Below are positions 1 through 64,000 of a stretch of DNA of 64,000 nt, in pieces. The position numbers and the translations under genes were made by a program. The notes under the pieces were generated by a model. It had not been told where the DNA came from. It searched no databases and saw nothing but the letters and a program-made list of their open reading frames with translations. Location: contig NZ_JAAATW010000003.1 of the NCBI RefSeq assembly GCF_009908315.1, positions 558,001 through 622,000 of the forward strand, read 5' to 3'. The stretch comes from Paragemmobacter ruber (GTDB taxonomy: Bacteria > Pseudomonadota > Alphaproteobacteria > Rhodobacterales > Rhodobacteraceae). The number at the start of each line of letters is the position of its first letter. Positions within the stretch are counted from its first letter, which is position 1.

Positions 1-295
1 AGAGCAGAAGCGATCCCTCATGGTTCCCCCAGACCCCGGTGATCTTGTAGATCATGGGTTTGAGCGTGTGCGAATTGCTCACCACCAAGGACAGCGAAAA
101 GTCCGACACGACAAAGGCATAGGTCAGCGCCGCGAAGGAAAAGCCAACCAGCAGGAACTGCACCACCGCCGCCGGATCGCCCACCGCCATCCAGGCCGCA
201 TTGCGCCGCTCGGCACCGATCAGGGGCACGGTGGATTGGATGATCGCCACCGCCAGCGCCAGGATCAGCGCGAAATGTCCAAGTTCCACGATCAT
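1..295 (-). CDS. ccmF: Cytochrome c-type biogenesis protein CcmF, N-terminal part
   Basis: The first 98 codons of an integral membrane protein of the system I cytochrome c maturation pathway, where CcmF with CcmH attaches haem to apocytochromes on the periplasmic side. The reading starts at ATG 295 behind a GGGAGGG ribosome binding site. It contains the family-typical N-terminal helix (VELGHFALILALAVA), a second hydrophobic stretch, and the strongly conserved segment KITGVWGNHEGSLLL. Most of the protein, including the WWD haem-handling domain, lies beyond the window edge. The family assignment rests on recognising these N-terminal blocks, which are highly conserved in alphaproteobacteria. Confidence 0.9.
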   Translation of the reverse strand, partial: MIVELGHFALILALAVAIIQSTVPLIGAERRNAAWMAVGDPAAVVQFLLVGFSFAALTYAFVVSDFSLSLVVSNSHTLKPMIYKITGVWGNHEGSLLL

Positions 296-447
296 CGCGG
301 ACCCTCCCTCTTGTCGCGCAGACCATAGGCGCAAACCGCGCCCGCTCCAATGGGGATGCGCCCCCGCGTCGCAGGCCCTGACGAAGGCTTGATCGCGCCC
401 CGCGTCCGCCCCCACCGGCCCGGACATGGCCCTGCCACGGCCCTTTC

Positions 448-466
448 ACCTTGGCACAAATACCCC
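448..466 (+). repeat. Intergenic CTTGG...AAATACCC motif, copy 1
   Basis: The sequence ACCTTGGCACAAATACCCC lies in the 264-base gap between the Lrp-type gene and ccmF. It matches four other intergenic sites in the window (9717, 36853, 53228 and, reversed, 61386). Function unknown. Confidence 0.55.
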
Positions 467-506
467 TGACTCCGGCCGACACCCCTCCCCCGGCCGACTT
501 TCGGCG

Positions 507-549
507 CCCTCCCCTCCCCCGCATTCGGGGGAGGGGCCGGGGGTGGGGG
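507..549. repeat. REP-like GC-rich hairpin, copy 1
   Basis: A perfect 10-bp stem CCCCTCCCCC / GGGGGAGGGG (511-520 and 527-536, six-base loop) is followed by another G-run. A closely similar element lies at 11025-11062 and an inverted relative at 30511-30553. It sits just past the stop of the Lrp-type gene and could also act in transcription termination, though no T-tract follows. Confidence 0.6.
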
Positions 550-559
550 TGTCGCGCCC

Positions 560-994
560 TTAGCGTCGTCCCGCCTTCCGCGTGGACAAAAGCAGGTTCG
601 TCTCCGACACCGTCACCCCCTCCATCGCGCGGATGCGGTGGATCGTCTCGTCCAGTTCCAGCAGGGTCTGCGTCCCCAACTCCACGATCACATCCCAGCG
701 CCCGTTCGTCGAATGCACCGCCTGCACCTGCGGCAGGCCGCCCAGCCGCGCCATGATCTTCTCGCCCCCGCGCCCCTCGATCCCGATCATCATCAAGGCC
801 CGCACGGGCGAGGCACTCACATCCCCCCGCGTCAGCACGGTAAAGCCCGCGATCTCGCCCTTCGCCGTCAGCCGCTCCATCCGCGCCCGCACCGTGGCCC
901 GGCTCAGCCCCAGCCGATCCGCAAGGTCCGACAGCGCCGCCCGACCGTCGCGGCGCAACTCCGCCACCAGCCGCTGGTCCACCTCGTCCATCAT
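560..994 (-). CDS. Lrp/AsnC-family transcriptional regulator, arginase-linked
   Basis: A 144-residue DNA-binding regulator. An N-terminal AsnC-type helix-turn-helix (about residues 1-60, with LSDLADRLGLSRATVRARMERL) is followed by the RAM ligand-sensing domain (HSTNGRWDVIVELG). The start at 994 is chosen because GGAG lies nine bases upstream, whereas the in-frame ATG codons at 1033 and 1042 lack a binding site. The gene is divergent from the arginase/ornithine cyclodeaminase pair with about 105 bases between them. By analogy with other Lrp proteins next to amino-acid catabolic genes, it probably senses arginine or ornithine and controls that pair. The effector is inference. Confidence 0.88.
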   Translation of the reverse strand: MMDEVDQRLVAELRRDGRAALSDLADRLGLSRATVRARMERLTAKGEIAGFTVLTRGDVSASPVRALMMIGIEGRGGEKIMARLGGLPQVQAVHSTNGRWDVIVELGTQTLLELDETIHRIRAMEGVTVSETNLLLSTRKAGRR

Positions 995-1099
995 GGCCAC
1001 GATCTCCGCCGTTTCGATCAAAACCTTGTCCATATTGACCATAACAACGCTAGAATTCGCCGCAAGCCGGAAAGACCCTGCACAGCAAGGAGAACCTCC

Positions 1100-2026
1100 A
1101 TGTCCAACACCATCCTCATCGGCGCCCCCATCGACTCCGGCCAGCGCTATCCCGGCTGCCTCATGGGCCCCGCCGCCTATCGCGTCGCAGGCCTCGCACA
1201 GGCCATCCGCGATCTGGGCCACGGGGTGCAGGACTGGGGCGATGTCGGCCTGCCCGACCTCAGGCCCGTCACCTGCGCCAACCCCGCCGTCCATTCTCTG
1301 GCCGAAACCGTCGGCTGGACCGAGGTCCTCGCCGACCGCACCGATGATGCGCTGTCAAAAGGCGGGCTTCCCATCATCCTGGGCGGCGACCATTCCCTCG
1401 CCCTGGGTTCCGTCGCCGGGGCCGCCGCCTATGCGCGGCGTCAGGGGCGCCCGCTCTTTCTCCTGTGGCTCGATGCGCATAGCGATTTCCACACGCCGCT
1501 CACCACCACGTCGGGCAATCTGCACGGCACGCCCGTCGCCTATGTCGCGGGGCGCGACGGCTTTGACGCCTTCCCCCCCTTCCCGCATCCGATCCCGCCG
1601 CAGAACATCTGCCTCTACGGCATCCGCTCGGTCGATCCTGCGGAACATGCCGCCCTTCTCACCCATGACATCGCCATTAACGACATGCGCGTGCTGGATG
1701 AGGCGGGCATCGTCGCCCCCCTGCGCGAATTCCTGACCCGCGTCCGCGCGGCAGGCGGGATGCTGCATGTCTCGCTCGACGTGGATTTCCTCGATCCCTC
1801 CATCGCCCCCGCCGTCGGCACCACCGTCCCCGGCGGCACCACCTTCCGCGAGGCGCATCTGGTGATGGAGCTTCTCCACGAATCCGCCCTCGTCACCTCG
1901 CTCGACCTCGTGGAACTCAACCCCTTCCTTGATGAACGCGGCCGCACCGCGCGGCTGATGGTCGATCTCGTGGCCTCCCTCATGGGCCGCAAGGTGTTCG
2001 ACCGCCCCACCAGAGGCCATATGTGA
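1100..2026 (+). CDS. rocF: Arginase
   Basis: A 308-residue binuclear-manganese ureohydrolase converting arginine to ornithine and urea in the cytoplasm. The metal-binding motifs are present in order: GGDHS, DAHSDFH, and SLDVDFLDP, followed by SLDLVELNP. The TSGNLHG segment favours arginase over agmatinase. The ATG at 1100 follows AAGGAGAA. The stop overlaps the start of the ornithine cyclodeaminase gene by one base, so the two products are probably translated together and form a two-step arginine-to-proline route. Substrate choice within the ureohydrolase family is inferred from motif and partner gene. Confidence 0.93.
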   Translation: MSNTILIGAPIDSGQRYPGCLMGPAAYRVAGLAQAIRDLGHGVQDWGDVGLPDLRPVTCANPAVHSLAETVGWTEVLADRTDDALSKGGLPIILGGDHSLALGSVAGAAAYARRQGRPLFLLWLDAHSDFHTPLTTTSGNLHGTPVAYVAGRDGFDAFPPFPHPIPPQNICLYGIRSVDPAEHAALLTHDIAINDMRVLDEAGIVAPLREFLTRVRAAGGMLHVSLDVDFLDPSIAPAVGTTVPGGTTFREAHLVMELLHESALVTSLDLVELNPFLDERGRTARLMVDLVASLMGRKVFDRPTRGHM

Positions 2027-3072
2027 TGCTGACCCAACCGGAAAAACTGAACGTCGTCCCCTTCGTCTCCGTGGACCGGATGATGAAACTCGTCCACCGC
2101 ATCGGGGTGGAGCGGATGCTTGCCGATCTGGCACAGGCCATCGAAACCGACTTCCTCCGCTGGGGCCAGTTCGACAAGACGCCGCGCATCGCCTCCCATT
2201 CCGAGGTGGGGGTGATCGAGCTTATGCCCACCTCCGACGGGCAGACCTACGGCTTCAAATACGTCAACGGTCACCCCTCGAACATGAAGCGCGGGTTGCA
2301 GACCGTCACCGCCTTCGGCCTTCTGGCCGATGTCGAAACCGGCTACCCGGTCCTGCTGTCCGAAATGACCATCCTCACCGCGCTGCGCACGGCAGCCACC
2401 AGCGCGATGGCCGCCAAATGGCTCGCCCCCAAAGGCGCCGCCACCATGGCCCTGATCGGCAACGGCGCGCAGGCCGAGTTTCAGGCGCTGGCCTTCAAGG
2501 CCGTCTGCGGCCTGCGCGAGGTGCGCCTTTACGACATCGACCCCGCCGCTACCGCCAAATGCGCCCGCAACCTCGCAGGTTCGGGCCTGACCGTCACCCA
2601 ATGCCGCACGGCGGAAGAGGCCATCCTCGGCGCGCAGATCATCACCACCGTCACCGCCGACAAGACCAACGCCACCATCCTGACCGACAACATGGTCGGC
2701 GCAGGCGTCCACATCAACGGCGTGGGCGGCGATTGCCCCGGCAAGACGGAACTGCACCGCGACATCCTCACCCGCTCCGCGATCTTCGTCGAATACCCGC
2801 ACCAGACGCGGATAGAGGGCGAGATCCAGCAACTCGCCCCCGACCACCCGGTGACCGAACTCTGGGAGGTCATCGCCGGCCGCGCCGCAGGCCGGACCGA
2901 CGCCGCGCAGGTCACGCTCTTCGACAGCGTGGGCTTCGCGATCGAGGATTTCTCGGCGCTAAATTACATCCGCTCCAAACTGGCGGAAACCGGCCTCTAC
3001 GAAGACCTCGACATGATCGCCGACCCCGACGATCCGCGCGACCTTTTCGGGATGCTTCTGCGCGCCGCCTGA
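2026..3072 (+). CDS. Ornithine cyclodeaminase
   Basis: A 348-residue NAD-dependent enzyme of the ornithine cyclodeaminase/mu-crystallin family, deaminating and cyclising ornithine to proline. The N-terminal substrate region (KYVNGHPSN) and the Rossmann segment (MALIGNGAQAEFQ) are clear, and the DDPRDLFGML tail resembles the longer proteobacterial form. The ATG at 2026 overlaps the arginase stop (TGATG) and has AGAGG nine bases upstream; a GTG three bases earlier is an alternative. Cotranscription with arginase supports a catabolic role rather than amino-acid synthesis. Confidence 0.92.
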   Translation: MLTQPEKLNVVPFVSVDRMMKLVHRIGVERMLADLAQAIETDFLRWGQFDKTPRIASHSEVGVIELMPTSDGQTYGFKYVNGHPSNMKRGLQTVTAFGLLADVETGYPVLLSEMTILTALRTAATSAMAAKWLAPKGAATMALIGNGAQAEFQALAFKAVCGLREVRLYDIDPAATAKCARNLAGSGLTVTQCRTAEEAILGAQIITTVTADKTNATILTDNMVGAGVHINGVGGDCPGKTELHRDILTRSAIFVEYPHQTRIEGEIQQLAPDHPVTELWEVIAGRAAGRTDAAQVTLFDSVGFAIEDFSALNYIRSKLAETGLYEDLDMIADPDDPRDLFGMLLRAA

Positions 3073-3086
3073 CCGCGATCAACCCC

Positions 3087-3107
3087 GCCCCGGCCCTGCG
3101 CCGGGGC
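3087..3107. terminator. GC-rich hairpin between convergent genes
   Basis: A perfect 8-bp stem GCCCCGGC / GCCGGGGC with a five-base loop sits 14 bases after the cyclodeaminase stop and before the convergent usg gene. No T-tract follows, so termination is only a guess. Confidence 0.4.
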
Positions 3108-3217
3108 CGCCAGCCGACTACCGGCATCCCTCATGGCCCTTGCCAAACCCTCACCAGGGCGCCCGCTGCGTGCATACGCTTTGCTGCACTGCGCTGCTGC
3201 ACCACTGGCTGCACCCG

Positions 3218-3499
3218 TCAATGCAGCCGGAACTCCCCCACCACGTTCCGCCACTCGCCGGGGTTGATCAACTTGCGATGGGTGAATCGCACCGAATGAA
3301 GCGGCCCCTCGATCTTTTCCTGCCAGAACTCGATGAAGCGGAAAAGTTCCGGGTAATCGGGTGCCAGATCATAGTGCTGCCACACGAAGGTATTGAGAAC
3401 ATTACGATAATCCGGCATCCGGTAGAAGATCTCCGCCGTCGTCAGACCATATCCCCGCAGCATCAACTCCGTCTCGCTGCGCCCGTCCAGTGAAGCCAT
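3218..3499 (-). CDS. usg: Usg-family protein
   Basis: A 93-residue soluble protein matching the alphaproteobacterial Usg family, whose biochemical role is not established. Visible family blocks are MLRGYGLTTAEI, YRMPDY, TFVWQHYDLAPDYPELF and the C-terminal IEGPLHSVRF. The start at 3499 is chosen because AAGGAGG lies six bases upstream; an upstream extension starting near 3538 has no comparable site. The gene stands alone, convergent with the arginine catabolic pair and divergent from gyrA. Confidence 0.8.
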   Translation of the reverse strand: MASLDGRSETELMLRGYGLTTAEIFYRMPDYRNVLNTFVWQHYDLAPDYPELFRFIEFWQEKIEGPLHSVRFTHRKLINPGEWRNVVGEFRLH

Positions 3500-3693
3500 C
3501 CGCGCCTCCTTGCTTGCCCCCCCAAGGAAAGGCTGCATCGATTCGCGCTTTCTCGCAATGATTTCAATATGTTGTCACTCACCCGACCATGCTGCCAAAA
3601 CCCCCGCCCTTCGCGCATTGCACCCCATATGCGGGATGGTGTAAGGTCGCGCGCAACAAGATATAGCGCACGCGCAGGAAGTCAGAGGCCCAC

Positions 3694-6416
<2,723 letters not shown>

Positions 6417-6417
<1 letters not shown>

Positions 6418-6638
6418 TGGCGGAATGGGTCATCTACGCCATCGGCGCGCTGACCCTGATCGCGGTGCTCTTCGGCATCGTGCGCTATCAGTCGCGGCAG
6501 TATCAGGTCTATCTGTCGCGCCATACGGAAACCTCCGAAGGCATCCTCGCCGAACAGCGCCGGACACAGGCCGCCATCGACCGCCAAACGCTGGCCCTCG
6601 AACGCATCGCCCTTGCCCTTGAACAGCGCAAGTCTTGA
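6417..6638 (+). CDS. Small single-helix membrane protein downstream of gyrA
   Basis: A 73-residue protein with one N-terminal transmembrane helix (about residues 3-22, WVIYAIGALTLIAVLFGIV) followed by a charged helical tail, probably coiled coil (EQRRTQAAIDRQTLALERIA). The ATG overlaps the gyrA stop (TGATG), suggesting translational coupling. I do not recognise a named family. The topology suggests a short cytoplasmic domain tethered to the inner membrane. It is supported by the overlap, length and amphipathic pattern, but has no functional clue beyond its link to gyrA. Confidence 0.7.
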
Positions 6639-6918
6639 GGCGCGGCTCGACGCGCTGGCGGCCTCTGGCGGCACCATCACCTATGGCGCGCTGGCCCGCG
6701 ATCTGGGCTGGCGCGTCGCCGACCTGACGGCGGCGCTGGAACGCCTGATGGAGGAAGACGCCGCCGCAGGCCGCCTCCAGCGCGCCGCCCTTCTGGAAGG
6801 GCGCCTGTCGAACGGCATGCCCGCCCCCGGCTTCTTCCTGAAACTGGCCGAACTGGGCCACACCCCCGCCGATCCTGCCGCCTATGTCGCGGAAACCCGC
6901 ACCCGACTGCGCGGTTAA
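6619..6918 (+). CDS. Small conserved-looking protein, winged-helix-like
   Basis: A protein of about 99 residues reading in a different frame and overlapping the end of the preceding small membrane-protein gene by 20 bases. The N-terminal half (EARLDALAASGGTITYGALARDLGW, then LTAALERLMEED) has the helical spacing of a small winged-helix or HTH domain. The C-terminal half GMPAPGFFLKLAELGH looks conserved and is not low-complexity. No ATG is available, so translation probably starts at TTG 6619 or TTG 6613, neither with a good binding site. Function unknown; linked to gyrA by position. Confidence 0.6.
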   Translation: MNSASLEARLDALAASGGTITYGALARDLGWRVADLTAALERLMEEDAAAGRLQRAALLEGRLSNGMPAPGFFLKLAELGHTPADPAAYVAETRTRLRG

Positions 6919-7042
6919 CCACCTCTGCATCTGCGCACATCGGCGGCGCGTTCAGCGCTATTTGGTGCGCACCCGTCCGATGCTATCCCTTGCCGCAACC
7001 GGCCGACATGCCGGGAATGTACAGTCAGGGACAGAACCTATC

Positions 7043-7420
7043 ATGCAAGCACTCTCCACCTTCGGCCCGCTCGTGGGCCGCATCCTCATCGGCCTGCTCT
7101 TCCTCATCGCCGGCATCGGCAAGACCGGCGACGTCGCGGGTTTCTCCGGCTATCTCGCCTCGGGCGGCCTGCCTGCCTTCCTCGCCTGGCCTGCGGTGAT
7201 CTTTGAAATCGCCGTCGGCATCCTGCTGATCATCGGCTACCAGACCCGGATCGTGGCGCTCGCCACCGCCGCCTTCTGCGTGGTCGCAGGCGTGCTCTAC
7301 CACTTCGCCCCGGCCGACCAGATGCAGATGGCCATGTTCCTCAAGAACCTCGCCATCGCGGGCGGCCTGCTGATGTTCGCGATCCACGGCCCGGGCAAGT
7401 TCGCGCTCGACAAGGCCTGA
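7043..7420 (+). CDS. DoxX family membrane protein
   Basis: A 125-residue inner-membrane protein with four predicted helices and the DoxX-family start VGRILIGLLFLIAGIGK, plus the conserved AVGILLIIGYQTRIVALATAAF and final NLAIAGGLLMFAIHGPG. DoxX proteins are loosely tied to redox and thiol stress; the exact activity is not known. It is a single-gene unit followed directly by a strong terminator. The start at ATG 7043 lies in a TCATGCAAGC context with ACAGAACC upstream, so the binding site is weak. Confidence 0.85.
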   Translation: MQALSTFGPLVGRILIGLLFLIAGIGKTGDVAGFSGYLASGGLPAFLAWPAVIFEIAVGILLIIGYQTRIVALATAAFCVVAGVLYHFAPADQMQMAMFLKNLAIAGGLLMFAIHGPGKFALDKA

Positions 7421-7436
7421 TCCAAACCCACCGCGC

Positions 7437-7470
7437 AAAGGGCCGGGGCCATCGCCTCGGCCCTTTCCTA
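7437..7470 (+). terminator. Intrinsic terminator of the DoxX gene
   Basis: The stem AAAGGGCCG...CGGCCCTTT, with an additional inner GGC/GCC pair and an ATC loop region, begins 17 bases after the stop codon and is followed by a short pyrimidine run. Confidence 0.8.
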
Positions 7471-7498
7471 TTCCCGCCAAAGCGCCTAAATCCGCCGC

Positions 7499-8836
7499 AT
7501 GACAGAGACACTCCACATCATCGGCGGCGGCATGGCCGGGGCCGAGGCCGCCTGGCAGGCCGCCCGGATGGGCGTGCGCGTCGTGATCCATGAAATGCGC
7601 CCCAAGGTCGGCACCTTCGCCCATCGCACCGGCAGCCTTGCGGAAATGGTCTGCTCCAACTCCTTCCGCTCCGACGATGACGAACGCAATGCCGTGGGCC
7701 TTCTGCATTGGGAAATGGGCGCCGCCGATGGGATCATCATGGCCACCGCCCGCGCCCATCGCCTTCCCGCAGGTGGCGCGCTGGCCGTGGACCGCGACCC
7801 CTTCGCCGAGGCCGTCACCCGCGCCCTGCGCGACCATCCCCTGATCACCGTTGAGGACGGCGAGATCACCGAACTCCCCACCTCCGGCCACTGGATCATC
7901 GCCACCGGCCCCCTCACCTCCAACGCGCTGGCCGAAAGCATCCGCGCGGTCACGGGCGCCGAACACCTCGCCTTCTTCGACGCCATCGCCCCCATCGTCT
8001 ATGCCGAAAGCGTGGACATGTCGGTGGCCTGGATGCAGTCGCGCTACGACAAGGGCGAAACGGCGGAAGAACAGACCGCCTACATGAACTGCCCGATGGA
8101 CAAGGCGCAGTATGACGCCTTCATCGACGCGCTGCTGGTGGCTGAAAAGACCGAATTCCACGAAGGCGAAACCGCCGGTTACTTCGACGGCTGCCTTCCC
8201 ATCGAAGTCATGGCCGAACGCGGCCGCGAAACCCTGCGCTTCGGCCCGATGAAGCCGGTGGGCCTCACCAACCCCCACCGCCCCGATGTCAAACCCTATG
8301 CCGTTGTGCAACTGCGCCGCGACAACAAGCTCGGCACGCTCTACAACATCGTGGGCTTCCAGACCAAGATGAAGTATGGCGCACAAACCGCTGTTTTCAA
8401 AACCATTCCCGGCCTTGAAAACGCCTCCTTCGCGCGCCTTGGCGGCATCCACCGCAACACCTTTATCAACTCGCCCACGCTGCTCGATGATCGGATGCGC
8501 CTGAAATCCCGCCCGAACCTCCGCTTCGCAGGCCAAGTCACGGGCGTCGAAGGCTATGTCGAATCCGCCGCCATGGGCCTGCTTGCAGGCCGCATGGCCG
8601 CCGCCGAAATCCTCGGCCGCGACCTCGCGCCCCCGCCCCCCGACACGGCCATGGGGGCGCTGATCACCCACATCACGGGCGGCGCCGATGCCAAGACCTT
8701 CCAGCCCATGAACGTCAATTTCGGCCTCTTCCCCCCGATCGACGCCAAGGGCGGGCGCCGTGGCCGCAAGGACCGCTACAAGGCCTATACCGACCGCGCG
8801 AAGGACAGCTTCCAAGGCTGGCTTGCCACCCAATGA
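7499..8836 (+). CDS. trmFO: tRNA (uracil-5-)-methyltransferase TrmFO, folate/FAD-dependent
   Basis: A 445-residue flavoprotein that makes ribothymidine at position 54 of tRNA using methylene-tetrahydrofolate and reduced FAD. The N-terminal FAD-binding motif is [13 protein letters not shown], followed by the family block [11 protein letters not shown]. The C-terminal region contains [18 protein letters not shown] and [13 protein letters not shown], all characteristic of TrmFO. The ATG at 7499 lies 28 bases after the DoxX terminator. Its stop overlaps the gluQ start by four bases (ATGA), so the two tRNA-modification genes form an operon. Confidence 0.96.
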
Positions 8837-9669
8837 CCTTCCGCACCCGGTTCGCCCCTTCGCCAACCGGGCCGCTGCATCTCGGCCACGCCTATTCCGC
8901 GATCCTTGCCCATGACATGGCCCGCGCGGCGGGGGGCGCGTTCCTCCTCAGGATGGAAGACACCGACCTCGACCGCTGCCGCCCGGAATGGGAAGCGCAG
9001 ATCGCCGCAGATCTTATCTGGCTTGGCCTCACATGGGACGGCCCCATCTACCGCCAATCTGACAAGATCGCCGCCTATAACGCGCGCCTCGAACCGCTGG
9101 CGGAACGCGGCCTCCTCTACCCCTGCGCCTGCACGCGCGCCGATATCCGCGCCGCCCTCTCCGCCCCGCAGGAAGGCGTGGCGTTCAACGTCTATCCCGG
9201 CACCTGCCGCCACCGCCCGATGTCCAGCCGCCAGCCCGGCGATGCCCTGCGCCTGAACCTCGCCGCCGCGCTTGACGCCCTGCCCGCCCCCCCCCGCTTC
9301 ACCGAAACGGGCTCCGCCCATGCCGGCACCCACCAGATCGACCGCGCCACCGCGCTGACCCGGATCGGCGACGTCGTCCTGTCGCGCAAGGGCGAAGACA
9401 TCGTCGCATATTTCCTCGCCTCAGCCTTCGACGATGCCGATCAGGGCATCACCCATGTGATCCGGGGCGAGGATCTCTTCGACTTTACCCCCGTGCAGGT
9501 GATCCTCCAGCGCCTCTTCGCCCTGCCCACCCCCACCTATCACCACCACAGGCTCATCCGCGACGACGCGGGCAAGCGCCTCGCCAAACGCGACGACGCC
9601 CGCGCCATCGCAAAGTACCGCGCCGAGGGTGCCACCCCGCAGGACATCCGCCAATTGGTCGGCCTCTGA
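8833..9669 (+). CDS. gluQ: Glutamyl-Q tRNA(Asp) synthetase
   Basis: A 278-residue paralogue of the glutamyl-tRNA synthetase catalytic domain that attaches glutamate to the queuosine base of tRNA-Asp. It has the class I signature HLGH at residues 16-19 and a KRLAKRD version of the KMSKS loop near residue 248. It lacks the anticodon-binding domain of a full GluRS, hence its short length. The zinc-type cysteines (YPCACTR, PGTCRH) are present. It overlaps trmFO by four bases. The sequence order and length leave little doubt. Confidence 0.95.
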
Positions 9670-9713
9670 CGCAGTCCCCCTGACACCGCCCCTGACACCG
9701 CTCCTGCCGTTTC

Positions 9714-9778
9714 CCCGTTGTCCAAATATCCTCAGGGGGTGAATGGCCCGCAGGGCCAGAGGGGGCGCGAGCGCCCCT
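9714..9778 (+). repeat. Intergenic CGTTG...AAATATCC motif with G-run hairpin, copy 2
   Basis: CGTTGTCCAAATATCC (9717-9732) is followed by AGGGGG and a short hairpin TGGCCCGCAGGGCCA, then GGGGGCGCGAGCGCCCC, which is itself a stem-loop. It lies between the convergent gluQ and hisI genes and may help end both transcripts. Confidence 0.6.
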
Positions 9779-9784
9779 TGCCCG

Positions 9785-10144
9785 TCACACCATCGGCTCC
9801 GAGATCACCACCTCGCCGCCATCCCGCACCGCCGTATAGAAACAGGACCGCCGGTTCGTATGGCAGGCCGGCCCCTCCTGCTCCACCAGCGCCAGCAGCG
9901 CGTCGCGGTCGCAATCCACCCGCAACTCCACCAGCCGCTGGGTATGCCCCGACGTCTCGCCCTTCACCCAGAACGTCCCCCGCGACCGGCTCCAATAGGT
10001 CACCCGGCCCGTCGCCACCGTCCGCGCCACCGCCTCTGGCGTCATCCAGGCCATCATCAGCACCTCGCCCGTGGCATGATCCTGCGCGATACAGGGGATC
10101 AGCCCGTTCGCGTCATACTTTAGGCTTGCAGGGTCAAAGGACAT
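9785..10144 (-). CDS. hisI: Phosphoribosyl-AMP cyclohydrolase
   Basis: A 119-residue enzyme of the third step of histidine synthesis, opening the adenine ring of phosphoribosyl-AMP. It is the monofunctional HisI form without the HisE pyrophosphatase domain, as usual in alphaproteobacteria. The conserved blocks are MMAWM, YWSRSR, the metal-binding DCDRD and the zinc-type ACHTNRRSC near the C terminus. The start at 10144 is preceded by AAGGAGAGG on the coding strand. It stands alone, transcribed away from the IscU-like gene. Confidence 0.96.
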   Translation of the reverse strand: MSFDPASLKYDANGLIPCIAQDHATGEVLMMAWMTPEAVARTVATGRVTYWSRSRGTFWVKGETSGHTQRLVELRVDCDRDALLALVEQEGPACHTNRRSCFYTAVRDGGEVVISEPMV

Positions 10145-10210
10145 CGGTCCTCTCCTTGGCAGGGGCGTCAGACGGGTCTATCTAAAGAACAGTCAGCCGG
10201 AGGGAAAGGC

Positions 10211-10663
10211 ATGAGCGACAGCGACCTCGTCAAGCTCTATTCGGGCCGCATCCTTGAACTCGCGGCAGATATCCCGCATCATGGCCGCCTCCCCGCGCCC
10301 GACGGGACCGCGCGCAAACGCTCGCCCCTTTGCGGCTCCACCGTCACTGTGGACCTCACGCTGGAGGGCGACCGCATCGCCAGCTACGGGCAGGACGTAA
10401 AGGCCTGCGCGCTGGGTCAGGCTGCGGCCTCTCTCACCGCCCGCGCCATGATCGGCCGCACACGGGACGAGGTGGCCCGCGCCCGCGCCGAACTCGAAGC
10501 CATGCTGAAACGCGGCGGCCCCGTCCCCGCCGCCCCCTTCGACGGGCTCGAGGTTCTGCTCCCCGCCCGCGACTATGCCAACCGCCACGCCTCCATCCTT
10601 CTGTCCCTCGACGCAACGCTCGCCGCGATGGACGCGGCGCTGACGGCCCGCGCAGCGGGCTGA
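10211..10663 (+). CDS. IscU/NifU N-terminal-like protein lacking the third cysteine
   Basis: A 150-residue protein with the fold of Fe-S cluster assembly scaffolds (IscU/SufU). Cys41 (SPLCGS) and Cys66 (KACALG) align with the first two scaffold ligands. The third ligand, within a HCS motif in IscU, is replaced here (NRHAS, Ala127), and the aspartate following the first Cys-Gly is serine. A classical scaffold role is therefore doubtful; it may be a degenerate or specialised member. It starts behind GGAGGGAAAGGC and is divergent from hisI. Annotation as scaffold is by similarity only. Confidence 0.8.
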   Translation: MSDSDLVKLYSGRILELAADIPHHGRLPAPDGTARKRSPLCGSTVTVDLTLEGDRIASYGQDVKACALGQAAASLTARAMIGRTRDEVARARAELEAMLKRGGPVPAAPFDGLEVLLPARDYANRHASILLSLDATLAAMDAALTARAAG

Positions 10664-10691
10664 CCGTCAACCCTGCCTTAACCCGCGCATG

Positions 10692-10721
10692 AAAAAACCG
10701 CCGCACGTCCTGAGACGGCGG
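10692..10721 (-). terminator. Intrinsic terminator of the 39-codon membrane protein gene
   Basis: On the minus strand a CCGCCG / CGGCGG stem with a 12-base loop is followed directly by TTTTTT. It is oriented to end transcription from the small gene at 10812-10931. Confidence 0.85.
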
Positions 10722-10811
10722 CGGTCAGTGACTTCGTTCGATTTGGACAGGCAGGGCTGCCATCCGCGCGCCGCTTGGGGACAGGCGCATCAGAACAAAG
10801 CAGGCAGAAAA

Positions 10812-10931
10812 TCAGGCAGACAGAATGTGCAGTGACAGCACCAGCATGGAAAACAGCGCGACGACACCCACCAGATCCTCGATCACCGTGGCACGGGAGC
10901 GGGAGAGAATATCCTTCATATCCGTCAGCAT
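10812..10931 (-). CDS. Small inner-membrane protein, probably SOS-induced
   Basis: A 39-residue protein. A short basic/acidic amphipathic N terminus (MLTDMKDILSRSRATVIEDL) is followed by one hydrophobic helix (about residues 20-38, VGVVALFSMLVLSLHIL). Translation is well supported: GGAGG lies five bases before the ATG at 10931, and a strong terminator follows. Upstream, at 10988-11002, is a perfect alphaproteobacterial LexA site. Size and topology resemble SOS-induced cell-division inhibitors such as Caulobacter SidA, though I see no sequence identity to it. The gene is real on signal evidence; the division-inhibitor role is inference. Confidence 0.8.
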   Translation of the reverse strand: MLTDMKDILSRSRATVIEDLVGVVALFSMLVLSLHILSA

Positions 10932-10987
10932 TGTGGCCTCCATGTTTCTGTTGCTACTTTGTTCTCATGATTCTCGGGTTCTGTAAA

Positions 10988-11002
10988 GAACTTTTTAAGA
11001 AC
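10988..11002 (-). promoter_or_regulatory. LexA operator (GTTC-N7-GTTC)
   Basis: On the minus strand the sequence reads GTTC TTAAAAA GTTC, an exact match to the LexA box established for Rhodobacter and other alphaproteobacteria. It lies 57 bases upstream of the 39-codon gene and after the recG stop, so the only gene it can plausibly control is the small one. A TTTACA that could act as -35 overlaps its downstream edge. Confidence 0.82.
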
Positions 11003-11024
11003 ATTTCGGATCATATCCAGAACG

Positions 11025-11062
11025 CTCCCTCCCCCAGTCATGGGGGAGGGTCGGGGAGGGGG
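11025..11062. repeat. REP-like GC-rich hairpin, copy 2
   Basis: The 9-bp perfect stem CCCTCCCCC / GGGGGAGGG (11027-11035, 11042-11050) is followed by TCGGGGAGGGGG, the same design as at 507-549. It lies downstream of recG. Confidence 0.6.
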
Positions 11063-11120
11063 TTGCCACGTCAGGAAAGAACGGCGGCATCGGCAGCACA
11101 GGTGACGCCCGTCCGCCCGC

Positions 11121-15517
<4,397 letters not shown>

Positions 15518-16237
15518 TCAGCTTGCCGCCGCAATCGCAACGCGGCGCAGCGCCACCTCCGGCACCGGGTCGCGCATGACATAGCCACGGCCCCAGACGG
15601 TTTCGATATAGTTCTCGCCCCCCGTCGCCTCGGCAAGCTTCTTGCGCAGCTTGCAGATGAACACGTCGATGATCTTCAACTCCGGCTCGTCCATTCCGCC
15701 ATAGAGGTGGTTCAGGAACATTTCCTTGGTCAGCGTAGTGCCCTTGCGCAGGCTGAGGAGTTCAAGGATCTGATACTCCTTCCCGGTCAGATGCACGCTC
15801 TTGCCGCCCACATCGACAGATTTGGCATCCAGGTTCACGTTGACCTGCCCGGTGCGGATGATGGATTGGGAATGTCCCTTCGACCGGCGGATGATGGCAT
15901 GGATCCGCGCGATCAACTCTTCCCGATGGAAGGGTTTCGTCATGTAATCATCGGCGCCGAAGCCGAAACCGCGGATCTTGTTGTCCGTGTCATCCGACCC
16001 CGACAGGATCAGGATCGGCGTCTCGATCCGGGCCATGCGCAACTGGCGCAGCACTTCATGGCCGCTCATGTCGGGCAGGTTCAGATCCAGCAGGATCAGG
16101 TCGTAATCGTAAAGCTTTGCCAGATCGATCCCGTCCTCACCAAGATCGGTGCAATAGACGTTCAGGTTGGCATGGGTCAGCATCAGCTCGATGCTCCGCG
16201 ACGTCGCGGGGTCGTCTTCAACCAGAAGTACTCGCAT
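15518..16237 (-). CDS. ctrA: Response regulator CtrA
   Basis: A 239-residue OmpR-type response regulator. The receiver domain (residues 1-120) carries the phospho-acceptor Asp51 ([10 protein letters not shown]) and the conserved ADDYMTKPF lysine region. The DNA-binding winged helix contains [20 protein letters not shown] and [14 protein letters not shown], the CtrA-specific blocks. In Rhodobacterales CtrA controls motility, gene transfer agent and related genes rather than being essential. The start at 16237 is supported by GGAG seven bases upstream. sciP, encoding a CtrA antagonist, lies 89 bases upstream on the same strand. Confidence 0.97.
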
Positions 16238-16284
16238 TTTTACACTCCGTAAGGTCGCCTTTCGGCAACTTTGCAGACCACTCA

Positions 16285-16299
16285 TTAAACAAAGATTAC
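16285..16299 (-). promoter_or_regulatory. Possible CtrA binding site upstream of ctrA
   Basis: TTAA ACAAAGA TTAC on the plus strand fits the TTAA-N7-TTAA CtrA consensus except for the last base. It lies 48 bases upstream of the ctrA start, a position compatible with autoregulation. Confidence 0.4.
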
Positions 16300-16326
16300 T
16301 ATGGCAGCATTTGCACCAAAGACAAC

Positions 16327-16605
16327 TTAAAATTGACGATACTGCTGGATCTTGGTGACCCGCAGCGCCGCCTCTCCGTGGCTGCGCACGGCGGTTTCCC
16401 ACAGACCGAACTCCTCATCCGTCAGGGCATAGCGCGCCAGCGCCTCTTCCCGCTCGATCAAGCCATGGGTGACCGCCTGCACCACCACGGCCTTGCGCCG
16501 CGCCACCCAGCGCCGCGTGTCGGCAGGTGGCAGGTCGGCCCGGGTCAGAATGGTACCATCCGGCAGCGTCACATGGCGCGGGCCGGATACGCGCTTGATG
16601 TACAT
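16327..16605 (-). CDS. sciP: CtrA inhibitor SciP (DUF1153 family)
   Basis: A 92-residue helix-turn-helix protein of the DUF1153 family. In Caulobacter SciP binds CtrA and blocks its transcriptional activation. The family blocks are unmistakable: [35 protein letters not shown], and [20 protein letters not shown]. The start at 16605 is set by AAGGAG ten bases upstream; the longer open frame reaching 16854 lacks coding character. It lies directly upstream of ctrA on the same strand and divergent from mnmA. Interaction with CtrA in this organism is inferred from the family. Confidence 0.93.
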
Positions 16606-16780
16606 GGGCAGGTCTCCTTCGCTCTGCACCCAGTATCGCGCCCGTTCCTTAAGTCTTGCTGAACGCGTCCGCGCCACAGGAACCCGCCTGCGACGGGGCG
16701 CCCCTTGTGCCTGTGCCCTGTTTTCCTGTATTCCGACGGTCTTCCGCATCCGAACGCCCCGCCGCGTAAAGGCCCGCCCC

Positions 16781-17926
16781 ATGCCGCTTGACCAACCGCT
16801 CAATTCCCTCGGCCTGCCAAAAACCCCGGCCGATACCCGTGTGGTCGTCGCCATGTCGGGCGGCGTGGATTCCTCGGTCGTCGCCGCGATGCTGGCGGAA
16901 GAGGGCTATGATGTGGTGGGCGTCACCCTGCAGCTTTACGATCACGGCGCCGCGCTGGCGAAAAAAGGCGCGTGCTGTGCGGGCCGCGACATCCACGACG
17001 CCCGGCGTGTGGCCGAAACCATGGGCTTTCCCCATTATGTCCTCGACTACGAGAACACCTTCCGCGAAGCAGTGATCGAGGAATTTGCCGATGCCTATCT
17101 CGCGGGCGCGACCCCGGTTCCCTGCATCCGCTGCAACGAACGGGTGAAATTCAAGGACCTGCTCGCCACCGCAAAGGACCTTGAGGCCGATTGCATGGCG
17201 ACCGGCCATTACATCCAGCGCAAACTGGGCGCACAGGGGCCGGAATTGCACATGGCCACCGACCCCAACCGCGACCAAAGCTATTTCCTCTTCTCCACCA
17301 CGGCGGAACAGCTGTCCTACCTGCGCTTCCCCCTCGGCCATCTTGCCTCCAAAGCCGAAACCCGCGCGCTGGCGGCGCGCTACGGCCTGCCCGTAGCCGA
17401 CAAACCCGACAGTCAGGACATCTGCTTCGTCCCCAACGGAAACTACGCCGCCGTGATCGAAAAGCTGCGCCCCGGCGCCGCCGATCCGGGCGAGATCGTG
17501 GATCTGTCGGGCCGCGTGCTGGGCCAGCATCGCGGTGTGATCCACTACACCATCGGCCAGCGCAAAGGCCTTGGAATCGGCGGCCTGGGCGATCCGCTTT
17601 ACGTAGTGAAGCTTGACCCCGACACCCGCCGCGTGATCGTCGGGCCAAAAGAGGCGCTCTCCACCCGCACCGTGCCACTGCGCGAGATCAACTGGCTGGG
17701 CGATGCCCCCCTGACCAGCCGCCCGGAATGGCACCTCAACGTCAAGGTCCGCTCCACCCGCCCCCCCCGCCCGGCGGTGATCCGCCCGCTGTCCGAAACC
17801 GAGGCAGAGGTGGAACTCCTCTCGCCCGAGGATGGGGTGAGCCCCGGTCAGGCCTGCGTCTTCTACGCCCCCGAAGGCGGGCGCGTCTTTGGCGGCGGCT
17901 GGATCTGGAAAGGACGAGAAGCCTAA
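16781..17926 (+). CDS. mnmA: tRNA-specific 2-thiouridylase
   Basis: A 381-residue enzyme that thiolates uridine 34 of tRNA-Lys, -Glu and -Gln. The PP-loop ATP-binding motif is [10 protein letters not shown]. The catalytic cysteines lie in [12 protein letters not shown] and [12 protein letters not shown], with the tRNA-binding GHYIQRK segment between them. A C-terminal beta-barrel ends in [11 protein letters not shown]. The start at ATG 16781 matches the usual length, and the longer open frame upstream overlaps sciP in the other direction. Its stop codon is embedded in the first of three inverted repeats at 17921-18024. Confidence 0.96.
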
Positions 17927-18024
17927 GATTTTTCTCGAAAAATCTTAGGCTGACCCCATCAAAATTCTTCTGGAAGAATTTTGATTCATCCTGCGCCAAA
18001 ATTCTTCCAGAAGTATTTTGGCGC
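17921..18024. terminator. Three consecutive hairpins between mnmA and lpxB
   Basis: Three inverted repeats fill the gap between these convergent genes: 17921-17950 (13-bp perfect stem GCCTAAGATTTTT, CTCG loop, containing the mnmA stop), 17958-17985 (13-bp perfect stem ATCAAAATTCTTC), and 17993-18024 (10-bp stem GCGCCAAAAT plus inner CTTC/GAAG). The second and third share the AAAATTCTTC core. They probably terminate both transcripts. Confidence 0.75.
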
Positions 18025-18035
18025 TTCGGCTTGCG

Positions 18036-19151
18036 TCAGAGCACGGCAAGAACAGATCGCGCGGCCCGCACACCCGGCGCCTCGCCACCCTTGCCAAGGC
18101 GCTCCATCGTCAGGGCCATCGCGGCCTGCTGTGCAGACGGATCACCCAGCACCGCCTCCACTGCCGGCACGATCAGATCCGACCGGCACCGCTCTCCGAT
18201 GAACTCGGGCACAACCCGTGTTTCGGATACAAGGTTCACCAGCGTCACCGTGTCGATCAGCGCGGCCCGCCGCATGAGCCACAGGGTCAGCGGGTTCATG
18301 TCATAGGCGATGACCATGGGGCATCCGACCGCCGCAAGTTCCAGCGACACCGTGCCAGAGGCCGCGACCGCCACATCCGCCGCCGCAAAGGCCCCACGCT
18401 TCGCACCGGCCTCTTCCACGATCTGCGGTGCGACCGTCCAGCCCGCGGAAAAACTGCGCACGAGGCCTGCCACAGCGCCAACTGTCGGCAAGGCCACGCG
18501 CACCCCCGGATGCTGCGCCGCAAGCCGCCCCACGACCTCACCCAAGACCGGCATCAGCCGCGTCACCTCGCCCCGCCGCGATCCGGGCAGGGCCAGCACC
18601 AAGGGCCCGGTGCCTGCCCAGGCCGCCCGCTCGGCATCGGATGCGCGGGGTTCGGCCACCACCGGATGACCCACGAAATCGCAGGTCATGCCCGCCGCCT
18701 GCATCAGCGGCGGCTCGAAAGGCAGGAGCGCCAGCACATGATCCACATGCCGCGCCATCTTGGCCGCCCGCCCCGGCCGCCACGCCCAGACCGAGGGCGC
18801 CACATAATGGATCGTCCGCAGCCCGGGCCGTGCGGCCTTGACCAAGGCCGCCACCCGCAGCCCGAAATCGGGCGAATCGATCGTCACCAGCGCCGCGGCA
18901 TCGCTGGCAATCACGGCGTCCGCCACCTCGCGGATGCGCCGTTTCAGGTGGAAGTATTTGGGCAGAACCTCGGCGATGCCCATGACCGAAAGCTCTTCCA
19001 TCGGGAAGAGCGACGCCATCCCCTCCACCTGCATCAGCGGTCCCGCAACACCCGCAAACGCCACCCCCGGTGCAAGCTGCTTCAGCCCCGCCATCAACGC
19101 CGCGCCCAGACGGTCGCCCGAAGGTTCCCCGGCGACGAGGAAGATCTTCAT
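18036..19151 (-). CDS. lpxB: Lipid-A-disaccharide synthase
   Basis: A 371-residue GT19 glycosyltransferase condensing UDP-2,3-diacylglucosamine with lipid X to form the lipid A disaccharide at the inner membrane. The N-terminal MKIFLVAGEPSGDRLGA, the internal TIHYVAPSVWAWRPGRA and LALLPFEP, and the donor-binding AASGTVSLELAAVGCPMVIAY are all family signatures. The start at 19151 overlaps the lpxI stop by four bases. It is the last gene of the fabZ-lpxA-lpxI-lpxB run. Confidence 0.96.
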   Translation of the reverse strand: MKIFLVAGEPSGDRLGAALMAGLKQLAPGVAFAGVAGPLMQVEGMASLFPMEELSVMGIAEVLPKYFHLKRRIREVADAVIASDAAALVTIDSPDFGLRVAALVKAARPGLRTIHYVAPSVWAWRPGRAAKMARHVDHVLALLPFEPPLMQAAGMTCDFVGHPVVAEPRASDAERAAWAGTGPLVLALPGSRRGEVTRLMPVLGEVVGRLAAQHPGVRVALPTVGAVAGLVRSFSAGWTVAPQIVEEAGAKRGAFAAADVAVAASGTVSLELAAVGCPMVIAYDMNPLTLWLMRRAALIDTVTLVNLVSETRVVPEFIGERCRSDLIVPAVEAVLGDPSAQQAAMALTMERLGKGGEAPGVRAARSVLAVL

Positions 19152-19954
19152 GGCTCCCGCGCCCAGAGGAACAGGCCGGCGGCCTGCGCTTGTGCCACCA
19201 TCGCGGGTTGGTCCAGACAGATCACCCCGCCCGCCTCCCATGCGATGCCGCCAAGACCCGCCGCCGCCACGCGGCGCACGGTTTCCACCCCAAGCGCGGG
19301 CAGGTCGATCCGCCGATCCTGCGCGGGTTTCGGCGCCTTGAAGAACAGGCCCCGCGCCCCGGCAGGCCGCAGCGCGGCCGGGATCGCCGCAACACCGGCC
19401 AGCATCGCATCCGTGCCGGGCAAGGCCTCGACCGCCAGACACAGCCCTTGCTGCACCACCGCGCCCTGCCCGACATCCACCCGTCCCAGCGCGCCCACGA
19501 TCTCTGCCGCCCGCGCGGCATCCGCCCGGTCTCGCTCTGTCACCGTGCCGCACAGGACCTCGGCCCCCGGCACCAGCGCGGGCGCGATCTCCGGCACGCC
19601 CGCCAGCGCGAAACCCGCCTCCTCGAAAATCGCCAGCACCTCGCGCAGCGTGGCATCGTCGCCCTGCCCCATCGCCGCCAACAGGCGGGGAACCATCCCC
19701 GCCGTGTCGGGATCAAACAGCGCCGGGTCCAGCCGGGGCCGCTGCACCGCGCCTGCGAAACAGACCCGCGTCACCCCTGCATCCTCCAGCGCGCGCAGGA
19801 AGGGTACCAGCCGCTCCACCCGGAAGCGCATATCAGGCGTCACGCCGGCCGGATCGAACCCCTCAAGCGCCGCCACAAAGGGCCGCTCGGTCATCGCCGC
19901 CACCAGCGCCGCGGGCAAGCCGCCCGCGCCTGCAATGATCGCCGTCCGCGTCAT
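19148..19954 (-). CDS. lpxI: UDP-2,3-diacylglucosamine pyrophosphatase LpxI
   Basis: A 268-residue protein of the LpxI (DUF1009) family, which hydrolyses UDP-2,3-diacylglucosamine to lipid X and UMP in place of LpxH in many alphaproteobacteria. Recognisable blocks are the start AIIAGAGGLPAALVAA, VTRVCFAGAVQRPRLD, and the C-terminal KAPKPAQDRRIDLPALGVETV followed by GGIAWEAGGV. The ends overlap lpxA and lpxB by four bases each, which indicates tight coupling. The position between lpxA and lpxB matches its pathway step. Confidence 0.94.
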   Translation of the reverse strand: MTRTAIIAGAGGLPAALVAAMTERPFVAALEGFDPAGVTPDMRFRVERLVPFLRALEDAGVTRVCFAGAVQRPRLDPALFDPDTAGMVPRLLAAMGQGDDATLREVLAIFEEAGFALAGVPEIAPALVPGAEVLCGTVTERDRADAARAAEIVGALGRVDVGQGAVVQQGLCLAVEALPGTDAMLAGVAAIPAALRPAGARGLFFKAPKPAQDRRIDLPALGVETVRRVAAAGLGGIAWEAGGVICLDQPAMVAQAQAAGLFLWAREP

Positions 19955-20748
19955 TTCGGCGTCAGGAAAGACCGGTCCGAGGCGGACAGGATGAAATCCG
20001 TCACCTCGCGCACATGAGCACTGTCGGTTTCCTCGGCCAGCCGCCGCGCCCGGTCAAGGAACGTCCCCTCGCCCTGCGCCAGCATCTGATAGGCCGCCCG
20101 CAGCGCCGTGATCTCGGCCCGCTCCACCCCACGCCGTTTCAGGCCCACAAGGTTCAGCCCGTCCAACTCGCCCCGCGGTGCCTGCACCAGGCCATAAGGG
20201 ATCACGTCATTCGTCACCATCGTGACCGCGCCGATGATCGCGCCCTGCCCGATCCGCACCCATTGATGCACGCCCGACAGCCCGCCCACGATCACATCAT
20301 CGCCCAGCACGCAATGGCCCGCGATGGCCACATTGTTCACAAGGATCACCCGGTTGCCGATATGGGCATCATGGCCCACATGCGCGCCGGTCATGATCAA
20401 GACGTCATCGCCCACTGTCGTGACGCCGCCGCCGCCTTCCGTGCCAAGGTTCAGCGTCGCCCCCTCGCGGATGCGGCAGCGCTTGCCCACCACCAGCCGG
20501 GTCCGTTCGCCCTTGTATTTCAGGTCCTGCGGCACCTCGCCCACGGTGGCAAAGGGAAAGATCACCGTCTCTTCCCCGATCTCCGTCCGCCCGGTCACCA
20601 CGGCGTGGCTCTTCACCACCACCCGGTCATGCAGCACCACATCCGGGCCGATCACGCAGAACGGCCCCACCTCGCAGCCCGCGCCGATCACCGCACCGGG
20701 TTCGACAACGCTGGTCGGGTGGATGCGCGCCTCAGGGTGAATTGTCAT
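19951..20748 (-). CDS. lpxA: Acyl-ACP--UDP-N-acetylglucosamine O-acyltransferase
   Basis: A 265-residue trimeric enzyme catalysing the first step of lipid A synthesis. The sequence is dominated by left-handed beta-helix hexapeptide repeats (EPGAVIGAGCEVGPFCVIG and similar) and contains the catalytic-histidine region MTGAHVGHDAHIGN. The C-terminal helical part is normal length. ATG 20748 is given as start; a GTG at 20757 overlapping the fabZ stop (GTGA) is a good alternative giving 268 residues. Confidence 0.95.
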   Translation of the reverse strand: MTIHPEARIHPTSVVEPGAVIGAGCEVGPFCVIGPDVVLHDRVVVKSHAVVTGRTEIGEETVIFPFATVGEVPQDLKYKGERTRLVVGKRCRIREGATLNLGTEGGGGVTTVGDDVLIMTGAHVGHDAHIGNRVILVNNVAIAGHCVLGDDVIVGGLSGVHQWVRIGQGAIIGAVTMVTNDVIPYGLVQAPRGELDGLNLVGLKRRGVERAEITALRAAYQMLAQGEGTFLDRARRLAEETDSAHVREVTDFILSASDRSFLTPK

Positions 20749-20753
20749 CCGCG

Positions 20754-21215
20754 TCACGCCTTCGGCACGTCGAACATGGCCATGAAGGTGGCCTCGCAGG
20801 CCAATTCACCCTCGACCATCGCGCGGCCCTCGAATTTCCAGACCCGCCCGCCGCCGCGCAGCGCCCTGACATGCAGTTCCAGCACATCGCCCGGCACCAC
20901 CTTGCGGCGGAACTTCACCCCATCCACGCCCATGAAGAAGACATTGGCATTCTTGTCCACCAGATCCATCGACAGGCCCACAAGGATGCCGCTCGTCTGC
21001 GCCATCGCCTCGATGATCATCACGCCCGGGAAGATCGGCATTCCGGGGAAATGGCCGGTGAACTGCGGCTCGTTTACGGTCACGTTCTTGATGCCCACGC
21101 AGCTTTCGTTGATCACGATATCGCGCACCTTGTCGACCAGAAGGAACGGATAACGGTGCGGGATGATCCGCTGGATCAGGGCGAGATCGGCGAAAGTGAC
21201 GGGGCTTTCGGTCAT
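20754..21215 (-). CDS. fabZ: 3-hydroxyacyl-[acyl-carrier-protein] dehydratase
   Basis: A 153-residue hot-dog-fold dehydratase of fatty acid synthesis. The active site histidine is in [16 protein letters not shown] and the glutamate in EAMAQTSG. The N-terminal [14 protein letters not shown] is typical. GGAGACCCAG precedes the ATG. As in most proteobacteria it precedes lpxA, but the lpxD gene usually found just upstream is not here: only about 105 bases separate it from skp. Confidence 0.96.
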
Positions 21216-21320
21216 CTGGGTCTCCTAGACGGCTGCGGCTGCATCCGGCCCGGTCCGCGGCCACTGCATGCACCCGATGGTGACTAGCAACTTGGGTGGG
21301 CCGAAACAAGCGTCCCCGGC

Positions 21321-21983
21321 CTAGGGTGCCACGTCCCCGCCCATCCCCGGGGCTGGCGTGACCCCGGCGCCGTCATCGGGTGCCTCAGGCGGTTCGGGGT
21401 CGCCCTCAACCGAAGGCAGGGAAGATCCATCACCAAGCGCCGCGTCGATCCTCTGGATCGCCTCATCCGTGATATCCACCCCGCGCAGCGACAGAATCAC
21501 CATCTCCTTGTCGAAAATGGCCACTGCCCCGGCATCGCCCATCAATTCGCCCAGAACGGGCACCGCCGCCTGCAGGAAGCGCTGCCGATCAGCTTCGCGT
21601 TGCGCGGTGATCGCGCGCGATTTGGTATCCTGCGCGGCGCGGATTGCCTCGGTCTTGGCATCAAACTCCTGCGCCAGCGTCTGAAACGCCTCAGGCTCCA
21701 GCGTGGCACGCTGATCGGTCAATTCCCGCTCTTCCGTCTCCAACGCCTGTTCCAGCCGTAGGTTTTCGGCGATCAGCGCCTTGCTCTCTGCCTCGAACCG
21801 CGCCTCGGCGGCACGGCCAAAGGCCGATTCTGCAAAAAGGCGGTTGCGGTCGATCATCAGGATCGGCGCGCGCGGAAGCGCGGCCTCCTGCGCGGCCACG
21901 GGCGCAGTGATTGGCGCGGCGCTGGCCAGCAGCACCACCACCAGCCCCGCCGCGATCCGGCCTGTCCAGCGCCCGCGCGGCAT
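21321..21983 (-). CDS. skp: Periplasmic chaperone of the OmpH/Skp family
   Basis: A 220-residue secreted protein with a signal peptide (residues 1-31, cleavage likely after APVAA), a short beta segment (PILMIDRNRLFAES), then a long charged coiled-coil region (about residues 60-150) as in the tentacles of Skp. A Pro/Gly/Asp-rich tail of about 40 residues is additional to the usual family length. The start codon overlaps the bamA stop (TGATG), consistent with a joint role in outer membrane protein delivery and assembly. Sequence similarity within this family is low, so the call leans on context. Confidence 0.85.
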   Translation of the reverse strand: MPRGRWTGRIAAGLVVVLLASAAPITAPVAAQEAALPRAPILMIDRNRLFAESAFGRAAEARFEAESKALIAENLRLEQALETEERELTDQRATLEPEAFQTLAQEFDAKTEAIRAAQDTKSRAITAQREADRQRFLQAAVPVLGELMGDAGAVAIFDKEMVILSLRGVDITDEAIQRIDAALGDGSSLPSVEGDPEPPEAPDDGAGVTPAPGMGGDVAP

Positions 21984-24349
21984 CAGAACGTGGTCGAAAC
22001 CGTCAGGTCGAAGTTCTGCTCGAGGTCATAATCTTCTTTGACCAGCGGGGTCGAGAAGTTCAACCGCAGTGGCCCGACCGGCGTTGTCCAGAACACCGAG
22101 AAGCCGACGGAAGACCGCAGGTTGAGCGAGTCGTCCACCGCCACACCGCCACCCACACCACCATTGATGTTATCAAGGCTCCAGACGGAGCCGACATCAA
22201 GGAACAGGCCGCCCGTGATCCCATACTCTTCCGGCAGGCCCAGCGGGAAATCCGCCTCGAACCGCGCCACGGCGAACATGTTGCCGCCCAAGGCTTCGTT
22301 GTCGGCCGACAATTCCCGCGGCCCGATCCCGCCCGGCTCAAAGCCGCGGATCTTTCCATTGCCGAAGAAGCGCTCGGTGATACGGCTGTTGGTCCCGCCC
22401 AGACTGTTGATCATCCCGCCTTCAAAGATGGCGCGCAGCGTCACCTCTTCCTGACGGATGCGCGTCTCGGCCAGGGCCAGCACGTTCGTCATCACATATT
22501 CGCTGTCGCCGCCAAGCCCCGCGAAATCTTGGCCAAAGCGCAGCAACACCCCGCCCCGCGGGTTCAGACCGCTGATACGGGAATCGTAGCTGTAGGTATA
22601 TCCGACAGAGCTGGTCGTCACCGCGCCCTGCGCCTGTTCCAGCTGAAGGATGTCGGACGCCGTCGCGGGAAGGCCGGTGATCTTGCTGTCCTGATAGGTA
22701 TAGCGGATCTCCAGCCGGCTCAGTTCGCCCACCGGGAATTCCAGCGCGGGCGAGATGCGCCCGACCCGCGTGTCAAAAGTGGCCGAATTCTCGTTGTCGG
22801 ATTCGCGGTACGAGATGCCGAACTTCAACGCCACATCCCGGCCAAGGAAGGCCGGTTCGCGGAACGTGAAGCTGCCCTCCGATGCGTCCGTCCCCGATGT
22901 CAGCGACAGGCCCACCGCCTGCCCGCGGCCAAGAAAGTTCTGCTCGCTAAGGCTGATGTTGAACCCGATGCCGCTGGCCACGCCATAGCTTGCCCCGAAG
23001 GTGAGCGAACCCGTGGGCTGCTCTTCCACATCCACGTTCACCACCACCTGATCCGGGGTGCTGCCCGGCTCGGCATTCACCTGCGCATCCGAAAAGAAAC
23101 CCAGCGCCCGGATCCTTTCCGCCGACTGGCGGATTTCGCGCGCGTTCAGCGGGTCGCCTTCCGCCGTGCGGAACTGGCGGCGCACCACCTGATCCAGCGT
23201 CGTGGTGTTGCCCTCGATGTCGATGCGTTCGACAAAGATGCGCTCGCCGCGCACGATGGCGAATTCCACATCCAGCACGCCGCCACGTTCGTCCCGCGTG
23301 ATCCGCGGATCGACGCGCACAAAGTTCAGCCCCTTGCGCAGCGCCAGATTTTCCATCCGCGCGATGTTGTTGTCGATCAGCGCGGGCGACCACACCTCGC
23401 CCGGACGGATCCGCTGTACGGCGGCGAATTCGGCCGCCTCCAGCCCCTCGATCTCGGACACGGTCGATACATCGCCGATGCGGAACTGCTGGCCTTCGCG
23501 GATGGTGATCGTCACGAAAAAGGCATCACGCTCGCGCGCCACATCCGACGTCGCATCCAGAACCTGCACATCGGCATAGCCGCGCGCCAGATAGAAATCG
23601 CGCAACAGCTGCTTGTCGAGTTCCAGCCGCTCCGCCACGAAGGTATCGCTGCGGATGATCTGGCGCAGCAGACCTGCCTGTTTCGTCTCCAGCACCTGCC
23701 GCAGGCGGCGGTCGCTGAAGGCGCGGTTGCCGACAAAGGCCAGACGCTCGATCTCGGCCACGCGGCCTTCGGTGATCTCGAACACCAGATCCACGCGGTT
23801 GCCGTCGCGGCGGATGATGCGCGGCTCCACCGTCGCGGCGATCCGGCCCCGCTGCCGGTAGGCATCGGCGATGTTCGCGGCATCCTCTTCGGCCTGCGAC
23901 GGCGAATAGACCAGCCGCCCCTTCGACTTCGCGATCTCGGCCAGTTCCTCGTCGTCGAGGCGGCGGTTGCCCTCAAAGTTCACGATGTTGATCATCGGGT
24001 ATTCCACAACCCGGATCAGCAGCGTGCCGCCCTGCGGGACCAGCTCGACAGATTCGAACAGGCCGGAGTTCACGATGGCCTGATAAGCATCATTCAGACG
24101 CGCGGCCGAAACCGTCTCGCCCCGCCCGATTCCGGCATAGGCGACGATCGTCGCGCTCTCGATGGCCTGATTGCCTTCGACCTGAACGCTGGAAAAGCTG
24201 TAGCTCTGCGCCGCCGCCGGTGTGAGGAACGGGCCAGAAATCGCTGCGCTGGAAAGGAAAAGGGCCATAAGGGCGGGCCGCATAACCCCCGTGCGCGAAC
24301 GCGCCTTCAAGGTCGCTTGCGCTTCGAACGCCCCTGTCGTGTCCCGCAT
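21983..24349 (-). CDS. bamA: Outer membrane protein assembly factor BamA
   Basis: A protein of about 788 residues that inserts beta-barrel proteins into the outer membrane. A signal peptide ending near TPAAAQS is followed by five POTRA domains (about residues 50-440, starting SFSSVQVEGN) and a 16-strand barrel. The barrel includes the lid-lock motif KIRGFEPGG and ends with the expected C-terminal phenylalanine (VSTTF). The N-terminal about 22 residues before MRPALM are unusual for a signal peptide; translation could begin at that internal Met. It is followed immediately by skp. Confidence 0.96.
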   Translation of the reverse strand: MRDTTGAFEAQATLKARSRTGVMRPALMALFLSSAAISGPFLTPAAAQSYSFSSVQVEGNQAIESATIVAYAGIGRGETVSAARLNDAYQAIVNSGLFESVELVPQGGTLLIRVVEYPMINIVNFEGNRRLDDEELAEIAKSKGRLVYSPSQAEEDAANIADAYRQRGRIAATVEPRIIRRDGNRVDLVFEITEGRVAEIERLAFVGNRAFSDRRLRQVLETKQAGLLRQIIRSDTFVAERLELDKQLLRDFYLARGYADVQVLDATSDVARERDAFFVTITIREGQQFRIGDVSTVSEIEGLEAAEFAAVQRIRPGEVWSPALIDNNIARMENLALRKGLNFVRVDPRITRDERGGVLDVEFAIVRGERIFVERIDIEGNTTTLDQVVRRQFRTAEGDPLNAREIRQSAERIRALGFFSDAQVNAEPGSTPDQVVVNVDVEEQPTGSLTFGASYGVASGIGFNISLSEQNFLGRGQAVGLSLTSGTDASEGSFTFREPAFLGRDVALKFGISYRESDNENSATFDTRVGRISPALEFPVGELSRLEIRYTYQDSKITGLPATASDILQLEQAQGAVTTSSVGYTYSYDSRISGLNPRGGVLLRFGQDFAGLGGDSEYVMTNVLALAETRIRQEEVTLRAIFEGGMINSLGGTNSRITERFFGNGKIRGFEPGGIGPRELSADNEALGGNMFAVARFEADFPLGLPEEYGITGGLFLDVGSVWSLDNINGGVGGGVAVDDSLNLRSSVGFSVFWTTPVGPLRLNFSTPLVKEDYDLEQNFDLTVSTTF

Positions 24350-24407
24350 TGCCCTGGCCCCGCCTTTAACAAAGTCTTGTGCTCTGACTACTCGGAAGCG
24401 CAGGACT

Positions 24408-24434
24408 TGTCAAAAGGCTGAGGCCGTTTTGACA
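24408..24434 (-). terminator. Hairpin between the 45-codon gene and bamA
   Basis: TGTCAAAA / TTTTGACA plus an inner GGC/GCC pair forms a long stem directly after the stop of the small gene at 24439-24576. It probably ends that transcript. Confidence 0.55.
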
Positions 24435-24438
24435 GATT

Positions 24439-24576
24439 TCAGTAGCCGATCAGGGTCGAGCCGAGGAAGGCCCCCGCCATCAGCCCGGCCACCATCGTGC
24501 CGACCGTAAAGATACGGTCCGTATTCAGCACCATGATCAGGGAAAGACCACGATAGCCCTTGTTAAACGTCCGCAT
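24439..24576 (-). CDS. Small membrane protein between rseP and bamA
   Basis: A 45-residue protein starting MRTFNKGYRGLSLIMVLNTD and ending in a glycine- and alanine-rich hydrophobic helix (VGTMVAGLMAGAFLGSTLIGY). The ATG at 24576 has GGAG nine bases upstream, and a hairpin follows the stop. A second hydrophobic stretch (LSLIMVL) near the N terminus may also contact the membrane. It lies on the same strand as its envelope-biogenesis neighbours. I do not know a functional assignment. Codon use and signals support expression. Confidence 0.68.
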   Translation of the reverse strand: MRTFNKGYRGLSLIMVLNTDRIFTVGTMVAGLMAGAFLGSTLIGY

Positions 24577-24718
24577 GATCCAATCTCCGTCCCGGTCTGC
24601 AGGGTGACAGCTAGGGTCGGAATGTGGCGCGAGTTTGGCCCGCGCCCGGCAGTTTCAGGACGCAAGGCGCCACGCAGCCCAACCGGCACGCCGCTTGCAA
24701 CCGGGGCCTTTCGCCCCT

Positions 24719-26056
24719 TCAGGGGCAGAACAGATCGTTGCTCAGCGCGAAGACCATCAGCGTCAGGATCGCCGCCAGCCCGATCGACATCAGCACCCGC
24801 AGCGCCTTGGCATTTGGCGGTTTGCCCGCCACCGCCTCATAGGCGTAGAACACCAGATGCCCGCCATCCAGCACCGGCACCGGGAACAGGTTCATCATCC
24901 CCACCGCCGTCGAAAGCATGGCGATGAACCAGATGAAATTCGTGATCCCCGCGCTGGCCGCCGCGCCGGATGTTTCGGCAATCCCGATGGGGCCGCGCAG
25001 GTTGCACGATGAAATCGCCCCCGTGATCATGTGCCAAAGCCCCGAAAGCGAGGTGGTGGCGATATCCCAGCTTTGCGTCGCGCCAAGCCCGATGCTTTCC
25101 AGCACACCCGGAACCCGCGTTTCGGGATCGAAATACAGCGCCCCCGTCAATCCGATCAGCCAGCGTGTCTCGAACCCGCCCTCGGGCAGGGGCAGATCCA
25201 CCCGGCGCGGCTGCAAATCCAGCGTGATCTCCTCGCCCCCGCGCATCAGCGTCAGCCGCAATGGCCCACCATCCGACGCCCCCACCACCTCGCGCAGTTG
25301 CGCGAATGTCGTGACCGGCTGGCCATCCACCGCCGTCACGATGTCGCCCGCCTGCACGCCCGCCTCAGACGCCGCCGAATCCGGCTGCACCGTCTCCACC
25401 AGGGGCGGCAGCGGATGCGAGTCGGTCACCTCAAGCGTCTGGCCGCCCCGCTCTACCCGGTAGGTCGTCTCTGCCGCCGTGGGCAAAGCGGCGGCCGCCG
25501 CCATGAAGGCCGGAAAATCCGGCGTCTCCTGCCCCCCCAGCGCGATGATCCGGTCCCCCGGCTCCAGCGCCGTGGCGATGCCCGGCACGGGCTTCACCGT
25601 CCCCACCGTCGGCGCATCCGTCGCCACGCCAGACAACAGGAAAATGCCCGCGAAAACCGCAATCGACAGGATAAAGTTGAACACCGGCCCCGCCGCCACC
25701 GTCGCCGTCCGCGCCCAAAGCGGCGCGCCCTGCATCGTCGCCCGCCGCTGTTCGGCGGTCAGGTCGCCCAGATCCTCCACATGGCCTGCCGAGGCCGCGT
25801 TGGAATCCCCCATGAACTTCACATAGCCACCCAAGGGCAGCGCCGCCAATTGCCAGCGCGTCCCCCGCCTGTCCACCCGCGACCAGATCACCGGCCCAAA
25901 GCCCAGCGAGAATACCTCCGCATGGATGCCCGACCAGCGCCCCACGATGTAATGGCCGTATTCATGCACAAAGACGATGATCGACAGCGCCAGCACAAAG
26001 GCCAGGATCGTATAGGCCAGCCCGCCAAAGCTCGGGATCAGGTTGATCAGTTCCAC
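24719..26056 (-). CDS. rseP: Site-2 zinc metalloprotease RseP
   Basis: A 445-residue intramembrane protease that cleaves anti-sigma factors and signal peptide remnants. The zinc site HEYGH is at residues 31-35 in the first helix, and the third ligand region is PVLDGGHL near the C terminus. Two PDZ segments lie between (around VKPVPGIATALEPGDRI and VQPDSAASEAGVQAGDIV). The family block FSLGFGPVIWSR is present. The start overlaps the dxr stop by ten bases. Position between dxr and bamA is the usual one. Confidence 0.96.
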   Translation of the reverse strand: MELINLIPSFGGLAYTILAFVLALSIIVFVHEYGHYIVGRWSGIHAEVFSLGFGPVIWSRVDRRGTRWQLAALPLGGYVKFMGDSNAASAGHVEDLGDLTAEQRRATMQGAPLWARTATVAAGPVFNFILSIAVFAGIFLLSGVATDAPTVGTVKPVPGIATALEPGDRIIALGGQETPDFPAFMAAAAALPTAAETTYRVERGGQTLEVTDSHPLPPLVETVQPDSAASEAGVQAGDIVTAVDGQPVTTFAQLREVVGASDGGPLRLTLMRGGEEITLDLQPRRVDLPLPEGGFETRWLIGLTGALYFDPETRVPGVLESIGLGATQSWDIATTSLSGLWHMITGAISSCNLRGPIGIAETSGAAASAGITNFIWFIAMLSTAVGMMNLFPVPVLDGGHLVFYAYEAVAGKPPNAKALRVLMSIGLAAILTLMVFALSNDLFCP

Positions 26057-27249
26057 GCGCGCCCACCTTCTTTGCGTTTCAGGGCCAGTTCACCCGCCCT
26101 CGTCCTTGCCAGATGGTCCATCGCCAGCACGTCTTCAAGCGTTCCCACCGGCGATGTCAGCGCCACCTCGGCCGACAGCCGCTCCAGCGTGTCCTCGACC
26201 ACCGCCGCCATGTCCAGAAATCCGATCCCGCCCGCCATGAAGTGATCCAGCGCGATCTCCTTGGCCGCGTTGAACGCCGCCCCCGCAAGCCCGCGCAGTG
26301 CCATCACCTCGCGCGCCAGCCGCAGCGCCGGAAAGCGCCGGTCATCGGGCGCCTCAAAGCTCAGGCTGCCCAGCCGCGCCAGATCCAGCCGTTCCACCGG
26401 GATATGCCCACGGTCCGGCCAGTGCAGCGCAAAGCCTATTGCGTGCCGCATGTCGGCCGGCCCCAGATGCGCCATCACGCCGCCATCGCGGAACCCCACC
26501 AGCGCGTGCACGATGCTCTGGGGATGCACCAGCACCTCGATCATCTCGGGCGGAAAGCCGAAGAATTCCCGCGTCTCGATCAATTCCAGCGCCTTGTTGA
26601 ACATCGACGCGCTGTCGATGCTGATCCGGTTGCCCATCGACCAGTTGGGATGTGCCTTTGCCTCGGCCACCGTCGCGCGCGCCAGCCGCTCCAGCGGCCA
26701 GTCGCGAAACGGCCCGCCGGATGCCGTGATGATCACCCGCTCCACCGCGCCGGCATCTTCGCCCGTCAGGGCCTGAAACACCGCCGAATGTTCGCTGTCC
26801 ACCGGCAGGATCGTCGCGCCATGCGCCGCCGCCGTCGCCATCAGCAAGGGCCCCGCCGTCACAAGGCTTTCCTTGTTGGCCAGCGCCAGGGTCCGCCCGT
26901 GGCGCAGCGCGCGCATCCCCGGCACCAGCCCCGCCGCGCCCACGATCCCGCTCATCACCCAATCGGCAGGGCGATCCGCCGCCTCGGCAAGCGCCGCCGC
27001 GCCCGCCGCCGCCTCGACGCCCGATCCCGCCAGCGCCGCGCGCAGATCGGGCAGCAGCGCCTCATCCGCCGTCACCGCCACCTCGGCGCGCAGTTCCCGC
27101 GCCATTTCGGCCAAGCGGGCCACGTTGCGCGCCCCTGTCACCGCCACGGTACGATAGGCCGCAGGCCCCCCCGCCCGCTGGATCAGGTCAAAGGTGCTCT
27201 CCCCGATAGAGCCGGTCGCCCCGAAGATGGAAATCGAACGCATGGACAT
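26047..27249 (-). CDS. dxr: 1-deoxy-D-xylulose 5-phosphate reductoisomerase
   Basis: A 400-residue NADPH-dependent enzyme of the second step of the MEP isoprenoid pathway. The cofactor motif is FGATGSIGES. The metal and substrate residues lie in ANKESLVTAG, PVDSEHSAVFQAL and ASGGPFRDW, with NWSMGNRISIDSASMFNKALE giving the flexible loop region. The start may be MSM at 27249 or the second Met at 27243. It sits within the uppS-cdsA-dxr-rseP run, supplying precursors for undecaprenyl phosphate. Confidence 0.97.
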   Translation of the reverse strand: MSMRSISIFGATGSIGESTFDLIQRAGGPAAYRTVAVTGARNVARLAEMARELRAEVAVTADEALLPDLRAALAGSGVEAAAGAAALAEAADRPADWVMSGIVGAAGLVPGMRALRHGRTLALANKESLVTAGPLLMATAAAHGATILPVDSEHSAVFQALTGEDAGAVERVIITASGGPFRDWPLERLARATVAEAKAHPNWSMGNRISIDSASMFNKALELIETREFFGFPPEMIEVLVHPQSIVHALVGFRDGGVMAHLGPADMRHAIGFALHWPDRGHIPVERLDLARLGSLSFEAPDDRRFPALRLAREVMALRGLAGAAFNAAKEIALDHFMAGGIGFLDMAAVVEDTLERLSAEVALTSPVGTLEDVLAMDHLARTRAGELALKRKEGGRAWN

Positions 27250-27250
27250 C

Positions 27251-28186
27251 TCAGCCGATCGGAAGATCCTTGAAGAACAGCCCCAGCGTCATGACCAGCA
27301 CGGTCGCCCCGATCAGCGCATCGAACCGGTCCAGCAGGCCGCCATGCCCGGGGATCAGGTTTGAACTGTCCTTCACCCCCGCCCGCCGCTTCAGCCAGCT
27401 TTCCACGATGTCGCCCATCTGCCCCGCCAGGGCGATGAGCGGGGACAGGATCACCAGCACCCAGCCGCCAAAGCCCGCCAGCACGAAGCCAAGCCCCACC
27501 ACCGCCGCCCCGATCCAACCCGCGATGGTGCCTGACCATGTTTTCTTGGGGCTGACCTTGGGCCAGAACTTCGGCCCCCCCACATAACGCCCCACGAAAT
27601 AGCCCAGCACATCCGATGTGATGACGATGATCACCAGCCACAGGATGCCGATCGTCCCCGATTCCTCGCGGAACTCCACCAGCCCGTAGCCCGCCACCAT
27701 GATCGCCGCCGCATAGATCGCCGCGATCTGCCGGTCGCGGCGCGGCGTCAGCGCCAGCGCCAGCGCAGGCACCATCAGGAAGGCCGCCGCCAGATCCGAC
27801 CGCAGGACGAGGGCCGCCGCCAAAGCGCCGCCCGCCACCCCCCACAGGACAAGCGGCCGGTTCTTCTGCTGCGGCGCCGTCATCTGCGCCAGTTCCCAGA
27901 TCATGCCCGATGTCAGCAGCACAATCAGCGTGGCAAAGGAACCGCCCCCCAGCCAGATCTCTGCCGCCCCGATGGCGATCATCACGATGGCCGATACCAC
28001 GCGCGGGCGCAGATCGTCCCACCGCCCGATCACCGCGGCGAGTGTCGGCTCCGGCGGCTTGTAATCCTCGGTCTCGACCTGCGGCGCGGCGTCGGGTGCG
28101 GCGGCCCGATCGGCATCCGCCGACGCCGCTGCAAGATCCGGCCCCGGCTGCGGGCCGGGGTCGCTGTCGCCGTCCCCCCCCGTCAT
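27251..28186 (-). CDS. cdsA: Phosphatidate cytidylyltransferase
   Basis: A 311-residue integral membrane enzyme making CDP-diacylglycerol, the precursor of phospholipids. Six to eight hydrophobic helices follow a 50-residue acidic, Pro/Ala-rich N-terminal extension that is not typical of the enterobacterial enzyme. The C-terminal CDP-alcohol signature region is clear: KVSPKKTWSGTIAGW, GDIVESWLKRRAGVKDSS and PGHGGLLDRFD. It overlaps uppS by four bases and lies one base from dxr. Confidence 0.94.
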   Translation of the reverse strand: MTGGDGDSDPGPQPGPDLAAASADADRAAAPDAAPQVETEDYKPPEPTLAAVIGRWDDLRPRVVSAIVMIAIGAAEIWLGGGSFATLIVLLTSGMIWELAQMTAPQQKNRPLVLWGVAGGALAAALVLRSDLAAAFLMVPALALALTPRRDRQIAAIYAAAIMVAGYGLVEFREESGTIGILWLVIIVITSDVLGYFVGRYVGGPKFWPKVSPKKTWSGTIAGWIGAAVVGLGFVLAGFGGWVLVILSPLIALAGQMGDIVESWLKRRAGVKDSSNLIPGHGGLLDRFDALIGATVLVMTLGLFFKDLPIG

Positions 28187-28980
28187 TCGCCCGCCACGCC
28201 ACCAAAGCGGCGTTCACGATTGCCATAGGCACCCATGATCAGCGCAAGGTCCTGCGCACTGAAATCCGGCCACAAGGTGGGTGTGAATTCGTATTCCGCA
28301 TAGGCCGCCTGCCACGGCAGGAAATTCGATGTCCGCGTCTCGCCGCTGGTGCGGATCACCAGATCGGGATCGGGCAGATCGCCGGTGTCCAGCCGCGCCG
28401 AAATCAGCGCCTCGTCCACCGCTTCTGGCGCAAGCAGGCCCGCCGCCACGTCGCGCGCGATCGCGCGCATGGTCCGGGCGATCTCATCCCGCCCGCCGTA
28501 ATTGATCGCCACCGTCAGGTTCAGCCGCCCTCCATGCGCCGTGCGCGCCTCGATCCCCGCCATCATCTTCTGCAGCTTCGGATCCAGCCGGGTGCGATCC
28601 CCGATGAAGCGCAACCGCACGCCTTCCACCGACAGCCGATCCGCCTCGCGCTCGATATAGCGGGCAAAGATCGCCATCAGACCCAGCACCTCTTCGGTGG
28701 ACCGTTTCCAGTTCTCGGTCGAGAACGCGTAGATGGTCAGCCAGCGGATGCCCAGATCCGGGCAGGCGCGCACGATCTCGCGCACCCGTTCCGCCCCGCG
28801 CCGATGGCCCACAAGACGCGGCCATCCGCGCGAGGTGGCCCAGCGTCCGTTCCCATCCATGATGATGGCGACGTGCTCCGCAGGGCGGGGCCGGCGCTTC
28901 GGATCGGTGGTGTTGCCTGTGCCCAAGCCCTGCTCCCCCCACACACAGCCAGACAGGGCACCCCGCCCTGTCCGCGCCAT
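28183..28980 (-). CDS. uppS: Undecaprenyl diphosphate synthase
   Basis: A protein of up to 265 residues, the cis-prenyltransferase that makes the C55 carrier lipid for cell wall and LPS. The catalytic segment HVAIIMDGNGRWA, the LTIYAFSTENW block, the substrate site RIRTSGE-like (VIRTSGETRTSNFLPWQ) and ELxF-type AYAEYEFTPTLWPDF are present. The first about 30 residues (Gly/Arg-rich) are poorly supported, and translation may begin downstream. It precedes cdsA with a four-base overlap and follows frr by one base. Confidence 0.95.
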   Translation of the reverse strand: MARTGRGALSGCVWGEQGLGTGNTTDPKRRPRPAEHVAIIMDGNGRWATSRGWPRLVGHRRGAERVREIVRACPDLGIRWLTIYAFSTENWKRSTEEVLGLMAIFARYIEREADRLSVEGVRLRFIGDRTRLDPKLQKMMAGIEARTAHGGRLNLTVAINYGGRDEIARTMRAIARDVAAGLLAPEAVDEALISARLDTGDLPDPDLVIRTSGETRTSNFLPWQAAYAEYEFTPTLWPDFSAQDLALIMGAYGNRERRFGGVAGE

Positions 28981-28981
28981 G

Positions 28982-29548
28982 TCAGACCTGCATGATTTCC
29001 GCCTGCTTCTGTTCCAGCTGCTTGTCGACCGCGGCGATCGCCTTGTCGGTCAGGTCCTGCACCTCGTCCGACCACATCTTCTGGTCATCCTCAGACATGC
29101 CCGCCGCCTTGGCCTTCTTGATCTGGTCCATCCCGTCGCGCCGCACGTTGCGGATCGCCACCTTGGCGCTTTCGGCATATTGCGCCGCCACCTTGGTCAG
29201 CTCCTTGCGGCGCTGCTCGTTCAACTCCGGGATCGGCAGGCGGATCAGCGGCCCGTCGGTGACCGGGTTGATGCCCAGCCCGCTTTCGCGGATCGCCTTC
29301 TCGATCTTGGCGATCATGCCCTTGTCCCAGACATTGATCACCACCATGCGCGGCTCGGGCACGTTCACCGTGCCAAGCTGGTTGATCGGCGTCATCTGCC
29401 CATAGGCATCCACCTGAATGGGCTCAAGCATCTGCGCCGAGGCCCGCCCCGTGCGCAGCGACGCGAATTCCGTCTTCAGCGCATTCATGGCGCCATCCAT
29501 GCGCCGCTGCAGCGCATCGAGATCGATGTCGAGATCGTCAGCCGACAT
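28982..29548 (-). CDS. frr: Ribosome recycling factor
   Basis: A 188-residue tRNA-shaped factor that with EF-G splits post-termination ribosomes. Family blocks include [58 protein letters not shown] cut by the hinge, and VRNVRRDG. The ATG at 29548 follows a purine-rich GGAAGGAAG, giving the standard length; the open frame extends a little further upstream without support. pyrH lies 142 bases upstream on the same strand, the classic pyrH-frr order. Confidence 0.97.
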
Positions 29549-29690
29549 AGGGTCTTCCTTCCTTCTCCAGCCCGCGCCCACCTCTGGGACCGGGGCCGTT
29601 CGTTGCTCTATACCAGAGCCTTACCGCAACGGAACAGGTAGAATGGCCGGAACTGCGGGTCCACGCGCCCGCCCGGCCTGCCGTGCCGGG

Positions 29691-30425
29691 TCAGCCCTGC
29701 ACGCGGGTATAAGTGCCCTGCCCGCTCAGGATGCCGCGGAACCCGCCCGGCTCGTCCAGCGAAAAGACGATGATGGGCAGGTTGTTGTCGCGCGCCAGCG
29801 CGATGGCCGAGGCATCCATCACCCCCAGATGCTTGGCCAGACATTCATCATAGGTGACGGTCTCATAGCGCGTGGCATCGGCGTGCTTCTTGGGGTCCTT
29901 GTCATAGACTCCGTCCACCTTGGTGCCCTTGAAGATCGCCTGACAGGCCATCTCGTTGGCACGCAGCGTGGCCGCCGTGTCGGTGGTGAAATAGGGGTTG
30001 CCCGTTCCGGCCGCAAAGATGCAGACGCGCTTCTTCTCCAGATGCCGCACGGCGCGGCGGCGGATATAGGGCTCGCAGACCTGATCCATCGGAATCGCGC
30101 TGATCACCCGGGTGAACACGCCCACCTGTTCCAGCGCCGATTGCATCGCCAGCGCGTTCATCACCGTGGCCAGCATCCCCATGTAATCGGCCGTCGTCCG
30201 CTCCATCCCCTGGGCCGACCCTGCCAGCCCGCGAAAGATGTTGCCGCCCCCGATCACCATGCAGATCTCGACGCCCAGATCATGCACCGATTTCACCTCG
30301 CGCGCGATCCGCTGCACCGTTGGCGGATGCAGGCCGAACCCCTGATCCCCCATCAGCGCCTCGCCCGAGATCTTGAGCATCACGCGGCTGTAGGTGACCG
30401 CAGCGTCAAGACCCGGTTTGGACAT
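29691..30425 (-). CDS. pyrH: Uridylate kinase
   Basis: A 244-residue hexameric UMP kinase of the amino acid kinase fold. Visible blocks are [42 protein letters not shown], the [15 protein letters not shown] loop and a KDPKKH segment near the UMP site. It heads the minus-strand pyrH-frr-uppS-cdsA-dxr-rseP block. It is divergent from miaA, with about 180 bases of intergenic sequence that include a REP-like hairpin. Confidence 0.97.
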
Positions 30426-30510
30426 GGAGGACCCCGCTTAATGCTATATCAGTTGGACTGCGGCGCAAAATGTATGAAAAGCGCAGCAGGTTCAACCGGG
30501 ATCGACAGCC

Positions 30511-30553
30511 CCCCCGCCGGGGAGGGCGCCCCGCCCTCCCCGGACCCCTCCCC
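30511..30553. repeat. REP-like GC-rich hairpin, copy 3 (inverted)
   Basis: An 11-bp perfect stem CCGGGGAGGGC / GCCCTCCCCGG with a five-base loop, followed by ACCCCTCCCC. It is the reverse-orientation relative of the elements at 507-549 and 11025-11062 and lies in the miaA leader. Confidence 0.55.
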
Positions 30554-30604
30554 TGCGCGGACGGCGTGCCGCGCGGCCAAGCTGAAACCGAAAGGACCCG
30601 CCCC

Positions 30605-31480
30605 GCCTTGCGCTTCGACATCTCCACCCTCTCGCGCGAGGCGCCCGTCCTGATCGCCGGCCCCACCGCCAGCGGCAAATCGCAGCTTGCCATGGACATC
30701 GCCGCCCGCGACGGGCGGATGATCGTGAACGCCGATGCACTGCAGGTCTATGACCGCTGGCGCCTTCTGACCGCGCGGCCCAGCCCGCAGGACGAGGCCG
30801 CGCTTCCCCACGCCCTTTATGGCCATGTTCCAGCGCAGGCGACCTATTCCGTCGGCCACTGGCTGCGCGAAGTGGCGCCCCTCCTTGCGCGCCCCGTTGT
30901 CATCGTGGGCGGCACCGGCCTTTACCTTTCGGCCCTGACCGAAGGTCTGGCCGATATCCCGCCCACGCCCCCCGCCATCCGCGCCGAAGCCGACCACCGC
31001 ATCGCCACCCAGGGCGCCGCCGCCCTGCTGGCCGAACTGGACCCCACTACCGCCGCCCGGATCGACCGCCTCAACCCTGCCCGCATCCAGCGCGCGTGGG
31101 AGGTGCAGGCCGCCACCGGGCGCGGCCTTGCCGCCTGGCAGGAGGAAACCGCCCCCCCGCTCCTGCCCCTGTCGCAGGCCGAGGCCCTGGTCCTTCGCCC
31201 CGATGTGGACTGGCTCAACACCCGCATCGACCGCCGTTTCGACCAGATGATCGCCCAAGGCGCGCTGGACGAGGCGCGCGCCGCCCTTCCCGGCTGGACG
31301 CCCACCCTGCCCTCGGCCCGCGCCATCGGCGCGCCCGAACTCATCGCCCATCTGCGGGGCGATCTGTCCCTGCCTGATGCCATCGCCGCGGCAAAGACCG
31401 CCTCCCGCCAATATGCCAAACGCCAGCGCACATGGTTCCGCTCGCGCATGGGCGGCTGGCGCGGCATCACGCTGCCCTGA
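30605..31480 (+). CDS. miaA: tRNA dimethylallyltransferase
   Basis: A 291-residue enzyme adding an isopentenyl group to adenosine 37 of tRNA. The Walker A-type motif is [13 protein letters not shown], followed by [23 protein letters not shown], and the C-terminal [14 protein letters not shown]. The start is set at TTG 30605: the frame remains open up to ATG 30470, but that extension is a translated REP-like repeat without family similarity. AAGGA lies 11 bases before the TTG. The start codon choice is moderately certain. Confidence 0.93.
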
Positions 31481-31552
31481 TCCGTCGCCGCGCGCGCCCG
31501 CGCGCCCCGCGCCCCCGTCGGATGCGCGCGGCAGAACTGCAACAACCCGAGG

Positions 31553-31584
31553 TTATCAACAGACTTCTTTCGCCTTGTGGATAA
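31553..31584. promoter_or_regulatory. Two DnaA-box-like sequences in opposite orientation
   Basis: TTATCAACA (31553-31561, one mismatch) on the plus strand and a perfect TTATCCACA (31576-31584) on the minus strand lie 14 bases apart, 45 bases upstream of the AraC-type gene. A run of seven T follows at 31601. Confidence 0.5.
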
Positions 31585-31628
31585 CTCCACGCCTTTGCCA
31601 TTTTTTTGCTTGGGTTCGTTGCGATAGG

Positions 31629-32489
31629 ATGGCAATGATTTCTGAAGAACGCGACGAAAGCCCAAGTATGCACGACGAAAACCACTCAGCGGCCGGGTCG
31701 GGCTTGGCGGGCGGGGAACCCCGTCTGCTGGCGATTCCGCGTCTGGCCGCAGGTGGCCGCTGGCGGGTGGAGGCGATGCGCGCCATCTCGGAACCGTTGC
31801 TTTTGTGGTTCACCAAGGGGCAAGGCCGCATCACCGTGGCGGGCGTCACGCGCGGCTACACCGCGCACAACGCCATCTTCATCCCGGCAGGCGTAATGCA
31901 CGGCTTCGAGGTCGGCCCGCAGGTCTTTGGCAATGCGATGTTCTTCGGCAAGGATTGCGGCATCCCGCTGCCCGCCACGCCGCAGATCCTGCGCATCCGC
32001 GAAGTGCACGCCCAGCAAGAGGCGAATGTCATCTTCGACATGATACTGCGCGAGATGAATTCCGACAGCCCCGCCCATGAACGCGCCACCCGCCATTACA
32101 TGGGCCTTCTGGGCGTCTGGCTGGAACGGCAGGTCGCCAAGGCCGCACCCGAACAGACCAAACCCGATGCCGCGCGCCGCCTCGTCGCCCGCTACACGGC
32201 CCTGATCGAACGCGATTTCCGGACCGGCGCGGGCGTGGGCGATTTCGCCGCCGCGCTGGGCGTGACCCCCACCCACCTGTCGCGCTGCTGCCGTCAGGCC
32301 TGCGGGCGTTCCGCCATCACCATCCTGCAGGACCGCCGCATCTTCGAGGCGCGCCGACTTCTGGCCGAAACCCGGATGCCCGTGGGCGAAATCGGTGCCA
32401 GCCTCGGCTTCACCTCGGCCGCCTATTTCACGCGCGCCTTCCAGCACCTGACCGGCAAATCCCCCACCGAATTCCGCCGTTCGCTCTGA
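31629..32489 (+). CDS. AraC-family transcriptional regulator
   Basis: A protein of about 286 residues. The N-terminal half has a cupin-like sensor segment (TKGQGRITVAG, HNAIFIPAGVMHGFEVG). The C-terminal 100 residues carry the two AraC helix-turn-helix motifs (VGDFAAALGVTPTHLSRCCRQ and the second half ending ASLGFTSAAYFTRAFQHLTG). The start could be ATG 31629, 31635 or 31668; none has a strong binding site. It lies upstream of, and on the same strand as, the peptide ABC transporter but is separated from it by a strong terminator. Control of that transporter is possible but unproven. Confidence 0.87.
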   Translation: MAMISEERDESPSMHDENHSAAGSGLAGGEPRLLAIPRLAAGGRWRVEAMRAISEPLLLWFTKGQGRITVAGVTRGYTAHNAIFIPAGVMHGFEVGPQVFGNAMFFGKDCGIPLPATPQILRIREVHAQQEANVIFDMILREMNSDSPAHERATRHYMGLLGVWLERQVAKAAPEQTKPDAARRLVARYTALIERDFRTGAGVGDFAAALGVTPTHLSRCCRQACGRSAITILQDRRIFEARRLLAETRMPVGEIGASLGFTSAAYFTRAFQHLTGKSPTEFRRSL

Positions 32490-32505
32490 CAGCGGCACCG
32501 ACACC

Positions 32506-32539
32506 GCGCCCCCCGCCGACACCGGCGGCGGGCGTTTTT
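32506..32539 (+). terminator. Intrinsic terminator of the AraC-type gene
   Basis: The stem CGCCC-CCGCCG / CGGCGG-GGGCG with an ACAC loop is followed by TTTTT, 16 bases after the stop. Confidence 0.85.
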
Positions 32540-32788
32540 GGCCTGTCTAAGGGTTGCACTCCCGCCCAAAGTCTGGAACCGTCAGAGATATGTCGCGATC
32601 AGGCAACGAACTGGCGAATCCAAGCGTTGACGGAACGCCGAAAAAGATGCGCTATGGTGTTTACGCATGCTGCGTGACGGCTTTTTCGGGGGCTTCCCCG
32701 TCCTGAAAATGACAGGACGGCCCCGATCAACCGGAACGCGAAACCGCCATAACAAAAACAACACGACTGCCAATTCAGGGAGACCGAA

Positions 32789-34438
32789 ATGAAAGACACG
32801 CTCGACACCGCCGTTCTGCATCCGGCGGCCAGAATGTATGCCGAAGAGGTCCGTCAGGGCCTGCTGTCGCGCCGCGAATTCCTCGCCCGCACCACCGCGC
32901 TCGGCGTCTCTGCCGCGGCCGCCTACGCCCTGATCGGCGCCGACGCCCCCGCCATGGCGCAGGACACCCCCGCGATGGGCGGCACGCTGCGCATGTCGAT
33001 GGAGATCAAGGCGTTGAAAGACCCGCGCACCGCCGACTGGTCGCAGATCGCCAACGTCACCCGCGGCTGGCTGGAATACCTTGTCGAATACAACAATGAC
33101 GGCTCCATCCGCGGGATGCTGCTGGAATCGTGGGAGGCCAATGCCGACGCGACCGAATACACGCTCAAGGTCCGCCCGGGCGTGAAATGGAACAACGGCG
33201 AGGATTTCACCGCCGATGACGTGCTGCACAACTTCACCCGCTGGGGCGATGGCAGCGTCGAGGGCAACTCGATGCCGGGCCGCATCACCAACCTTGTCGA
33301 TGCCGAAGCCAAGACCCTGCGCGAAGGCGCGGTCACCGTGGTCGATCCGCTGACGGTGAAGCTCACCCTCAGCGCGCCGGATGTCAGCCTGATCGCAGGC
33401 CTTGCCGACTATCCCGCCGCCGTCGTCCACAAGACCTATGAAAACGGCGATCCGACGCAGACCCCGGGCACCGGCCCCTATTTGCCCGAAACGGTCGAGG
33501 TGGGCGTGCGCGCGCATCTGGTCAAGAACACCAACCACACCTGGTGGGGCACCGCCGTCTATGGCGGCCCGTATCTCGACCGGATCGAATATACCGACCT
33601 CGGCACCGATCCTTCGGCCGAGGTGAACGCCGCCGCCGCGGGTGAGATTGACGCCACCTATCAGTCCACGGGCGAATTCATCGAACAATTCGATGCACTG
33701 GGCTGGACCAAGTCCGAAGCCGTGACCGCCGCGACGCTGGCCGTCCGCTTCAACCAGCTGGCCGAAGAATACAAGGACGTCAACGTCCGCAACGGCCTGA
33801 TCAAATGCGTGGACAACAACGTCGTCCTCGAACTGGGCTATTCGAACCTCGGCAGCGTGGCGGAAAACCACCATGTCTGCCCGATCCATCCCGAATACTA
33901 TGCCCTGCCCCCACTGACGGCCGATCCGGCCGCCGGCAAGCAGATGGTCGTCGATGCGGGCAGGGGTGATTTCGAGTTTGAACTGATCTCGCTCGATGAC
34001 AGCTGGCAGGCTGCGACCTGCGACGCCATCGCCGCGCAGATCCGCGACGCGGGGCTCAACATCAAGCGCACCGTTCTGCCGGGCTCGACCTTCTGGAACG
34101 ACTGGCTGAAATACCCCTTCTCGGCCACCGAATGGAACATGCGTCCGCTCGGCGTCCAGATCCTGGCGCTGGCCTACCGCTCGGGCGAAGCGTGGAACGA
34201 GGCGGCCTTCTCGAATGCCGAATTCGATGCCGAACTGGCCAAGGCGATGTCGATTTCCGACGCCAAGGCACGTTCGGAAGTGATGAAGCGTCTGGAAGAG
34301 ATCATGCAGGAACAGGGCGTCATGGTGCAGCCCTACTGGCGCTCGATCTACCGCCACTTCGACCCCAAGGTGAAGGGCGCCGACATGCACGCCACCTTCG
34401 AACACCACCACTACAAGTGGTCGATCGCGGCGGCTTGA
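32789..34438 (+). CDS. Peptide ABC transporter substrate-binding protein, Tat-exported
   Basis: A 549-residue solute-binding protein of the SBP_bac_5 (DppA/OppA) family, capturing oligopeptides or related compounds in the periplasm. A twin-arginine signal ([14 protein letters not shown], about residues 25-38) with cleavage likely after AMA indicates export in folded form. Family features include [20 protein letters not shown], and the C-terminal [25 protein letters not shown] precedes the ATG. The roughly 250-base leader after the AraC terminator holds a TTGACG but no convincing -10. The ligand cannot be read from sequence. Confidence 0.93.
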
Positions 34439-34547
34439 TCGCCCTGCCCACGACACAGCACGCGCGGAGGCCCTTCCCCGCGCGTGCAGCCGTCATCCGC
34501 CAATCCTGACCATCGCCTGCGATCCCATGACCGGGAAAGGATGAGCC

Positions 34548-35633
34548 ATGCTCATGTTCGTGCTGCGACGCATCGGCGTCATGATCCTGACCGCCATCGC
34601 GCTCACCTTCATCGTCTTCTACATGACGAACCTGCCGCCGAACCTCGAGAAACTCGCCAAGTCCGAGGCATCGGTCCGCATGGATGATGACGCCGTCGCC
34701 AGCTGGCTCGAACGCAACGGCTATGGCGGATCGGTCTTCGTCCGCTATGGCGAATGGCTGGGCGTGATGCCCGGCTGGACCCTGACGGACGAGGACGGCA
34801 CCACCCGCGGCCGCTGCATCGCCGAAGGCACCGATCCGGCCGCAGCGCCCACCTTCTGTGGCCTCCTTCAGGGAAATTGGGGCTTTTCCACCGTCTTCAA
34901 GCAGCCGGTGACCGAGGTGCTGGCCCGCTCGCTGGGTGCCACCGGCTGGCTGATGCTCTGGGTGATGATCGTGATGGTGCCCTCGTCTCTCCTCCTTGGC
35001 GTGCTGTCCGGTATGCGCGAGGGCAGCCGCACCGACCGCGTGCTCTCCACCTTCGCCATCACCACCACCGCCACGCCCGAATATGTCTCCGGCGTGATCC
35101 TCATCGCCCTTCTGGCCTCCGCCACCGCCGGCATCTCGCCCATCCTTGCCGATGCAGGCTGGATCTCGGGCAAGACGCTCTTCCCCGGCACCGCCACCTC
35201 CGCCATGGATGACATCACCTTCTGGAACTTCTTCCTGCCCGTGATGACCATCGCGCTTTACGGCATCGGCTACATCGCCCGCATGACCCGCGCCAGCATG
35301 ACCGAGGTGATGACCCAGCAATACATCCGCACCGCCCGGCTGAAAGGCGTGGGCTTCCGTCAGGTCGTGATGCGCCACGCGCTGCGCAACGCGCTCATCG
35401 CGCCCTTCACGGTGATCATGCTGCAATTCCCGTGGCTTCTGAACGGCGTGGTGATCGTGGAAACCCTCTTCAACTACAAGGGCTTCGGCTGGACGCTGGT
35501 CCAGGCCGCAGGCAACAACGACATCGACACCCTGCTCGCCTGTTCGGTCGTCGCCGTCTTCGTCGTGCTGGTCACGCAGCTGATCTCGGATATCGGCTAC
35601 GTCTTCCTCAACCCCCGCATCCGTCTCGCGTAA
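34548..35633 (+). CDS. Peptide ABC transporter permease, DppB-like
   Basis: A 361-residue inner-membrane permease with six helices. The first helix (FVLRRIGVMILTAIALTFIVF) is followed by a periplasmic region of about 100 residues containing two cysteines (GRCIAEG and TFCGLL). The C-terminal half has the conserved cytoplasmic EAA loop (YIRTARLKGVGFRQVVMRHALRNAL split by one residue) that docks on the ATPase. AAAGGATGAGCC precedes the ATG. It is the second gene of the transporter operon and 12 bases before the next permease. Confidence 0.93.
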   Translation: MLMFVLRRIGVMILTAIALTFIVFYMTNLPPNLEKLAKSEASVRMDDDAVASWLERNGYGGSVFVRYGEWLGVMPGWTLTDEDGTTRGRCIAEGTDPAAAPTFCGLLQGNWGFSTVFKQPVTEVLARSLGATGWLMLWVMIVMVPSSLLLGVLSGMREGSRTDRVLSTFAITTTATPEYVSGVILIALLASATAGISPILADAGWISGKTLFPGTATSAMDDITFWNFFLPVMTIALYGIGYIARMTRASMTEVMTQQYIRTARLKGVGFRQVVMRHALRNALIAPFTVIMLQFPWLLNGVVIVETLFNYKGFGWTLVQAAGNNDIDTLLACSVVAVFVVLVTQLISDIGYVFLNPRIRLA

Positions 35634-35645
35634 GGAAGGCCCAGA

Positions 35646-36812
35646 ATGGACGACGCACTTTCCTGGGGCTCGATCTTCCTGCGCATCGCCGCGCAGCTCC
35701 TGCCGGTCTGGGTGGCCCTCATCGCCACCTTCGCGCTCTCGATGCAGTTCAAGCGCCGCCTCGGCCTCTATGGCCGCATCTTCGACAGCCCGGTGGGGAT
35801 GACGGGTTTTGGCCTTGTGATGTTCTGGGTCTTCACCGCGATCTTCGCCAACTGGATTATCACCCATGATCCCTTGGCCCAGTTGTCGGGGATGAAGAAC
35901 ATCGCCCCCGGCGCCCCCCTCGCCGACCCGGCAGAAGGCGCCTATCCCTATTACCTCCTCGGCGGCGACCACCTCGCCCGCGACGTCTTCAGCCGCATGA
36001 TCATGGGCGCACGCGAGGTGCTGAAAATCGCCCCCGCCGCCACCGTCATCGCCTTCATGGTGGGCATCACGCTGGGCCTGCCTGCGGGCTATCTGGGCGG
36101 CAAGCTCGACACCACGATCAGCTTCCTGTCGAACCTCGTCCTCGCCTTCCCGGTGATCCTGCTCTTCTACCTGCTGGTCACGCCCGAAATCCGCGTGACC
36201 GGCATTCCCATCGTGCTGGCCGCGATCCTGTTCATCTTCCCCGTCATCTTCCTCGTCATCCTCTTCAACTCGCGCTTCTTCACCACACCGGCCAAGCGCA
36301 ACCTCTATGTGGGCCTCACCCTCCTCTTCGGGCTCTGGGCCTATTCCGGCCTCGCCTTCAACGCCGATCCCTTCGGCGTCTGGTCGATGGACCCGAACAT
36401 GCTCAACGTCTTCGTCTCGGTCGTCTTCGTGAACTCGCCTGGCGTTTTCCGCATCGTTCGCGGCATGGTGATGGACATCAAGACCCGCGACTATGTCGCC
36501 GCCGGCCAGACCCGCGGCGAAGGCCCGTGGTACATCATGCTCTGGGAAATCCTGCCCAACGCCCGCGGCCCCCTGATCGTCGATTTCTGCCTTCGCATCG
36601 GCTACACCACGATCCTGCTCGGCACGCTCGGCTTCTTCGGCCTCGGCGTCACACCCGAATCCCCCGACTGGGGCTCGACCATCAACTACGGCCGCCGCCT
36701 CCTCGCCATCGCCCCCCACCCGGCAGTGGTCCCCGCCTTCGCCCTCATGTCGCTCGTCCTCGGCCTCAACCTTCTGGCCGACGGCCTGCGCGAAGAAAGC
36801 ATGAAGGACTGA
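35646..36812 (+). CDS. Peptide ABC transporter permease, DppC-like
   Basis: A 388-residue partner permease. The usual DppC layout (LGGDHLARDVFSRMIMGAREVLKIA, then YLGGKLDT, and the EAA loop RDYVAAGQTRGEGPWYIM) is present. It is about 90 residues longer than typical DppC because of an extra hydrophobic segment between the core helices (VLAAILFIFPVIFLVILF to GLTLLFGLW). AAGGAAGGCCCAGA gives a strong binding site. It belongs to the same operon as the upstream permease and binding protein. Confidence 0.92.
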   Translation: MDDALSWGSIFLRIAAQLLPVWVALIATFALSMQFKRRLGLYGRIFDSPVGMTGFGLVMFWVFTAIFANWIITHDPLAQLSGMKNIAPGAPLADPAEGAYPYYLLGGDHLARDVFSRMIMGAREVLKIAPAATVIAFMVGITLGLPAGYLGGKLDTTISFLSNLVLAFPVILLFYLLVTPEIRVTGIPIVLAAILFIFPVIFLVILFNSRFFTTPAKRNLYVGLTLLFGLWAYSGLAFNADPFGVWSMDPNMLNVFVSVVFVNSPGVFRIVRGMVMDIKTRDYVAAGQTRGEGPWYIMLWEILPNARGPLIVDFCLRIGYTTILLGTLGFFGLGVTPESPDWGSTINYGRRLLAIAPHPAVVPAFALMSLVLGLNLLADGLREESMKD

Positions 36813-36850
36813 TCGGCATGACACAGCGCGCCAGCCGCCCCTCCTCCTTC

Positions 36851-36898
36851 CCCGTTGTGCAATTATCCCACGGGGGTCCGGGGGTGTGAAACCCCCGG
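36851..36898 (+). repeat. Intergenic CGTTG...AATTATCC motif with G/C-run hairpin, copy 3
   Basis: CCCGTTGTGCAATTATCC is followed by GGGGGTCCGGGGG and, after TGTGAAA, CCCCCGG, which can pair back. It lies inside the transporter operon between the second permease and the ATPase gene, so it does not simply mark an operon end. Confidence 0.6.
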
Positions 36899-36929
36899 TC
36901 CCGCAGCCAGCCAAAAGCGCGAGGCCAGA

Positions 36930-39017
36930 ATGTCCGACACCACCTGGGACCCGTCCAAACCCATCCTGGAAATCGAGAACCTCTCGATCTCCTTCTTCAC
37001 CCGCCTGCGCGAAATTCCCGCCGTGATGGATTTCTCCTGCACCGTGATGCCGGGCGAGGCGATGGGTCTGGTGGGCGAATCCGGCTGCGGCAAATCCACC
37101 GTGGCGCTGGCCGTCATGCGCTACTTGGGCAAGAACGGCCGCATCACCGGCGGCTCCATCCGGTTCAAGGGGCGCGACCTGACGAACATGGACGATGAGG
37201 AACTCCGCAAGATCCGCGGCTCCGAAATCGCCATGATCTATCAGGAACCGATGGCCAGCCTGAACCCGGCCATGAAGATCGGCGCGCAACTGGCCGAGGT
37301 GCCGATGATCCACCAAGGCATGTCCAAGCAGGACGCCTGGAAACTCGCCCGCCAGATCGTGGCCGATGTCCGCCTCCCCGATCCCGACCGCATCATCAAC
37401 GCCTATCCGCATCAGCTGTCCGGCGGCCAGCAGCAGCGCATCGTCATCGCCATGGCGCTGATGTCGAAACCCGCACTCCTGATCCTCGACGAACCCACCA
37501 CCGCGCTTGATGTGACGGTGGAGGCGGGCATCGTCGATCTGGTCAAGGATCTGGGCGAAAAATACGGCACCTCAATGCTCTTCATCAGCCACAATCTCGG
37601 CCTCGTGCTGGATGTGTGCGACCGGCTCTGCGTGATGTATTCGGGCGAGGCGGTGGAGACCGGCAATGTCGAAGAGGTCTTCGACAAGATGCGCCACCCC
37701 TACACGCAGGCGCTCTTCCGCTCCATCCCGCTGCCCGGGGCCGACAAGAACGCGCGCCCCCTCGTCGCCATCCCCGGCAACTTCCCCCTGCCGCATGAAC
37801 GCCCGAAGGGCTGCAATTTCGGCCCGCGCTGCGACTACTTCATCGAAGGCCGCTGCAACGCGCAGGATGTGGCCATGGTCCCGGTGCCGGGGGATGACCG
37901 GCACGAAACCCGCTGCCTCCGCTCGACCGAGATCGACTGGCACGCCCCCCTCGCCGCCGCCAAGGTGACGGAAAAGACCGAGGTCGGCCGCGTCGTGCTG
38001 AAACTCGATGACCTGAAGAAATACTACTCCGTCTCCGGCTCTGCCTTCGGCGGTGGCGTGGGCAAGGTCGTCAAAGCCAATGAGACCCTCACCTTCGAGG
38101 CGCGCGAAGGCGAAACCCTCGCCATCGTGGGCGAATCCGGCTGCGGCAAGTCCACCTTTGCCAAGGTCCTGATGGGGCTGGAAACCGCCACCTCCGGCCA
38201 GATCATGCTGTTTGACGAAAACGTCCAGAACACGCCCATCCAGATGCGCGATACGGGCACGATCTCAAAGCTGCAGATGGTGTTCCAGAACCCCTTCGAC
38301 ACGCTCAACCCCTCCATGACGGTGGGCCGCCAGATCATCCGCGCGCTGGAGATCTTCCAATACGGCAATTCGGATGAGGAACGCCAGGCGCGGATGCTGG
38401 AACTCCTCGACCTCGTGAAACTGCCCCGCGCCTTTGCCGACCGGATGCCGCGTCAGCTTTCGGGCGGCCAGAAACAGCGCGTGGGCATCGCGCGGGCCTT
38501 CGCGGGCGGGGCCAAGGTGGTGGTGGCCGATGAGCCCGTCTCGGCGCTGGACGTGTCGGTTCAGGCCGCGGTCACCGATCTGCTGATGGATATCCAGCGC
38601 AAGAACAAGACGACGCTGCTCTTCATCAGCCACGACCTGTCCATCGTGCGCTACCTGTCAGACCGGGTGATGGTCATGTATCTGGGCCATGTGGTCGAGA
38701 TGGGCACCACCGAGCAGGTCTTCCAGCCGCCCTACCACCCCTATACCGAGGCGCTCCTCTCTGCCGTCCCGATCGCCGATACCCGCGTGCAGAAACAGCG
38801 CATCGTGCTCGAAGGCGATATCCCCTCGGCGGTAAACCCGCCCCCGGGCTGCCCGTTCCAGACGCGCTGCCGCTGGAAATCCCGCGTCGCGGGCGGGCTG
38901 TGCGAAAGCGAGGTGCCACCGGTGCGGATGCTGGAGGGCGGGCATCAGATCAAATGCCACCTGCCCGATGACGTGCTGGCCAGCATGGAACCCGTCATCA
39001 AGATCGCTGCGGAGTAA
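36930..39017 (+). CDS. Fused peptide ABC transporter ATPase (DppD-DppF type)
   Basis: A 695-residue protein made of two complete nucleotide-binding domains. Domain 1 (about 10-320) has Walker A GESGCGKST, signature LSGGQQQR and Walker B LLILDEPTT. Domain 2 (about 350-690) has a second GESGCGKST, LSGGQKQR and VVVADEPVSALD. Each ends with the oligopeptide-transporter C-terminal motif with spaced cysteines (CNFGPRCDYF... and CPFQTRCRW). Fusion gives a single-chain ATPase, so this completes the importer with one gene fewer than the dpp operon. GAGGCC precedes the ATG. Confidence 0.95.
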   Translation: MSDTTWDPSKPILEIENLSISFFTRLREIPAVMDFSCTVMPGEAMGLVGESGCGKSTVALAVMRYLGKNGRITGGSIRFKGRDLTNMDDEELRKIRGSEIAMIYQEPMASLNPAMKIGAQLAEVPMIHQGMSKQDAWKLARQIVADVRLPDPDRIINAYPHQLSGGQQQRIVIAMALMSKPALLILDEPTTALDVTVEAGIVDLVKDLGEKYGTSMLFISHNLGLVLDVCDRLCVMYSGEAVETGNVEEVFDKMRHPYTQALFRSIPLPGADKNARPLVAIPGNFPLPHERPKGCNFGPRCDYFIEGRCNAQDVAMVPVPGDDRHETRCLRSTEIDWHAPLAAAKVTEKTEVGRVVLKLDDLKKYYSVSGSAFGGGVGKVVKANETLTFEAREGETLAIVGESGCGKSTFAKVLMGLETATSGQIMLFDENVQNTPIQMRDTGTISKLQMVFQNPFDTLNPSMTVGRQIIRALEIFQYGNSDEERQARMLELLDLVKLPRAFADRMPRQLSGGQKQRVGIARAFAGGAKVVVADEPVSALDVSVQAAVTDLLMDIQRKNKTTLLFISHDLSIVRYLSDRVMVMYLGHVVEMGTTEQVFQPPYHPYTEALLSAVPIADTRVQKQRIVLEGDIPSAVNPPPGCPFQTRCRWKSRVAGGLCESEVPPVRMLEGGHQIKCHLPDDVLASMEPVIKIAAE

Positions 39018-39154
39018 GCGAATTCTGACGCAGATTTGGTGCCGTTTCCTGCCCACAGGAAACGGATCCCACCCGGTATGAATCCGGAATTTGCGCCAAA
39101 TCCCGATGCGATATTTGCGTCAGAGATCGCCCTCAGATCCGATTCGCAGGGCCG

Positions 39155-39197
39155 AAATTCTTCGAAGAATTTTGCAAGAATTTTCGAAAGTTCTTGC
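39155..39197. repeat. Tandem TTCGAA-centred palindromes downstream of the ABC operon
   Basis: A perfect 18-bp palindrome AAATTCTTCGAAGAATTT (39155-39172) is followed one base later by GCAAGAA...TTCTTGC (39174-39197). The element resembles those at 44481-44522 and 17958-18024. It lies between convergent genes and may act as a bidirectional terminator. Confidence 0.65.
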
Positions 39198-39229
39198 CCG
39201 CGCCCGCCCGAAAGCGCTGCGCGGCGACC

Positions 39230-39832
39230 CTAGCCGAGGATCGCCTTCACATAATTCTCGGTCTCGGCATAGGGCGGGATGCCGTCATGCGTCTCCACCG
39301 CCATCGGCCCAGCATTATAGGCCGCCAGCGCCAGCCGCCATGATCCGAACCGGTCATACATCATCCGCAAATAGCGCGCACCGCCGTCAAGATTCTCTTC
39401 CGGGTCGTTGATATCGACCCGCAGCAGCCGCGCCGTATCGGGCATCAGCTGGGCCAGCCCGGTCGCGCCCTTGGGGCTGACCGCGCCCGCGTTCCACCCA
39501 CTCTCCTGCTGCACCAGCCGCAGGAAAAGGTCCTCGGGGATGTTGTGCCGCCGCGCTGCCGCCTTGGCCACCTCAAGGAATTCCCCCTTGTAGTTGCCGC
39601 GGAAGGCCGGCAGCGGCCCCTCGTCCTCGTCATCCTCGCTCTTGGGCTTCAGCCGTTCGGAGCCGGAATACTGTTTGGCGAGGCGGCCATCGAGCAGTTC
39701 CTTTTGCCGCTCAAAGATTGCCGTCCGCGACATGCCCGATCCGGACAGCGTCAGACCATCGGCCAGCACCGCCCCCGAAGGCAGCGCCGCCCAGACCGCG
39801 ACCAGTGAGCCAAGACCGAACCGACGCATCAT
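39230..39832 (-). CDS. Lytic transglycosylase, SLT domain
   Basis: A 200-residue exported murein-cleaving enzyme. A signal peptide (residues 1-24, ending SGAVLA) is followed by a charged linker and the SLT domain (about 80-200). The catalytic glutamate lies in LVQQESGWNAGAVS, followed by GATGLAQLMPDTARLL and the AYNAGP motif. It is small for the family, consisting of little beyond the catalytic domain. It lies downstream of the LuxR-type gene on the same strand with a 61-base gap. Confidence 0.92.
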   Translation of the reverse strand: MMRRFGLGSLVAVWAALPSGAVLADGLTLSGSGMSRTAIFERQKELLDGRLAKQYSGSERLKPKSEDDEDEGPLPAFRGNYKGEFLEVAKAAARRHNIPEDLFLRLVQQESGWNAGAVSPKGATGLAQLMPDTARLLRVDINDPEENLDGGARYLRMMYDRFGSWRLALAAYNAGPMAVETHDGIPPYAETENYVKAILG

Positions 39833-39893
39833 CCCACCCGGAAAACCAACCGGGCGGAGACTATAGGATCAGGCCCCCGCTTGACCAGACCCT

Positions 39894-40514
39894 TCATGCC
39901 GATCCGTCGCGGATCCCGCCGTCCCGCGCGGCAGGCGCCGCCACTGCCCCCGGCAGGGGCACCATGCCCAGCCGCGCTGTCGCGCTCTCGCCGGGAAGCA
40001 GGGGCGCGTTCAGCAGATCCTCGATCAGCACGCTCACCAATTGCCCGCGCCCCTGCACGCCCGCCTTGCGGTAGATGGCGTTCAGATGCGTCTTCACCGT
40101 GCCCTCGGCCGATCCCCGCATCGCCGCGATCTCTGCGATCGAACAGCCCTTGATCGTAAAGGCCGCCACATCCGCCTCGGAAGGTGTCAGCCCCCATTCG
40201 CGGAAATAGGCCTCCATCAGCGCGCCCAGCGCGCCCGCCGCCACGCCCAGAGACCGCTCCATCACCGCCTGCCGACGCAGCAGGTCAAGCAGCAGCCGCA
40301 CCTCGAAGACCAACCCCACGAACAAGCCCAGCGTCGCCCCGAGTTCGGGCAGCATATGCGCGAGGGTAACGCCGCCCTCGGCAAAGTCCTCGACGATATC
40401 CACCACGAAGAAGGCCGAACACAGCAGCTGGAACGCGATCAGCGCCATCAGCATCCGGGGCCCCCGCGCGCCGGACCTTGCCGTTGCACGGGTCAAAACG
40501 TCCTGCTCCGACAT
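39894..40514 (-). CDS. Membrane-anchored LuxR-type regulator
   Basis: A 206-residue protein with two N-terminal transmembrane helices (about residues 22-42 and 57-75), a short linker, and a LuxR/NarL-type helix-turn-helix (about 105-170, LTPSEADVAAFTIKGCSIAEIAAMRGSAEGTVKTHLNAIYRKAG split across the recognition helix). A Pro/Ala-rich tail follows. The start at 40514 has AAGGGTG upstream. Such proteins sense a membrane or periplasmic signal without a receiver domain. It follows the cytochrome b561-like gene by 34 bases, suggesting joint expression. Confidence 0.85.
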   Translation of the reverse strand: MSEQDVLTRATARSGARGPRMLMALIAFQLLCSAFFVVDIVEDFAEGGVTLAHMLPELGATLGLFVGLVFEVRLLLDLLRRQAVMERSLGVAAGALGALMEAYFREWGLTPSEADVAAFTIKGCSIAEIAAMRGSAEGTVKTHLNAIYRKAGVQGRGQLVSVLIEDLLNAPLLPGESATARLGMVPLPGAVAAPAARDGGIRDGSA

Positions 40515-40548
40515 CGGCACACCCTTCCTTCGCAGATCATGGCCCAAA

Positions 40549-41070
40549 TCACGGCAATGTCTTGTAGCCCGTCACCATGGATTTCGGAAGGTTCACCCCA
40601 AGCCTGCGGCTTTCCACCACCACCGCCAGCACATGCACGACCACCGAAATCTCGGCCCAGACCACCAGCATCTCATGCACCTCTTCCACCCAGCCCACGC
40701 CGAAGAACGTCACCGTGGTCATGGCATAGCCAGACGCCGCCAGCCCGGCCATCGTCAGGATCAGGTTCACGATCATCAGCGCACCCAGCGGCGAATGGCC
40801 CTCATGCACCCGGCGCCGCCCCGTCGCCATATCGGTCAGCTGCCCGACCACCGCTTCGGGGCGCGGCAGGAAACCGGCCAGACGCGCGTGCCGCGTCCCC
40901 ACGATCCCCCAGATCAGCCGCAGCACGATCAGCCCGGCCACCGCATAACCCACCCAGCGATGCGCCGCCTTGCCATGCGCCGTCACAAAGATATTGGCCG
41001 CGAACCCCGCCACCAAGGACCAGTGGAACAGCCGCACCAGCGGATCCCACACCTTCACGACACGTGCCAT
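40549..41070 (-). CDS. Cytochrome b561-family membrane protein
   Basis: A 173-residue di-haem cytochrome b with four helices. Probable haem ligands are His16 (RLFHWSLV), the histidine in KAAHRWVGY, and histidines in the last two helices (EVHEMLVVW, VVVHVLAVV). The start VWDPLVRLFHW is typical of the bacterial b561 and Ni-Fe hydrogenase b-type group. It is likely an electron carrier between the quinone pool and a periplasmic partner. The PepSY protein lies 69 bases upstream and the membrane LuxR gene 34 bases downstream. Confidence 0.9.
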   Translation of the reverse strand: MARVVKVWDPLVRLFHWSLVAGFAANIFVTAHGKAAHRWVGYAVAGLIVLRLIWGIVGTRHARLAGFLPRPEAVVGQLTDMATGRRRVHEGHSPLGALMIVNLILTMAGLAASGYAMTTVTFFGVGWVEEVHEMLVVWAEISVVVHVLAVVVESRRLGVNLPKSMVTGYKTLP

Positions 41071-41139
41071 CTTTCCGCTCCCTTCTGCATCAGAGGGGCG
41101 GCCGCATCACCGGCCGCCCCGCATGTATAGGCCGCGCGA

Positions 41140-41400
41140 TCAGCCCTCTTCGCCTTCCTCATGCTCAACCTGCTTCAGGCTGGCATCGAACCACAGCTCC
41201 TCCATCTCGCCATCCTTGACGACATAGACCTCGATCAGCCCGTCCTCGGCCTTGAACTGGCGCACCTCATAGCCCTCGGCCTGCAGCTGCGCGGTCAGCG
41301 TGGCCTGCGCGGCGGCATCCACCTCGCCCTCCCCGGCAAAGGCGGCGGGCGCGGCGAGCGAAGCCGCGAACAGCGCGGCGGCAGTCAATGTACGGATCAT
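41140..41400 (-). CDS. PepSY-domain periplasmic protein
   Basis: An 86-residue secreted protein: signal peptide (residues 1-22, ending APAAFA), then one PepSY domain (LTAQLQAEGYEVRQFKAEDG, IEVYVVKDGEMEELWFDASL) and an acidic end (VEHEEGEEG). PepSY domains occur in inhibitory and redox-linked periplasmic proteins; frequent neighbours are b561-type cytochromes, as here. GGAG lies eight bases upstream of ATG 41400. The gene is probably first in the unit PepSY, b561, LuxR. Confidence 0.85.
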   Translation of the reverse strand: MIRTLTAAALFAASLAAPAAFAGEGEVDAAAQATLTAQLQAEGYEVRQFKAEDGLIEVYVVKDGEMEELWFDASLKQVEHEEGEEG

Positions 41401-41644
41401 TTCATCTGCTCCATCTGGTTTGGCCCGACGCAGCCCTGCCGCGCCGGATGCCCCCCATCTGCCCGCCGCAGCGCAGCGCCGCCATCCATCGCAGGTCTGG
41501 GATGGCCCCCACGCGGCCCATCTCATCCCAAAGGTGCAGATGCCCCCCACCCCCGATTGCGGCTTTCGGCCCGGGGGTCTATAGCGTTTTTTAACCATCA
41601 GGGGGCTAGGCTCCCCACGCGATCATTCAACGGGAGAGAACGCC

Positions 41645-42169
41645 ATGGCAGGGTCGGTCAACAAGGTTATCATCATCGGCAATCTGGGCCGCGATCCTGA
41701 GGTGCGCAGCTTCCAGAACGGGGGCAAGGTGGTAAACCTGCGCATCGCCACCTCGGAAACGTGGCGTGACCGCAACTCGGGCGAACGCAAGGAACGCACC
41801 GAATGGCACTCCGTCGCCATCTTCAACGAGGCTTTGGCAAAGATCGCCGAACAGTATCTGCGCAAGGGATCGACCGTTTACATCGAAGGCGCGCTGGAAA
41901 CCCGCAAATGGCAGGACCAGTCCGGTCAGGATCGCTACACCACCGAAATCGTGCTGCGCCCCTATAACGGCAACCTCACCCTGCTCGGTGGCCGTGGCGA
42001 AGGCGGCAGTGGCGGCGGTGCCTCGGGCGGCGGCGATTATGGCGGCTATGATGATTATCAGGGCGGCGGCGCCAGCAGCGGCGGTGGCGGCTACTCGGGC
42101 GGCGGGCGCAGCGGCGGCGGCGCCCCGGCGGGCGGGCGCAGCGACATGGATGACGAAATCCCGTTCTGA
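41645..42169 (+). CDS. ssb: Single-stranded DNA-binding protein
   Basis: A 174-residue replication and repair protein. The OB fold (residues 1-112, start [18 protein letters not shown]) is followed by a glycine-rich linker and the acidic tip MDDEIPF, which recruits partner proteins. GGGAGAGAACGCC precedes the ATG. Upstream, TTAACCAT (41591-41598) matches a CtrA half-site. I found no LexA box in its leader, although ssb is SOS-controlled in some bacteria. Confidence 0.97.
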
Positions 42170-42302
42170 TCGCGCGGCACCGCAGGGCGGAACCTGACAT
42201 AACGGCAAGGGCGCCCCCCTCCTGGGGCACCCCGCTTCCTGCACTGGACCTTGGCCCGCAGATTCCCTATATAATTGCTCAACAAACCCATCCGGAACCG
42301 CC

Positions 42303-42662
42303 ATGACCAGTGTGGAACAGATCGAAGGCGCCCCGCTCATCGCGCCTTCCAGCACCGACCATCCGCTGTACGATGATGTCGTCGAGGCGTGCCGTACGGT
42401 CTTCGACCCCGAAATTCCGGTCAACATCTTCGACCTCGGCCTTGTCTATACGATTGATATTTCGTCTGAAAACGATGTCGATATCACCATGACGCTCACC
42501 GCGCCCGGCTGCCCCGTCGCGGGCGAGATGCCGGGTTGGGTGGCCGATGCGGTGGAACCGCTCGCCGGGGTGAAATCGGTCAACGTCAAGATGACCTTCG
42601 ATCCGCCCTGGGGCATGGACATGATGTCCGATGAGGCGCGGCTCGAACTGGGCTTCATGTAA
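42303..42662 (+). CDS. sufT: SUF system Fe-S assembly protein SufT-like (MIP18/DUF59)
   Basis: A 119-residue protein of the DUF59/MIP18 family, assisting Fe-S cluster assembly. The family block DPEIPVNIFDLGLVY and the conserved cysteine in TAPGCPVAGEMP are present, with DPPWGMDMMSDEARLELGF at the end. The C-terminal form matches SufT of alphaproteobacterial suf operons, although the sufBCDS genes are not here. It is followed after 73 bases by the SatD-like gene; that gap carries several TTGCA/TGCAA repeats. An A-type carrier lies three genes downstream. Confidence 0.9.
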   Translation: MTSVEQIEGAPLIAPSSTDHPLYDDVVEACRTVFDPEIPVNIFDLGLVYTIDISSENDVDITMTLTAPGCPVAGEMPGWVADAVEPLAGVKSVNVKMTFDPPWGMDMMSDEARLELGFM

Positions 42663-42735
42663 GGCAAAAGATTTACCTTGCATTTTTGCCCTGCAAGCTT
42701 TTTCCTTTGCAAGTCACCCATGCAAGGAAATCCGC

Positions 42736-43377
42736 TTGCCAGACACTGCCGCCCTCCATGCCGTCATCACAGGCGATCTTGTCGCCTCCACCCGCCTGCC
42801 CGATGATCGGCGCGACCGCGCCGTGATGGCGCTGCAAGGCGCGGCAGAGGTTTGGGGGGATCTGCACTTCACCCGCTTCCGGGGCGATGGCTGGCAGGTC
42901 CTGATCCACCCCGCAGGCCGCGCCCTGCGCATCGCCCTGTCGCTTGCCGCCGCGCTCACCGCCGCCGATACGGGCCTTGCCACGCGGCTTGCCATCGGCT
43001 TCGGCCGCGCCACCCGCGTGACCCCGGGCGATCTGTCAGCAGCGACCGGGTCCGCCTTCCACCGTTCGGGCCGCGCGCTTGATGCGCTGCCGCGCGGGCG
43101 CCACTGGGGGATCGCCGCAGCACCCGGCCTGCCCGACTGGATCGCCGCCGCCATTCCCCTCGCGGAATGGCAGGCCGCAGGCTGGACCCGGGGGCAGGCC
43201 GCGGTGGTTGCGCAAGTCCTCCACCCGGACGCGTTGACGCAAGAGGAATGGGCCGCCCGCATGGGCCTCTCGCGGCAGGCCTGGGCGTCGCGTCTTGCAG
43301 GCTCTGGGATCACCGCATGGCTGCCGACCCTGCAGGTCTGGGAAGGCTGGAACGGCGCAGGCCTCACCGATGATTGA
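42736..43377 (+). CDS. SatD-like protein with cyclase-type fold and C-terminal HTH
   Basis: A 213-residue protein starting at TTG 42736 with AAGGA seven bases upstream. The N-terminal part reads like a reduced class III nucleotide cyclase domain: ITGDLVASTRL with Asp14, RFRGDGWQVLI with Asp51, then RLAIGFGRATR and GSAFHRSGRALD. Both aspartates match the metal-binding positions of cyclases. The C-terminal 60 residues (LTQEEWAARMGLSRQAWASRLA) resemble a helix-turn-helix. The pattern recalls the SatD family, which often adjoins DUF3307 proteins, as here. The gene overlaps the next one by eight bases. Activity unknown. Confidence 0.75.
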   Translation: MPDTAALHAVITGDLVASTRLPDDRRDRAVMALQGAAEVWGDLHFTRFRGDGWQVLIHPAGRALRIALSLAAALTAADTGLATRLAIGFGRATRVTPGDLSAATGSAFHRSGRALDALPRGRHWGIAAAPGLPDWIAAAIPLAEWQAAGWTRGQAAVVAQVLHPDALTQEEWAARMGLSRQAWASRLAGSGITAWLPTLQVWEGWNGAGLTDD

Positions 43378-44086
43378 AACCCTCGCCGCCCTCGTCCTCG
43401 CCCATGTCGCGGCCGATTTCCTCCTCCAGCCTGACCGCATGGTGGCCGGGAAACGCAAACCCCTCTGGTTCGCCGCCCATATCGCCATCGTGCTGGCCAC
43501 GGCCTGCGCCACCACCGGCACCCTGCACCCCGCGCTCCTTGCCCTTGCCTTTGCCCATGCGGTGATCGATGCGGGCAAGCTGGTCCTGCCCCGCCAGAAC
43601 GCCGCCTCCTTCGCGCTGGATCAGGTGGCCCATGGCGCCACCCTGATCGCCACCGCCACTTTCCTGCCCGGCCTTTTCGCCAGTGGCCTCTGGTCCGCAC
43701 AACCGGCCCTTCCCGCGCTCTTCGCCCTTGCCGCAGTCGCCATCTGGACGGTGCGCGCGGGCGGCCATGCCATCGGCCTCCTGATGGCGCCATGGACGGC
43801 GCTGATCCGGCTCGACGGGCTGCCCAATGGCGGCCGCGCCATCGGCCAGCTGGAGCGCGGGCTGATCTTCCTGATGATCCTCGGCGGCCTGCCCGAAGGC
43901 ATCGGCTTCCTGATCGCCGCGAAATCCGTCCTGCGCTTCGGCACCGTGCGGGAAGAGGCGAAGCTGTCGGAATATGTCATCATCGGCACGCTCGCCTCCT
44001 TCGCCTGGGCGATGCTGGCGGCATATGCCACGCTTGCGGCCCTGCAGGCCCTGCCGCCTCTTGGAATTCCTGACTTTTCGCCTTAG
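43370..44086 (+). CDS. DUF3307-family membrane protein
   Basis: A 238-residue integral membrane protein with six or seven helices. The N-terminal block VLAHVAADFLLQPDRMVAGKRKP matches the DUF3307 family (AHLxxDFLLQ), and the AFAHAVIDAGKL repeat of that motif is present. A conserved-looking cytoplasmic segment (LDGLPNGGRAIGQLERGLIFLMI) lies in the second half. It is translated with the SatD-like gene through an eight-base overlap. The function of the family is not established; pairing with SatD-like genes suggests a common process. Confidence 0.85.
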   Translation: MIETLAALVLAHVAADFLLQPDRMVAGKRKPLWFAAHIAIVLATACATTGTLHPALLALAFAHAVIDAGKLVLPRQNAASFALDQVAHGATLIATATFLPGLFASGLWSAQPALPALFALAAVAIWTVRAGGHAIGLLMAPWTALIRLDGLPNGGRAIGQLERGLIFLMILGGLPEGIGFLIAAKSVLRFGTVREEAKLSEYVIIGTLASFAWAMLAAYATLAALQALPPLGIPDFSP

Positions 44087-44111
44087 GTTAGTGCAGACAA
44101 GGAGATCCCTC

Positions 44112-44471
44112 ATGTTCGGCATCCCCGGCAAACAGGCCGTCACCCTCACCCCCGCCGCGATCCGGCAGATCACCCGGCTGATGGAAAAGCAGGGCAGCAC
44201 CGGCCTGCGCATCGGCGTCAAGAAGGGCGGCTGTGCGGGCATGGAATACACCATGGATTATGTCAGCGACATCAACCCGATGGATGAGGTGATCGAACAG
44301 GACGGCGCCCGCGTGATGATCGCCCCCATGGCGCAGATGTTCCTCTTCGGAACCGAGATCGACTATCAGACCTCGCTCCTCGAATCCGGCTTCCGCTTCA
44401 ACAACCCCAACGTGGCCGAGGCCTGCGGCTGCGGCGAGTCGATCAAGTTCAAGGATCAGCCCGCCGCCTGA
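44112..44471 (+). CDS. sufA: A-type Fe-S cluster carrier (SufA/IscA family)
   Basis: A 119-residue HesB/IscA-fold protein that passes Fe-S clusters to target enzymes. All three ligand cysteines are present: KKGGCAGMEY and the C-terminal ACGCGES. The N-terminal GKQAVTLTPAAIRQITRLMEKQG is typical. AAGGAGATCC precedes the ATG. The gene is followed by two perfect AT-rich palindromes, a likely terminator region. Whether it is best called SufA, IscA or ErpA cannot be decided from this sequence alone; the nearby sufT favours SufA. Confidence 0.9.
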   Translation: MFGIPGKQAVTLTPAAIRQITRLMEKQGSTGLRIGVKKGGCAGMEYTMDYVSDINPMDEVIEQDGARVMIAPMAQMFLFGTEIDYQTSLLESGFRFNNPNVAEACGCGESIKFKDQPAA

Positions 44472-44480
44472 GACGGCGCC

Positions 44481-44522
44481 AAATTTCTTCGAAGAAATTT
44501 GCAAAAATCTTCGAAGATTTTT
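44481..44522. repeat. Two tandem perfect 20-bp palindromes after sufA
   Basis: AAATTTCTTCGAAGAAATTT (44481-44500), two bases, then AAAAATCTTCGAAGATTTTT (44503-44522). Both are perfect and share the CTTCGAAG core with 39155-39172. They probably function as a terminator for sufA. Confidence 0.75.
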
Positions 44523-44674
44523 GACCTCTGCGGCATCACCCGCAGCTTGGCCGCTCCGGCGCTTGCGCGCATACAGGTGTCTGCACCGTTTGCTGCACAA
44601 AACGCGGTACACCCCTTTTCCTTCAAACCCTTTCCCCGTAACGCTGTGCGCGCTTACACCACGGGAGGGGACAG

Positions 44675-45418
44675 ATGCGCAAACTTGCCGCCGGAAACTG
44701 GAAGATGAACGGCACGCAGGCCGCCCTTGCCGAAGTCTCCGCCCTCGCCCAGGCCAATCCTGCGCCCGGCTGCGACGTGCTGCTCTGCCCCCCCGCCACC
44801 CTCATCGCCCGCATGGCCGATCTGGCGCGCGGCACGGCGATCCGGGTCGGCGGGCAGGATTGCCACGCAAAGGCCTCGGGCGCGCATACCGGGGATATCT
44901 CTGCCGAAATGCTCGTGGATTCAGGGGCTTCCCACGTCATCCTCGGCCACTCCGAACGCCGCACGGACCATGGCGAAACTGACGCGCAGGTCCATGCCAA
45001 GGCCGTGGCCGCGATCAAGGCGGGTCTGACCGCCATCATCTGCATCGGCGAGACCGAGGCCGAGCGGGACGCGGGCCGCACCCTGGATGTGGTCGGCACC
45101 CAGCTGCACGGCTCCGTTCCCGCCGATGCCACGGCGGCGCATCTGGTGATCGCCTATGAACCCGTCTGGGCCATCGGCACCGGCCGCACCCCCACGCTGG
45201 CCGAGATCGCGGATGTCCACGCCTTCCTCCGCGCCCGCCTCACCGCCCGCATCGGCGCGCAGGCGGCCAATGTCCCCCTGCTGTACGGCGGCTCTGTAAA
45301 ACCTTCGAACGCCACGGAAATCTTCGCCATACCCCATGTCGATGGCGCGCTTGTGGGTGGCGCCAGCCTGAAGGCCGCCGATTTCGGCGCCATCATCGCC
45401 GCCCTCTCTGCCGCCTGA
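44675..45418 (+). CDS. tpiA: Triose-phosphate isomerase
   Basis: A 247-residue TIM-barrel enzyme interconverting dihydroxyacetone phosphate and glyceraldehyde 3-phosphate. Catalytic Lys is in AAGNWKMNG, the histidine in VILGHSERR, the glutamate in [13 protein letters not shown], and the phosphate-binding LLYGGSVKP is present. GGGAGGGGACAG precedes the ATG. It forms a single-gene unit between the palindromes and the EamA gene. Confidence 0.97.
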
Positions 45419-45497
45419 ACGCGCCCTTTCACGTCGCCCCCGGAACAGCCTGCCGCCCCGGCAGGGCAGAAGCTGCGAGGATGATTCAGGACATTCG

Positions 45498-46418
45498 ATG
45501 ACAGCCCTTTCCCCCGCCCGTTCGCCGCTTTCGGCCAATCTGATCTGCATGGCCTCCATGCTGATCTGGGCCGCAGCCCTGCCCGCGGCCGAGGTGCTGA
45601 TCCGCGCCGATCCCGCCCCCTTGCCCCCCATCCTTCTGAACGCCGGGCGCATGGTCATGGCGGCGGCCTTCCTGCTGCCGATCTGGTGGCTGGCAGAAGG
45701 GGCGCAAAGCCTGCGCCGCGCCAACTGGACACGCGGGATCATGGTGGGCAGCCTGCTTGCGCTGGGGGCGCTGTTTCTCGTCCTCGGCCAGACGCGGACC
45801 TCGGCGGTGATGGCGGCGGTGGTCTCTTCGGCCATGCCGCTGATCGGCATGACGCTCGAGGTGATCTTCGACGGGCGCAAGCTCACGCCCAACATCGCGC
45901 TCGGGCTGATCCTGTCGATCATCGGCGGCGTGCTTGCAGCGGGCAACTTCGACGGCGGCCTGTCCTTCGGCTTTGGCGCGCTGCTCTGCCTCGCCTCGGT
46001 CATCACCTTCACCCTCGCCTCGCGCTGGACCGTCACCGCGCTGCCCGGCCTCAGCCCCCTCGGCTCCACCAGCCTCACCGTCTGCGGCGCGGCGATCACC
46101 GGCACGGCCTTTGCGCTGGCCAGCCTCGCCTTCGGCCTGCCCGGCCCGAACCTTGAAGCCTTCGGCTGGACCGAATTCTCGGCGCTGGCCGTTTATGGCA
46201 TCGGGGGCCTTGCGATCAGCCAGCTCCTCTGGATCATCGCCGTGGGCCGCCTCGGCATCGCCATGTCGGCCCTGCACATCAACCTCACGCCCTTCTATGT
46301 CATGGTGTTCATGCTCGCCCTCGGCGGAACGTGGAGCTGGGTGCAGGCGCTGGGCGCGGGCCTCGTCGCCATGGGCGTGCTGGTGGCGCAGGGCCTGATC
46401 GCCCTGCCCCGCCGCTGA
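45498..46418 (+). CDS. EamA-family (DMT) transporter
   Basis: A 306-residue inner-membrane protein with ten hydrophobic helices in two EamA repeats, as in drug/metabolite exporters. The first half contains WAAALPAAEVLI and VSSAMPLIGMTLEV, the second ends GAGLVAMGVLVAQGLIA. No substrate can be assigned. The P450 gene begins 19 bases downstream on the same strand, so the two are probably coexpressed; a link between a transported compound and the oxidation reaction is a possibility, not shown. Confidence 0.88.
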   Translation: MTALSPARSPLSANLICMASMLIWAAALPAAEVLIRADPAPLPPILLNAGRMVMAAAFLLPIWWLAEGAQSLRRANWTRGIMVGSLLALGALFLVLGQTRTSAVMAAVVSSAMPLIGMTLEVIFDGRKLTPNIALGLILSIIGGVLAAGNFDGGLSFGFGALLCLASVITFTLASRWTVTALPGLSPLGSTSLTVCGAAITGTAFALASLAFGLPGPNLEAFGWTEFSALAVYGIGGLAISQLLWIIAVGRLGIAMSALHINLTPFYVMVFMLALGGTWSWVQALGAGLVAMGVLVAQGLIALPRR

Positions 46419-46436
46419 CAAGGCCCCACCCAACCG

Positions 46437-47618
46437 ATGCAGACCCTCTCGCAATCCCCCACCGATCCGGCCTTCGTCCAGAACCCCTACCCCTTCTACG
46501 ACAGCGCCCGCGCCACCGGCCCGTTCTTCCACTGGCAGGACTACGGCCTTCTCTGCACCCCGAACGCCGCCGCCGTGAACGGGATCCTGCGCGACCGCCG
46601 CTTCGGGCGCGAGGCCCCGGCCGAGCTTGCCCCCGCCATCCCCGATCACCTGCGCCCCTTCTACGCGGTCGAGGCGCATTCGATGCTGGAACTGGAACCG
46701 CCCCGCCACACCCGCCTGCGCGGGCTTGTGTTGCGCGCCTTCACCTCGCGCCGCATCGCGGCACTGGCGCCAGAGATCGCGCAGCTTTCCCATGACCTGA
46801 TCGACGCGCTGCCATCGGGCGATATCGACCTGCTGCCAAGCTTCGCCCAGAAACTGCCCGTCATCATCATCGCCCGCCTGCTGGGCGTGCCGGAGGCGAT
46901 GTCAGACGATCTCCTGCGCTGGTCCAACGCCATGGTCGCCATGTACATGGCCAACCGCACCGCGGCGATGGAAGACCGCGCCATCGCCGCCACCACCGAT
47001 TTCGTGGATTTCCTGCGCGGCTACATCGCCGCTCGCCGCGCCGATCCGCGCGACGATCTGATCACCCACCTGATCGCGGCCGAAAGCGAAGGCGACCGGC
47101 TGACCACCGATGAACTGATCTCCACCTGCATCCTCTTGCTCAACGCCGGGCATGAGGCGACGGTCCACACCATCGGCAACGGCGTCAAGGCGCTGCTGGA
47201 AACGCACACATCCCCCACCGCCCTCGCCCCCGACCGCATCGAGGCAACGGTGGAAGAGATCCTGCGCTTCGACCCCGCGCTCCACCTCTTCACCCGCTGG
47301 GCTTACGAGGATGTCGATGTCATGGGCCACCGCTTCCGGCGCGGGGATCGCGTGGGGCTGCTGCTGGCCGCCGCGAACCGCGATCCGGGCGTCTGGGATC
47401 AGCCCAACCGCTTTCTTCCCGACCGCCCCGTCAAACCCCATGCCAGCTTCGGCGCGGGCCTGCATTTCTGCGTGGGCGCACCGCTTGCGCGGCTGGAATT
47501 GCAGGTGGCACTGCCCATCCTCTTTGCCCGCCTGCCGGGCCTGCGGCTTGCCGGGCGCCCGCGCTATGCCGACCTCTATCACTTCCACGGGCTGCAATCG
47601 CTGCGCCTGCACCGATAG
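46437..47618 (+). CDS. Cytochrome P450
   Basis: A 393-residue soluble bacterial P450 monooxygenase. The haem-thiolate loop is FGAGLHFCVGAPLARLE, the I-helix oxygen-binding segment LLLNAGHEATV, and the ExxR motif lies in TVEEILRFDPALHLFTRWA. There is no fused reductase, so it needs external ferredoxin and reductase. Substrate unknown. It follows an EamA transporter gene by 19 bases and is convergent with an Lrp-type gene; a 15-base palindrome (47640-47654) lies between the two. Confidence 0.95.
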   Translation: MQTLSQSPTDPAFVQNPYPFYDSARATGPFFHWQDYGLLCTPNAAAVNGILRDRRFGREAPAELAPAIPDHLRPFYAVEAHSMLELEPPRHTRLRGLVLRAFTSRRIAALAPEIAQLSHDLIDALPSGDIDLLPSFAQKLPVIIIARLLGVPEAMSDDLLRWSNAMVAMYMANRTAAMEDRAIAATTDFVDFLRGYIAARRADPRDDLITHLIAAESEGDRLTTDELISTCILLLNAGHEATVHTIGNGVKALLETHTSPTALAPDRIEATVEEILRFDPALHLFTRWAYEDVDVMGHRFRRGDRVGLLLAAANRDPGVWDQPNRFLPDRPVKPHASFGAGLHFCVGAPLARLELQVALPILFARLPGLRLAGRPRYADLYHFHGLQSLRLHR

Positions 47619-47653
47619 GGGCGCCCCCGACTGCGCCTCAGACGGGCCCCGTC

Positions 47654-48115
47654 TCAGACGGGCAGCATCGTCGTGGCCTTGATCTCTTCCATGCTCAACA
47701 GCGCGGTTACGTTATAGATCCGCACCTCCGAAATCAGCGCCTGATAGAAGGTGTCATAGGCGCGGGCATTCTTCACCCGCACCTTCAGGATATAGTCGAT
47801 GTCGCCGGCCAGACGGTGCGCCTCCAGCACTTCCGGCCGCTCGCGCAGCGCCTTCAGGAACCGCCGCTGCCAGTCTGCCTCATGCTCGCTCGTGCGGATC
47901 AGCACGAAGAAACAGGCCTCCAACCCCAGCGCCTCGGGGTCAAGGATCGCGATTTGCCGGGTGATGACGCCCGCCTCCTTCATCCGCCGGATGCGGTTCC
48001 AGACCGGAGTCTTGGAAGAGCCCACCTTGCGCGCGATCTCGTCCAGCGATTGCTCTGCATCGGCCTGCAACTCGGCAAGGATTTTCCTGTCCATATCGTC
48101 CAGCCGGACCGCCAT
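47654..48115 (-). CDS. Lrp/AsnC-family regulator, sulfur-operon-linked
   Basis: A 153-residue regulator: N-terminal HTH (LDDMDRKILAELQADAEQSLDEIARKVGSSKTPVWNRI in two parts) and C-terminal RAM domain (HRLAGDIDYILKVRV). The start at 48115 gives the standard length and has GGGGGAA upstream; an ATG at 48151 is an alternative. It is divergent from cobA, and the shared 138-base region holds a 9-bp inverted repeat with an inner dyad (48157-48199), a likely operator. It probably controls the cobA-cysI-cysH operon, perhaps in response to cysteine. Confidence 0.9.
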   Translation of the reverse strand: MAVRLDDMDRKILAELQADAEQSLDEIARKVGSSKTPVWNRIRRMKEAGVITRQIAILDPEALGLEACFFVLIRTSEHEADWQRRFLKALRERPEVLEAHRLAGDIDYILKVRVKNARAYDTFYQALISEVRIYNVTALLSMEEIKATTMLPV

Positions 48116-48156
48116 TCGCGAATTCCCCCATTTGCCAGAAACACGTTCCATCAGGC

Positions 48157-48199
48157 GCCAGTATCGGAACGAATGTTCTTATCTGCAAGGGATACTGGC
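48157..48199. promoter_or_regulatory. Nested inverted repeat between lrp-type gene and cobA
   Basis: GCCAGTATC (48157-48165) and GATACTGGC (48191-48199) form a perfect 9-bp inverted repeat with centres 34 bases apart, enclosing GAAC-N4-GTTC (48167-48178). A TATATT at 48220-48225 could be the cobA -10. A probable binding site for the adjacent Lrp protein. Confidence 0.55.
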
Positions 48200-48253
48200 C
48201 CCAATCCGGGAAATAATCCTATATTCCTCCTATCTTTTGCCGGGACTCCCACC

Positions 48254-49027
48254 ATGACCGACCTGCCCCAGATCGCCCCTGCACCCGTCGCCGTCACCTT
48301 TGTCGGCGCAGGTCCCGGTGCGGCCGCGCATCTGACGCTGGGCGCCTTCCGCGCGCTGCAGGCGGCCGATGTGGTGATCCATGACCGTCTGGTGGGGGCC
48401 GAGGTGCTGGCCCTCATCCCGCCGCATGTCGCGCGGATCGACGTCGGCAAAGAAGGTTTCGGTCCCTCCACCGCCCAGGCCACCATCAACGCCACCCTCG
48501 TTGCGCAGGCCATGACGGGTGCGCGCGTCGTGCGCCTCAAGGGGGGCGATTGCGGCATCTTCGCCCGGCTGGATGAAGAGATCGCCGCGCTCGATGCTGC
48601 GGGCCTGTCCTTCGCCATCCTGCCCGGCCTCACCTCTGCCACCGTTGCGGCGGCGGCGATCGGCCAGGGCCTCACGAAACGGGGCCGCAACCGCGCGCTG
48701 CGCATCGTCACCGGCCATGCGCTGGACGGCTTCGCCGAACAGGACTGGCGCGGCATGGCCCGCGCGGGCGAAGTGGCCGCGATCTACATGGGCAAGAAAT
48801 CCGCCCGCTTCCTGCAAGGCCGCCTGATGATGCACGGCGCCGCCCCCGAAACACCCGTCACCGTGGTCGAGAACGTCTCGCGCGCCGATCAGCGCGTCCT
48901 TCCGGCCACGCTTGCCACCCTGCCTGACGCCGTGGCCTTGACGGACGGCCCCGCCGTCCTTCTCTACGGCATTGCCCCCCGTCGCGCCGCACAGGCGCTG
49001 ACCGACCTGAAGGAAGCCACCGCATGA
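48254..49027 (+). CDS. cobA: Uroporphyrinogen-III C-methyltransferase
   Basis: A 257-residue SAM-dependent methyltransferase making precorrin-2, the precursor of the sirohaem that sulfite reductase requires. The SUMT signature is VTFVGAGPGAAAHLTLGA near the N terminus, followed by VIHDRLV, VRLKGGDCGIFARLDEE and PGLTSATVAAAAIGQGLTKRG. It is the single-domain type without the dehydrogenase/ferrochelatase part of CysG. It opens the operon and overlaps the DUF2849 gene by four bases. Confidence 0.95.
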   Translation: MTDLPQIAPAPVAVTFVGAGPGAAAHLTLGAFRALQAADVVIHDRLVGAEVLALIPPHVARIDVGKEGFGPSTAQATINATLVAQAMTGARVVRLKGGDCGIFARLDEEIAALDAAGLSFAILPGLTSATVAAAAIGQGLTKRGRNRALRIVTGHALDGFAEQDWRGMARAGEVAAIYMGKKSARFLQGRLMMHGAAPETPVTVVENVSRADQRVLPATLATLPDAVALTDGPAVLLYGIAPRRAAQALTDLKEATA

Positions 49028-49326
49028 GCCGCCGCTTCACGCCCAAGATCGTGACCGCCAACCGCCTGCGCGAAGGCGATGTGGTCTACCTCACCGCCGA
49101 TGACCGCTGGTCCCCGTTCCACCACGAGGCGGAACTGATCGAGGACGAGGCGCATGCCCAACTGCGCCTGCTGCATGCCACGGCGCAAAAGCTGGTGGTC
49201 GTGGGTGCCTATCTGGCCGATGCCAAACCCGGCCCCAACGGCCCCGAACCCACCCATTTCCGCGAAGAATTCCGCACCCGCGGACCTTCGAACTACAATC
49301 ACGGCAAACAGGCCGATTACGCATGA
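49024..49326 (+). CDS. DUF2849-family protein
   Basis: A 100-residue protein of the DUF2849 family, regularly found next to sulfite reductase genes in alphaproteobacteria. Recognised by FTPKIVTANRLREGDVVYL, YLTADDRWSPFHHEAELI and the ending PTHFREEFRTRGPSNYNHGKQ cut to its core. Function unknown; it has no cysteines, so an Fe-S role is unlikely. It overlaps cobA (ATGA) and is followed by a GC-rich hairpin (49330-49351) before cysI. Confidence 0.85.
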   Translation: MSRRFTPKIVTANRLREGDVVYLTADDRWSPFHHEAELIEDEAHAQLRLLHATAQKLVVVGAYLADAKPGPNGPEPTHFREEFRTRGPSNYNHGKQADYA

Positions 49327-49417
49327 CCGGGGGCGGGCTGAACCCCGCCCCACCCAATCCGTCGCGCGGGGTGCACCCCGCCTCCCCCTAGGCAAGACCG
49401 ATCCAAAGGCCGCACCG

Positions 49418-51088
49418 ATGTACAGCTATTCCGAATTCGACGAAGCCTTCGTCCGCGCGCGCGTCGCCCAGTTCACCCAGCAGGTGGAACGTCGGCTGGA
49501 CGGTTCGCTGACCGAAGAGGAATTCCGCCCTCTGCGCCTGATGAACGGCCTCTACCTCCAGCTTCACGCCTACATGCTGCGCGTGGCAATTCCCTATGGC
49601 ACGATCAACCCGCGCCAGATGCGCCAGCTGGCCCATATCGCCCAGACATGGGACAAGGGCTATGGCCACTTCACCACTCGCCAGAACATCCAGTTCAACT
49701 GGCCGAAACTCGAAGACGTGCCCGCGATCCTGCAGGCCCTCGCCGATGTGGGCATGCACGCCATCCAGACCTCCGGCAATTGCGTGCGGAACGTCACCGC
49801 CGACCATTTCGCCGGTGCTGCGGCGGATGAAATCGAAGACCCCCGCCCCGTGGCCGAACTGCTGCGCCAATGGTCCACCGACCATCCGGAATTCCAGTTC
49901 CTGCCGCGCAAGTTCAAGATCGCCATCACCGGCGCGCCGCACGACCGCGCCGTCACGCGCGCCCATGACATCGGCCTGCGCATGGTCCGCAACGCCAAGG
50001 GCGAGCCGGGGTTTGAGGTGATCGTCGGCGGCGGCCTCGGCCGCACGCCCATGATCGGCCACACGGTGCGGGACTTCCTGCCCAAGGCCGACCTTCTGCC
50101 TTACGTCGAGGCCGTCCTCAGCGTCTACAACACGCTCGGCCGCCGCGACAACAAATACAAGGCGCGCATCAAGATCACCGTGCATGAGACAGGCAAGGAA
50201 GAGATCACCCGCCTGATCGAGGATCGCTTCGCCGAGTTGCGCCCCCTTTTCGGCGGCAACGACCAGAAACTTCTGGCCGAAATCGAAGAGGCCTTCGCCC
50301 CTCCCGCCTTCCGCAACGCGCCCACCGATGCCTATGACGCCTTCTACAAGGCTGACCCGACCTTCCGGTCCTGGGCCGATACCAACCTGACGGCCCATCG
50401 CAACGCCCAATATGCCATCGTCACCATCAGCCTGAAGGCCCATGGCGCCACCCCCGGCGACGCGACCGCCGATCAGATGCGCCTGATCGCCGATCTGGCC
50501 GAACGCTACGGCCATTCGGAAATCCGCATCAGCCACGAACAGAACGTCATCCTGCCCCATGTCCACAAATCCGACCTGCCCGCGCTCCATGCCGCGCTGG
50601 TGCAGGCCGGGCTCGGCACGGCAAATGTCGGCCTCATCTCCGATATCATCGCCTGCCCGGGGATGGATTACTGCTCCCTCGCCACCGCCCGCTCCATCCC
50701 GATCGCCCAGCAGATCGCCACCCGCTTCGATGAACTGAAACTGGAGCACGAGGTTGGCCCGCTGAAGATCAAGATCTCGGGCTGCATCAACGCCTGCGGC
50801 CATCACCATGTGGGCCATATCGGCATCCTCGGCCTCGACCGCGCCGGGGTGGAGAACTACCAGATCACGCTGGGCGGCGACGGCACCGAAACCGCCGCCA
50901 TCGGCGAAAAGACCGGCCCTGGCTTCGCCTATGATGAAATCGTCCCGGCCATCGAACGCATCGTGCGCGCCTATCTCGACGTGCGGCAAAGCCCCGAGGA
51001 AACCTTCCTCGAATGCTTCCGCCGCACCGGGATCGACCCGTTCAAGGCCGCGCTCTATGATGGGGAAGGCGAGAAAGATGCCGCGTGA
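49418..51088 (+). CDS. cysI: Assimilatory sulfite (nitrite/sulfite) reductase
   Basis: A 556-residue sirohaem and [4Fe-4S] reductase, reducing sulfite to sulfide. Two ferredoxin-like and sirohaem-binding half repeats are present (GHFTTRQNIQFNW, ITGAPHDRA; then RISHEQNVILPHV). The cluster cysteines lie in IACPGMDYCSLA and ISGCINACGHH. Electrons probably come through ferredoxin from the reductase encoded at the operon end, since no CysJ-type flavoprotein is here. The start at 49418 and length are standard. It overlaps cysH by 11 bases. Confidence 0.94.
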   Translation: MYSYSEFDEAFVRARVAQFTQQVERRLDGSLTEEEFRPLRLMNGLYLQLHAYMLRVAIPYGTINPRQMRQLAHIAQTWDKGYGHFTTRQNIQFNWPKLEDVPAILQALADVGMHAIQTSGNCVRNVTADHFAGAAADEIEDPRPVAELLRQWSTDHPEFQFLPRKFKIAITGAPHDRAVTRAHDIGLRMVRNAKGEPGFEVIVGGGLGRTPMIGHTVRDFLPKADLLPYVEAVLSVYNTLGRRDNKYKARIKITVHETGKEEITRLIEDRFAELRPLFGGNDQKLLAEIEEAFAPPAFRNAPTDAYDAFYKADPTFRSWADTNLTAHRNAQYAIVTISLKAHGATPGDATADQMRLIADLAERYGHSEIRISHEQNVILPHVHKSDLPALHAALVQAGLGTANVGLISDIIACPGMDYCSLATARSIPIAQQIATRFDELKLEHEVGPLKIKISGCINACGHHHVGHIGILGLDRAGVENYQITLGGDGTETAAIGEKTGPGFAYDEIVPAIERIVRAYLDVRQSPEETFLECFRRTGIDPFKAALYDGEGEKDAA

Positions 51089-51833
51089 CACTTCCACGCC
51101 CGAGGGGAACGTCGCCACCCGCGTCGCCCTCCTGAACGCACGCTACCGCCACCACGGCGCGACTGCGGTGCTGGAACATGCGCTCAAGGATGCCGATCTG
51201 GGCAAGGTGGCGCTCGTCTCCTCCTTCGGGGCGGAATCGGTGGTGCTTTTGCACCTCGTCTCCGTCATCGCGCCGGAAACCCCGGTCCTCTTCATCGACA
51301 CGCGGATGCTGTTTCAGGAAACGCTCGATTATCAGCGTGAACTGGCCGAAAAACTCGCGCTTTGCGACATCCGCACGATCCGCGCCAACCCGTCCCGCGT
51401 AAATTTCGAAGATCCCGACGGCACGCTGCACCAGTTCAACACCGATGCCTGCTGCGCCGTCCGCAAGGTGGAACCCCTCGAACGCGCGCTGGCCGATTTC
51501 GACGGCTGGATCACGGGGCGCAAACGCTATCAGGGCGCGACCCGCGATCAGGTAGAGTTTTTCGAGGCCGAGGGCGAAACCCGCATCAAGGTCAATCCCC
51601 TCGCCCATTGGGGGCGCGAGGATCTTGAGGAATACATGGTCGAAAACCGCCTGCCCCGGCACCCGCTGGTAGCCAAGGGCTACCCCTCTATCGGCTGCGC
51701 GCCCTGCACCAGCCCGGTGAAACCGGGCGAAGACCCGCGCGCGGGCCGCTGGCGCGGCAGCCAGAAAACCGAATGCGGCATCCATTTCATCGACGGCAAG
51801 CCCGTCCGTACCCCCAAGGAGAACGCGGCATGA
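51078..51833 (+). CDS. cysH: Adenosine 5'-phosphosulfate reductase (CysH, [4Fe-4S] type)
   Basis: A 251-residue thiol-dependent reductase converting APS to sulfite. The PP-loop is LVSSFGAESVVLLHL. The cluster ligands are a CC pair (DACCAVRKVEPL) and a CxxC pair (GCAPCTSPV), which marks the APS-using rather than PAPS-using class. The catalytic cysteine is in KTECGIHF. ATG 51078 has GGGGAAGG upstream and overlaps cysI. Its placement between cysI and DUF934 is the standard alphaproteobacterial order. Confidence 0.95.
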   Translation: MPRDTSTPEGNVATRVALLNARYRHHGATAVLEHALKDADLGKVALVSSFGAESVVLLHLVSVIAPETPVLFIDTRMLFQETLDYQRELAEKLALCDIRTIRANPSRVNFEDPDGTLHQFNTDACCAVRKVEPLERALADFDGWITGRKRYQGATRDQVEFFEAEGETRIKVNPLAHWGREDLEEYMVENRLPRHPLVAKGYPSIGCAPCTSPVKPGEDPRAGRWRGSQKTECGIHFIDGKPVRTPKENAA

Positions 51834-52237
51834 CCGTGATCGTCACAGATACCGGCTTTGTGGGCGAAGACTGGAACGCCCCCATCGTGGCGCTGGCCGA
51901 CATCGCCGCCCATCAGGGCGCGGTCGATCTGTCCCATACCGACGACCCGCAGGCGCTCAGCCCCCATCTTGCCGATCTCAAGCTGATCCGCGTGGCCTTC
52001 CCCGCCTTCAACGACGGCCGCGCCTTCACCATCGCCCGCCGCCTGCGCATGGCGGGCTTCACGGGCCGCCTGCGCGCCCTCGGCCCGGTGATCGCCGATC
52101 AATACGCCATGATCCGCCGCGTCGGCTTTGACGAGGTGGAAATCCCCGACGACCTCGCCGCCCGCCAGCCGGCCTCCCAATGGGCCTTCCGCGCCAATTG
52201 GCAGGATCACCATTATCAGGCCCGCCTGCGCGCCTGA
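51830..52237 (+). CDS. DUF934-family protein
   Basis: A 135-residue protein of the DUF934 family, a constant companion of cysH and cysI in proteobacteria and assumed to help sulfite reduction, mechanism unknown. Family blocks are LIRVAFPAFNDGRAFTIARRLR, GFTGRLRALGPVIADQY and the end WQDHHYQARLRA. It overlaps cysH by four bases. The ferredoxin reductase gene follows after 75 bases. Confidence 0.88.
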   Translation: MTVIVTDTGFVGEDWNAPIVALADIAAHQGAVDLSHTDDPQALSPHLADLKLIRVAFPAFNDGRAFTIARRLRMAGFTGRLRALGPVIADQYAMIRRVGFDEVEIPDDLAARQPASQWAFRANWQDHHYQARLRA

Positions 52238-52312
52238 CCGGCCACACCCCTCCCCCTGCGACGCCCCGCGCTCTGGCGGCGCGGCGCACCCTGCCTTAAG
52301 GGACCCGCAACC

Positions 52313-53158
52313 ATGACCGAACCGAGTGCCACGATGGACGCCCCGCAGAACGCCCCCGCCGCAACGACCGCTAAACCGCACCTGCCCGACGCGCAGACCG
52401 TCACGCAGGTCACCCATTGGACTGATCGCCTCTTCTCCTTCCGCGTCACCCGCCCCCGCTCCCTGCGCTTCCGCTCGGGCGAATTCGTGATGATCGGGCT
52501 CTTGGGCGACAACGGCAAACCGCTCCTGCGCGCCTATTCCATCGCCTCGCCCGCCTGGGATGAAGAGCTTGAGTTTTACTCGATCAAGGTGCCCGACGGC
52601 CCCCTGACATCGAAACTCCAGCATATCCAGCCGGGGGATGAGATCATCCTGCGCCCTAAACCCGTGGGCACGCTCGTGCATGACGCGCTTCTCCCGGGCA
52701 AGCGGCTCTGGTTCCTCGCCACCGGCACCGGCCTTGCCCCCTTCGCCAGCCTGATGCGCGAACCCGAGACGTATGAGAAATACGATCAGGTCATCATGAT
52801 GCACACCTGCCGCGAGGTGGCCGAGCTTGAATATGGCCGCCAGCTGGTGGAAAGCCTCAAGGACGATCCCCTGATCGGCGAGCTTGTGGGCGACAAGCTC
52901 CTCTACTACCCCACCACCACGCGCGAACCCTTCCACCACATGGGCCGCGTGACCGACAACCTCACCTCCGGCAAGGTCTTCACGGATCTGGGCCTTCCCC
53001 CCATGAACCGCGACGAAGACCGCGCCATGGTCTGCGGCAGCCTCGCCTTCAACATCGACGTGAAGAAGATCCTCGAAGATTTCGGCCTGACCGAGGGCGC
53101 GAATTCCGATCCCCAGCAATTCGTGGTCGAAAAGGCCTTCGTGGGCGACGGCATCTGA
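52313..53158 (+). CDS. fpr: Ferredoxin--NADP reductase
   Basis: A 281-residue FAD enzyme moving electrons between NADPH and ferredoxin or flavodoxin. FAD binding is seen in RAYSIASPAW, NADP binding in FLATGTGLAPFASL and YEKYDQVIMMHTCRE, and the C terminus FVVEKAFVGDGI is that of bacterial Fpr class. A 25-residue Ala/Pro-rich N-terminal extension is present. As the last gene of the sulfur operon it could feed the sulfite reductase through ferredoxin. A strong terminator follows. Confidence 0.94.
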   Translation: MTEPSATMDAPQNAPAATTAKPHLPDAQTVTQVTHWTDRLFSFRVTRPRSLRFRSGEFVMIGLLGDNGKPLLRAYSIASPAWDEELEFYSIKVPDGPLTSKLQHIQPGDEIILRPKPVGTLVHDALLPGKRLWFLATGTGLAPFASLMREPETYEKYDQVIMMHTCREVAELEYGRQLVESLKDDPLIGELVGDKLLYYPTTTREPFHHMGRVTDNLTSGKVFTDLGLPPMNRDEDRAMVCGSLAFNIDVKKILEDFGLTEGANSDPQQFVVEKAFVGDGI

Positions 53159-53185
53159 TCCCCGGGCCGCATCACCCCCGAATGA

Positions 53186-53221
53186 ACAAAGGCCGCGCCG
53201 GACACCCCGCGCGGCCTTTGC
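53186..53221 (+). terminator. Intrinsic terminator of the sulfur operon
   Basis: The stem AAAGGCCGCGC / GCGCGGCCTTT with a short loop lies 28 bases after the fpr stop. Confidence 0.82.
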
Positions 53222-53227
53222 CATTTC

Positions 53228-53325
53228 ACCTTGGGAAAAATACCCAGATCCACATCTCCACCCCACCGACGTCAGGTCAGCGCGGCGAAGGGGGGGCCGG
53301 GGGGAAGACCTTCCCCCCGGGTCCG
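53228..53325 (+). repeat. Intergenic CTTGG...AAATACCC motif with G/C-run hairpin, copy 4
   Basis: ACCTTGGGAAAAATACCC (53228-53245) is followed, after about 40 bases, by GGGGGGGCCGGGGGGAAG and CCTTCCCCCC, which can pair. It lies between the convergent fpr and the Ala/Glu-rich gene. Confidence 0.6.
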
Positions 53326-53327
53326 CG

Positions 53328-53891
53328 TCACAGACCCAGCGCCTGACGCACCTGGTCAATCGCGGGCTGCACCAGTTCCGGGCTGCTCGCCGCCGCCTCG
53401 ACCGCCGCCTTCAGCGTGGTCTTGGTCGTGGCATCAAGCTGCGAGGCATCAATCAGCGCCGAAATGCGCGCCGGGTCGAAATTCGCCGGATCCAGGGCCG
53501 CGGCGGCCTCGGCCTGCACATTGGCCGCGCCTTCCGCCGCCCCCTCGGTCAGGGCCGCAGCCCCCTCGGACACGGCATCCGCCGCATTGGTCGCGGCCTC
53601 GCCCACAGCCTCCGCCGCCCCTTCGGCAGCTTCCGTCACGGCCTGCGCCGCGGCAGCGGCGGCAGCTTCTGCCTCGGCCTCAGCCTGTGCCGCGGCGGCA
53701 GCGGCCGCCTCGGCCTCGGCGGCGGCGGCGGCTTCCGCCTCGGCGGCAGCAGCGGCCGCCGCCTCTTCCGCAGCTGCGGCGGCTGCCGCGGCTTCTTCCG
53801 CCGCGCGCTGCGCAGGCACATAGCTGAACTGGTAGTATCCAAGCCCGGCCAGAACGACGACCGCAGCGCCAATCAGGACATTTCTGTTCAT
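53328..53891 (-). CDS. Ala/Glu-rich membrane-anchored protein
   Basis: A 187-residue protein with an N-terminal membrane anchor (residues 5-23, VLIGAAVVVLAGLGYYQF), then about 80 residues consisting almost only of Ala, Glu and Gln (likely a long helix or coiled coil), and a globular-looking C terminus (LDPANFDPARISALIDASQLD, VQPAIDQVRQALGL). GGGAGACAGAAG precedes the ATG at 53891. The composition of the central part is shared with the OmpA-family protein at 57657-59906. No functional assignment; possibly a periplasmic spacer or envelope-linking protein. Confidence 0.75.
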   Translation of the reverse strand: MNRNVLIGAAVVVLAGLGYYQFSYVPAQRAAEEAAAAAAAAEEAAAAAAAEAEAAAAAEAEAAAAAAAQAEAEAEAAAAAAAQAVTEAAEGAAEAVGEAATNAADAVSEGAAALTEGAAEGAANVQAEAAAALDPANFDPARISALIDASQLDATTKTTLKAAVEAAASSPELVQPAIDQVRQALGL

Positions 53892-54111
53892 CTTCTGTCT
53901 CCCATTACCGGACCCACCTCCGGTTGCCCCGCCCATATGGACCCTTCGCCGCCGGATTTGAACCCCTTACCCGTTCCAAACATCGTGCGCCCCCGCCTTT
54001 CCATCGCCTCCGCACACCCCTTTGCCCTTGCGCGCAAAGCGATTCCCGTTGAAACAGCGCGCACCGCCGATTAGATTGCGCAGGCCGAGAAACCGCAGAA
54101 GGACCACCACC

Positions 54112-54651
54112 ATAGCCCGCAGACCCCACAACGCCCCTCCGCAGCGCGAGACGGGCCCCCGCGTGAACGAGCGTATCCGTTCCCCCGAAATCCGCCTGAT
54201 CGGCGCCGATGGCGAAAACATCGGGGTTGTCACCCCCGCCCGCGCCATGGCCATGGCCGAAGAGGCCGGTCTGGATCTTGTCGAGATCAGCCCCAACGCG
54301 GAACCGCCGGTCTGCAAGATCATGGACTTCGGCAAGTTCAAATACGAACAACAAAAGCGCGAGGCCGAGGCGCGCAAGAAGCAGAAGATCATCGAGATCA
54401 AGGAAATCAAGTTCCGCCCGGGGACCGACACGCATGACTATCAGGTCAAGATGCGCTCGGTGCTGAAATTCCTCGAAGAGGGCGACAAGGTGAAGGTCAC
54501 GCTGCGCTTCCGTGGCCGCGAGATGGCCCACCAGGACCTCGGTCTGGAACTGCTCAACCGTGTGGCCGCCGATGTGGTGGATCACGGCAAGGTGGAATCG
54601 ATGCCCAAACTCGAAGGCCGCCAGATGGTGATGATGATCGGCCCGAAGTAA
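54112..54651 (+). CDS. infC: Translation initiation factor IF-3, ATA start
   Basis: A 179-residue factor that keeps ribosomal subunits apart and checks start-codon pairing. The N-terminal domain ([48 protein letters not shown] cut in two) and C-terminal domain ([24 protein letters not shown]) are typical. No ATG, GTG or TTG gives the right length; ATA 54112 yields the family N terminus [12 protein letters not shown], with AGAAGGA nine bases upstream. Rare start codons are used by infC for autoregulation in other bacteria. A terminator follows. Confidence 0.93.
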
Positions 54652-54676
54652 CGGCCGTCAATCCGGACAGAACCAG

Positions 54677-54711
54677 AAGGGCGCATCACCGATGCGCCCT
54701 TTGTCATTTTT
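54677..54711 (+). terminator. Intrinsic terminator of infC
   Basis: The stem AAGGGCGCATC / GATGCGCCCTT with an ACC loop is followed by TTGTCATTTTT, 26 bases after the stop. Confidence 0.88.
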
Positions 54712-54723
54712 CCGACGTCCACA

Positions 54724-54858
54724 CCGAATTTTCGCAGGAAATTCGCCCGCCTCCCCCCGCGAACCGGCAGGGCAGAGGCAAACCGCCCCAGTTCCACCCG
54801 CGGGCCACGGGGTTCCACCCCGCCCGCCTTCCCCCGAATTTTCGCAGGAAATTCGCCC
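54724..54858. repeat. Direct repeat of 25 bases, 110 bases apart
   Basis: Identical copies at 54724-54748 and 54834-54858, each with a GAATTT...AAATTC inverted repeat around TCGCAGG. The second copy ends just before the stop of the minus-strand molybdopterin-binding gene, so it could terminate it. Confidence 0.6.
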
Positions 54859-54859
54859 C

Positions 54860-55861
54860 TTACTCAGGCTCGCGCAGTTGCGGGCGCAGCGGGATCTCCT
54901 TCAAGAGCCCCCCCACCCCCATGGCCGCGATATCGGCGTCGCCCACCGTCAGCCCGCAGGCATAGCGCTCCAGCACCCAATCCGCCCCGTTCAGCGCGGG
55001 CGACCGCGCACAGCCCGGCAGGCCGATCACCGGCCGCGCGCCCAACCGGCCGTGGAACAAAAGATTGCCCGGATCGACCGGCATCCCGAAGCGGAACACC
55101 TCGCCGCCCGCCAGACGCACCCCCTGCGGCGCCGTGTCAAACAGATCAGACGTCGCCGTCCCGGTCAGGATCAACACCATCTCGCCGGGCAGGCGGCCCA
55201 GCGCCGCCGCGATCGCGCCCGCATCATGCGGCACGGTCTCCACCCCCGCAAGCCGCATGCCCAGCGCCCGCAACCGCCCCTCCATCGCCCGCCGCCCCTT
55301 GGCCACCAGCTTGGGCTCCAGCCCCGGCGCATCGGTCAGCACCAGCCCCGCATCGCGCAACACCACCGGGCGCACCCGGATCGCCCCCCGCGCCGCCGCG
55401 CAGGCCGCCGCCAGCGCGGCCTCGGCCACGCCATAGGCGATGATCTTCACCGTCCCAAGCAGCACCCCCTCCGACACCCGCTGCCACGGCGCCAGCGTCG
55501 CCAGCGTGATCGCCGGATGGATCAGGTTCAGCCGGTGGATCGCCGCCGCATCCACCTCCACGATCCCCGGCCCCACCGCGTTCAGGTTCACCCGGCCGGT
55601 AAAGGCCTGCCCCACACGGATCCCCTGCGCCACCGGATCGGGCACCAGCGCCGCCGCCAGACGCGCGGCGGCGGCATCCTCGCCCACATCGCCCGCCTCC
55701 ATCCGCGCCACGGTCACGCGGTCCAGCCCTGCCGCCCGCAAGGCCGCGATCTCGCCCGCCCCCAGCACCACGCCCTTGCGGATACGCCCGCCCAGCACCG
55801 CCTCGGAATGGGCCAGCACCGCCCCTTCCGCCGCCTCCAGCGCCACCTCGCCAAAGAACAT
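54860..55861 (-). CDS. Molybdopterin-binding protein (MoCF domain)
   Basis: A 333-residue protein with the MoaB/MogA-type domain in its C-terminal half (LVLTDAPG..., VPHDAGAIAAALGRL, MVLILTGTATSDLFDTAP) and an N-terminal MoeA-like part (MFFGEVALEAAEGAVLAHS). It lacks the full four-domain length of MoeA. The start at 55861 has AAGG seven bases upstream and lies one base from the xdhC stop. Such proteins serve molybdenum hydroxylases, for example cofactor maturation together with XdhC. The specific enzyme served is not in the window. Confidence 0.85.
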   Translation of the reverse strand: MFFGEVALEAAEGAVLAHSEAVLGGRIRKGVVLGAGEIAALRAAGLDRVTVARMEAGDVGEDAAAARLAAALVPDPVAQGIRVGQAFTGRVNLNAVGPGIVEVDAAAIHRLNLIHPAITLATLAPWQRVSEGVLLGTVKIIAYGVAEAALAAACAAARGAIRVRPVVLRDAGLVLTDAPGLEPKLVAKGRRAMEGRLRALGMRLAGVETVPHDAGAIAAALGRLPGEMVLILTGTATSDLFDTAPQGVRLAGGEVFRFGMPVDPGNLLFHGRLGARPVIGLPGCARSPALNGADWVLERYACGLTVGDADIAAMGVGGLLKEIPLRPQLREPE

Positions 55862-55862
55862 C

Positions 55863-56876
55863 TCAACCCTTCCGCAAGGTGGCGGTGATCTGCGCCATGA
55901 CCGACACCGCGATTTCCGCCGGGGTCTTGGCCCCGATGTCCAACCCGACCGGGGCATGGATGCGGGCGATCTCGGCTTCGGTGAACCCCTCGGCGCGCAG
56001 CCGCTCCACCCGCTTGGCATGGGTCCGCGTCGATCCCAGACAGCCAAGGTAGAAGACGGGGGATCGCAGCGCCACGCGGATCGCCGGATCGTCGAGCTTT
56101 GGGTCATGCGTCAGCGTCACGATGGCCGTGCGCGCATCGGGGGCCAGCGCCTCCAGCGCTTCGTCGGGCCAGTCCTCGACGATCCGCTCCCCCGGAAAGC
56201 GCGCGACAGAGCCGAAGGCGGATCGCGGGTCGATCAACGCCGGATCATAGCCGCAGAGCCGCGCCATCTGCAAAAGCGGCTGCGCAATATGCACCGCCCC
56301 CACCACGATCAGACGCAGGGGCGGGTTGTGGATGGCGATGAACCGCCCGTCCTCTTCCATCCCCGACCGATCCGCCCGAAAGCGCGCATCCACCGCCGCC
56401 TCCACCCCGCGCCGGATCAGCGCGCGATGCCATCCCTCGGGCGTCACGGCCATCGCCACCGCCGCACGCGCCGCCCGCGCCGCCACCAGATCCGCCAGCA
56501 TCGCCTCAGGCAGCGCCTCTGCGCCTTCCCCCACCGGCTCCACCAGCACCCGGATGGTGCCGCCACAGGCCAACCCCACGGCAAAAGCCGTCTCATCGCT
56601 GACCCCGAAGGTCAGCACCCGCGACCGCCGGTCCGCCAGCGCCGCCAGCGCCTCGGTCACCACCGCGCCCTCGACACAGCCGCCCGAGACCGATCCCATG
56701 ATCTCGCTTGCGCCCGAAATCGCCAACTGGCTCCCCGCCTGACGCGGCGCCGATCCCCATGTCTCGATCACCGTCGCCAGCACCGCGCCGCGCCCGTCGC
56801 GGTGCCAGGCCAAGGCGATCTCGGGGATGCTGTCATGGTCGCTGCGCCCGGCAGACTGCGCGTGTATCTCGGTCAT
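55863..56876 (-). CDS. XdhC/CoxF-family molybdenum cofactor insertion protein
   Basis: A 337-residue protein that binds and sulfurates molybdenum cofactor for xanthine dehydrogenase-type enzymes. The N-terminal XdhC_CoxI domain contains ATVIETWGSAPRQAGSQLAIS and GSVSGGCVEGAVV; the C-terminal Rossmann domain contains LIVVGAVHIAQPLLQMA and FYLGCLGSTRTHAKRV. The start at 56876 has GGAGG six bases upstream. It is followed immediately by the molybdopterin-binding gene. In context with the CoxD and CoxE homologues upstream, a role in a CoxL-type enzyme system is likely. Confidence 0.92.
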   Translation of the reverse strand: MTEIHAQSAGRSDHDSIPEIALAWHRDGRGAVLATVIETWGSAPRQAGSQLAISGASEIMGSVSGGCVEGAVVTEALAALADRRSRVLTFGVSDETAFAVGLACGGTIRVLVEPVGEGAEALPEAMLADLVAARAARAAVAMAVTPEGWHRALIRRGVEAAVDARFRADRSGMEEDGRFIAIHNPPLRLIVVGAVHIAQPLLQMARLCGYDPALIDPRSAFGSVARFPGERIVEDWPDEALEALAPDARTAIVTLTHDPKLDDPAIRVALRSPVFYLGCLGSTRTHAKRVERLRAEGFTEAEIARIHAPVGLDIGAKTPAEIAVSVMAQITATLRKG

Positions 56877-56941
56877 CGGCACCTCCATCGGCCGGGATCA
56901 TGCGCCGCCTGCGCAATCCGCGCCACTGGCAAAAGGTGCCA

Positions 56942-57544
56942 TCAGCGCAAGGCCGTGACGATCCCTCCGTCCGTCAGAGGCTTACCCCTGCCCCCCTGCC
57001 CGCCTCCCCGCGGGCGGCCTGCCGGATCGGACATCGCGCCCTCCCCGGGAAAGGCACTCGCACAGGCCAGGTTCTCGGCCATCACGATACAGGGCTCGCG
57101 GGTGACGATGGCATGGTAGAAGACCGGCTCATCCCCGCCTTCCATCCGCGCCCGATGGGGGCCAAGGGCATCCGCCCGCAGCGCGGACGAAACGCCCGCC
57201 CGCTCCACCACCACGCGATGCGCCGCCGACAGGCGCAGGTCGCGGCGCGGGATGCCGGGTCCGAAGGCATTGGCGAAGATGCGGATCGGACGGCCCGGAT
57301 CATCGCTTGCGCCGCCCTGCGGCTGCCACGCACAGCCCCCCTGCCACAGCACGAAATGCGGCCGCCCCTGCGGATCCATGACCGCCTCGCCCGGTTCGAT
57401 TTCTTCCACCGGGACGGGGCCATCCATCGTTAGGAGATGCGTCCCGCGCAAGAACCCCCCGCGCCCCCATGGTGAAAGCGGCGGGGCGGCCGAAAGCGGC
57501 AAGGGCGGTGCAAGGGCGGGCATATGTGCAATCATGGCTATCAT
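56942..57544 (-). CDS. Hint-domain protein
   Basis: A protein of about 200 residues with a single Hint (hedgehog/intein) domain: GTHLLTMDGPVPVEEIEPGEAVMD at its start (shown here in two parts GTHLLTMDGP and VPVEEIEPGEAVMD), RLSAAHRVVVE in the middle, and a VFYHAIVTREPCIVMAENL-type ending. Most of the usual self-splicing end motif is absent. Start uncertain (ATG 57544, 57535 or 57523; TTG 57574). The first 30 residues are hydrophobic and may be an export signal. It is placed among the molybdenum-hydroxylase accessory genes on the same strand. Confidence 0.8.
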   Translation of the reverse strand: MIAMIAHMPALAPPLPLSAAPPLSPWGRGGFLRGTHLLTMDGPVPVEEIEPGEAVMDPQGRPHFVLWQGGCAWQPQGGASDDPGRPIRIFANAFGPGIPRRDLRLSAAHRVVVERAGVSSALRADALGPHRARMEGGDEPVFYHAIVTREPCIVMAENLACASAFPGEGAMSDPAGRPRGGGQGGRGKPLTDGGIVTALR

Positions 57545-57600
57545 GACGGCCAAACCCGCCCGCAGCTTAGCCAAGGCCCGGATCTATGGCCGAAAATGAC

Positions 57601-57630
57601 CGCGCCGCGGATCCTGCGATCCGCGGCGCG
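57601..57630 (-). terminator. Strong hairpin downstream of the OmpA-family gene
   Basis: A 13-bp perfect stem beginning CGCGCCGCGGATC with a CTGC loop lies about 27 bases after the minus-strand OmpA-family stop and is followed on that strand by GGTCATTTT. Confidence 0.78.
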
Positions 57631-57656
57631 CCCAAATCATTCAACGGCTGCGCCGG

Positions 57657-59906
57657 TCAGCGGATCTCTGCCGTCCGCAGAAGCGGCGTGATCACCCGCA
57701 CCGCCACGCGGCGGTTCTGCCGCTCGGCCTCTTGCGTGTCGATCCGCAGGTCCGATTCGCCATAGCCCTGCACGACCAGGTTCTCCGGCGGCACGTCGAA
57801 ATATTCAGTCAGCGCCAAGGCCACGCTTTCCGCCCGACGATCCGACAGCGTCAGGTTCAGCGCGGCCGAGCCGACGGCATCGGTATGCCCCTCGATCAGG
57901 AAGATCTCGTTGGGGTTCTCCTCGATCATCGACTGCATGAAGCGGCCCAGCGAGGCGAGCGATTCTGCCTGTCCCGGCTGGATCGCCGCCGACCCGGTCT
58001 CAAAGGTGATGTTGTTCACATCGACCGTCGCCGCCAGACGCCGCACTTCGGGCACGTCGCGGACCTGCCGCAAGCTGAAGCTGCGCCCCAGTTCCTGTGC
58101 ATCCAGCGCCGCCATCCGGGCGCGCAGCAGCGCGTCCCCCTCAGACGAGGACAGGCTGATCACCCGCCCGCGCGGTTGCGGCAGGGTTGCCACGTCAATC
58201 CGCTCCTCGGGATAGAGGTCGTCGATCAGCACGATCTCGCGGCCCAGCTCATCATAGGTCGCCCGGCGCAGCACGCGGCCCGTCGCATCGCGGATCGTCA
58301 CCACCTGCGTGCCATCCCCGCGCTCCACGATGGTGCGCGTCGATCCGTCACGGAAGGTTTCGGTCCGCACGTTCGACCCCGGCCGCCGCAGAAGCGTGTC
58401 ATCATCGCGATAGACGTAGTAATCGCCGCTCCCGCGCTGCACCACGACCCGGTCGCCCGTATTGGCAACGACCCGATCCTGATTGGCGTTGATGATCGCG
58501 CCCACGGCCAGCGCGCCCAGCGCGACAAGCCCGAACTTCTGCAGATCGGTCAGGCCGTCATCATCGTTCGATGCCGCCGCCGCCGCCGCCAGATTGGCCG
58601 AGGCGGGGGCCGCGAAATCCTCGGCCGACGATCGGGTGGTGGCCTCGGTGATCTCTTGCACGATCACATCGGTCGCGTCGGGGGATTCCGTGATCTCCAC
58701 CGGCTGGCCTTCGATCACCTCGACCGGGGCCAGCGCCGCCGCCTCGCCCACCGCTTCGGGGCTCACGCCTTCTGGCGTGGCGAGAAGGGTGCTCAGCGTC
58801 TCCACCGCTTCTTCGGTCGGGGCCTCGGGGGCGGCCGGATCCACCAGAACGGCGGGATCGGTAACCGCTTCCACAGCCACGGCCTCCTCGGCGGGGGCTT
58901 CTTCCGTCGCGGCGTCTTCGGTCACCACTTCTTCGGCAGGCGCTTCTTCCGTCGCAGCCTCGTCAGTCACCACCTCCTCGGCAGGGGCCTCTTCCGTCGC
59001 GGCCTCGTCCGTCACCACCTCTTCGGCGGGCGCTTCTTCCGTCACGGCCTCGTCGGTCACCACCTCTTCGGCAGGGGCTTCTTCTGTCGCGGCCTCGTCA
59101 GTCACCACCTCTTCGGCAGGGGCTTCTTCCGTCGCGGCCTCGTCAGTCACCACCTCTTCAGCAGGTGCCTCTTCCGTCGCGGCCTCGTCGGTCACCACCT
59201 CCTCGGCAGGCGCTTCTTCCGTCGTGGCTTCCTCGGTCACCACCTCTTCGGCAGGGGCCTCCTGCGTGGCCGTTTCATCAGGGGCAATTTCCTCCGGGGC
59301 AGCGTCTTCCGTGACGACCTGCTCTGCCGGGGCTTCCTCGATCACCAATTCCTCGGCGGGGGCCTCTTCCGCTGCGGCGGCTTCTGCGGCGGCTGCCGCC
59401 TCGGCCTCTTGTTGCGCGGCGATGGCAGCGGCAGCTGCCGCTTCCGCCTCAGCCTGCGCCGCCGCTTCGGCGTCGGCCTGTGCCGCAGCCTCAGCCTGTG
59501 CCGCAGCCTCCGCTTCCGCCTGCGCCGCGGCTTCCGCCTCGGCCTGTGCCTGCGCCTGGGCGGCGGCCTCTGCCTCGGCCTGCGCTGCGGCTTCTGCCGC
59601 GGCTGCGGCAGCCGCTTCCGCCTCTGCCTGCGCGGCGGCTTCCGCGGCGGCGGCGGCCTCTGCCTCTGCCTCTGCCTGCGCGGCCGCTGCCGCCTCGGCC
59701 TCGGCCTGGGCTGCGGCCTCGGCGGCCATCTGCTCCATCACGGCATTCAGATCACAGGGCGTCTCGCCGCCGCCTTGGCACAGAACGGTGCCGTCCGGCG
59801 CGATGATGCTGCCATCCTCGGTCATGCTCTGGGCCATGAGCGGCAAGGGCGCGATCTGCGTGAGCGCCACCGACAGGGCCGTGGTCGAGATCAAAAGCCT
59901 TTTCAT
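57657..59906 (-). CDS. OmpA-family protein with Ala/Glu-rich and 15-residue repeats
   Basis: A 749-residue exported protein. Signal peptide (1-26, ending LPLMAQ), then an Ala/Glu/Gln region (about 60-180), nine copies of a 15-residue acidic repeat with core EAPAEEVVTDEAAT (about 210-350), a hydrophobic helix (LQKFGLVALGALAVGAIINA, about 465-485), and a C-terminal OmpA peptidoglycan-binding domain (ITFETGSAAIQPGQ, IEGHTDAVGSAALNLTLSDRRAESV in parts, VQGYGESDLR). The start at 59906 is favoured by GGAAGG nine bases upstream; ATG 59915 sits too close to it. It probably links envelope layers. Confidence 0.9.
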   Translation of the reverse strand: MKRLLISTTALSVALTQIAPLPLMAQSMTEDGSIIAPDGTVLCQGGGETPCDLNAVMEQMAAEAAAQAEAEAAAAAQAEAEAEAAAAAEAAAQAEAEAAAAAAAEAAAQAEAEAAAQAQAQAEAEAAAQAEAEAAAQAEAAAQADAEAAAQAEAEAAAAAAIAAQQEAEAAAAAEAAAAEEAPAEELVIEEAPAEQVVTEDAAPEEIAPDETATQEAPAEEVVTEEATTEEAPAEEVVTDEAATEEAPAEEVVTDEAATEEAPAEEVVTDEAATEEAPAEEVVTDEAVTEEAPAEEVVTDEAATEEAPAEEVVTDEAATEEAPAEEVVTEDAATEEAPAEEAVAVEAVTDPAVLVDPAAPEAPTEEAVETLSTLLATPEGVSPEAVGEAAALAPVEVIEGQPVEITESPDATDVIVQEITEATTRSSAEDFAAPASANLAAAAAASNDDDGLTDLQKFGLVALGALAVGAIINANQDRVVANTGDRVVVQRGSGDYYVYRDDDTLLRRPGSNVRTETFRDGSTRTIVERGDGTQVVTIRDATGRVLRRATYDELGREIVLIDDLYPEERIDVATLPQPRGRVISLSSSEGDALLRARMAALDAQELGRSFSLRQVRDVPEVRRLAATVDVNNITFETGSAAIQPGQAESLASLGRFMQSMIEENPNEIFLIEGHTDAVGSAALNLTLSDRRAESVALALTEYFDVPPENLVVQGYGESDLRIDTQEAERQNRRVAVRVITPLLRTAEIR
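58870..59265 (-). repeat. 45-bp coding tandem repeat, about nine units
   Basis: In-frame 45-bp units within the OmpA-family gene, each encoding a version of EAPAEEVVTDEAATE. Inner units differ mostly at third positions; the outer units are more diverged (TEEATTE and AVAVEAV variants). Confidence 0.85.
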
Positions 59907-60028
59907 ACGCAACATCCTTCCAATTGATGCCCCCTACACTTGGGCGCAGCTGTCCCCTGATGCACGTTTTTGCCCCTGCTATGCGATATCATGCCCATAT
60001 CCCGGGCCTGATTTCGGCAATCAGCCGC

Positions 60029-61285
60029 CTAATCCGCGCCGATCAGCGCCATAAGACGCGCCTTCTCGCCGGTGTCGTGCGCTTCGGATATGGCCTGCCC
60101 CAAAGCCTGCAACGAGGCGATGGAATGGCCCGCGCGAAAGCTGTCCACATGCGGCAGCATGGCGCGGATGCCGCTGGCGCGCGGGGCAAAGCCTTCCCAG
60201 CGCAGCAGGGGATTCAGCCAGATCAAGCGGCGACAGGACAGATGCAGCCGCTCCATCTCGGCCGCCAGCGCGCCGGTGTCGTCGCGATCCAGCCCGTCGG
60301 TGATGAGCAGGACCACCGCCCCCTGCCCCAGCACCCGGCGCGACCAGTCGCGGTTGAAGGCCCGCAAACAGGCCCCGATCCGCGTGCCGCCCGACCAATC
60401 CTGCGCCTCGGCCCCTGCCGCCTTCAGCGCGGCATCCACATCGCGGTTGCGCAGATGGCGGGTGATGTTCGTCAGCCGCGTGCCAAAGGTGAAGGCATGC
60501 ACCCGCGCCCAACCTTGCCCCTTGCGGTTGGCCACGGCATGGACGAAATGCAGCACCAGCCGCGAATACTGGCTCATGGAGCCCGAGATATCGCAAAGCA
60601 CCACAAGGTTCGGCCACCGCGCGCCGGGTGCCTTGTGCATCAGCCGCGTCACCTCGCCGCCCTGCCGCAGCGCCCCGCGCAGCGTGCGCCGACCGTCGAT
60701 CCGCCGCCCGGCAAGATCGGCCACCATCCGCCGCGTAATCAGGGGCCGCACCGGCAGCGCCAGCCGCGCCAGCATCCGCTTGGCCTCGGCCACCTCGGCC
60801 ATGCTCATCTGTTCGAAGTCGAGCGTCTTGAGCCGCTCTTCATGCGACATGGTAGAGGAGGCATCGATCTCGATCTGCGCGTCATCGTCCCGCGCCTCGC
60901 CCTCGCGGTCGGGCAGGTCGATCCCGTGGCCATCAAGCAGCGCCTCTGCCGCCCGCTTCTCGGCCGCATCGGCAAGGCGATCCTCCTGCACGCCGCGCAC
61001 CGCGGGCAGAAGCAGCGTCATCATGTGTTCCAGAAACTGCGGATCGCGCCAGTAGAGCCGGAAGACCTGATCATAGACCGCGCGCTGTTCCGGGCGGCTG
61101 ACGAAACAGGCATGCAGCGTCCAGTAGAAATCCACCTTCTCGGTAAATCCTGCCGCCTCCACCGCCCGGATCGCGTCGATCACGCGCCCCGGCCCGATGG
61201 GCAGCCCCGCCCGCCGCAGCGCGCGCGCGAAATGGGCGATGTTGTGGGAAAGCTTGCCATCCTCTGGCAGGGCCGGTGCGTCCAT
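60029..61285 (-). CDS. VWA-domain protein of the CoxE family
   Basis: A 418-residue cytoplasmic protein with a C-terminal von Willebrand A domain: MIDAS-type DISGSMSQYSR, TFGTRLTNITRHL and LLITDGLDRDDT. The N-terminal part (HFARALRRAGLPIGPGRVIDAI) is that of CoxE, which with the CoxD ATPase assembles the Cu-S-Mo centre of carbon monoxide dehydrogenase. CoxE homologues also serve other molybdenum hydroxylases. The start is ATG 61285 or GTG 61288. It follows the CoxD/MoxR gene with a 130-base gap that contains a repeat element. Confidence 0.92.
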   Translation of the reverse strand: MDAPALPEDGKLSHNIAHFARALRRAGLPIGPGRVIDAIRAVEAAGFTEKVDFYWTLHACFVSRPEQRAVYDQVFRLYWRDPQFLEHMMTLLLPAVRGVQEDRLADAAEKRAAEALLDGHGIDLPDREGEARDDDAQIEIDASSTMSHEERLKTLDFEQMSMAEVAEAKRMLARLALPVRPLITRRMVADLAGRRIDGRRTLRGALRQGGEVTRLMHKAPGARWPNLVVLCDISGSMSQYSRLVLHFVHAVANRKGQGWARVHAFTFGTRLTNITRHLRNRDVDAALKAAGAEAQDWSGGTRIGACLRAFNRDWSRRVLGQGAVVLLITDGLDRDDTGALAAEMERLHLSCRRLIWLNPLLRWEGFAPRASGIRAMLPHVDSFRAGHSIASLQALGQAISEAHDTGEKARLMALIGAD

Positions 61286-61310
61286 CACTGTGGCCTACCT
61301 TGGGCGAAGC

Positions 61311-61403
61311 GGGGGGGCAATCGTCCCCCCGTACCCCCCCGATCCCCTCCTTCACCGAAGGCGCCCGGGGCAGATGTCGCAAGATGGGTATTTGGGCCAA
61401 GAT
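61311..61403 (-). repeat. Intergenic CTTGG...AAATACCC motif with G/C-run hairpin, copy 5
   Basis: On the minus strand, ATCTTGGCCCAAATACCC (61403-61386) is followed by GGGGGGGTACGGGGGGACGA and TTGCCCCCCC, the same layout as the copies at 36851 and 53228. It lies between the CoxD- and CoxE-type genes. Confidence 0.6.
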
Positions 61404-61415
61404 GAAGGGGCCATG

Positions 61416-62327
61416 TCACGTGAAGACCAAGCCTTTCTTGACTTCGTCGAGCAGTTTCTTCGCCTCGGATCCCTGCAGCTTCTGGATGTCGTCCTGATAT
61501 TTCAGGATCGCCCCCAGCGTGTCGGCGATGACCTCGGGCGACAGCTGGATCACGTCAAGCGCCAGCAGGCATTTGCACCAGTCGATGGTTTCGGCCACGC
61601 CGGGTTTCTTGAACAGGTCCTCCGAGCGCAGGCGCTGCACGAAGGCCACCACCTCGCGGCTGAGGCGGTCCTGCGCTTCGGGGGCGCGGGCGCGCAGGAT
61701 TTCAAGTTCGCGTTCAAAACCGGGATAATCCACCCAGTGATAGAGGCAGCGCCGTTTCAGCGCGTCATGCACCTCGCGCGTGCGGTTCGAGGTCAGGATG
61801 ACGATGGGCGGCGCGGGCGCCTTGACCGAGCCAAGTTCCGGGATCGTGACCTGGAAATCCGACAATGCCTCAAGCAGGAAGGCCTCGAACGGCTCGTCGC
61901 TGCGGTCAAGCTCGTCGATCAGCAGGACCGGCGGGCCGCCCGCCTGCGGGCGCATCGCCGCCAGAAGCGGGCGTTCGATCAGATAATCCTCGGTGAAGAG
62001 TTCCGCCCGCAGCGTCTGCGCGTCGGCCCCTCCTCCCGCCTCGGCCGTGCGGATCGCGATCATCTGGGCCGCAAAGTTCCATTCACAGACCGCCGAGGCC
62101 GCATCCATCCCTTCATGGCATTGCAGCCGGATCAGCCGCCGCCCCAGCGCCGAGGCGAGGACCTTTGCGATCTCGGTCTTGCCGACGCCCGCCTCGCCTT
62201 CCAGAAACAGGGGCCGACCCAGCCGCAGCGACAGGAACACCACGGTGGCCAAGGCGCGCGAGGCAACATAGCCCTGCCCCGCCAGAAGCGTCTGCACCGC
62301 GTCGATGGATGATGGCAAATGCTGCAC
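61416..62327 (-). CDS. MoxR-family AAA+ ATPase, CoxD type
   Basis: A protein of about 303 residues, an AAA+ chaperone-like ATPase paired with CoxE. Walker A is FLEGEAGVGKTEIAKVLA, Walker B VLLIDELDRSDEPFEAFLLE, sensor 1 VILTSNRTREVHDALKRRCLYHW in two parts. The C-terminal lid (FKKPGVAETIDWCKCLL) is typical of CoxD. GTG 62327 is chosen because AGGAGA lies seven bases upstream and the protein then starts at the normal place; the open frame extends to 62417. It is the first gene of the minus-strand series. Confidence 0.92.
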   Translation of the reverse strand: MQHLPSSIDAVQTLLAGQGYVASRALATVVFLSLRLGRPLFLEGEAGVGKTEIAKVLASALGRRLIRLQCHEGMDAASAVCEWNFAAQMIAIRTAEAGGGADAQTLRAELFTEDYLIERPLLAAMRPQAGGPPVLLIDELDRSDEPFEAFLLEALSDFQVTIPELGSVKAPAPPIVILTSNRTREVHDALKRRCLYHWVDYPGFERELEILRARAPEAQDRLSREVVAFVQRLRSEDLFKKPGVAETIDWCKCLLALDVIQLSPEVIADTLGAILKYQDDIQKLQGSEAKKLLDEVKKGLVFT

Positions 62328-62500
62328 CGCTCTCTCCTGCCTCGGGCTGCCCGGCTGCGCGCGGGTCATGGCTATGCCCCGGTGGCGCCCGGGTGATGGT
62401 TGGCCCCTCCCCTCCATGGGGTCAAGCGGCCACAGGCTGGCATGCGACCAATGGAGGGGGGCGTTCCCATCCCCCCACCGCCCATGCTATCGCTGCTGTC

Positions 62501-63511
62501 ATGCGTGTGCTTGCGATCCTGACCGTCCGCAATGAAGGCAGCTTCCTTCTGGAATGGCTCGCCCATCACCGCGCCGCGGGCGTGACGGACATCCTCGTGT
62601 TTTCGAACGATTGCACGGATGGCACCGACCTGATGCTGGACCGGCTGGCCGAACTGGGCTGGCTCACCCATGTCCGCAACGACGGCCCGCATGACAAGGG
62701 GCCGCAATGGCAGGCGCTGCATCTGGCGGCGCGCCATCCGCTGACCCGTGCGGCCGACTGGATCATCGTCCTCGACGTCGACGAGTTCGTGAATGTCCAT
62801 GTGGGGGACCGCACTATTCCGGCACTGCTGCGCGCCCTGCCCGAGGCCGATGCCATCACCCTGACCTGGCGCATGTTCGGCAATGCCGGACAGGTGTCCC
62901 TGACCGATGCCCCGGTGACCGCAACCTTCACCCGCGCGGCGCCCGACCCGTTGGAATGGCCCTGGCGCGCGGTGATGTTCAAGACGCTCTACCGCAACGA
63001 TGGCCGCTTCGGCCAGCCGGGTGTCCACCGTCCGAAGGGGCAGGTGAATGACCGCCAGCGCTGGTTCGACAGTGCCGGCCGTCCCCTGCCGGGCGGGCCG
63101 CAGCGCATCTTCTCGGCGCTGGGGCAACCGCATTACACGCTTGCCCAGATGAACCATTACGCGCTGGGAAGCATGGAGGGCTATCTCGTCAAGGCCGACC
63201 GGGGCCGCGCCAATCGCGATGCCTCGGGCTTTGATCTTGGCTACTGGATCGACCGCAACCTCTGCGACAGTGAGGATCGCACGATCCTCGGCCTGCCGAG
63301 CCACGCCCTTCTGGCCGAACTCATGGCCGATGCGGCACTTGCCCGCCTGCACCGCGCGGCTTTTGACTGGCGTCGCGCCCGGTTTCAGGCCTTGATGCGC
63401 GACGAAGCCTTCCGCGCCCTCTTCGGCCGCCTGCTGATGACGCCCCCCACGCGCCACCTTTCGGCGGCGGAGGCGCGGCTCATCTGGACCCACGCGGTGC
63501 CCCCCCGCTAG
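62501..63511 (+). CDS. Glycosyltransferase family 2-type protein
   Basis: A 336-residue protein beginning RVLAILTVRNEGSFLLEWLAHHRAAGV, the pattern of the Glyco_tranf_2_4 family found in alphaproteobacterial surface-polysaccharide loci. The DxD-like motif is in WIIVLDVDEFVNVH. Further conserved segments are HRPKGQ and MNHYALGSMEGYLVKADRGRANR in two parts. Donor and acceptor unknown. It is divergent from the CoxD-type gene and upstream of the truncated gene at the window end. Confidence 0.87.
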   Translation: MRVLAILTVRNEGSFLLEWLAHHRAAGVTDILVFSNDCTDGTDLMLDRLAELGWLTHVRNDGPHDKGPQWQALHLAARHPLTRAADWIIVLDVDEFVNVHVGDRTIPALLRALPEADAITLTWRMFGNAGQVSLTDAPVTATFTRAAPDPLEWPWRAVMFKTLYRNDGRFGQPGVHRPKGQVNDRQRWFDSAGRPLPGGPQRIFSALGQPHYTLAQMNHYALGSMEGYLVKADRGRANRDASGFDLGYWIDRNLCDSEDRTILGLPSHALLAELMADAALARLHRAAFDWRRARFQALMRDEAFRALFGRLLMTPPTRHLSAAEARLIWTHAVPPR

Positions 63512-63690
63512 TCGGCAATTTCTTGCGGAAATCCCCAAGGACCGCCACCGAACGGCTTTCCAAATGCCCCGTTCCGCACCCTTCATGCCACAAACTTGCC
63601 GTTTGCCTTCGCTAGGCTGACGATCAAGTGTCGAAAGACCCGAGTCCGGGACATGCCCGCGACCGACCCGAGCAGAAAAGGCCAACGCCG

Positions 63691-64000
63691 ATGAACGACC
63701 GCGCCGATGGCGATGTCACAGACATGGATCCCGACCTGGCCACGCCGTCCAACGACGCGGCAGCGCCAGCACTGCCGCGCGAAGACTGGATCGACCGGAT
63801 CGAGGAGCTTTGTGCCGAAGAGGGGTATTTCGAACCGCTCGGATCCCGGCACTGGGCCTATTTCCACGATGACGGCCCGATCCTTCTGGTCTCCTTCGAA
63901 TCGCTCGACCGCATCCTCGCCCGCAAGGGGCAGATGCCCTTTGGTCATGACGTGGCCGTCGCCAATGGCTGGTCGCATCTGACCGTCATCTGCGACGGCG
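63691..64000 (+). CDS. Unknown protein, N-terminal part (cut by window end)
   Basis: At least 103 codons from ATG 63691 with AAAAGG upstream. The first 30 residues are acidic and Ala/Pro-rich. The rest has a regular pattern: DWIDRIEELCAEEGYFEPLG, HWAYFHDDGPILLVSFESLD and NGWSHLTVICDG. It resembles a family in Rhodobacteraceae that I recall being labelled, probably wrongly, as phosphoadenosine phosphosulfate reductase, with an alpha/beta hydrolase-like core further on. That core is outside the window, so the family is only a suggestion. Confidence 0.7.
   Translation, partial: MNDRADGDVTDMDPDLATPSNDAAAPALPREDWIDRIEELCAEEGYFEPLGSRHWAYFHDDGPILLVSFESLDRILARKGQMPFGHDVAVANGWSHLTVICDG

What the first reader, a model, noticed from the sequence alone, without database searches (positions are those of the whole stretch)
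10692..11002. LexA-controlled 39-residue membrane protein: candidate SOS cell-division inhibitor
A complete tiny transcription unit lies between the IscU-like gene and recG: a perfect GTTC-N7-GTTC LexA box, a GGAGG binding site, a 39-codon gene for a single-helix membrane protein, and an intrinsic terminator. Alphaproteobacteria lack SulA and use small membrane proteins (SidA in Caulobacter) to stop division after DNA damage. This gene has the expected size, topology and control, but no sequence resemblance to SidA that I can see. It could be the Rhodobacteraceae counterpart.
Basis: partly seen in the sequence, partly recalled or inferred. Interest (0 to 1): 0.75.

Follow-up and report, generated by a model that had tools for sequence, protein, structure and literature searches.

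The report
Damage-induced tiny membrane protein family
Next to the DNA-repair gene recG lies a 39-residue membrane protein that appears to be switched on by the DNA-damage (SOS) response; most sampled relatives in its bacterial family keep this gene and switch together, and it is a good but untested candidate for the protein that halts cell division while DNA is repaired.

Summary
The 39-codon gene (10931-10812, minus strand) has a GTTC-N7-GTTC LexA box abutting a TTTACA element, a GGAGG site and a strong terminator hairpin. A profile of the protein matches 170 of 198 genomes of its family (Rhodobacteraceae in the GTDB sense) and nothing convincing outside that family in a class sample of 289. 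Of 150 copies fetched on protein similarity alone, 145 carry the N7 box upstream, against 4 of 5830 random windows; 143 of 150 lie downstream of recG. The frame is under purifying selection, 88 of 88 close pairs. Conserved residues form one face of a single membrane helix, which points to a specific membrane partner. LexA control is thus very well supported by sequence. The role as division inhibitor, working like SidA or YneA on FtsW, is the best explanation but rests on analogy. Rivals: a TisB/DinQ-like membrane toxin, or a regulator of another membrane protein. No Pfam or NCBIfam model matches, and ten searches of an open-licence library listed no paper that I recognised as describing it.

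The parts
10988..11002 (-). LexA operator 1, GTTCTTAAAAAGTTC (GTTC-N7-GTTC), abutting the -35 element
   Evidence: an N7 box within 160 nt upstream in 145 of 150 relatives; the same kind of box lies upstream of lexA, recA, uvrA, a uvrD/pcrA-like and an error-prone polymerase gene in this genome
10982..10987 (-). -35 element TTTACA
   Evidence: box followed directly by TTKA in 129 of 150 relatives; assignment as -35 inferred from likeness to the sigma-70 consensus and fixed spacing
10950..10964 (-). second, degenerate LexA-like site GAACAAAGTAGCAAC (GAAC-N7-CAAC) over the expected -10/start region
   Evidence: among the 129 relatives with box plus TTKA, GAACA lies 17 nt after the -35 hexamer in 117 and the half-site at +11 is CAAC in 110 and GAAC in 5; role as operator inferred
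10937..10941 (-). ribosome-binding site GGAGG, five bases before the ATG
   Evidence: GGAG, GAGG or AGGA within 3-18 nt of the start in 131 of 150 relatives
10812..10931 (-). 39-aa single-helix membrane protein MLTDMKDILSRSRATVIEDLVGVVALFSMLVLSLHILSA
   Evidence: family in 170 of 198 genomes; pN<pS in 88 of 88 close pairs of relatives; helix 13-38 in the AlphaFold2 model, pLDDT 97 for residues 21-30
10692..10726 (-). intrinsic terminator: GC-rich hairpin followed by six T
   Evidence: -24.5 kcal/mol, z -4.16, 0 of 200 shuffles as stable; not reported by the consensus scan
11121..13205 (-). recG, upstream neighbour on the same strand, conserved synteny
   Evidence: NCBIfam NF008164 1106.7 bits; recG upstream on the same strand in 143 of 150 relatives
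10211..10663 (+). SufU/NifU_N-like gene, convergent neighbour, conserved synteny
   Evidence: convergent downstream in 125 of 150 relatives, no match in 25

Best explanation
It is a one-gene SOS unit. In undamaged cells LexA sits on operator 1, which abuts the -35 element, and probably on operator 2 over the -10/start region, and shuts the promoter. After DNA damage RecA triggers LexA self-cleavage, a short-leader mRNA is made and translated from GGAGG-ATG, and a 39-residue protein enters the inner membrane with its N-terminus in the cytoplasm. There one face of its helix (R11, T15, D19, G22, L26, L30, residue 33, and P37 in most relatives) docks on a membrane-embedded division protein, most likely the septal peptidoglycan polymerase FtsW or its FtsI/FtsN partners, and holds the divisome inactive until repair is done. 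Shown by sequence: gene, box, promoter block, conservation, synteny, purifying selection, conserved helix face. Inferred: LexA binding, induction, topology, partner, and division arrest.
For: Family in 170 of 198 genomes, one match each; 137 of 149 in the order sample. N7 box in 145 of 150 relatives chosen on protein alone, 115 of the 120 outside the profile; spacing is specific (N5 0, N8 2, N9 6 of 150); random windows 4 of 5830. Reverse test: 33 named-genome matches to an exact promoter block alone, 32 of 33 followed by a family ORF at E<1e-3, the 33rd by what I read as a diverged one. The same box type lies upstream of lexA, recA, uvrA, a uvrD/pcrA-like and an error-prone polymerase gene in this genome. 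pN<pS in 88 of 88 pairs. D19 and G22 in 117 of 117 forty-codon members, L34 in 116. Conservation has helical periodicity at 100 degrees, 23 of 10000 shuffles as strong; no K or R in residues 19-40 of the 117. SulA in 0 of 21 genomes. Known analogues: SidA, 29 aa, LexA-controlled, acts on FtsW (PMC4211646, passages); Caulobacter lexA mutants filament through sidA (PMC12700426, passages); YneA TM helix binds FtsW TM7, and AlphaFold 3 models of no high confidence suggest the same for SidA, ChiZ and SosA (PMC13396833, abstract and passages).
Against: No phenotype, expression or binding data were available. LexA controls many genes that do not inhibit division; DinQ is a LexA-controlled single-helix peptide of E. 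coli that did not change filamentation (PMC3567139, passages). The partner is unknown; stable linkage to recG could point elsewhere. 5 of 150 relatives lack the exact N7 box. 28 of 198 genomes have no profile match; in 18 of these 28 no box abutting TTKAC was found either. 8 of 13 genomes with no LexA hit still have the gene (9 of the 13 are in 260 or more contigs), so the association with LexA is weak (Fisher p 0.023). No kinship to SidA was shown.
Confidence: 0.6

Rival explanations
1. A TisB/DinQ-like SOS peptide that depolarises the inner membrane and slows metabolism (persistence), normally kept down by an antisense RNA.
For: Same size class, single hydrophobic helix, LexA control; DinQ and TisB are precedents (PMC3567139, abstract and passages).
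Against: After D19 the helix carries next to no charge (K+R 0.00, D+E 0.01 on average in 117 members). The gap from the expected start site to the ATG is about 20 nt here (inferred) and the box-to-start distance varies little (median 78, quartiles 74-83), which leaves little room for the structured leader used in antisense control. No Rfam family reached its gathering score in the region. Conservation follows one helix face, not mere hydrophobicity.
Confidence: 0.15
2. An SOS-induced small regulator of another inner-membrane protein (a protease, transporter, sensor kinase or competence/gene-transfer-agent component), not of the divisome.
For: A conserved helix face predicts a protein partner but does not name it; single-helix microproteins that regulate transporters or kinases are known (recalled). 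In Dinoroseobacter shibae predicted LexA sites are reported for dprA, recA, the GTA cluster, pilus and flagella genes (PMC6473078, passages).
Against: Presence in 170 of 198 genomes, beside recG in 143 of 150 and not beside a membrane system, fits a core checkpoint better than an accessory one.
Confidence: 0.2
3. Not a gene: the conserved piece is only a promoter or small RNA downstream of recG, and the ORF is incidental.
For: In diverged lineages the promoter is better kept than the protein.
Against: pN<pS in 88 of 88 pairs (pairs share members, so not independent), lowest entropy at codon position 2 and highest at position 3, invariant D19 and G22; 117 of 150 exactly 40 codons.
Confidence: 0.02

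Closest known systems
SidA of Caulobacter crescentus
   Same: LexA-controlled, tiny (29 aa) inner-membrane protein in an alphaproteobacterium with GTTC-N7-GTTC boxes (PMC4211646, PMC12700426, passages)
   Different: here 39 aa (mostly 40 in relatives) with an N-terminal part before the membrane helix; locus beside recG; the family profile found nothing convincing outside its own family; function not shown; direct sequence comparison not done
YneA (Bacillus) and ChiZ (Mycobacterium)
   Same: DNA-damage-induced single-helix division inhibitors; YneA helix binds FtsW TM7 (PMC13396833, passages)
   Different: YneA and ChiZ carry a LysM domain, and YneA needs it; this protein has almost nothing beyond the membrane helix
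SosA of Staphylococcus
   Same: SOS-induced small membrane division inhibitor (PMC6851548, start of abstract in the listing; PMC13396833, passages)
   Different: another phylum; no sequence comparison was made
DidA of Caulobacter
   Same: small membrane division inhibitor induced by DNA damage (PMC4211646, passages)
   Different: DidA is SOS-independent and binds FtsN; this gene has LexA operators
TisB and DinQ of E. coli
   Same: SOS-induced small inner-membrane peptides (PMC3567139, passages)
   Different: those are type I toxins with antisense RNAs; no sign of such an RNA or of a long leader here, though no transcript data exist

Membership tests
LexA regulon, alphaproteobacterial type | GTTC-N7-GTTC operator at the promoter, conserved with the gene | tested here: met
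   145 of 150 relatives; random windows 4 of 5830; same box type upstream of lexA, recA, uvrA and a uvrD/pcrA-like gene
LexA regulon, alphaproteobacterial type | a LexA protein in the same genome | tested here: met
   TIGR00498 at G000:C1:57328-58023, 186.6 bits; N7 box 32 nt before the lexA start codon
LexA regulon, alphaproteobacterial type | LexA binding and DNA-damage induction in vivo | not testable with these tools
   needs footprinting and expression data
SOS-induced small membrane division inhibitors (SidA/YneA/SosA kind) | small protein with one membrane helix | tested here: met
   19-residue hydropathy maximum at least 1.68 in 117 of 117, up to 2.35 in the window protein; long helix 13-38
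SOS-induced small membrane division inhibitors (SidA/YneA/SosA kind) | blocks division, interacts with FtsW/FtsI/FtsN | not testable with these tools
   no experiment or complex prediction available
SidA proper | sequence homology to Caulobacter SidA | not tested
   no SidA sequence was obtained; the profile had no convincing match outside the family among 289 sampled genomes of the class, but whether these include a sidA carrier is unknown
SulA | Pfam PF03846 | tested here: not met
   no Pfam match to the protein up to E 1 (run on the 43-aa frame); 0 of 21 genomes have PF03846, with E. coli found as control
Type I toxin (TisB/DinQ) | antisense RNA and long structured leader | tested here: inconclusive
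   no Rfam match above gathering score; short leader inferred; no transcript data

The most novel reading that the evidence does not exclude
This is the founding member of an undescribed family of SOS checkpoint microproteins, spread through the Rhodobacteraceae (GTDB sense) and unrelated in descent to SidA. It would work without any extracytoplasmic domain, through one conserved membrane-helix face with an invariant aspartate and glycine at the cytoplasmic edge, and be controlled by a promoter clamped by two LexA operators (often with a third GTTC half-site) that evolves more slowly than the protein itself.
Probability: 0.45. Interest if true: 0.75.

Novelty: new member of a known kind. Interest (0 to 1): 0.62.

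Why it matters
How these bacteria (marine and soil Rhodobacteraceae, which include the hosts of gene transfer agents) stop dividing after DNA damage is not described in anything my ten searches listed, as far as I recognised. This gives one defined, deletable gene with a built-in damage promoter, present in 170 of 198 sampled genomes, and names the residues to mutate. If it acts on FtsW it would be an independent case for the idea that SOS microproteins converge on that enzyme.

Tried and rejected
Chance box: rejected by the relatives, the reverse test and the random control. Longer 43-aa start at 10943: thought less likely, since GGAGG overlaps that ATG and stands five bases before the later one; relatives align at the later Met, partly by construction because I took the start nearest the match, and 36 of 150 have some in-frame ATG further upstream. 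Operon with recG only: the gene has its own promoter and terminator; read-through from recG is not excluded. A plasmid or phage gene: no tblastn match to the 39-aa query in 72,556 plasmid or 50,697 phage records (one short query, so weak sensitivity). Known RNA: two sub-threshold Rfam hits only, both at 11025 or beyond on the plus strand. Consensus scans found no promoter or terminator. Gene against LexA presence: weak. Literature: ten searches; I saw the listings and, for six papers, passages. Two papers on LexA that I asked for by id are not held, so absence from print is not shown.

Counts to read with care. The 150 loci are 150 of 170 profile-positive genomes; 20 were not fetched, as their matches were not listed (weakest). 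In some searches two rows (L171, L186) show 12-aa proteins, and a few others are short, because my start-picking took an inner start; they were kept. Codon and residue statistics use the 117 of 150 members that are exactly 40 codons with ATG, so not the window protein, which has 39. The 5 without exact N7 box are L151, L187, L191, L196, L199; by eye L191 and L199 have a one-base variant, L187 has GTTC at N6 spacing, L196 and L151 have neither. In the window the third upstream half-site reads GATC, not GTTC. The random windows are mostly coding DNA; the spacing control uses the same upstream regions and is the fairer one. In one search the backwards control gave 6 matches in the 28 genomes against 11 for the pattern, so that pattern alone is weak there; the place behind recG is what counts. 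The 8 names in that list beyond the 20 printed were deduced by elimination. A2 leaves out one of the 33 named relatives (L228, ambiguous base).

Full report
What was checked. The LexA box GTTCTTAAAAAGTTC is at 11002-10988, followed directly by TTTACA (10987-10982). The site GAACAAAGTAGCAAC is at 10964-10950, GGAGG at 10941-10937, ATG at 10931, stop at 10814-10812, and a hairpin with six T at 10726-10692. The hairpin folds at -24.5 kcal/mol, z -4.16, with 0 of 200 shuffles as stable, although the consensus scan reported neither promoter nor terminator. The box is the only exact GTTC-N7-GTTC in 64 kb, but 1.3 are expected by chance, and the genome has 101 against 85 in the backwards control. So the box alone proves nothing; conservation has to decide.

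The family. With the single 39-aa sequence, 50 of 198 genomes of the window's family gave a match at E<=1e-3. The best 30 were aligned, and the profile matched 170 of the same 198 genomes, 149 of 174 good-quality ones, once each. In a class-wide sample of 289 genomes there were 6 matches: 4 in the same family, the window's genome included, and 2 at E about 0.0017 inside much longer frames, which I take as chance. In the order sample, where all 149 genomes are of this family, 137 matched. I call the family Rhodobacteraceae in the GTDB sense because two contigs, G192:C1 and G044:C18, have the lengths of contigs of Pseudooceanicola onchidii and an Antarcticimicrobium MAG, and 300 bases around the gene are identical; NCBI files both genera under Rhodobacterales, Paracoccaceae. 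No Pfam or NCBIfam model matches the protein.

The switch goes with the gene. I fetched 150 of the 170 matches, chosen on protein only. 145 have GTTC-N7-GTTC within 160 nt upstream; of the 120 not used in the profile, 115 do. The spacing is specific: N3 2, N4 5, N5 0, N8 2, N9 6, N10 5, N11 5, N12 4 of 150. N6 is also common (122 of 150): a third GTTC stands ten bases further upstream in 110 of the 129 relatives with box plus TTKA, though not in the window, where it reads GATC. Random 160-nt windows of the same loci: 4 of 5830. In 129 of 150 the box is followed at once by TTKA; among these, GAACA follows 17 nt after the -35 hexamer in 117, and the half-site 11 bases after GAAC is CAAC in 110 and GAAC in 5. 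I read this as a second operator over the -10/start region; that reading is inferred.

The reverse test. An exact promoter block was searched, without the gene, in named species genomes: 33 matches, one in a MAG labelled only Alphaproteobacteria, the others under names of Rhodobacterales (I looked up three genera; the rest is recalled). 32 of 33 are followed by a family ORF at E<1e-3; the 33rd, Jannaschia aquimarina, scores E 0.03 and I read its ORF as diverged. In the window's own genome a looser form of the block, GTTCTTKACN-N12-18-GAACAA, occurs once, at this gene, with 0 in the control. Of the 28 genomes without a profile match, 10 have a box abutting TTKAC, at 11 sites, but the backwards control also gave 6. 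At 7 of the 11 sites a hydrophobic ORF of 34-43 aa follows, judged by eye, and 6 of these 7 have recG upstream; one of the other four is recA. The promoter thus seems better kept than the protein.

This box type marks SOS genes here. The genome has one LexA match with an N7 box 32 nt before its start codon. I inspected 22 loci around N7 boxes, mostly picked for AT-rich spacers, of the 101 boxes, and sent nine proteins to NCBIfam: LexA (whole), RecA, UvrA, a PcrA/UvrD helicase, RuvB, an error-prone polymerase and a radical SAM protein were recognised, the last six from 120-residue pieces and so below whole-protein cut-offs; an ImuA-like match was weak (22.3 bits) and an ImuB-like protein, so named from recall, had none. 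The ruvB box overlaps the start codon region. The genes near the other inspected boxes were not tested. This is a positive control, not a regulon.

Place. recG is upstream on the same strand in 143 of 150. Of the 7 without, two have under 550 bases of upstream sequence and five have 1.5-2 kb without recG, so the linkage is broken there. The SufU/NifU_N-like gene is convergent downstream in 125 of 150; why the other 25 gave no match was not examined. A study of multi-chromosome bacteria reports that recG of some Alphaproteobacteria appears to be regulated by LexA (PMC3323433, passages); the box here is behind recG and reads away from it.

The protein. pN is below pS in 88 of 88 pairs under 33% difference, median dN/dS 0.335; entropy is lowest at codon position 2 and highest at 3. 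Of 117 forty-codon members, D19 and G22 are invariant and L34 is in 116. Conservation over residues 11-38 peaks at 100 degrees per residue, 23 of 10000 shuffles as strong, giving a face of residues 11, 12, 15, 19, 22, 26, 29, 30, 33, 37. Positive charge is only before residue 19 (mean 2.58 against 0.00), so N-in is expected by the positive-inside rule (rule recalled). AlphaFold2 gives helices 2-11 and 13-38, mean pLDDT 83.9, pTM 0.46.

How it most likely works. A protein that should be silent until DNA damage, sits in the inner membrane with almost nothing outside it, and shows one conserved helix face most likely docks on a membrane protein. The known cases of this kind act on the septal synthase: SidA on FtsW (PMC4211646, passages); the YneA helix on FtsW TM7, with models of no high confidence placing SidA, ChiZ and SosA there too (PMC13396833, passages). 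Caulobacter lacking lexA filaments because of sidA (PMC12700426, passages). SulA was found in 0 of 21 genomes. I therefore put division arrest at 0.6. The LexA-controlled DinQ, which did not change filamentation (PMC3567139, passages), shows why this cannot be higher.

Novelty. As a sequence family I found no description in ten searches of an open-licence library that lacks most subscription papers; as a kind of thing it belongs with SOS-induced membrane microproteins. Membership in SidA proper was not tested.

Noticed in passing
upstream regions of the 150 loci: Most relatives have three tandem GTTC half-sites, GTTC-N6-GTTC-N7-GTTC (third site in 110 of 129), plus an inverted GAAC-N7-CAAC: a multi-site LexA promoter, while about 97% of Caulobacter SOS promoters are said to carry one box (PMC12700426, passages).
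   Followed up: partly
L211 (own recA) and L265 (recA of G122): recA promoters in this family share parts of the layout: TGAGAAC-N7-GAAC in the own genome (read on the other strand), and box plus TTGACA-N17-GAACAT in G122.
   Followed up: partly
L208, box GTTCATGTTATGTTC: A PA0069/Rv2578c-type radical SAM gene has a LexA-like box directly upstream in this genome; possibly a further SOS gene.
   Followed up: no
L256, L257, L258, L260, L262, L263, L264: Small hydrophobic ORFs, seemingly fast-diverging versions of the protein, behind the same kind of promoter in genomes the profile misses.
   Followed up: partly
window 10211-10663: The SufU/NifU_N-like protein scores well below the SufU cut-off (52.1 against 92.5 bits) and may be a separate subfamily.
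   Followed up: no
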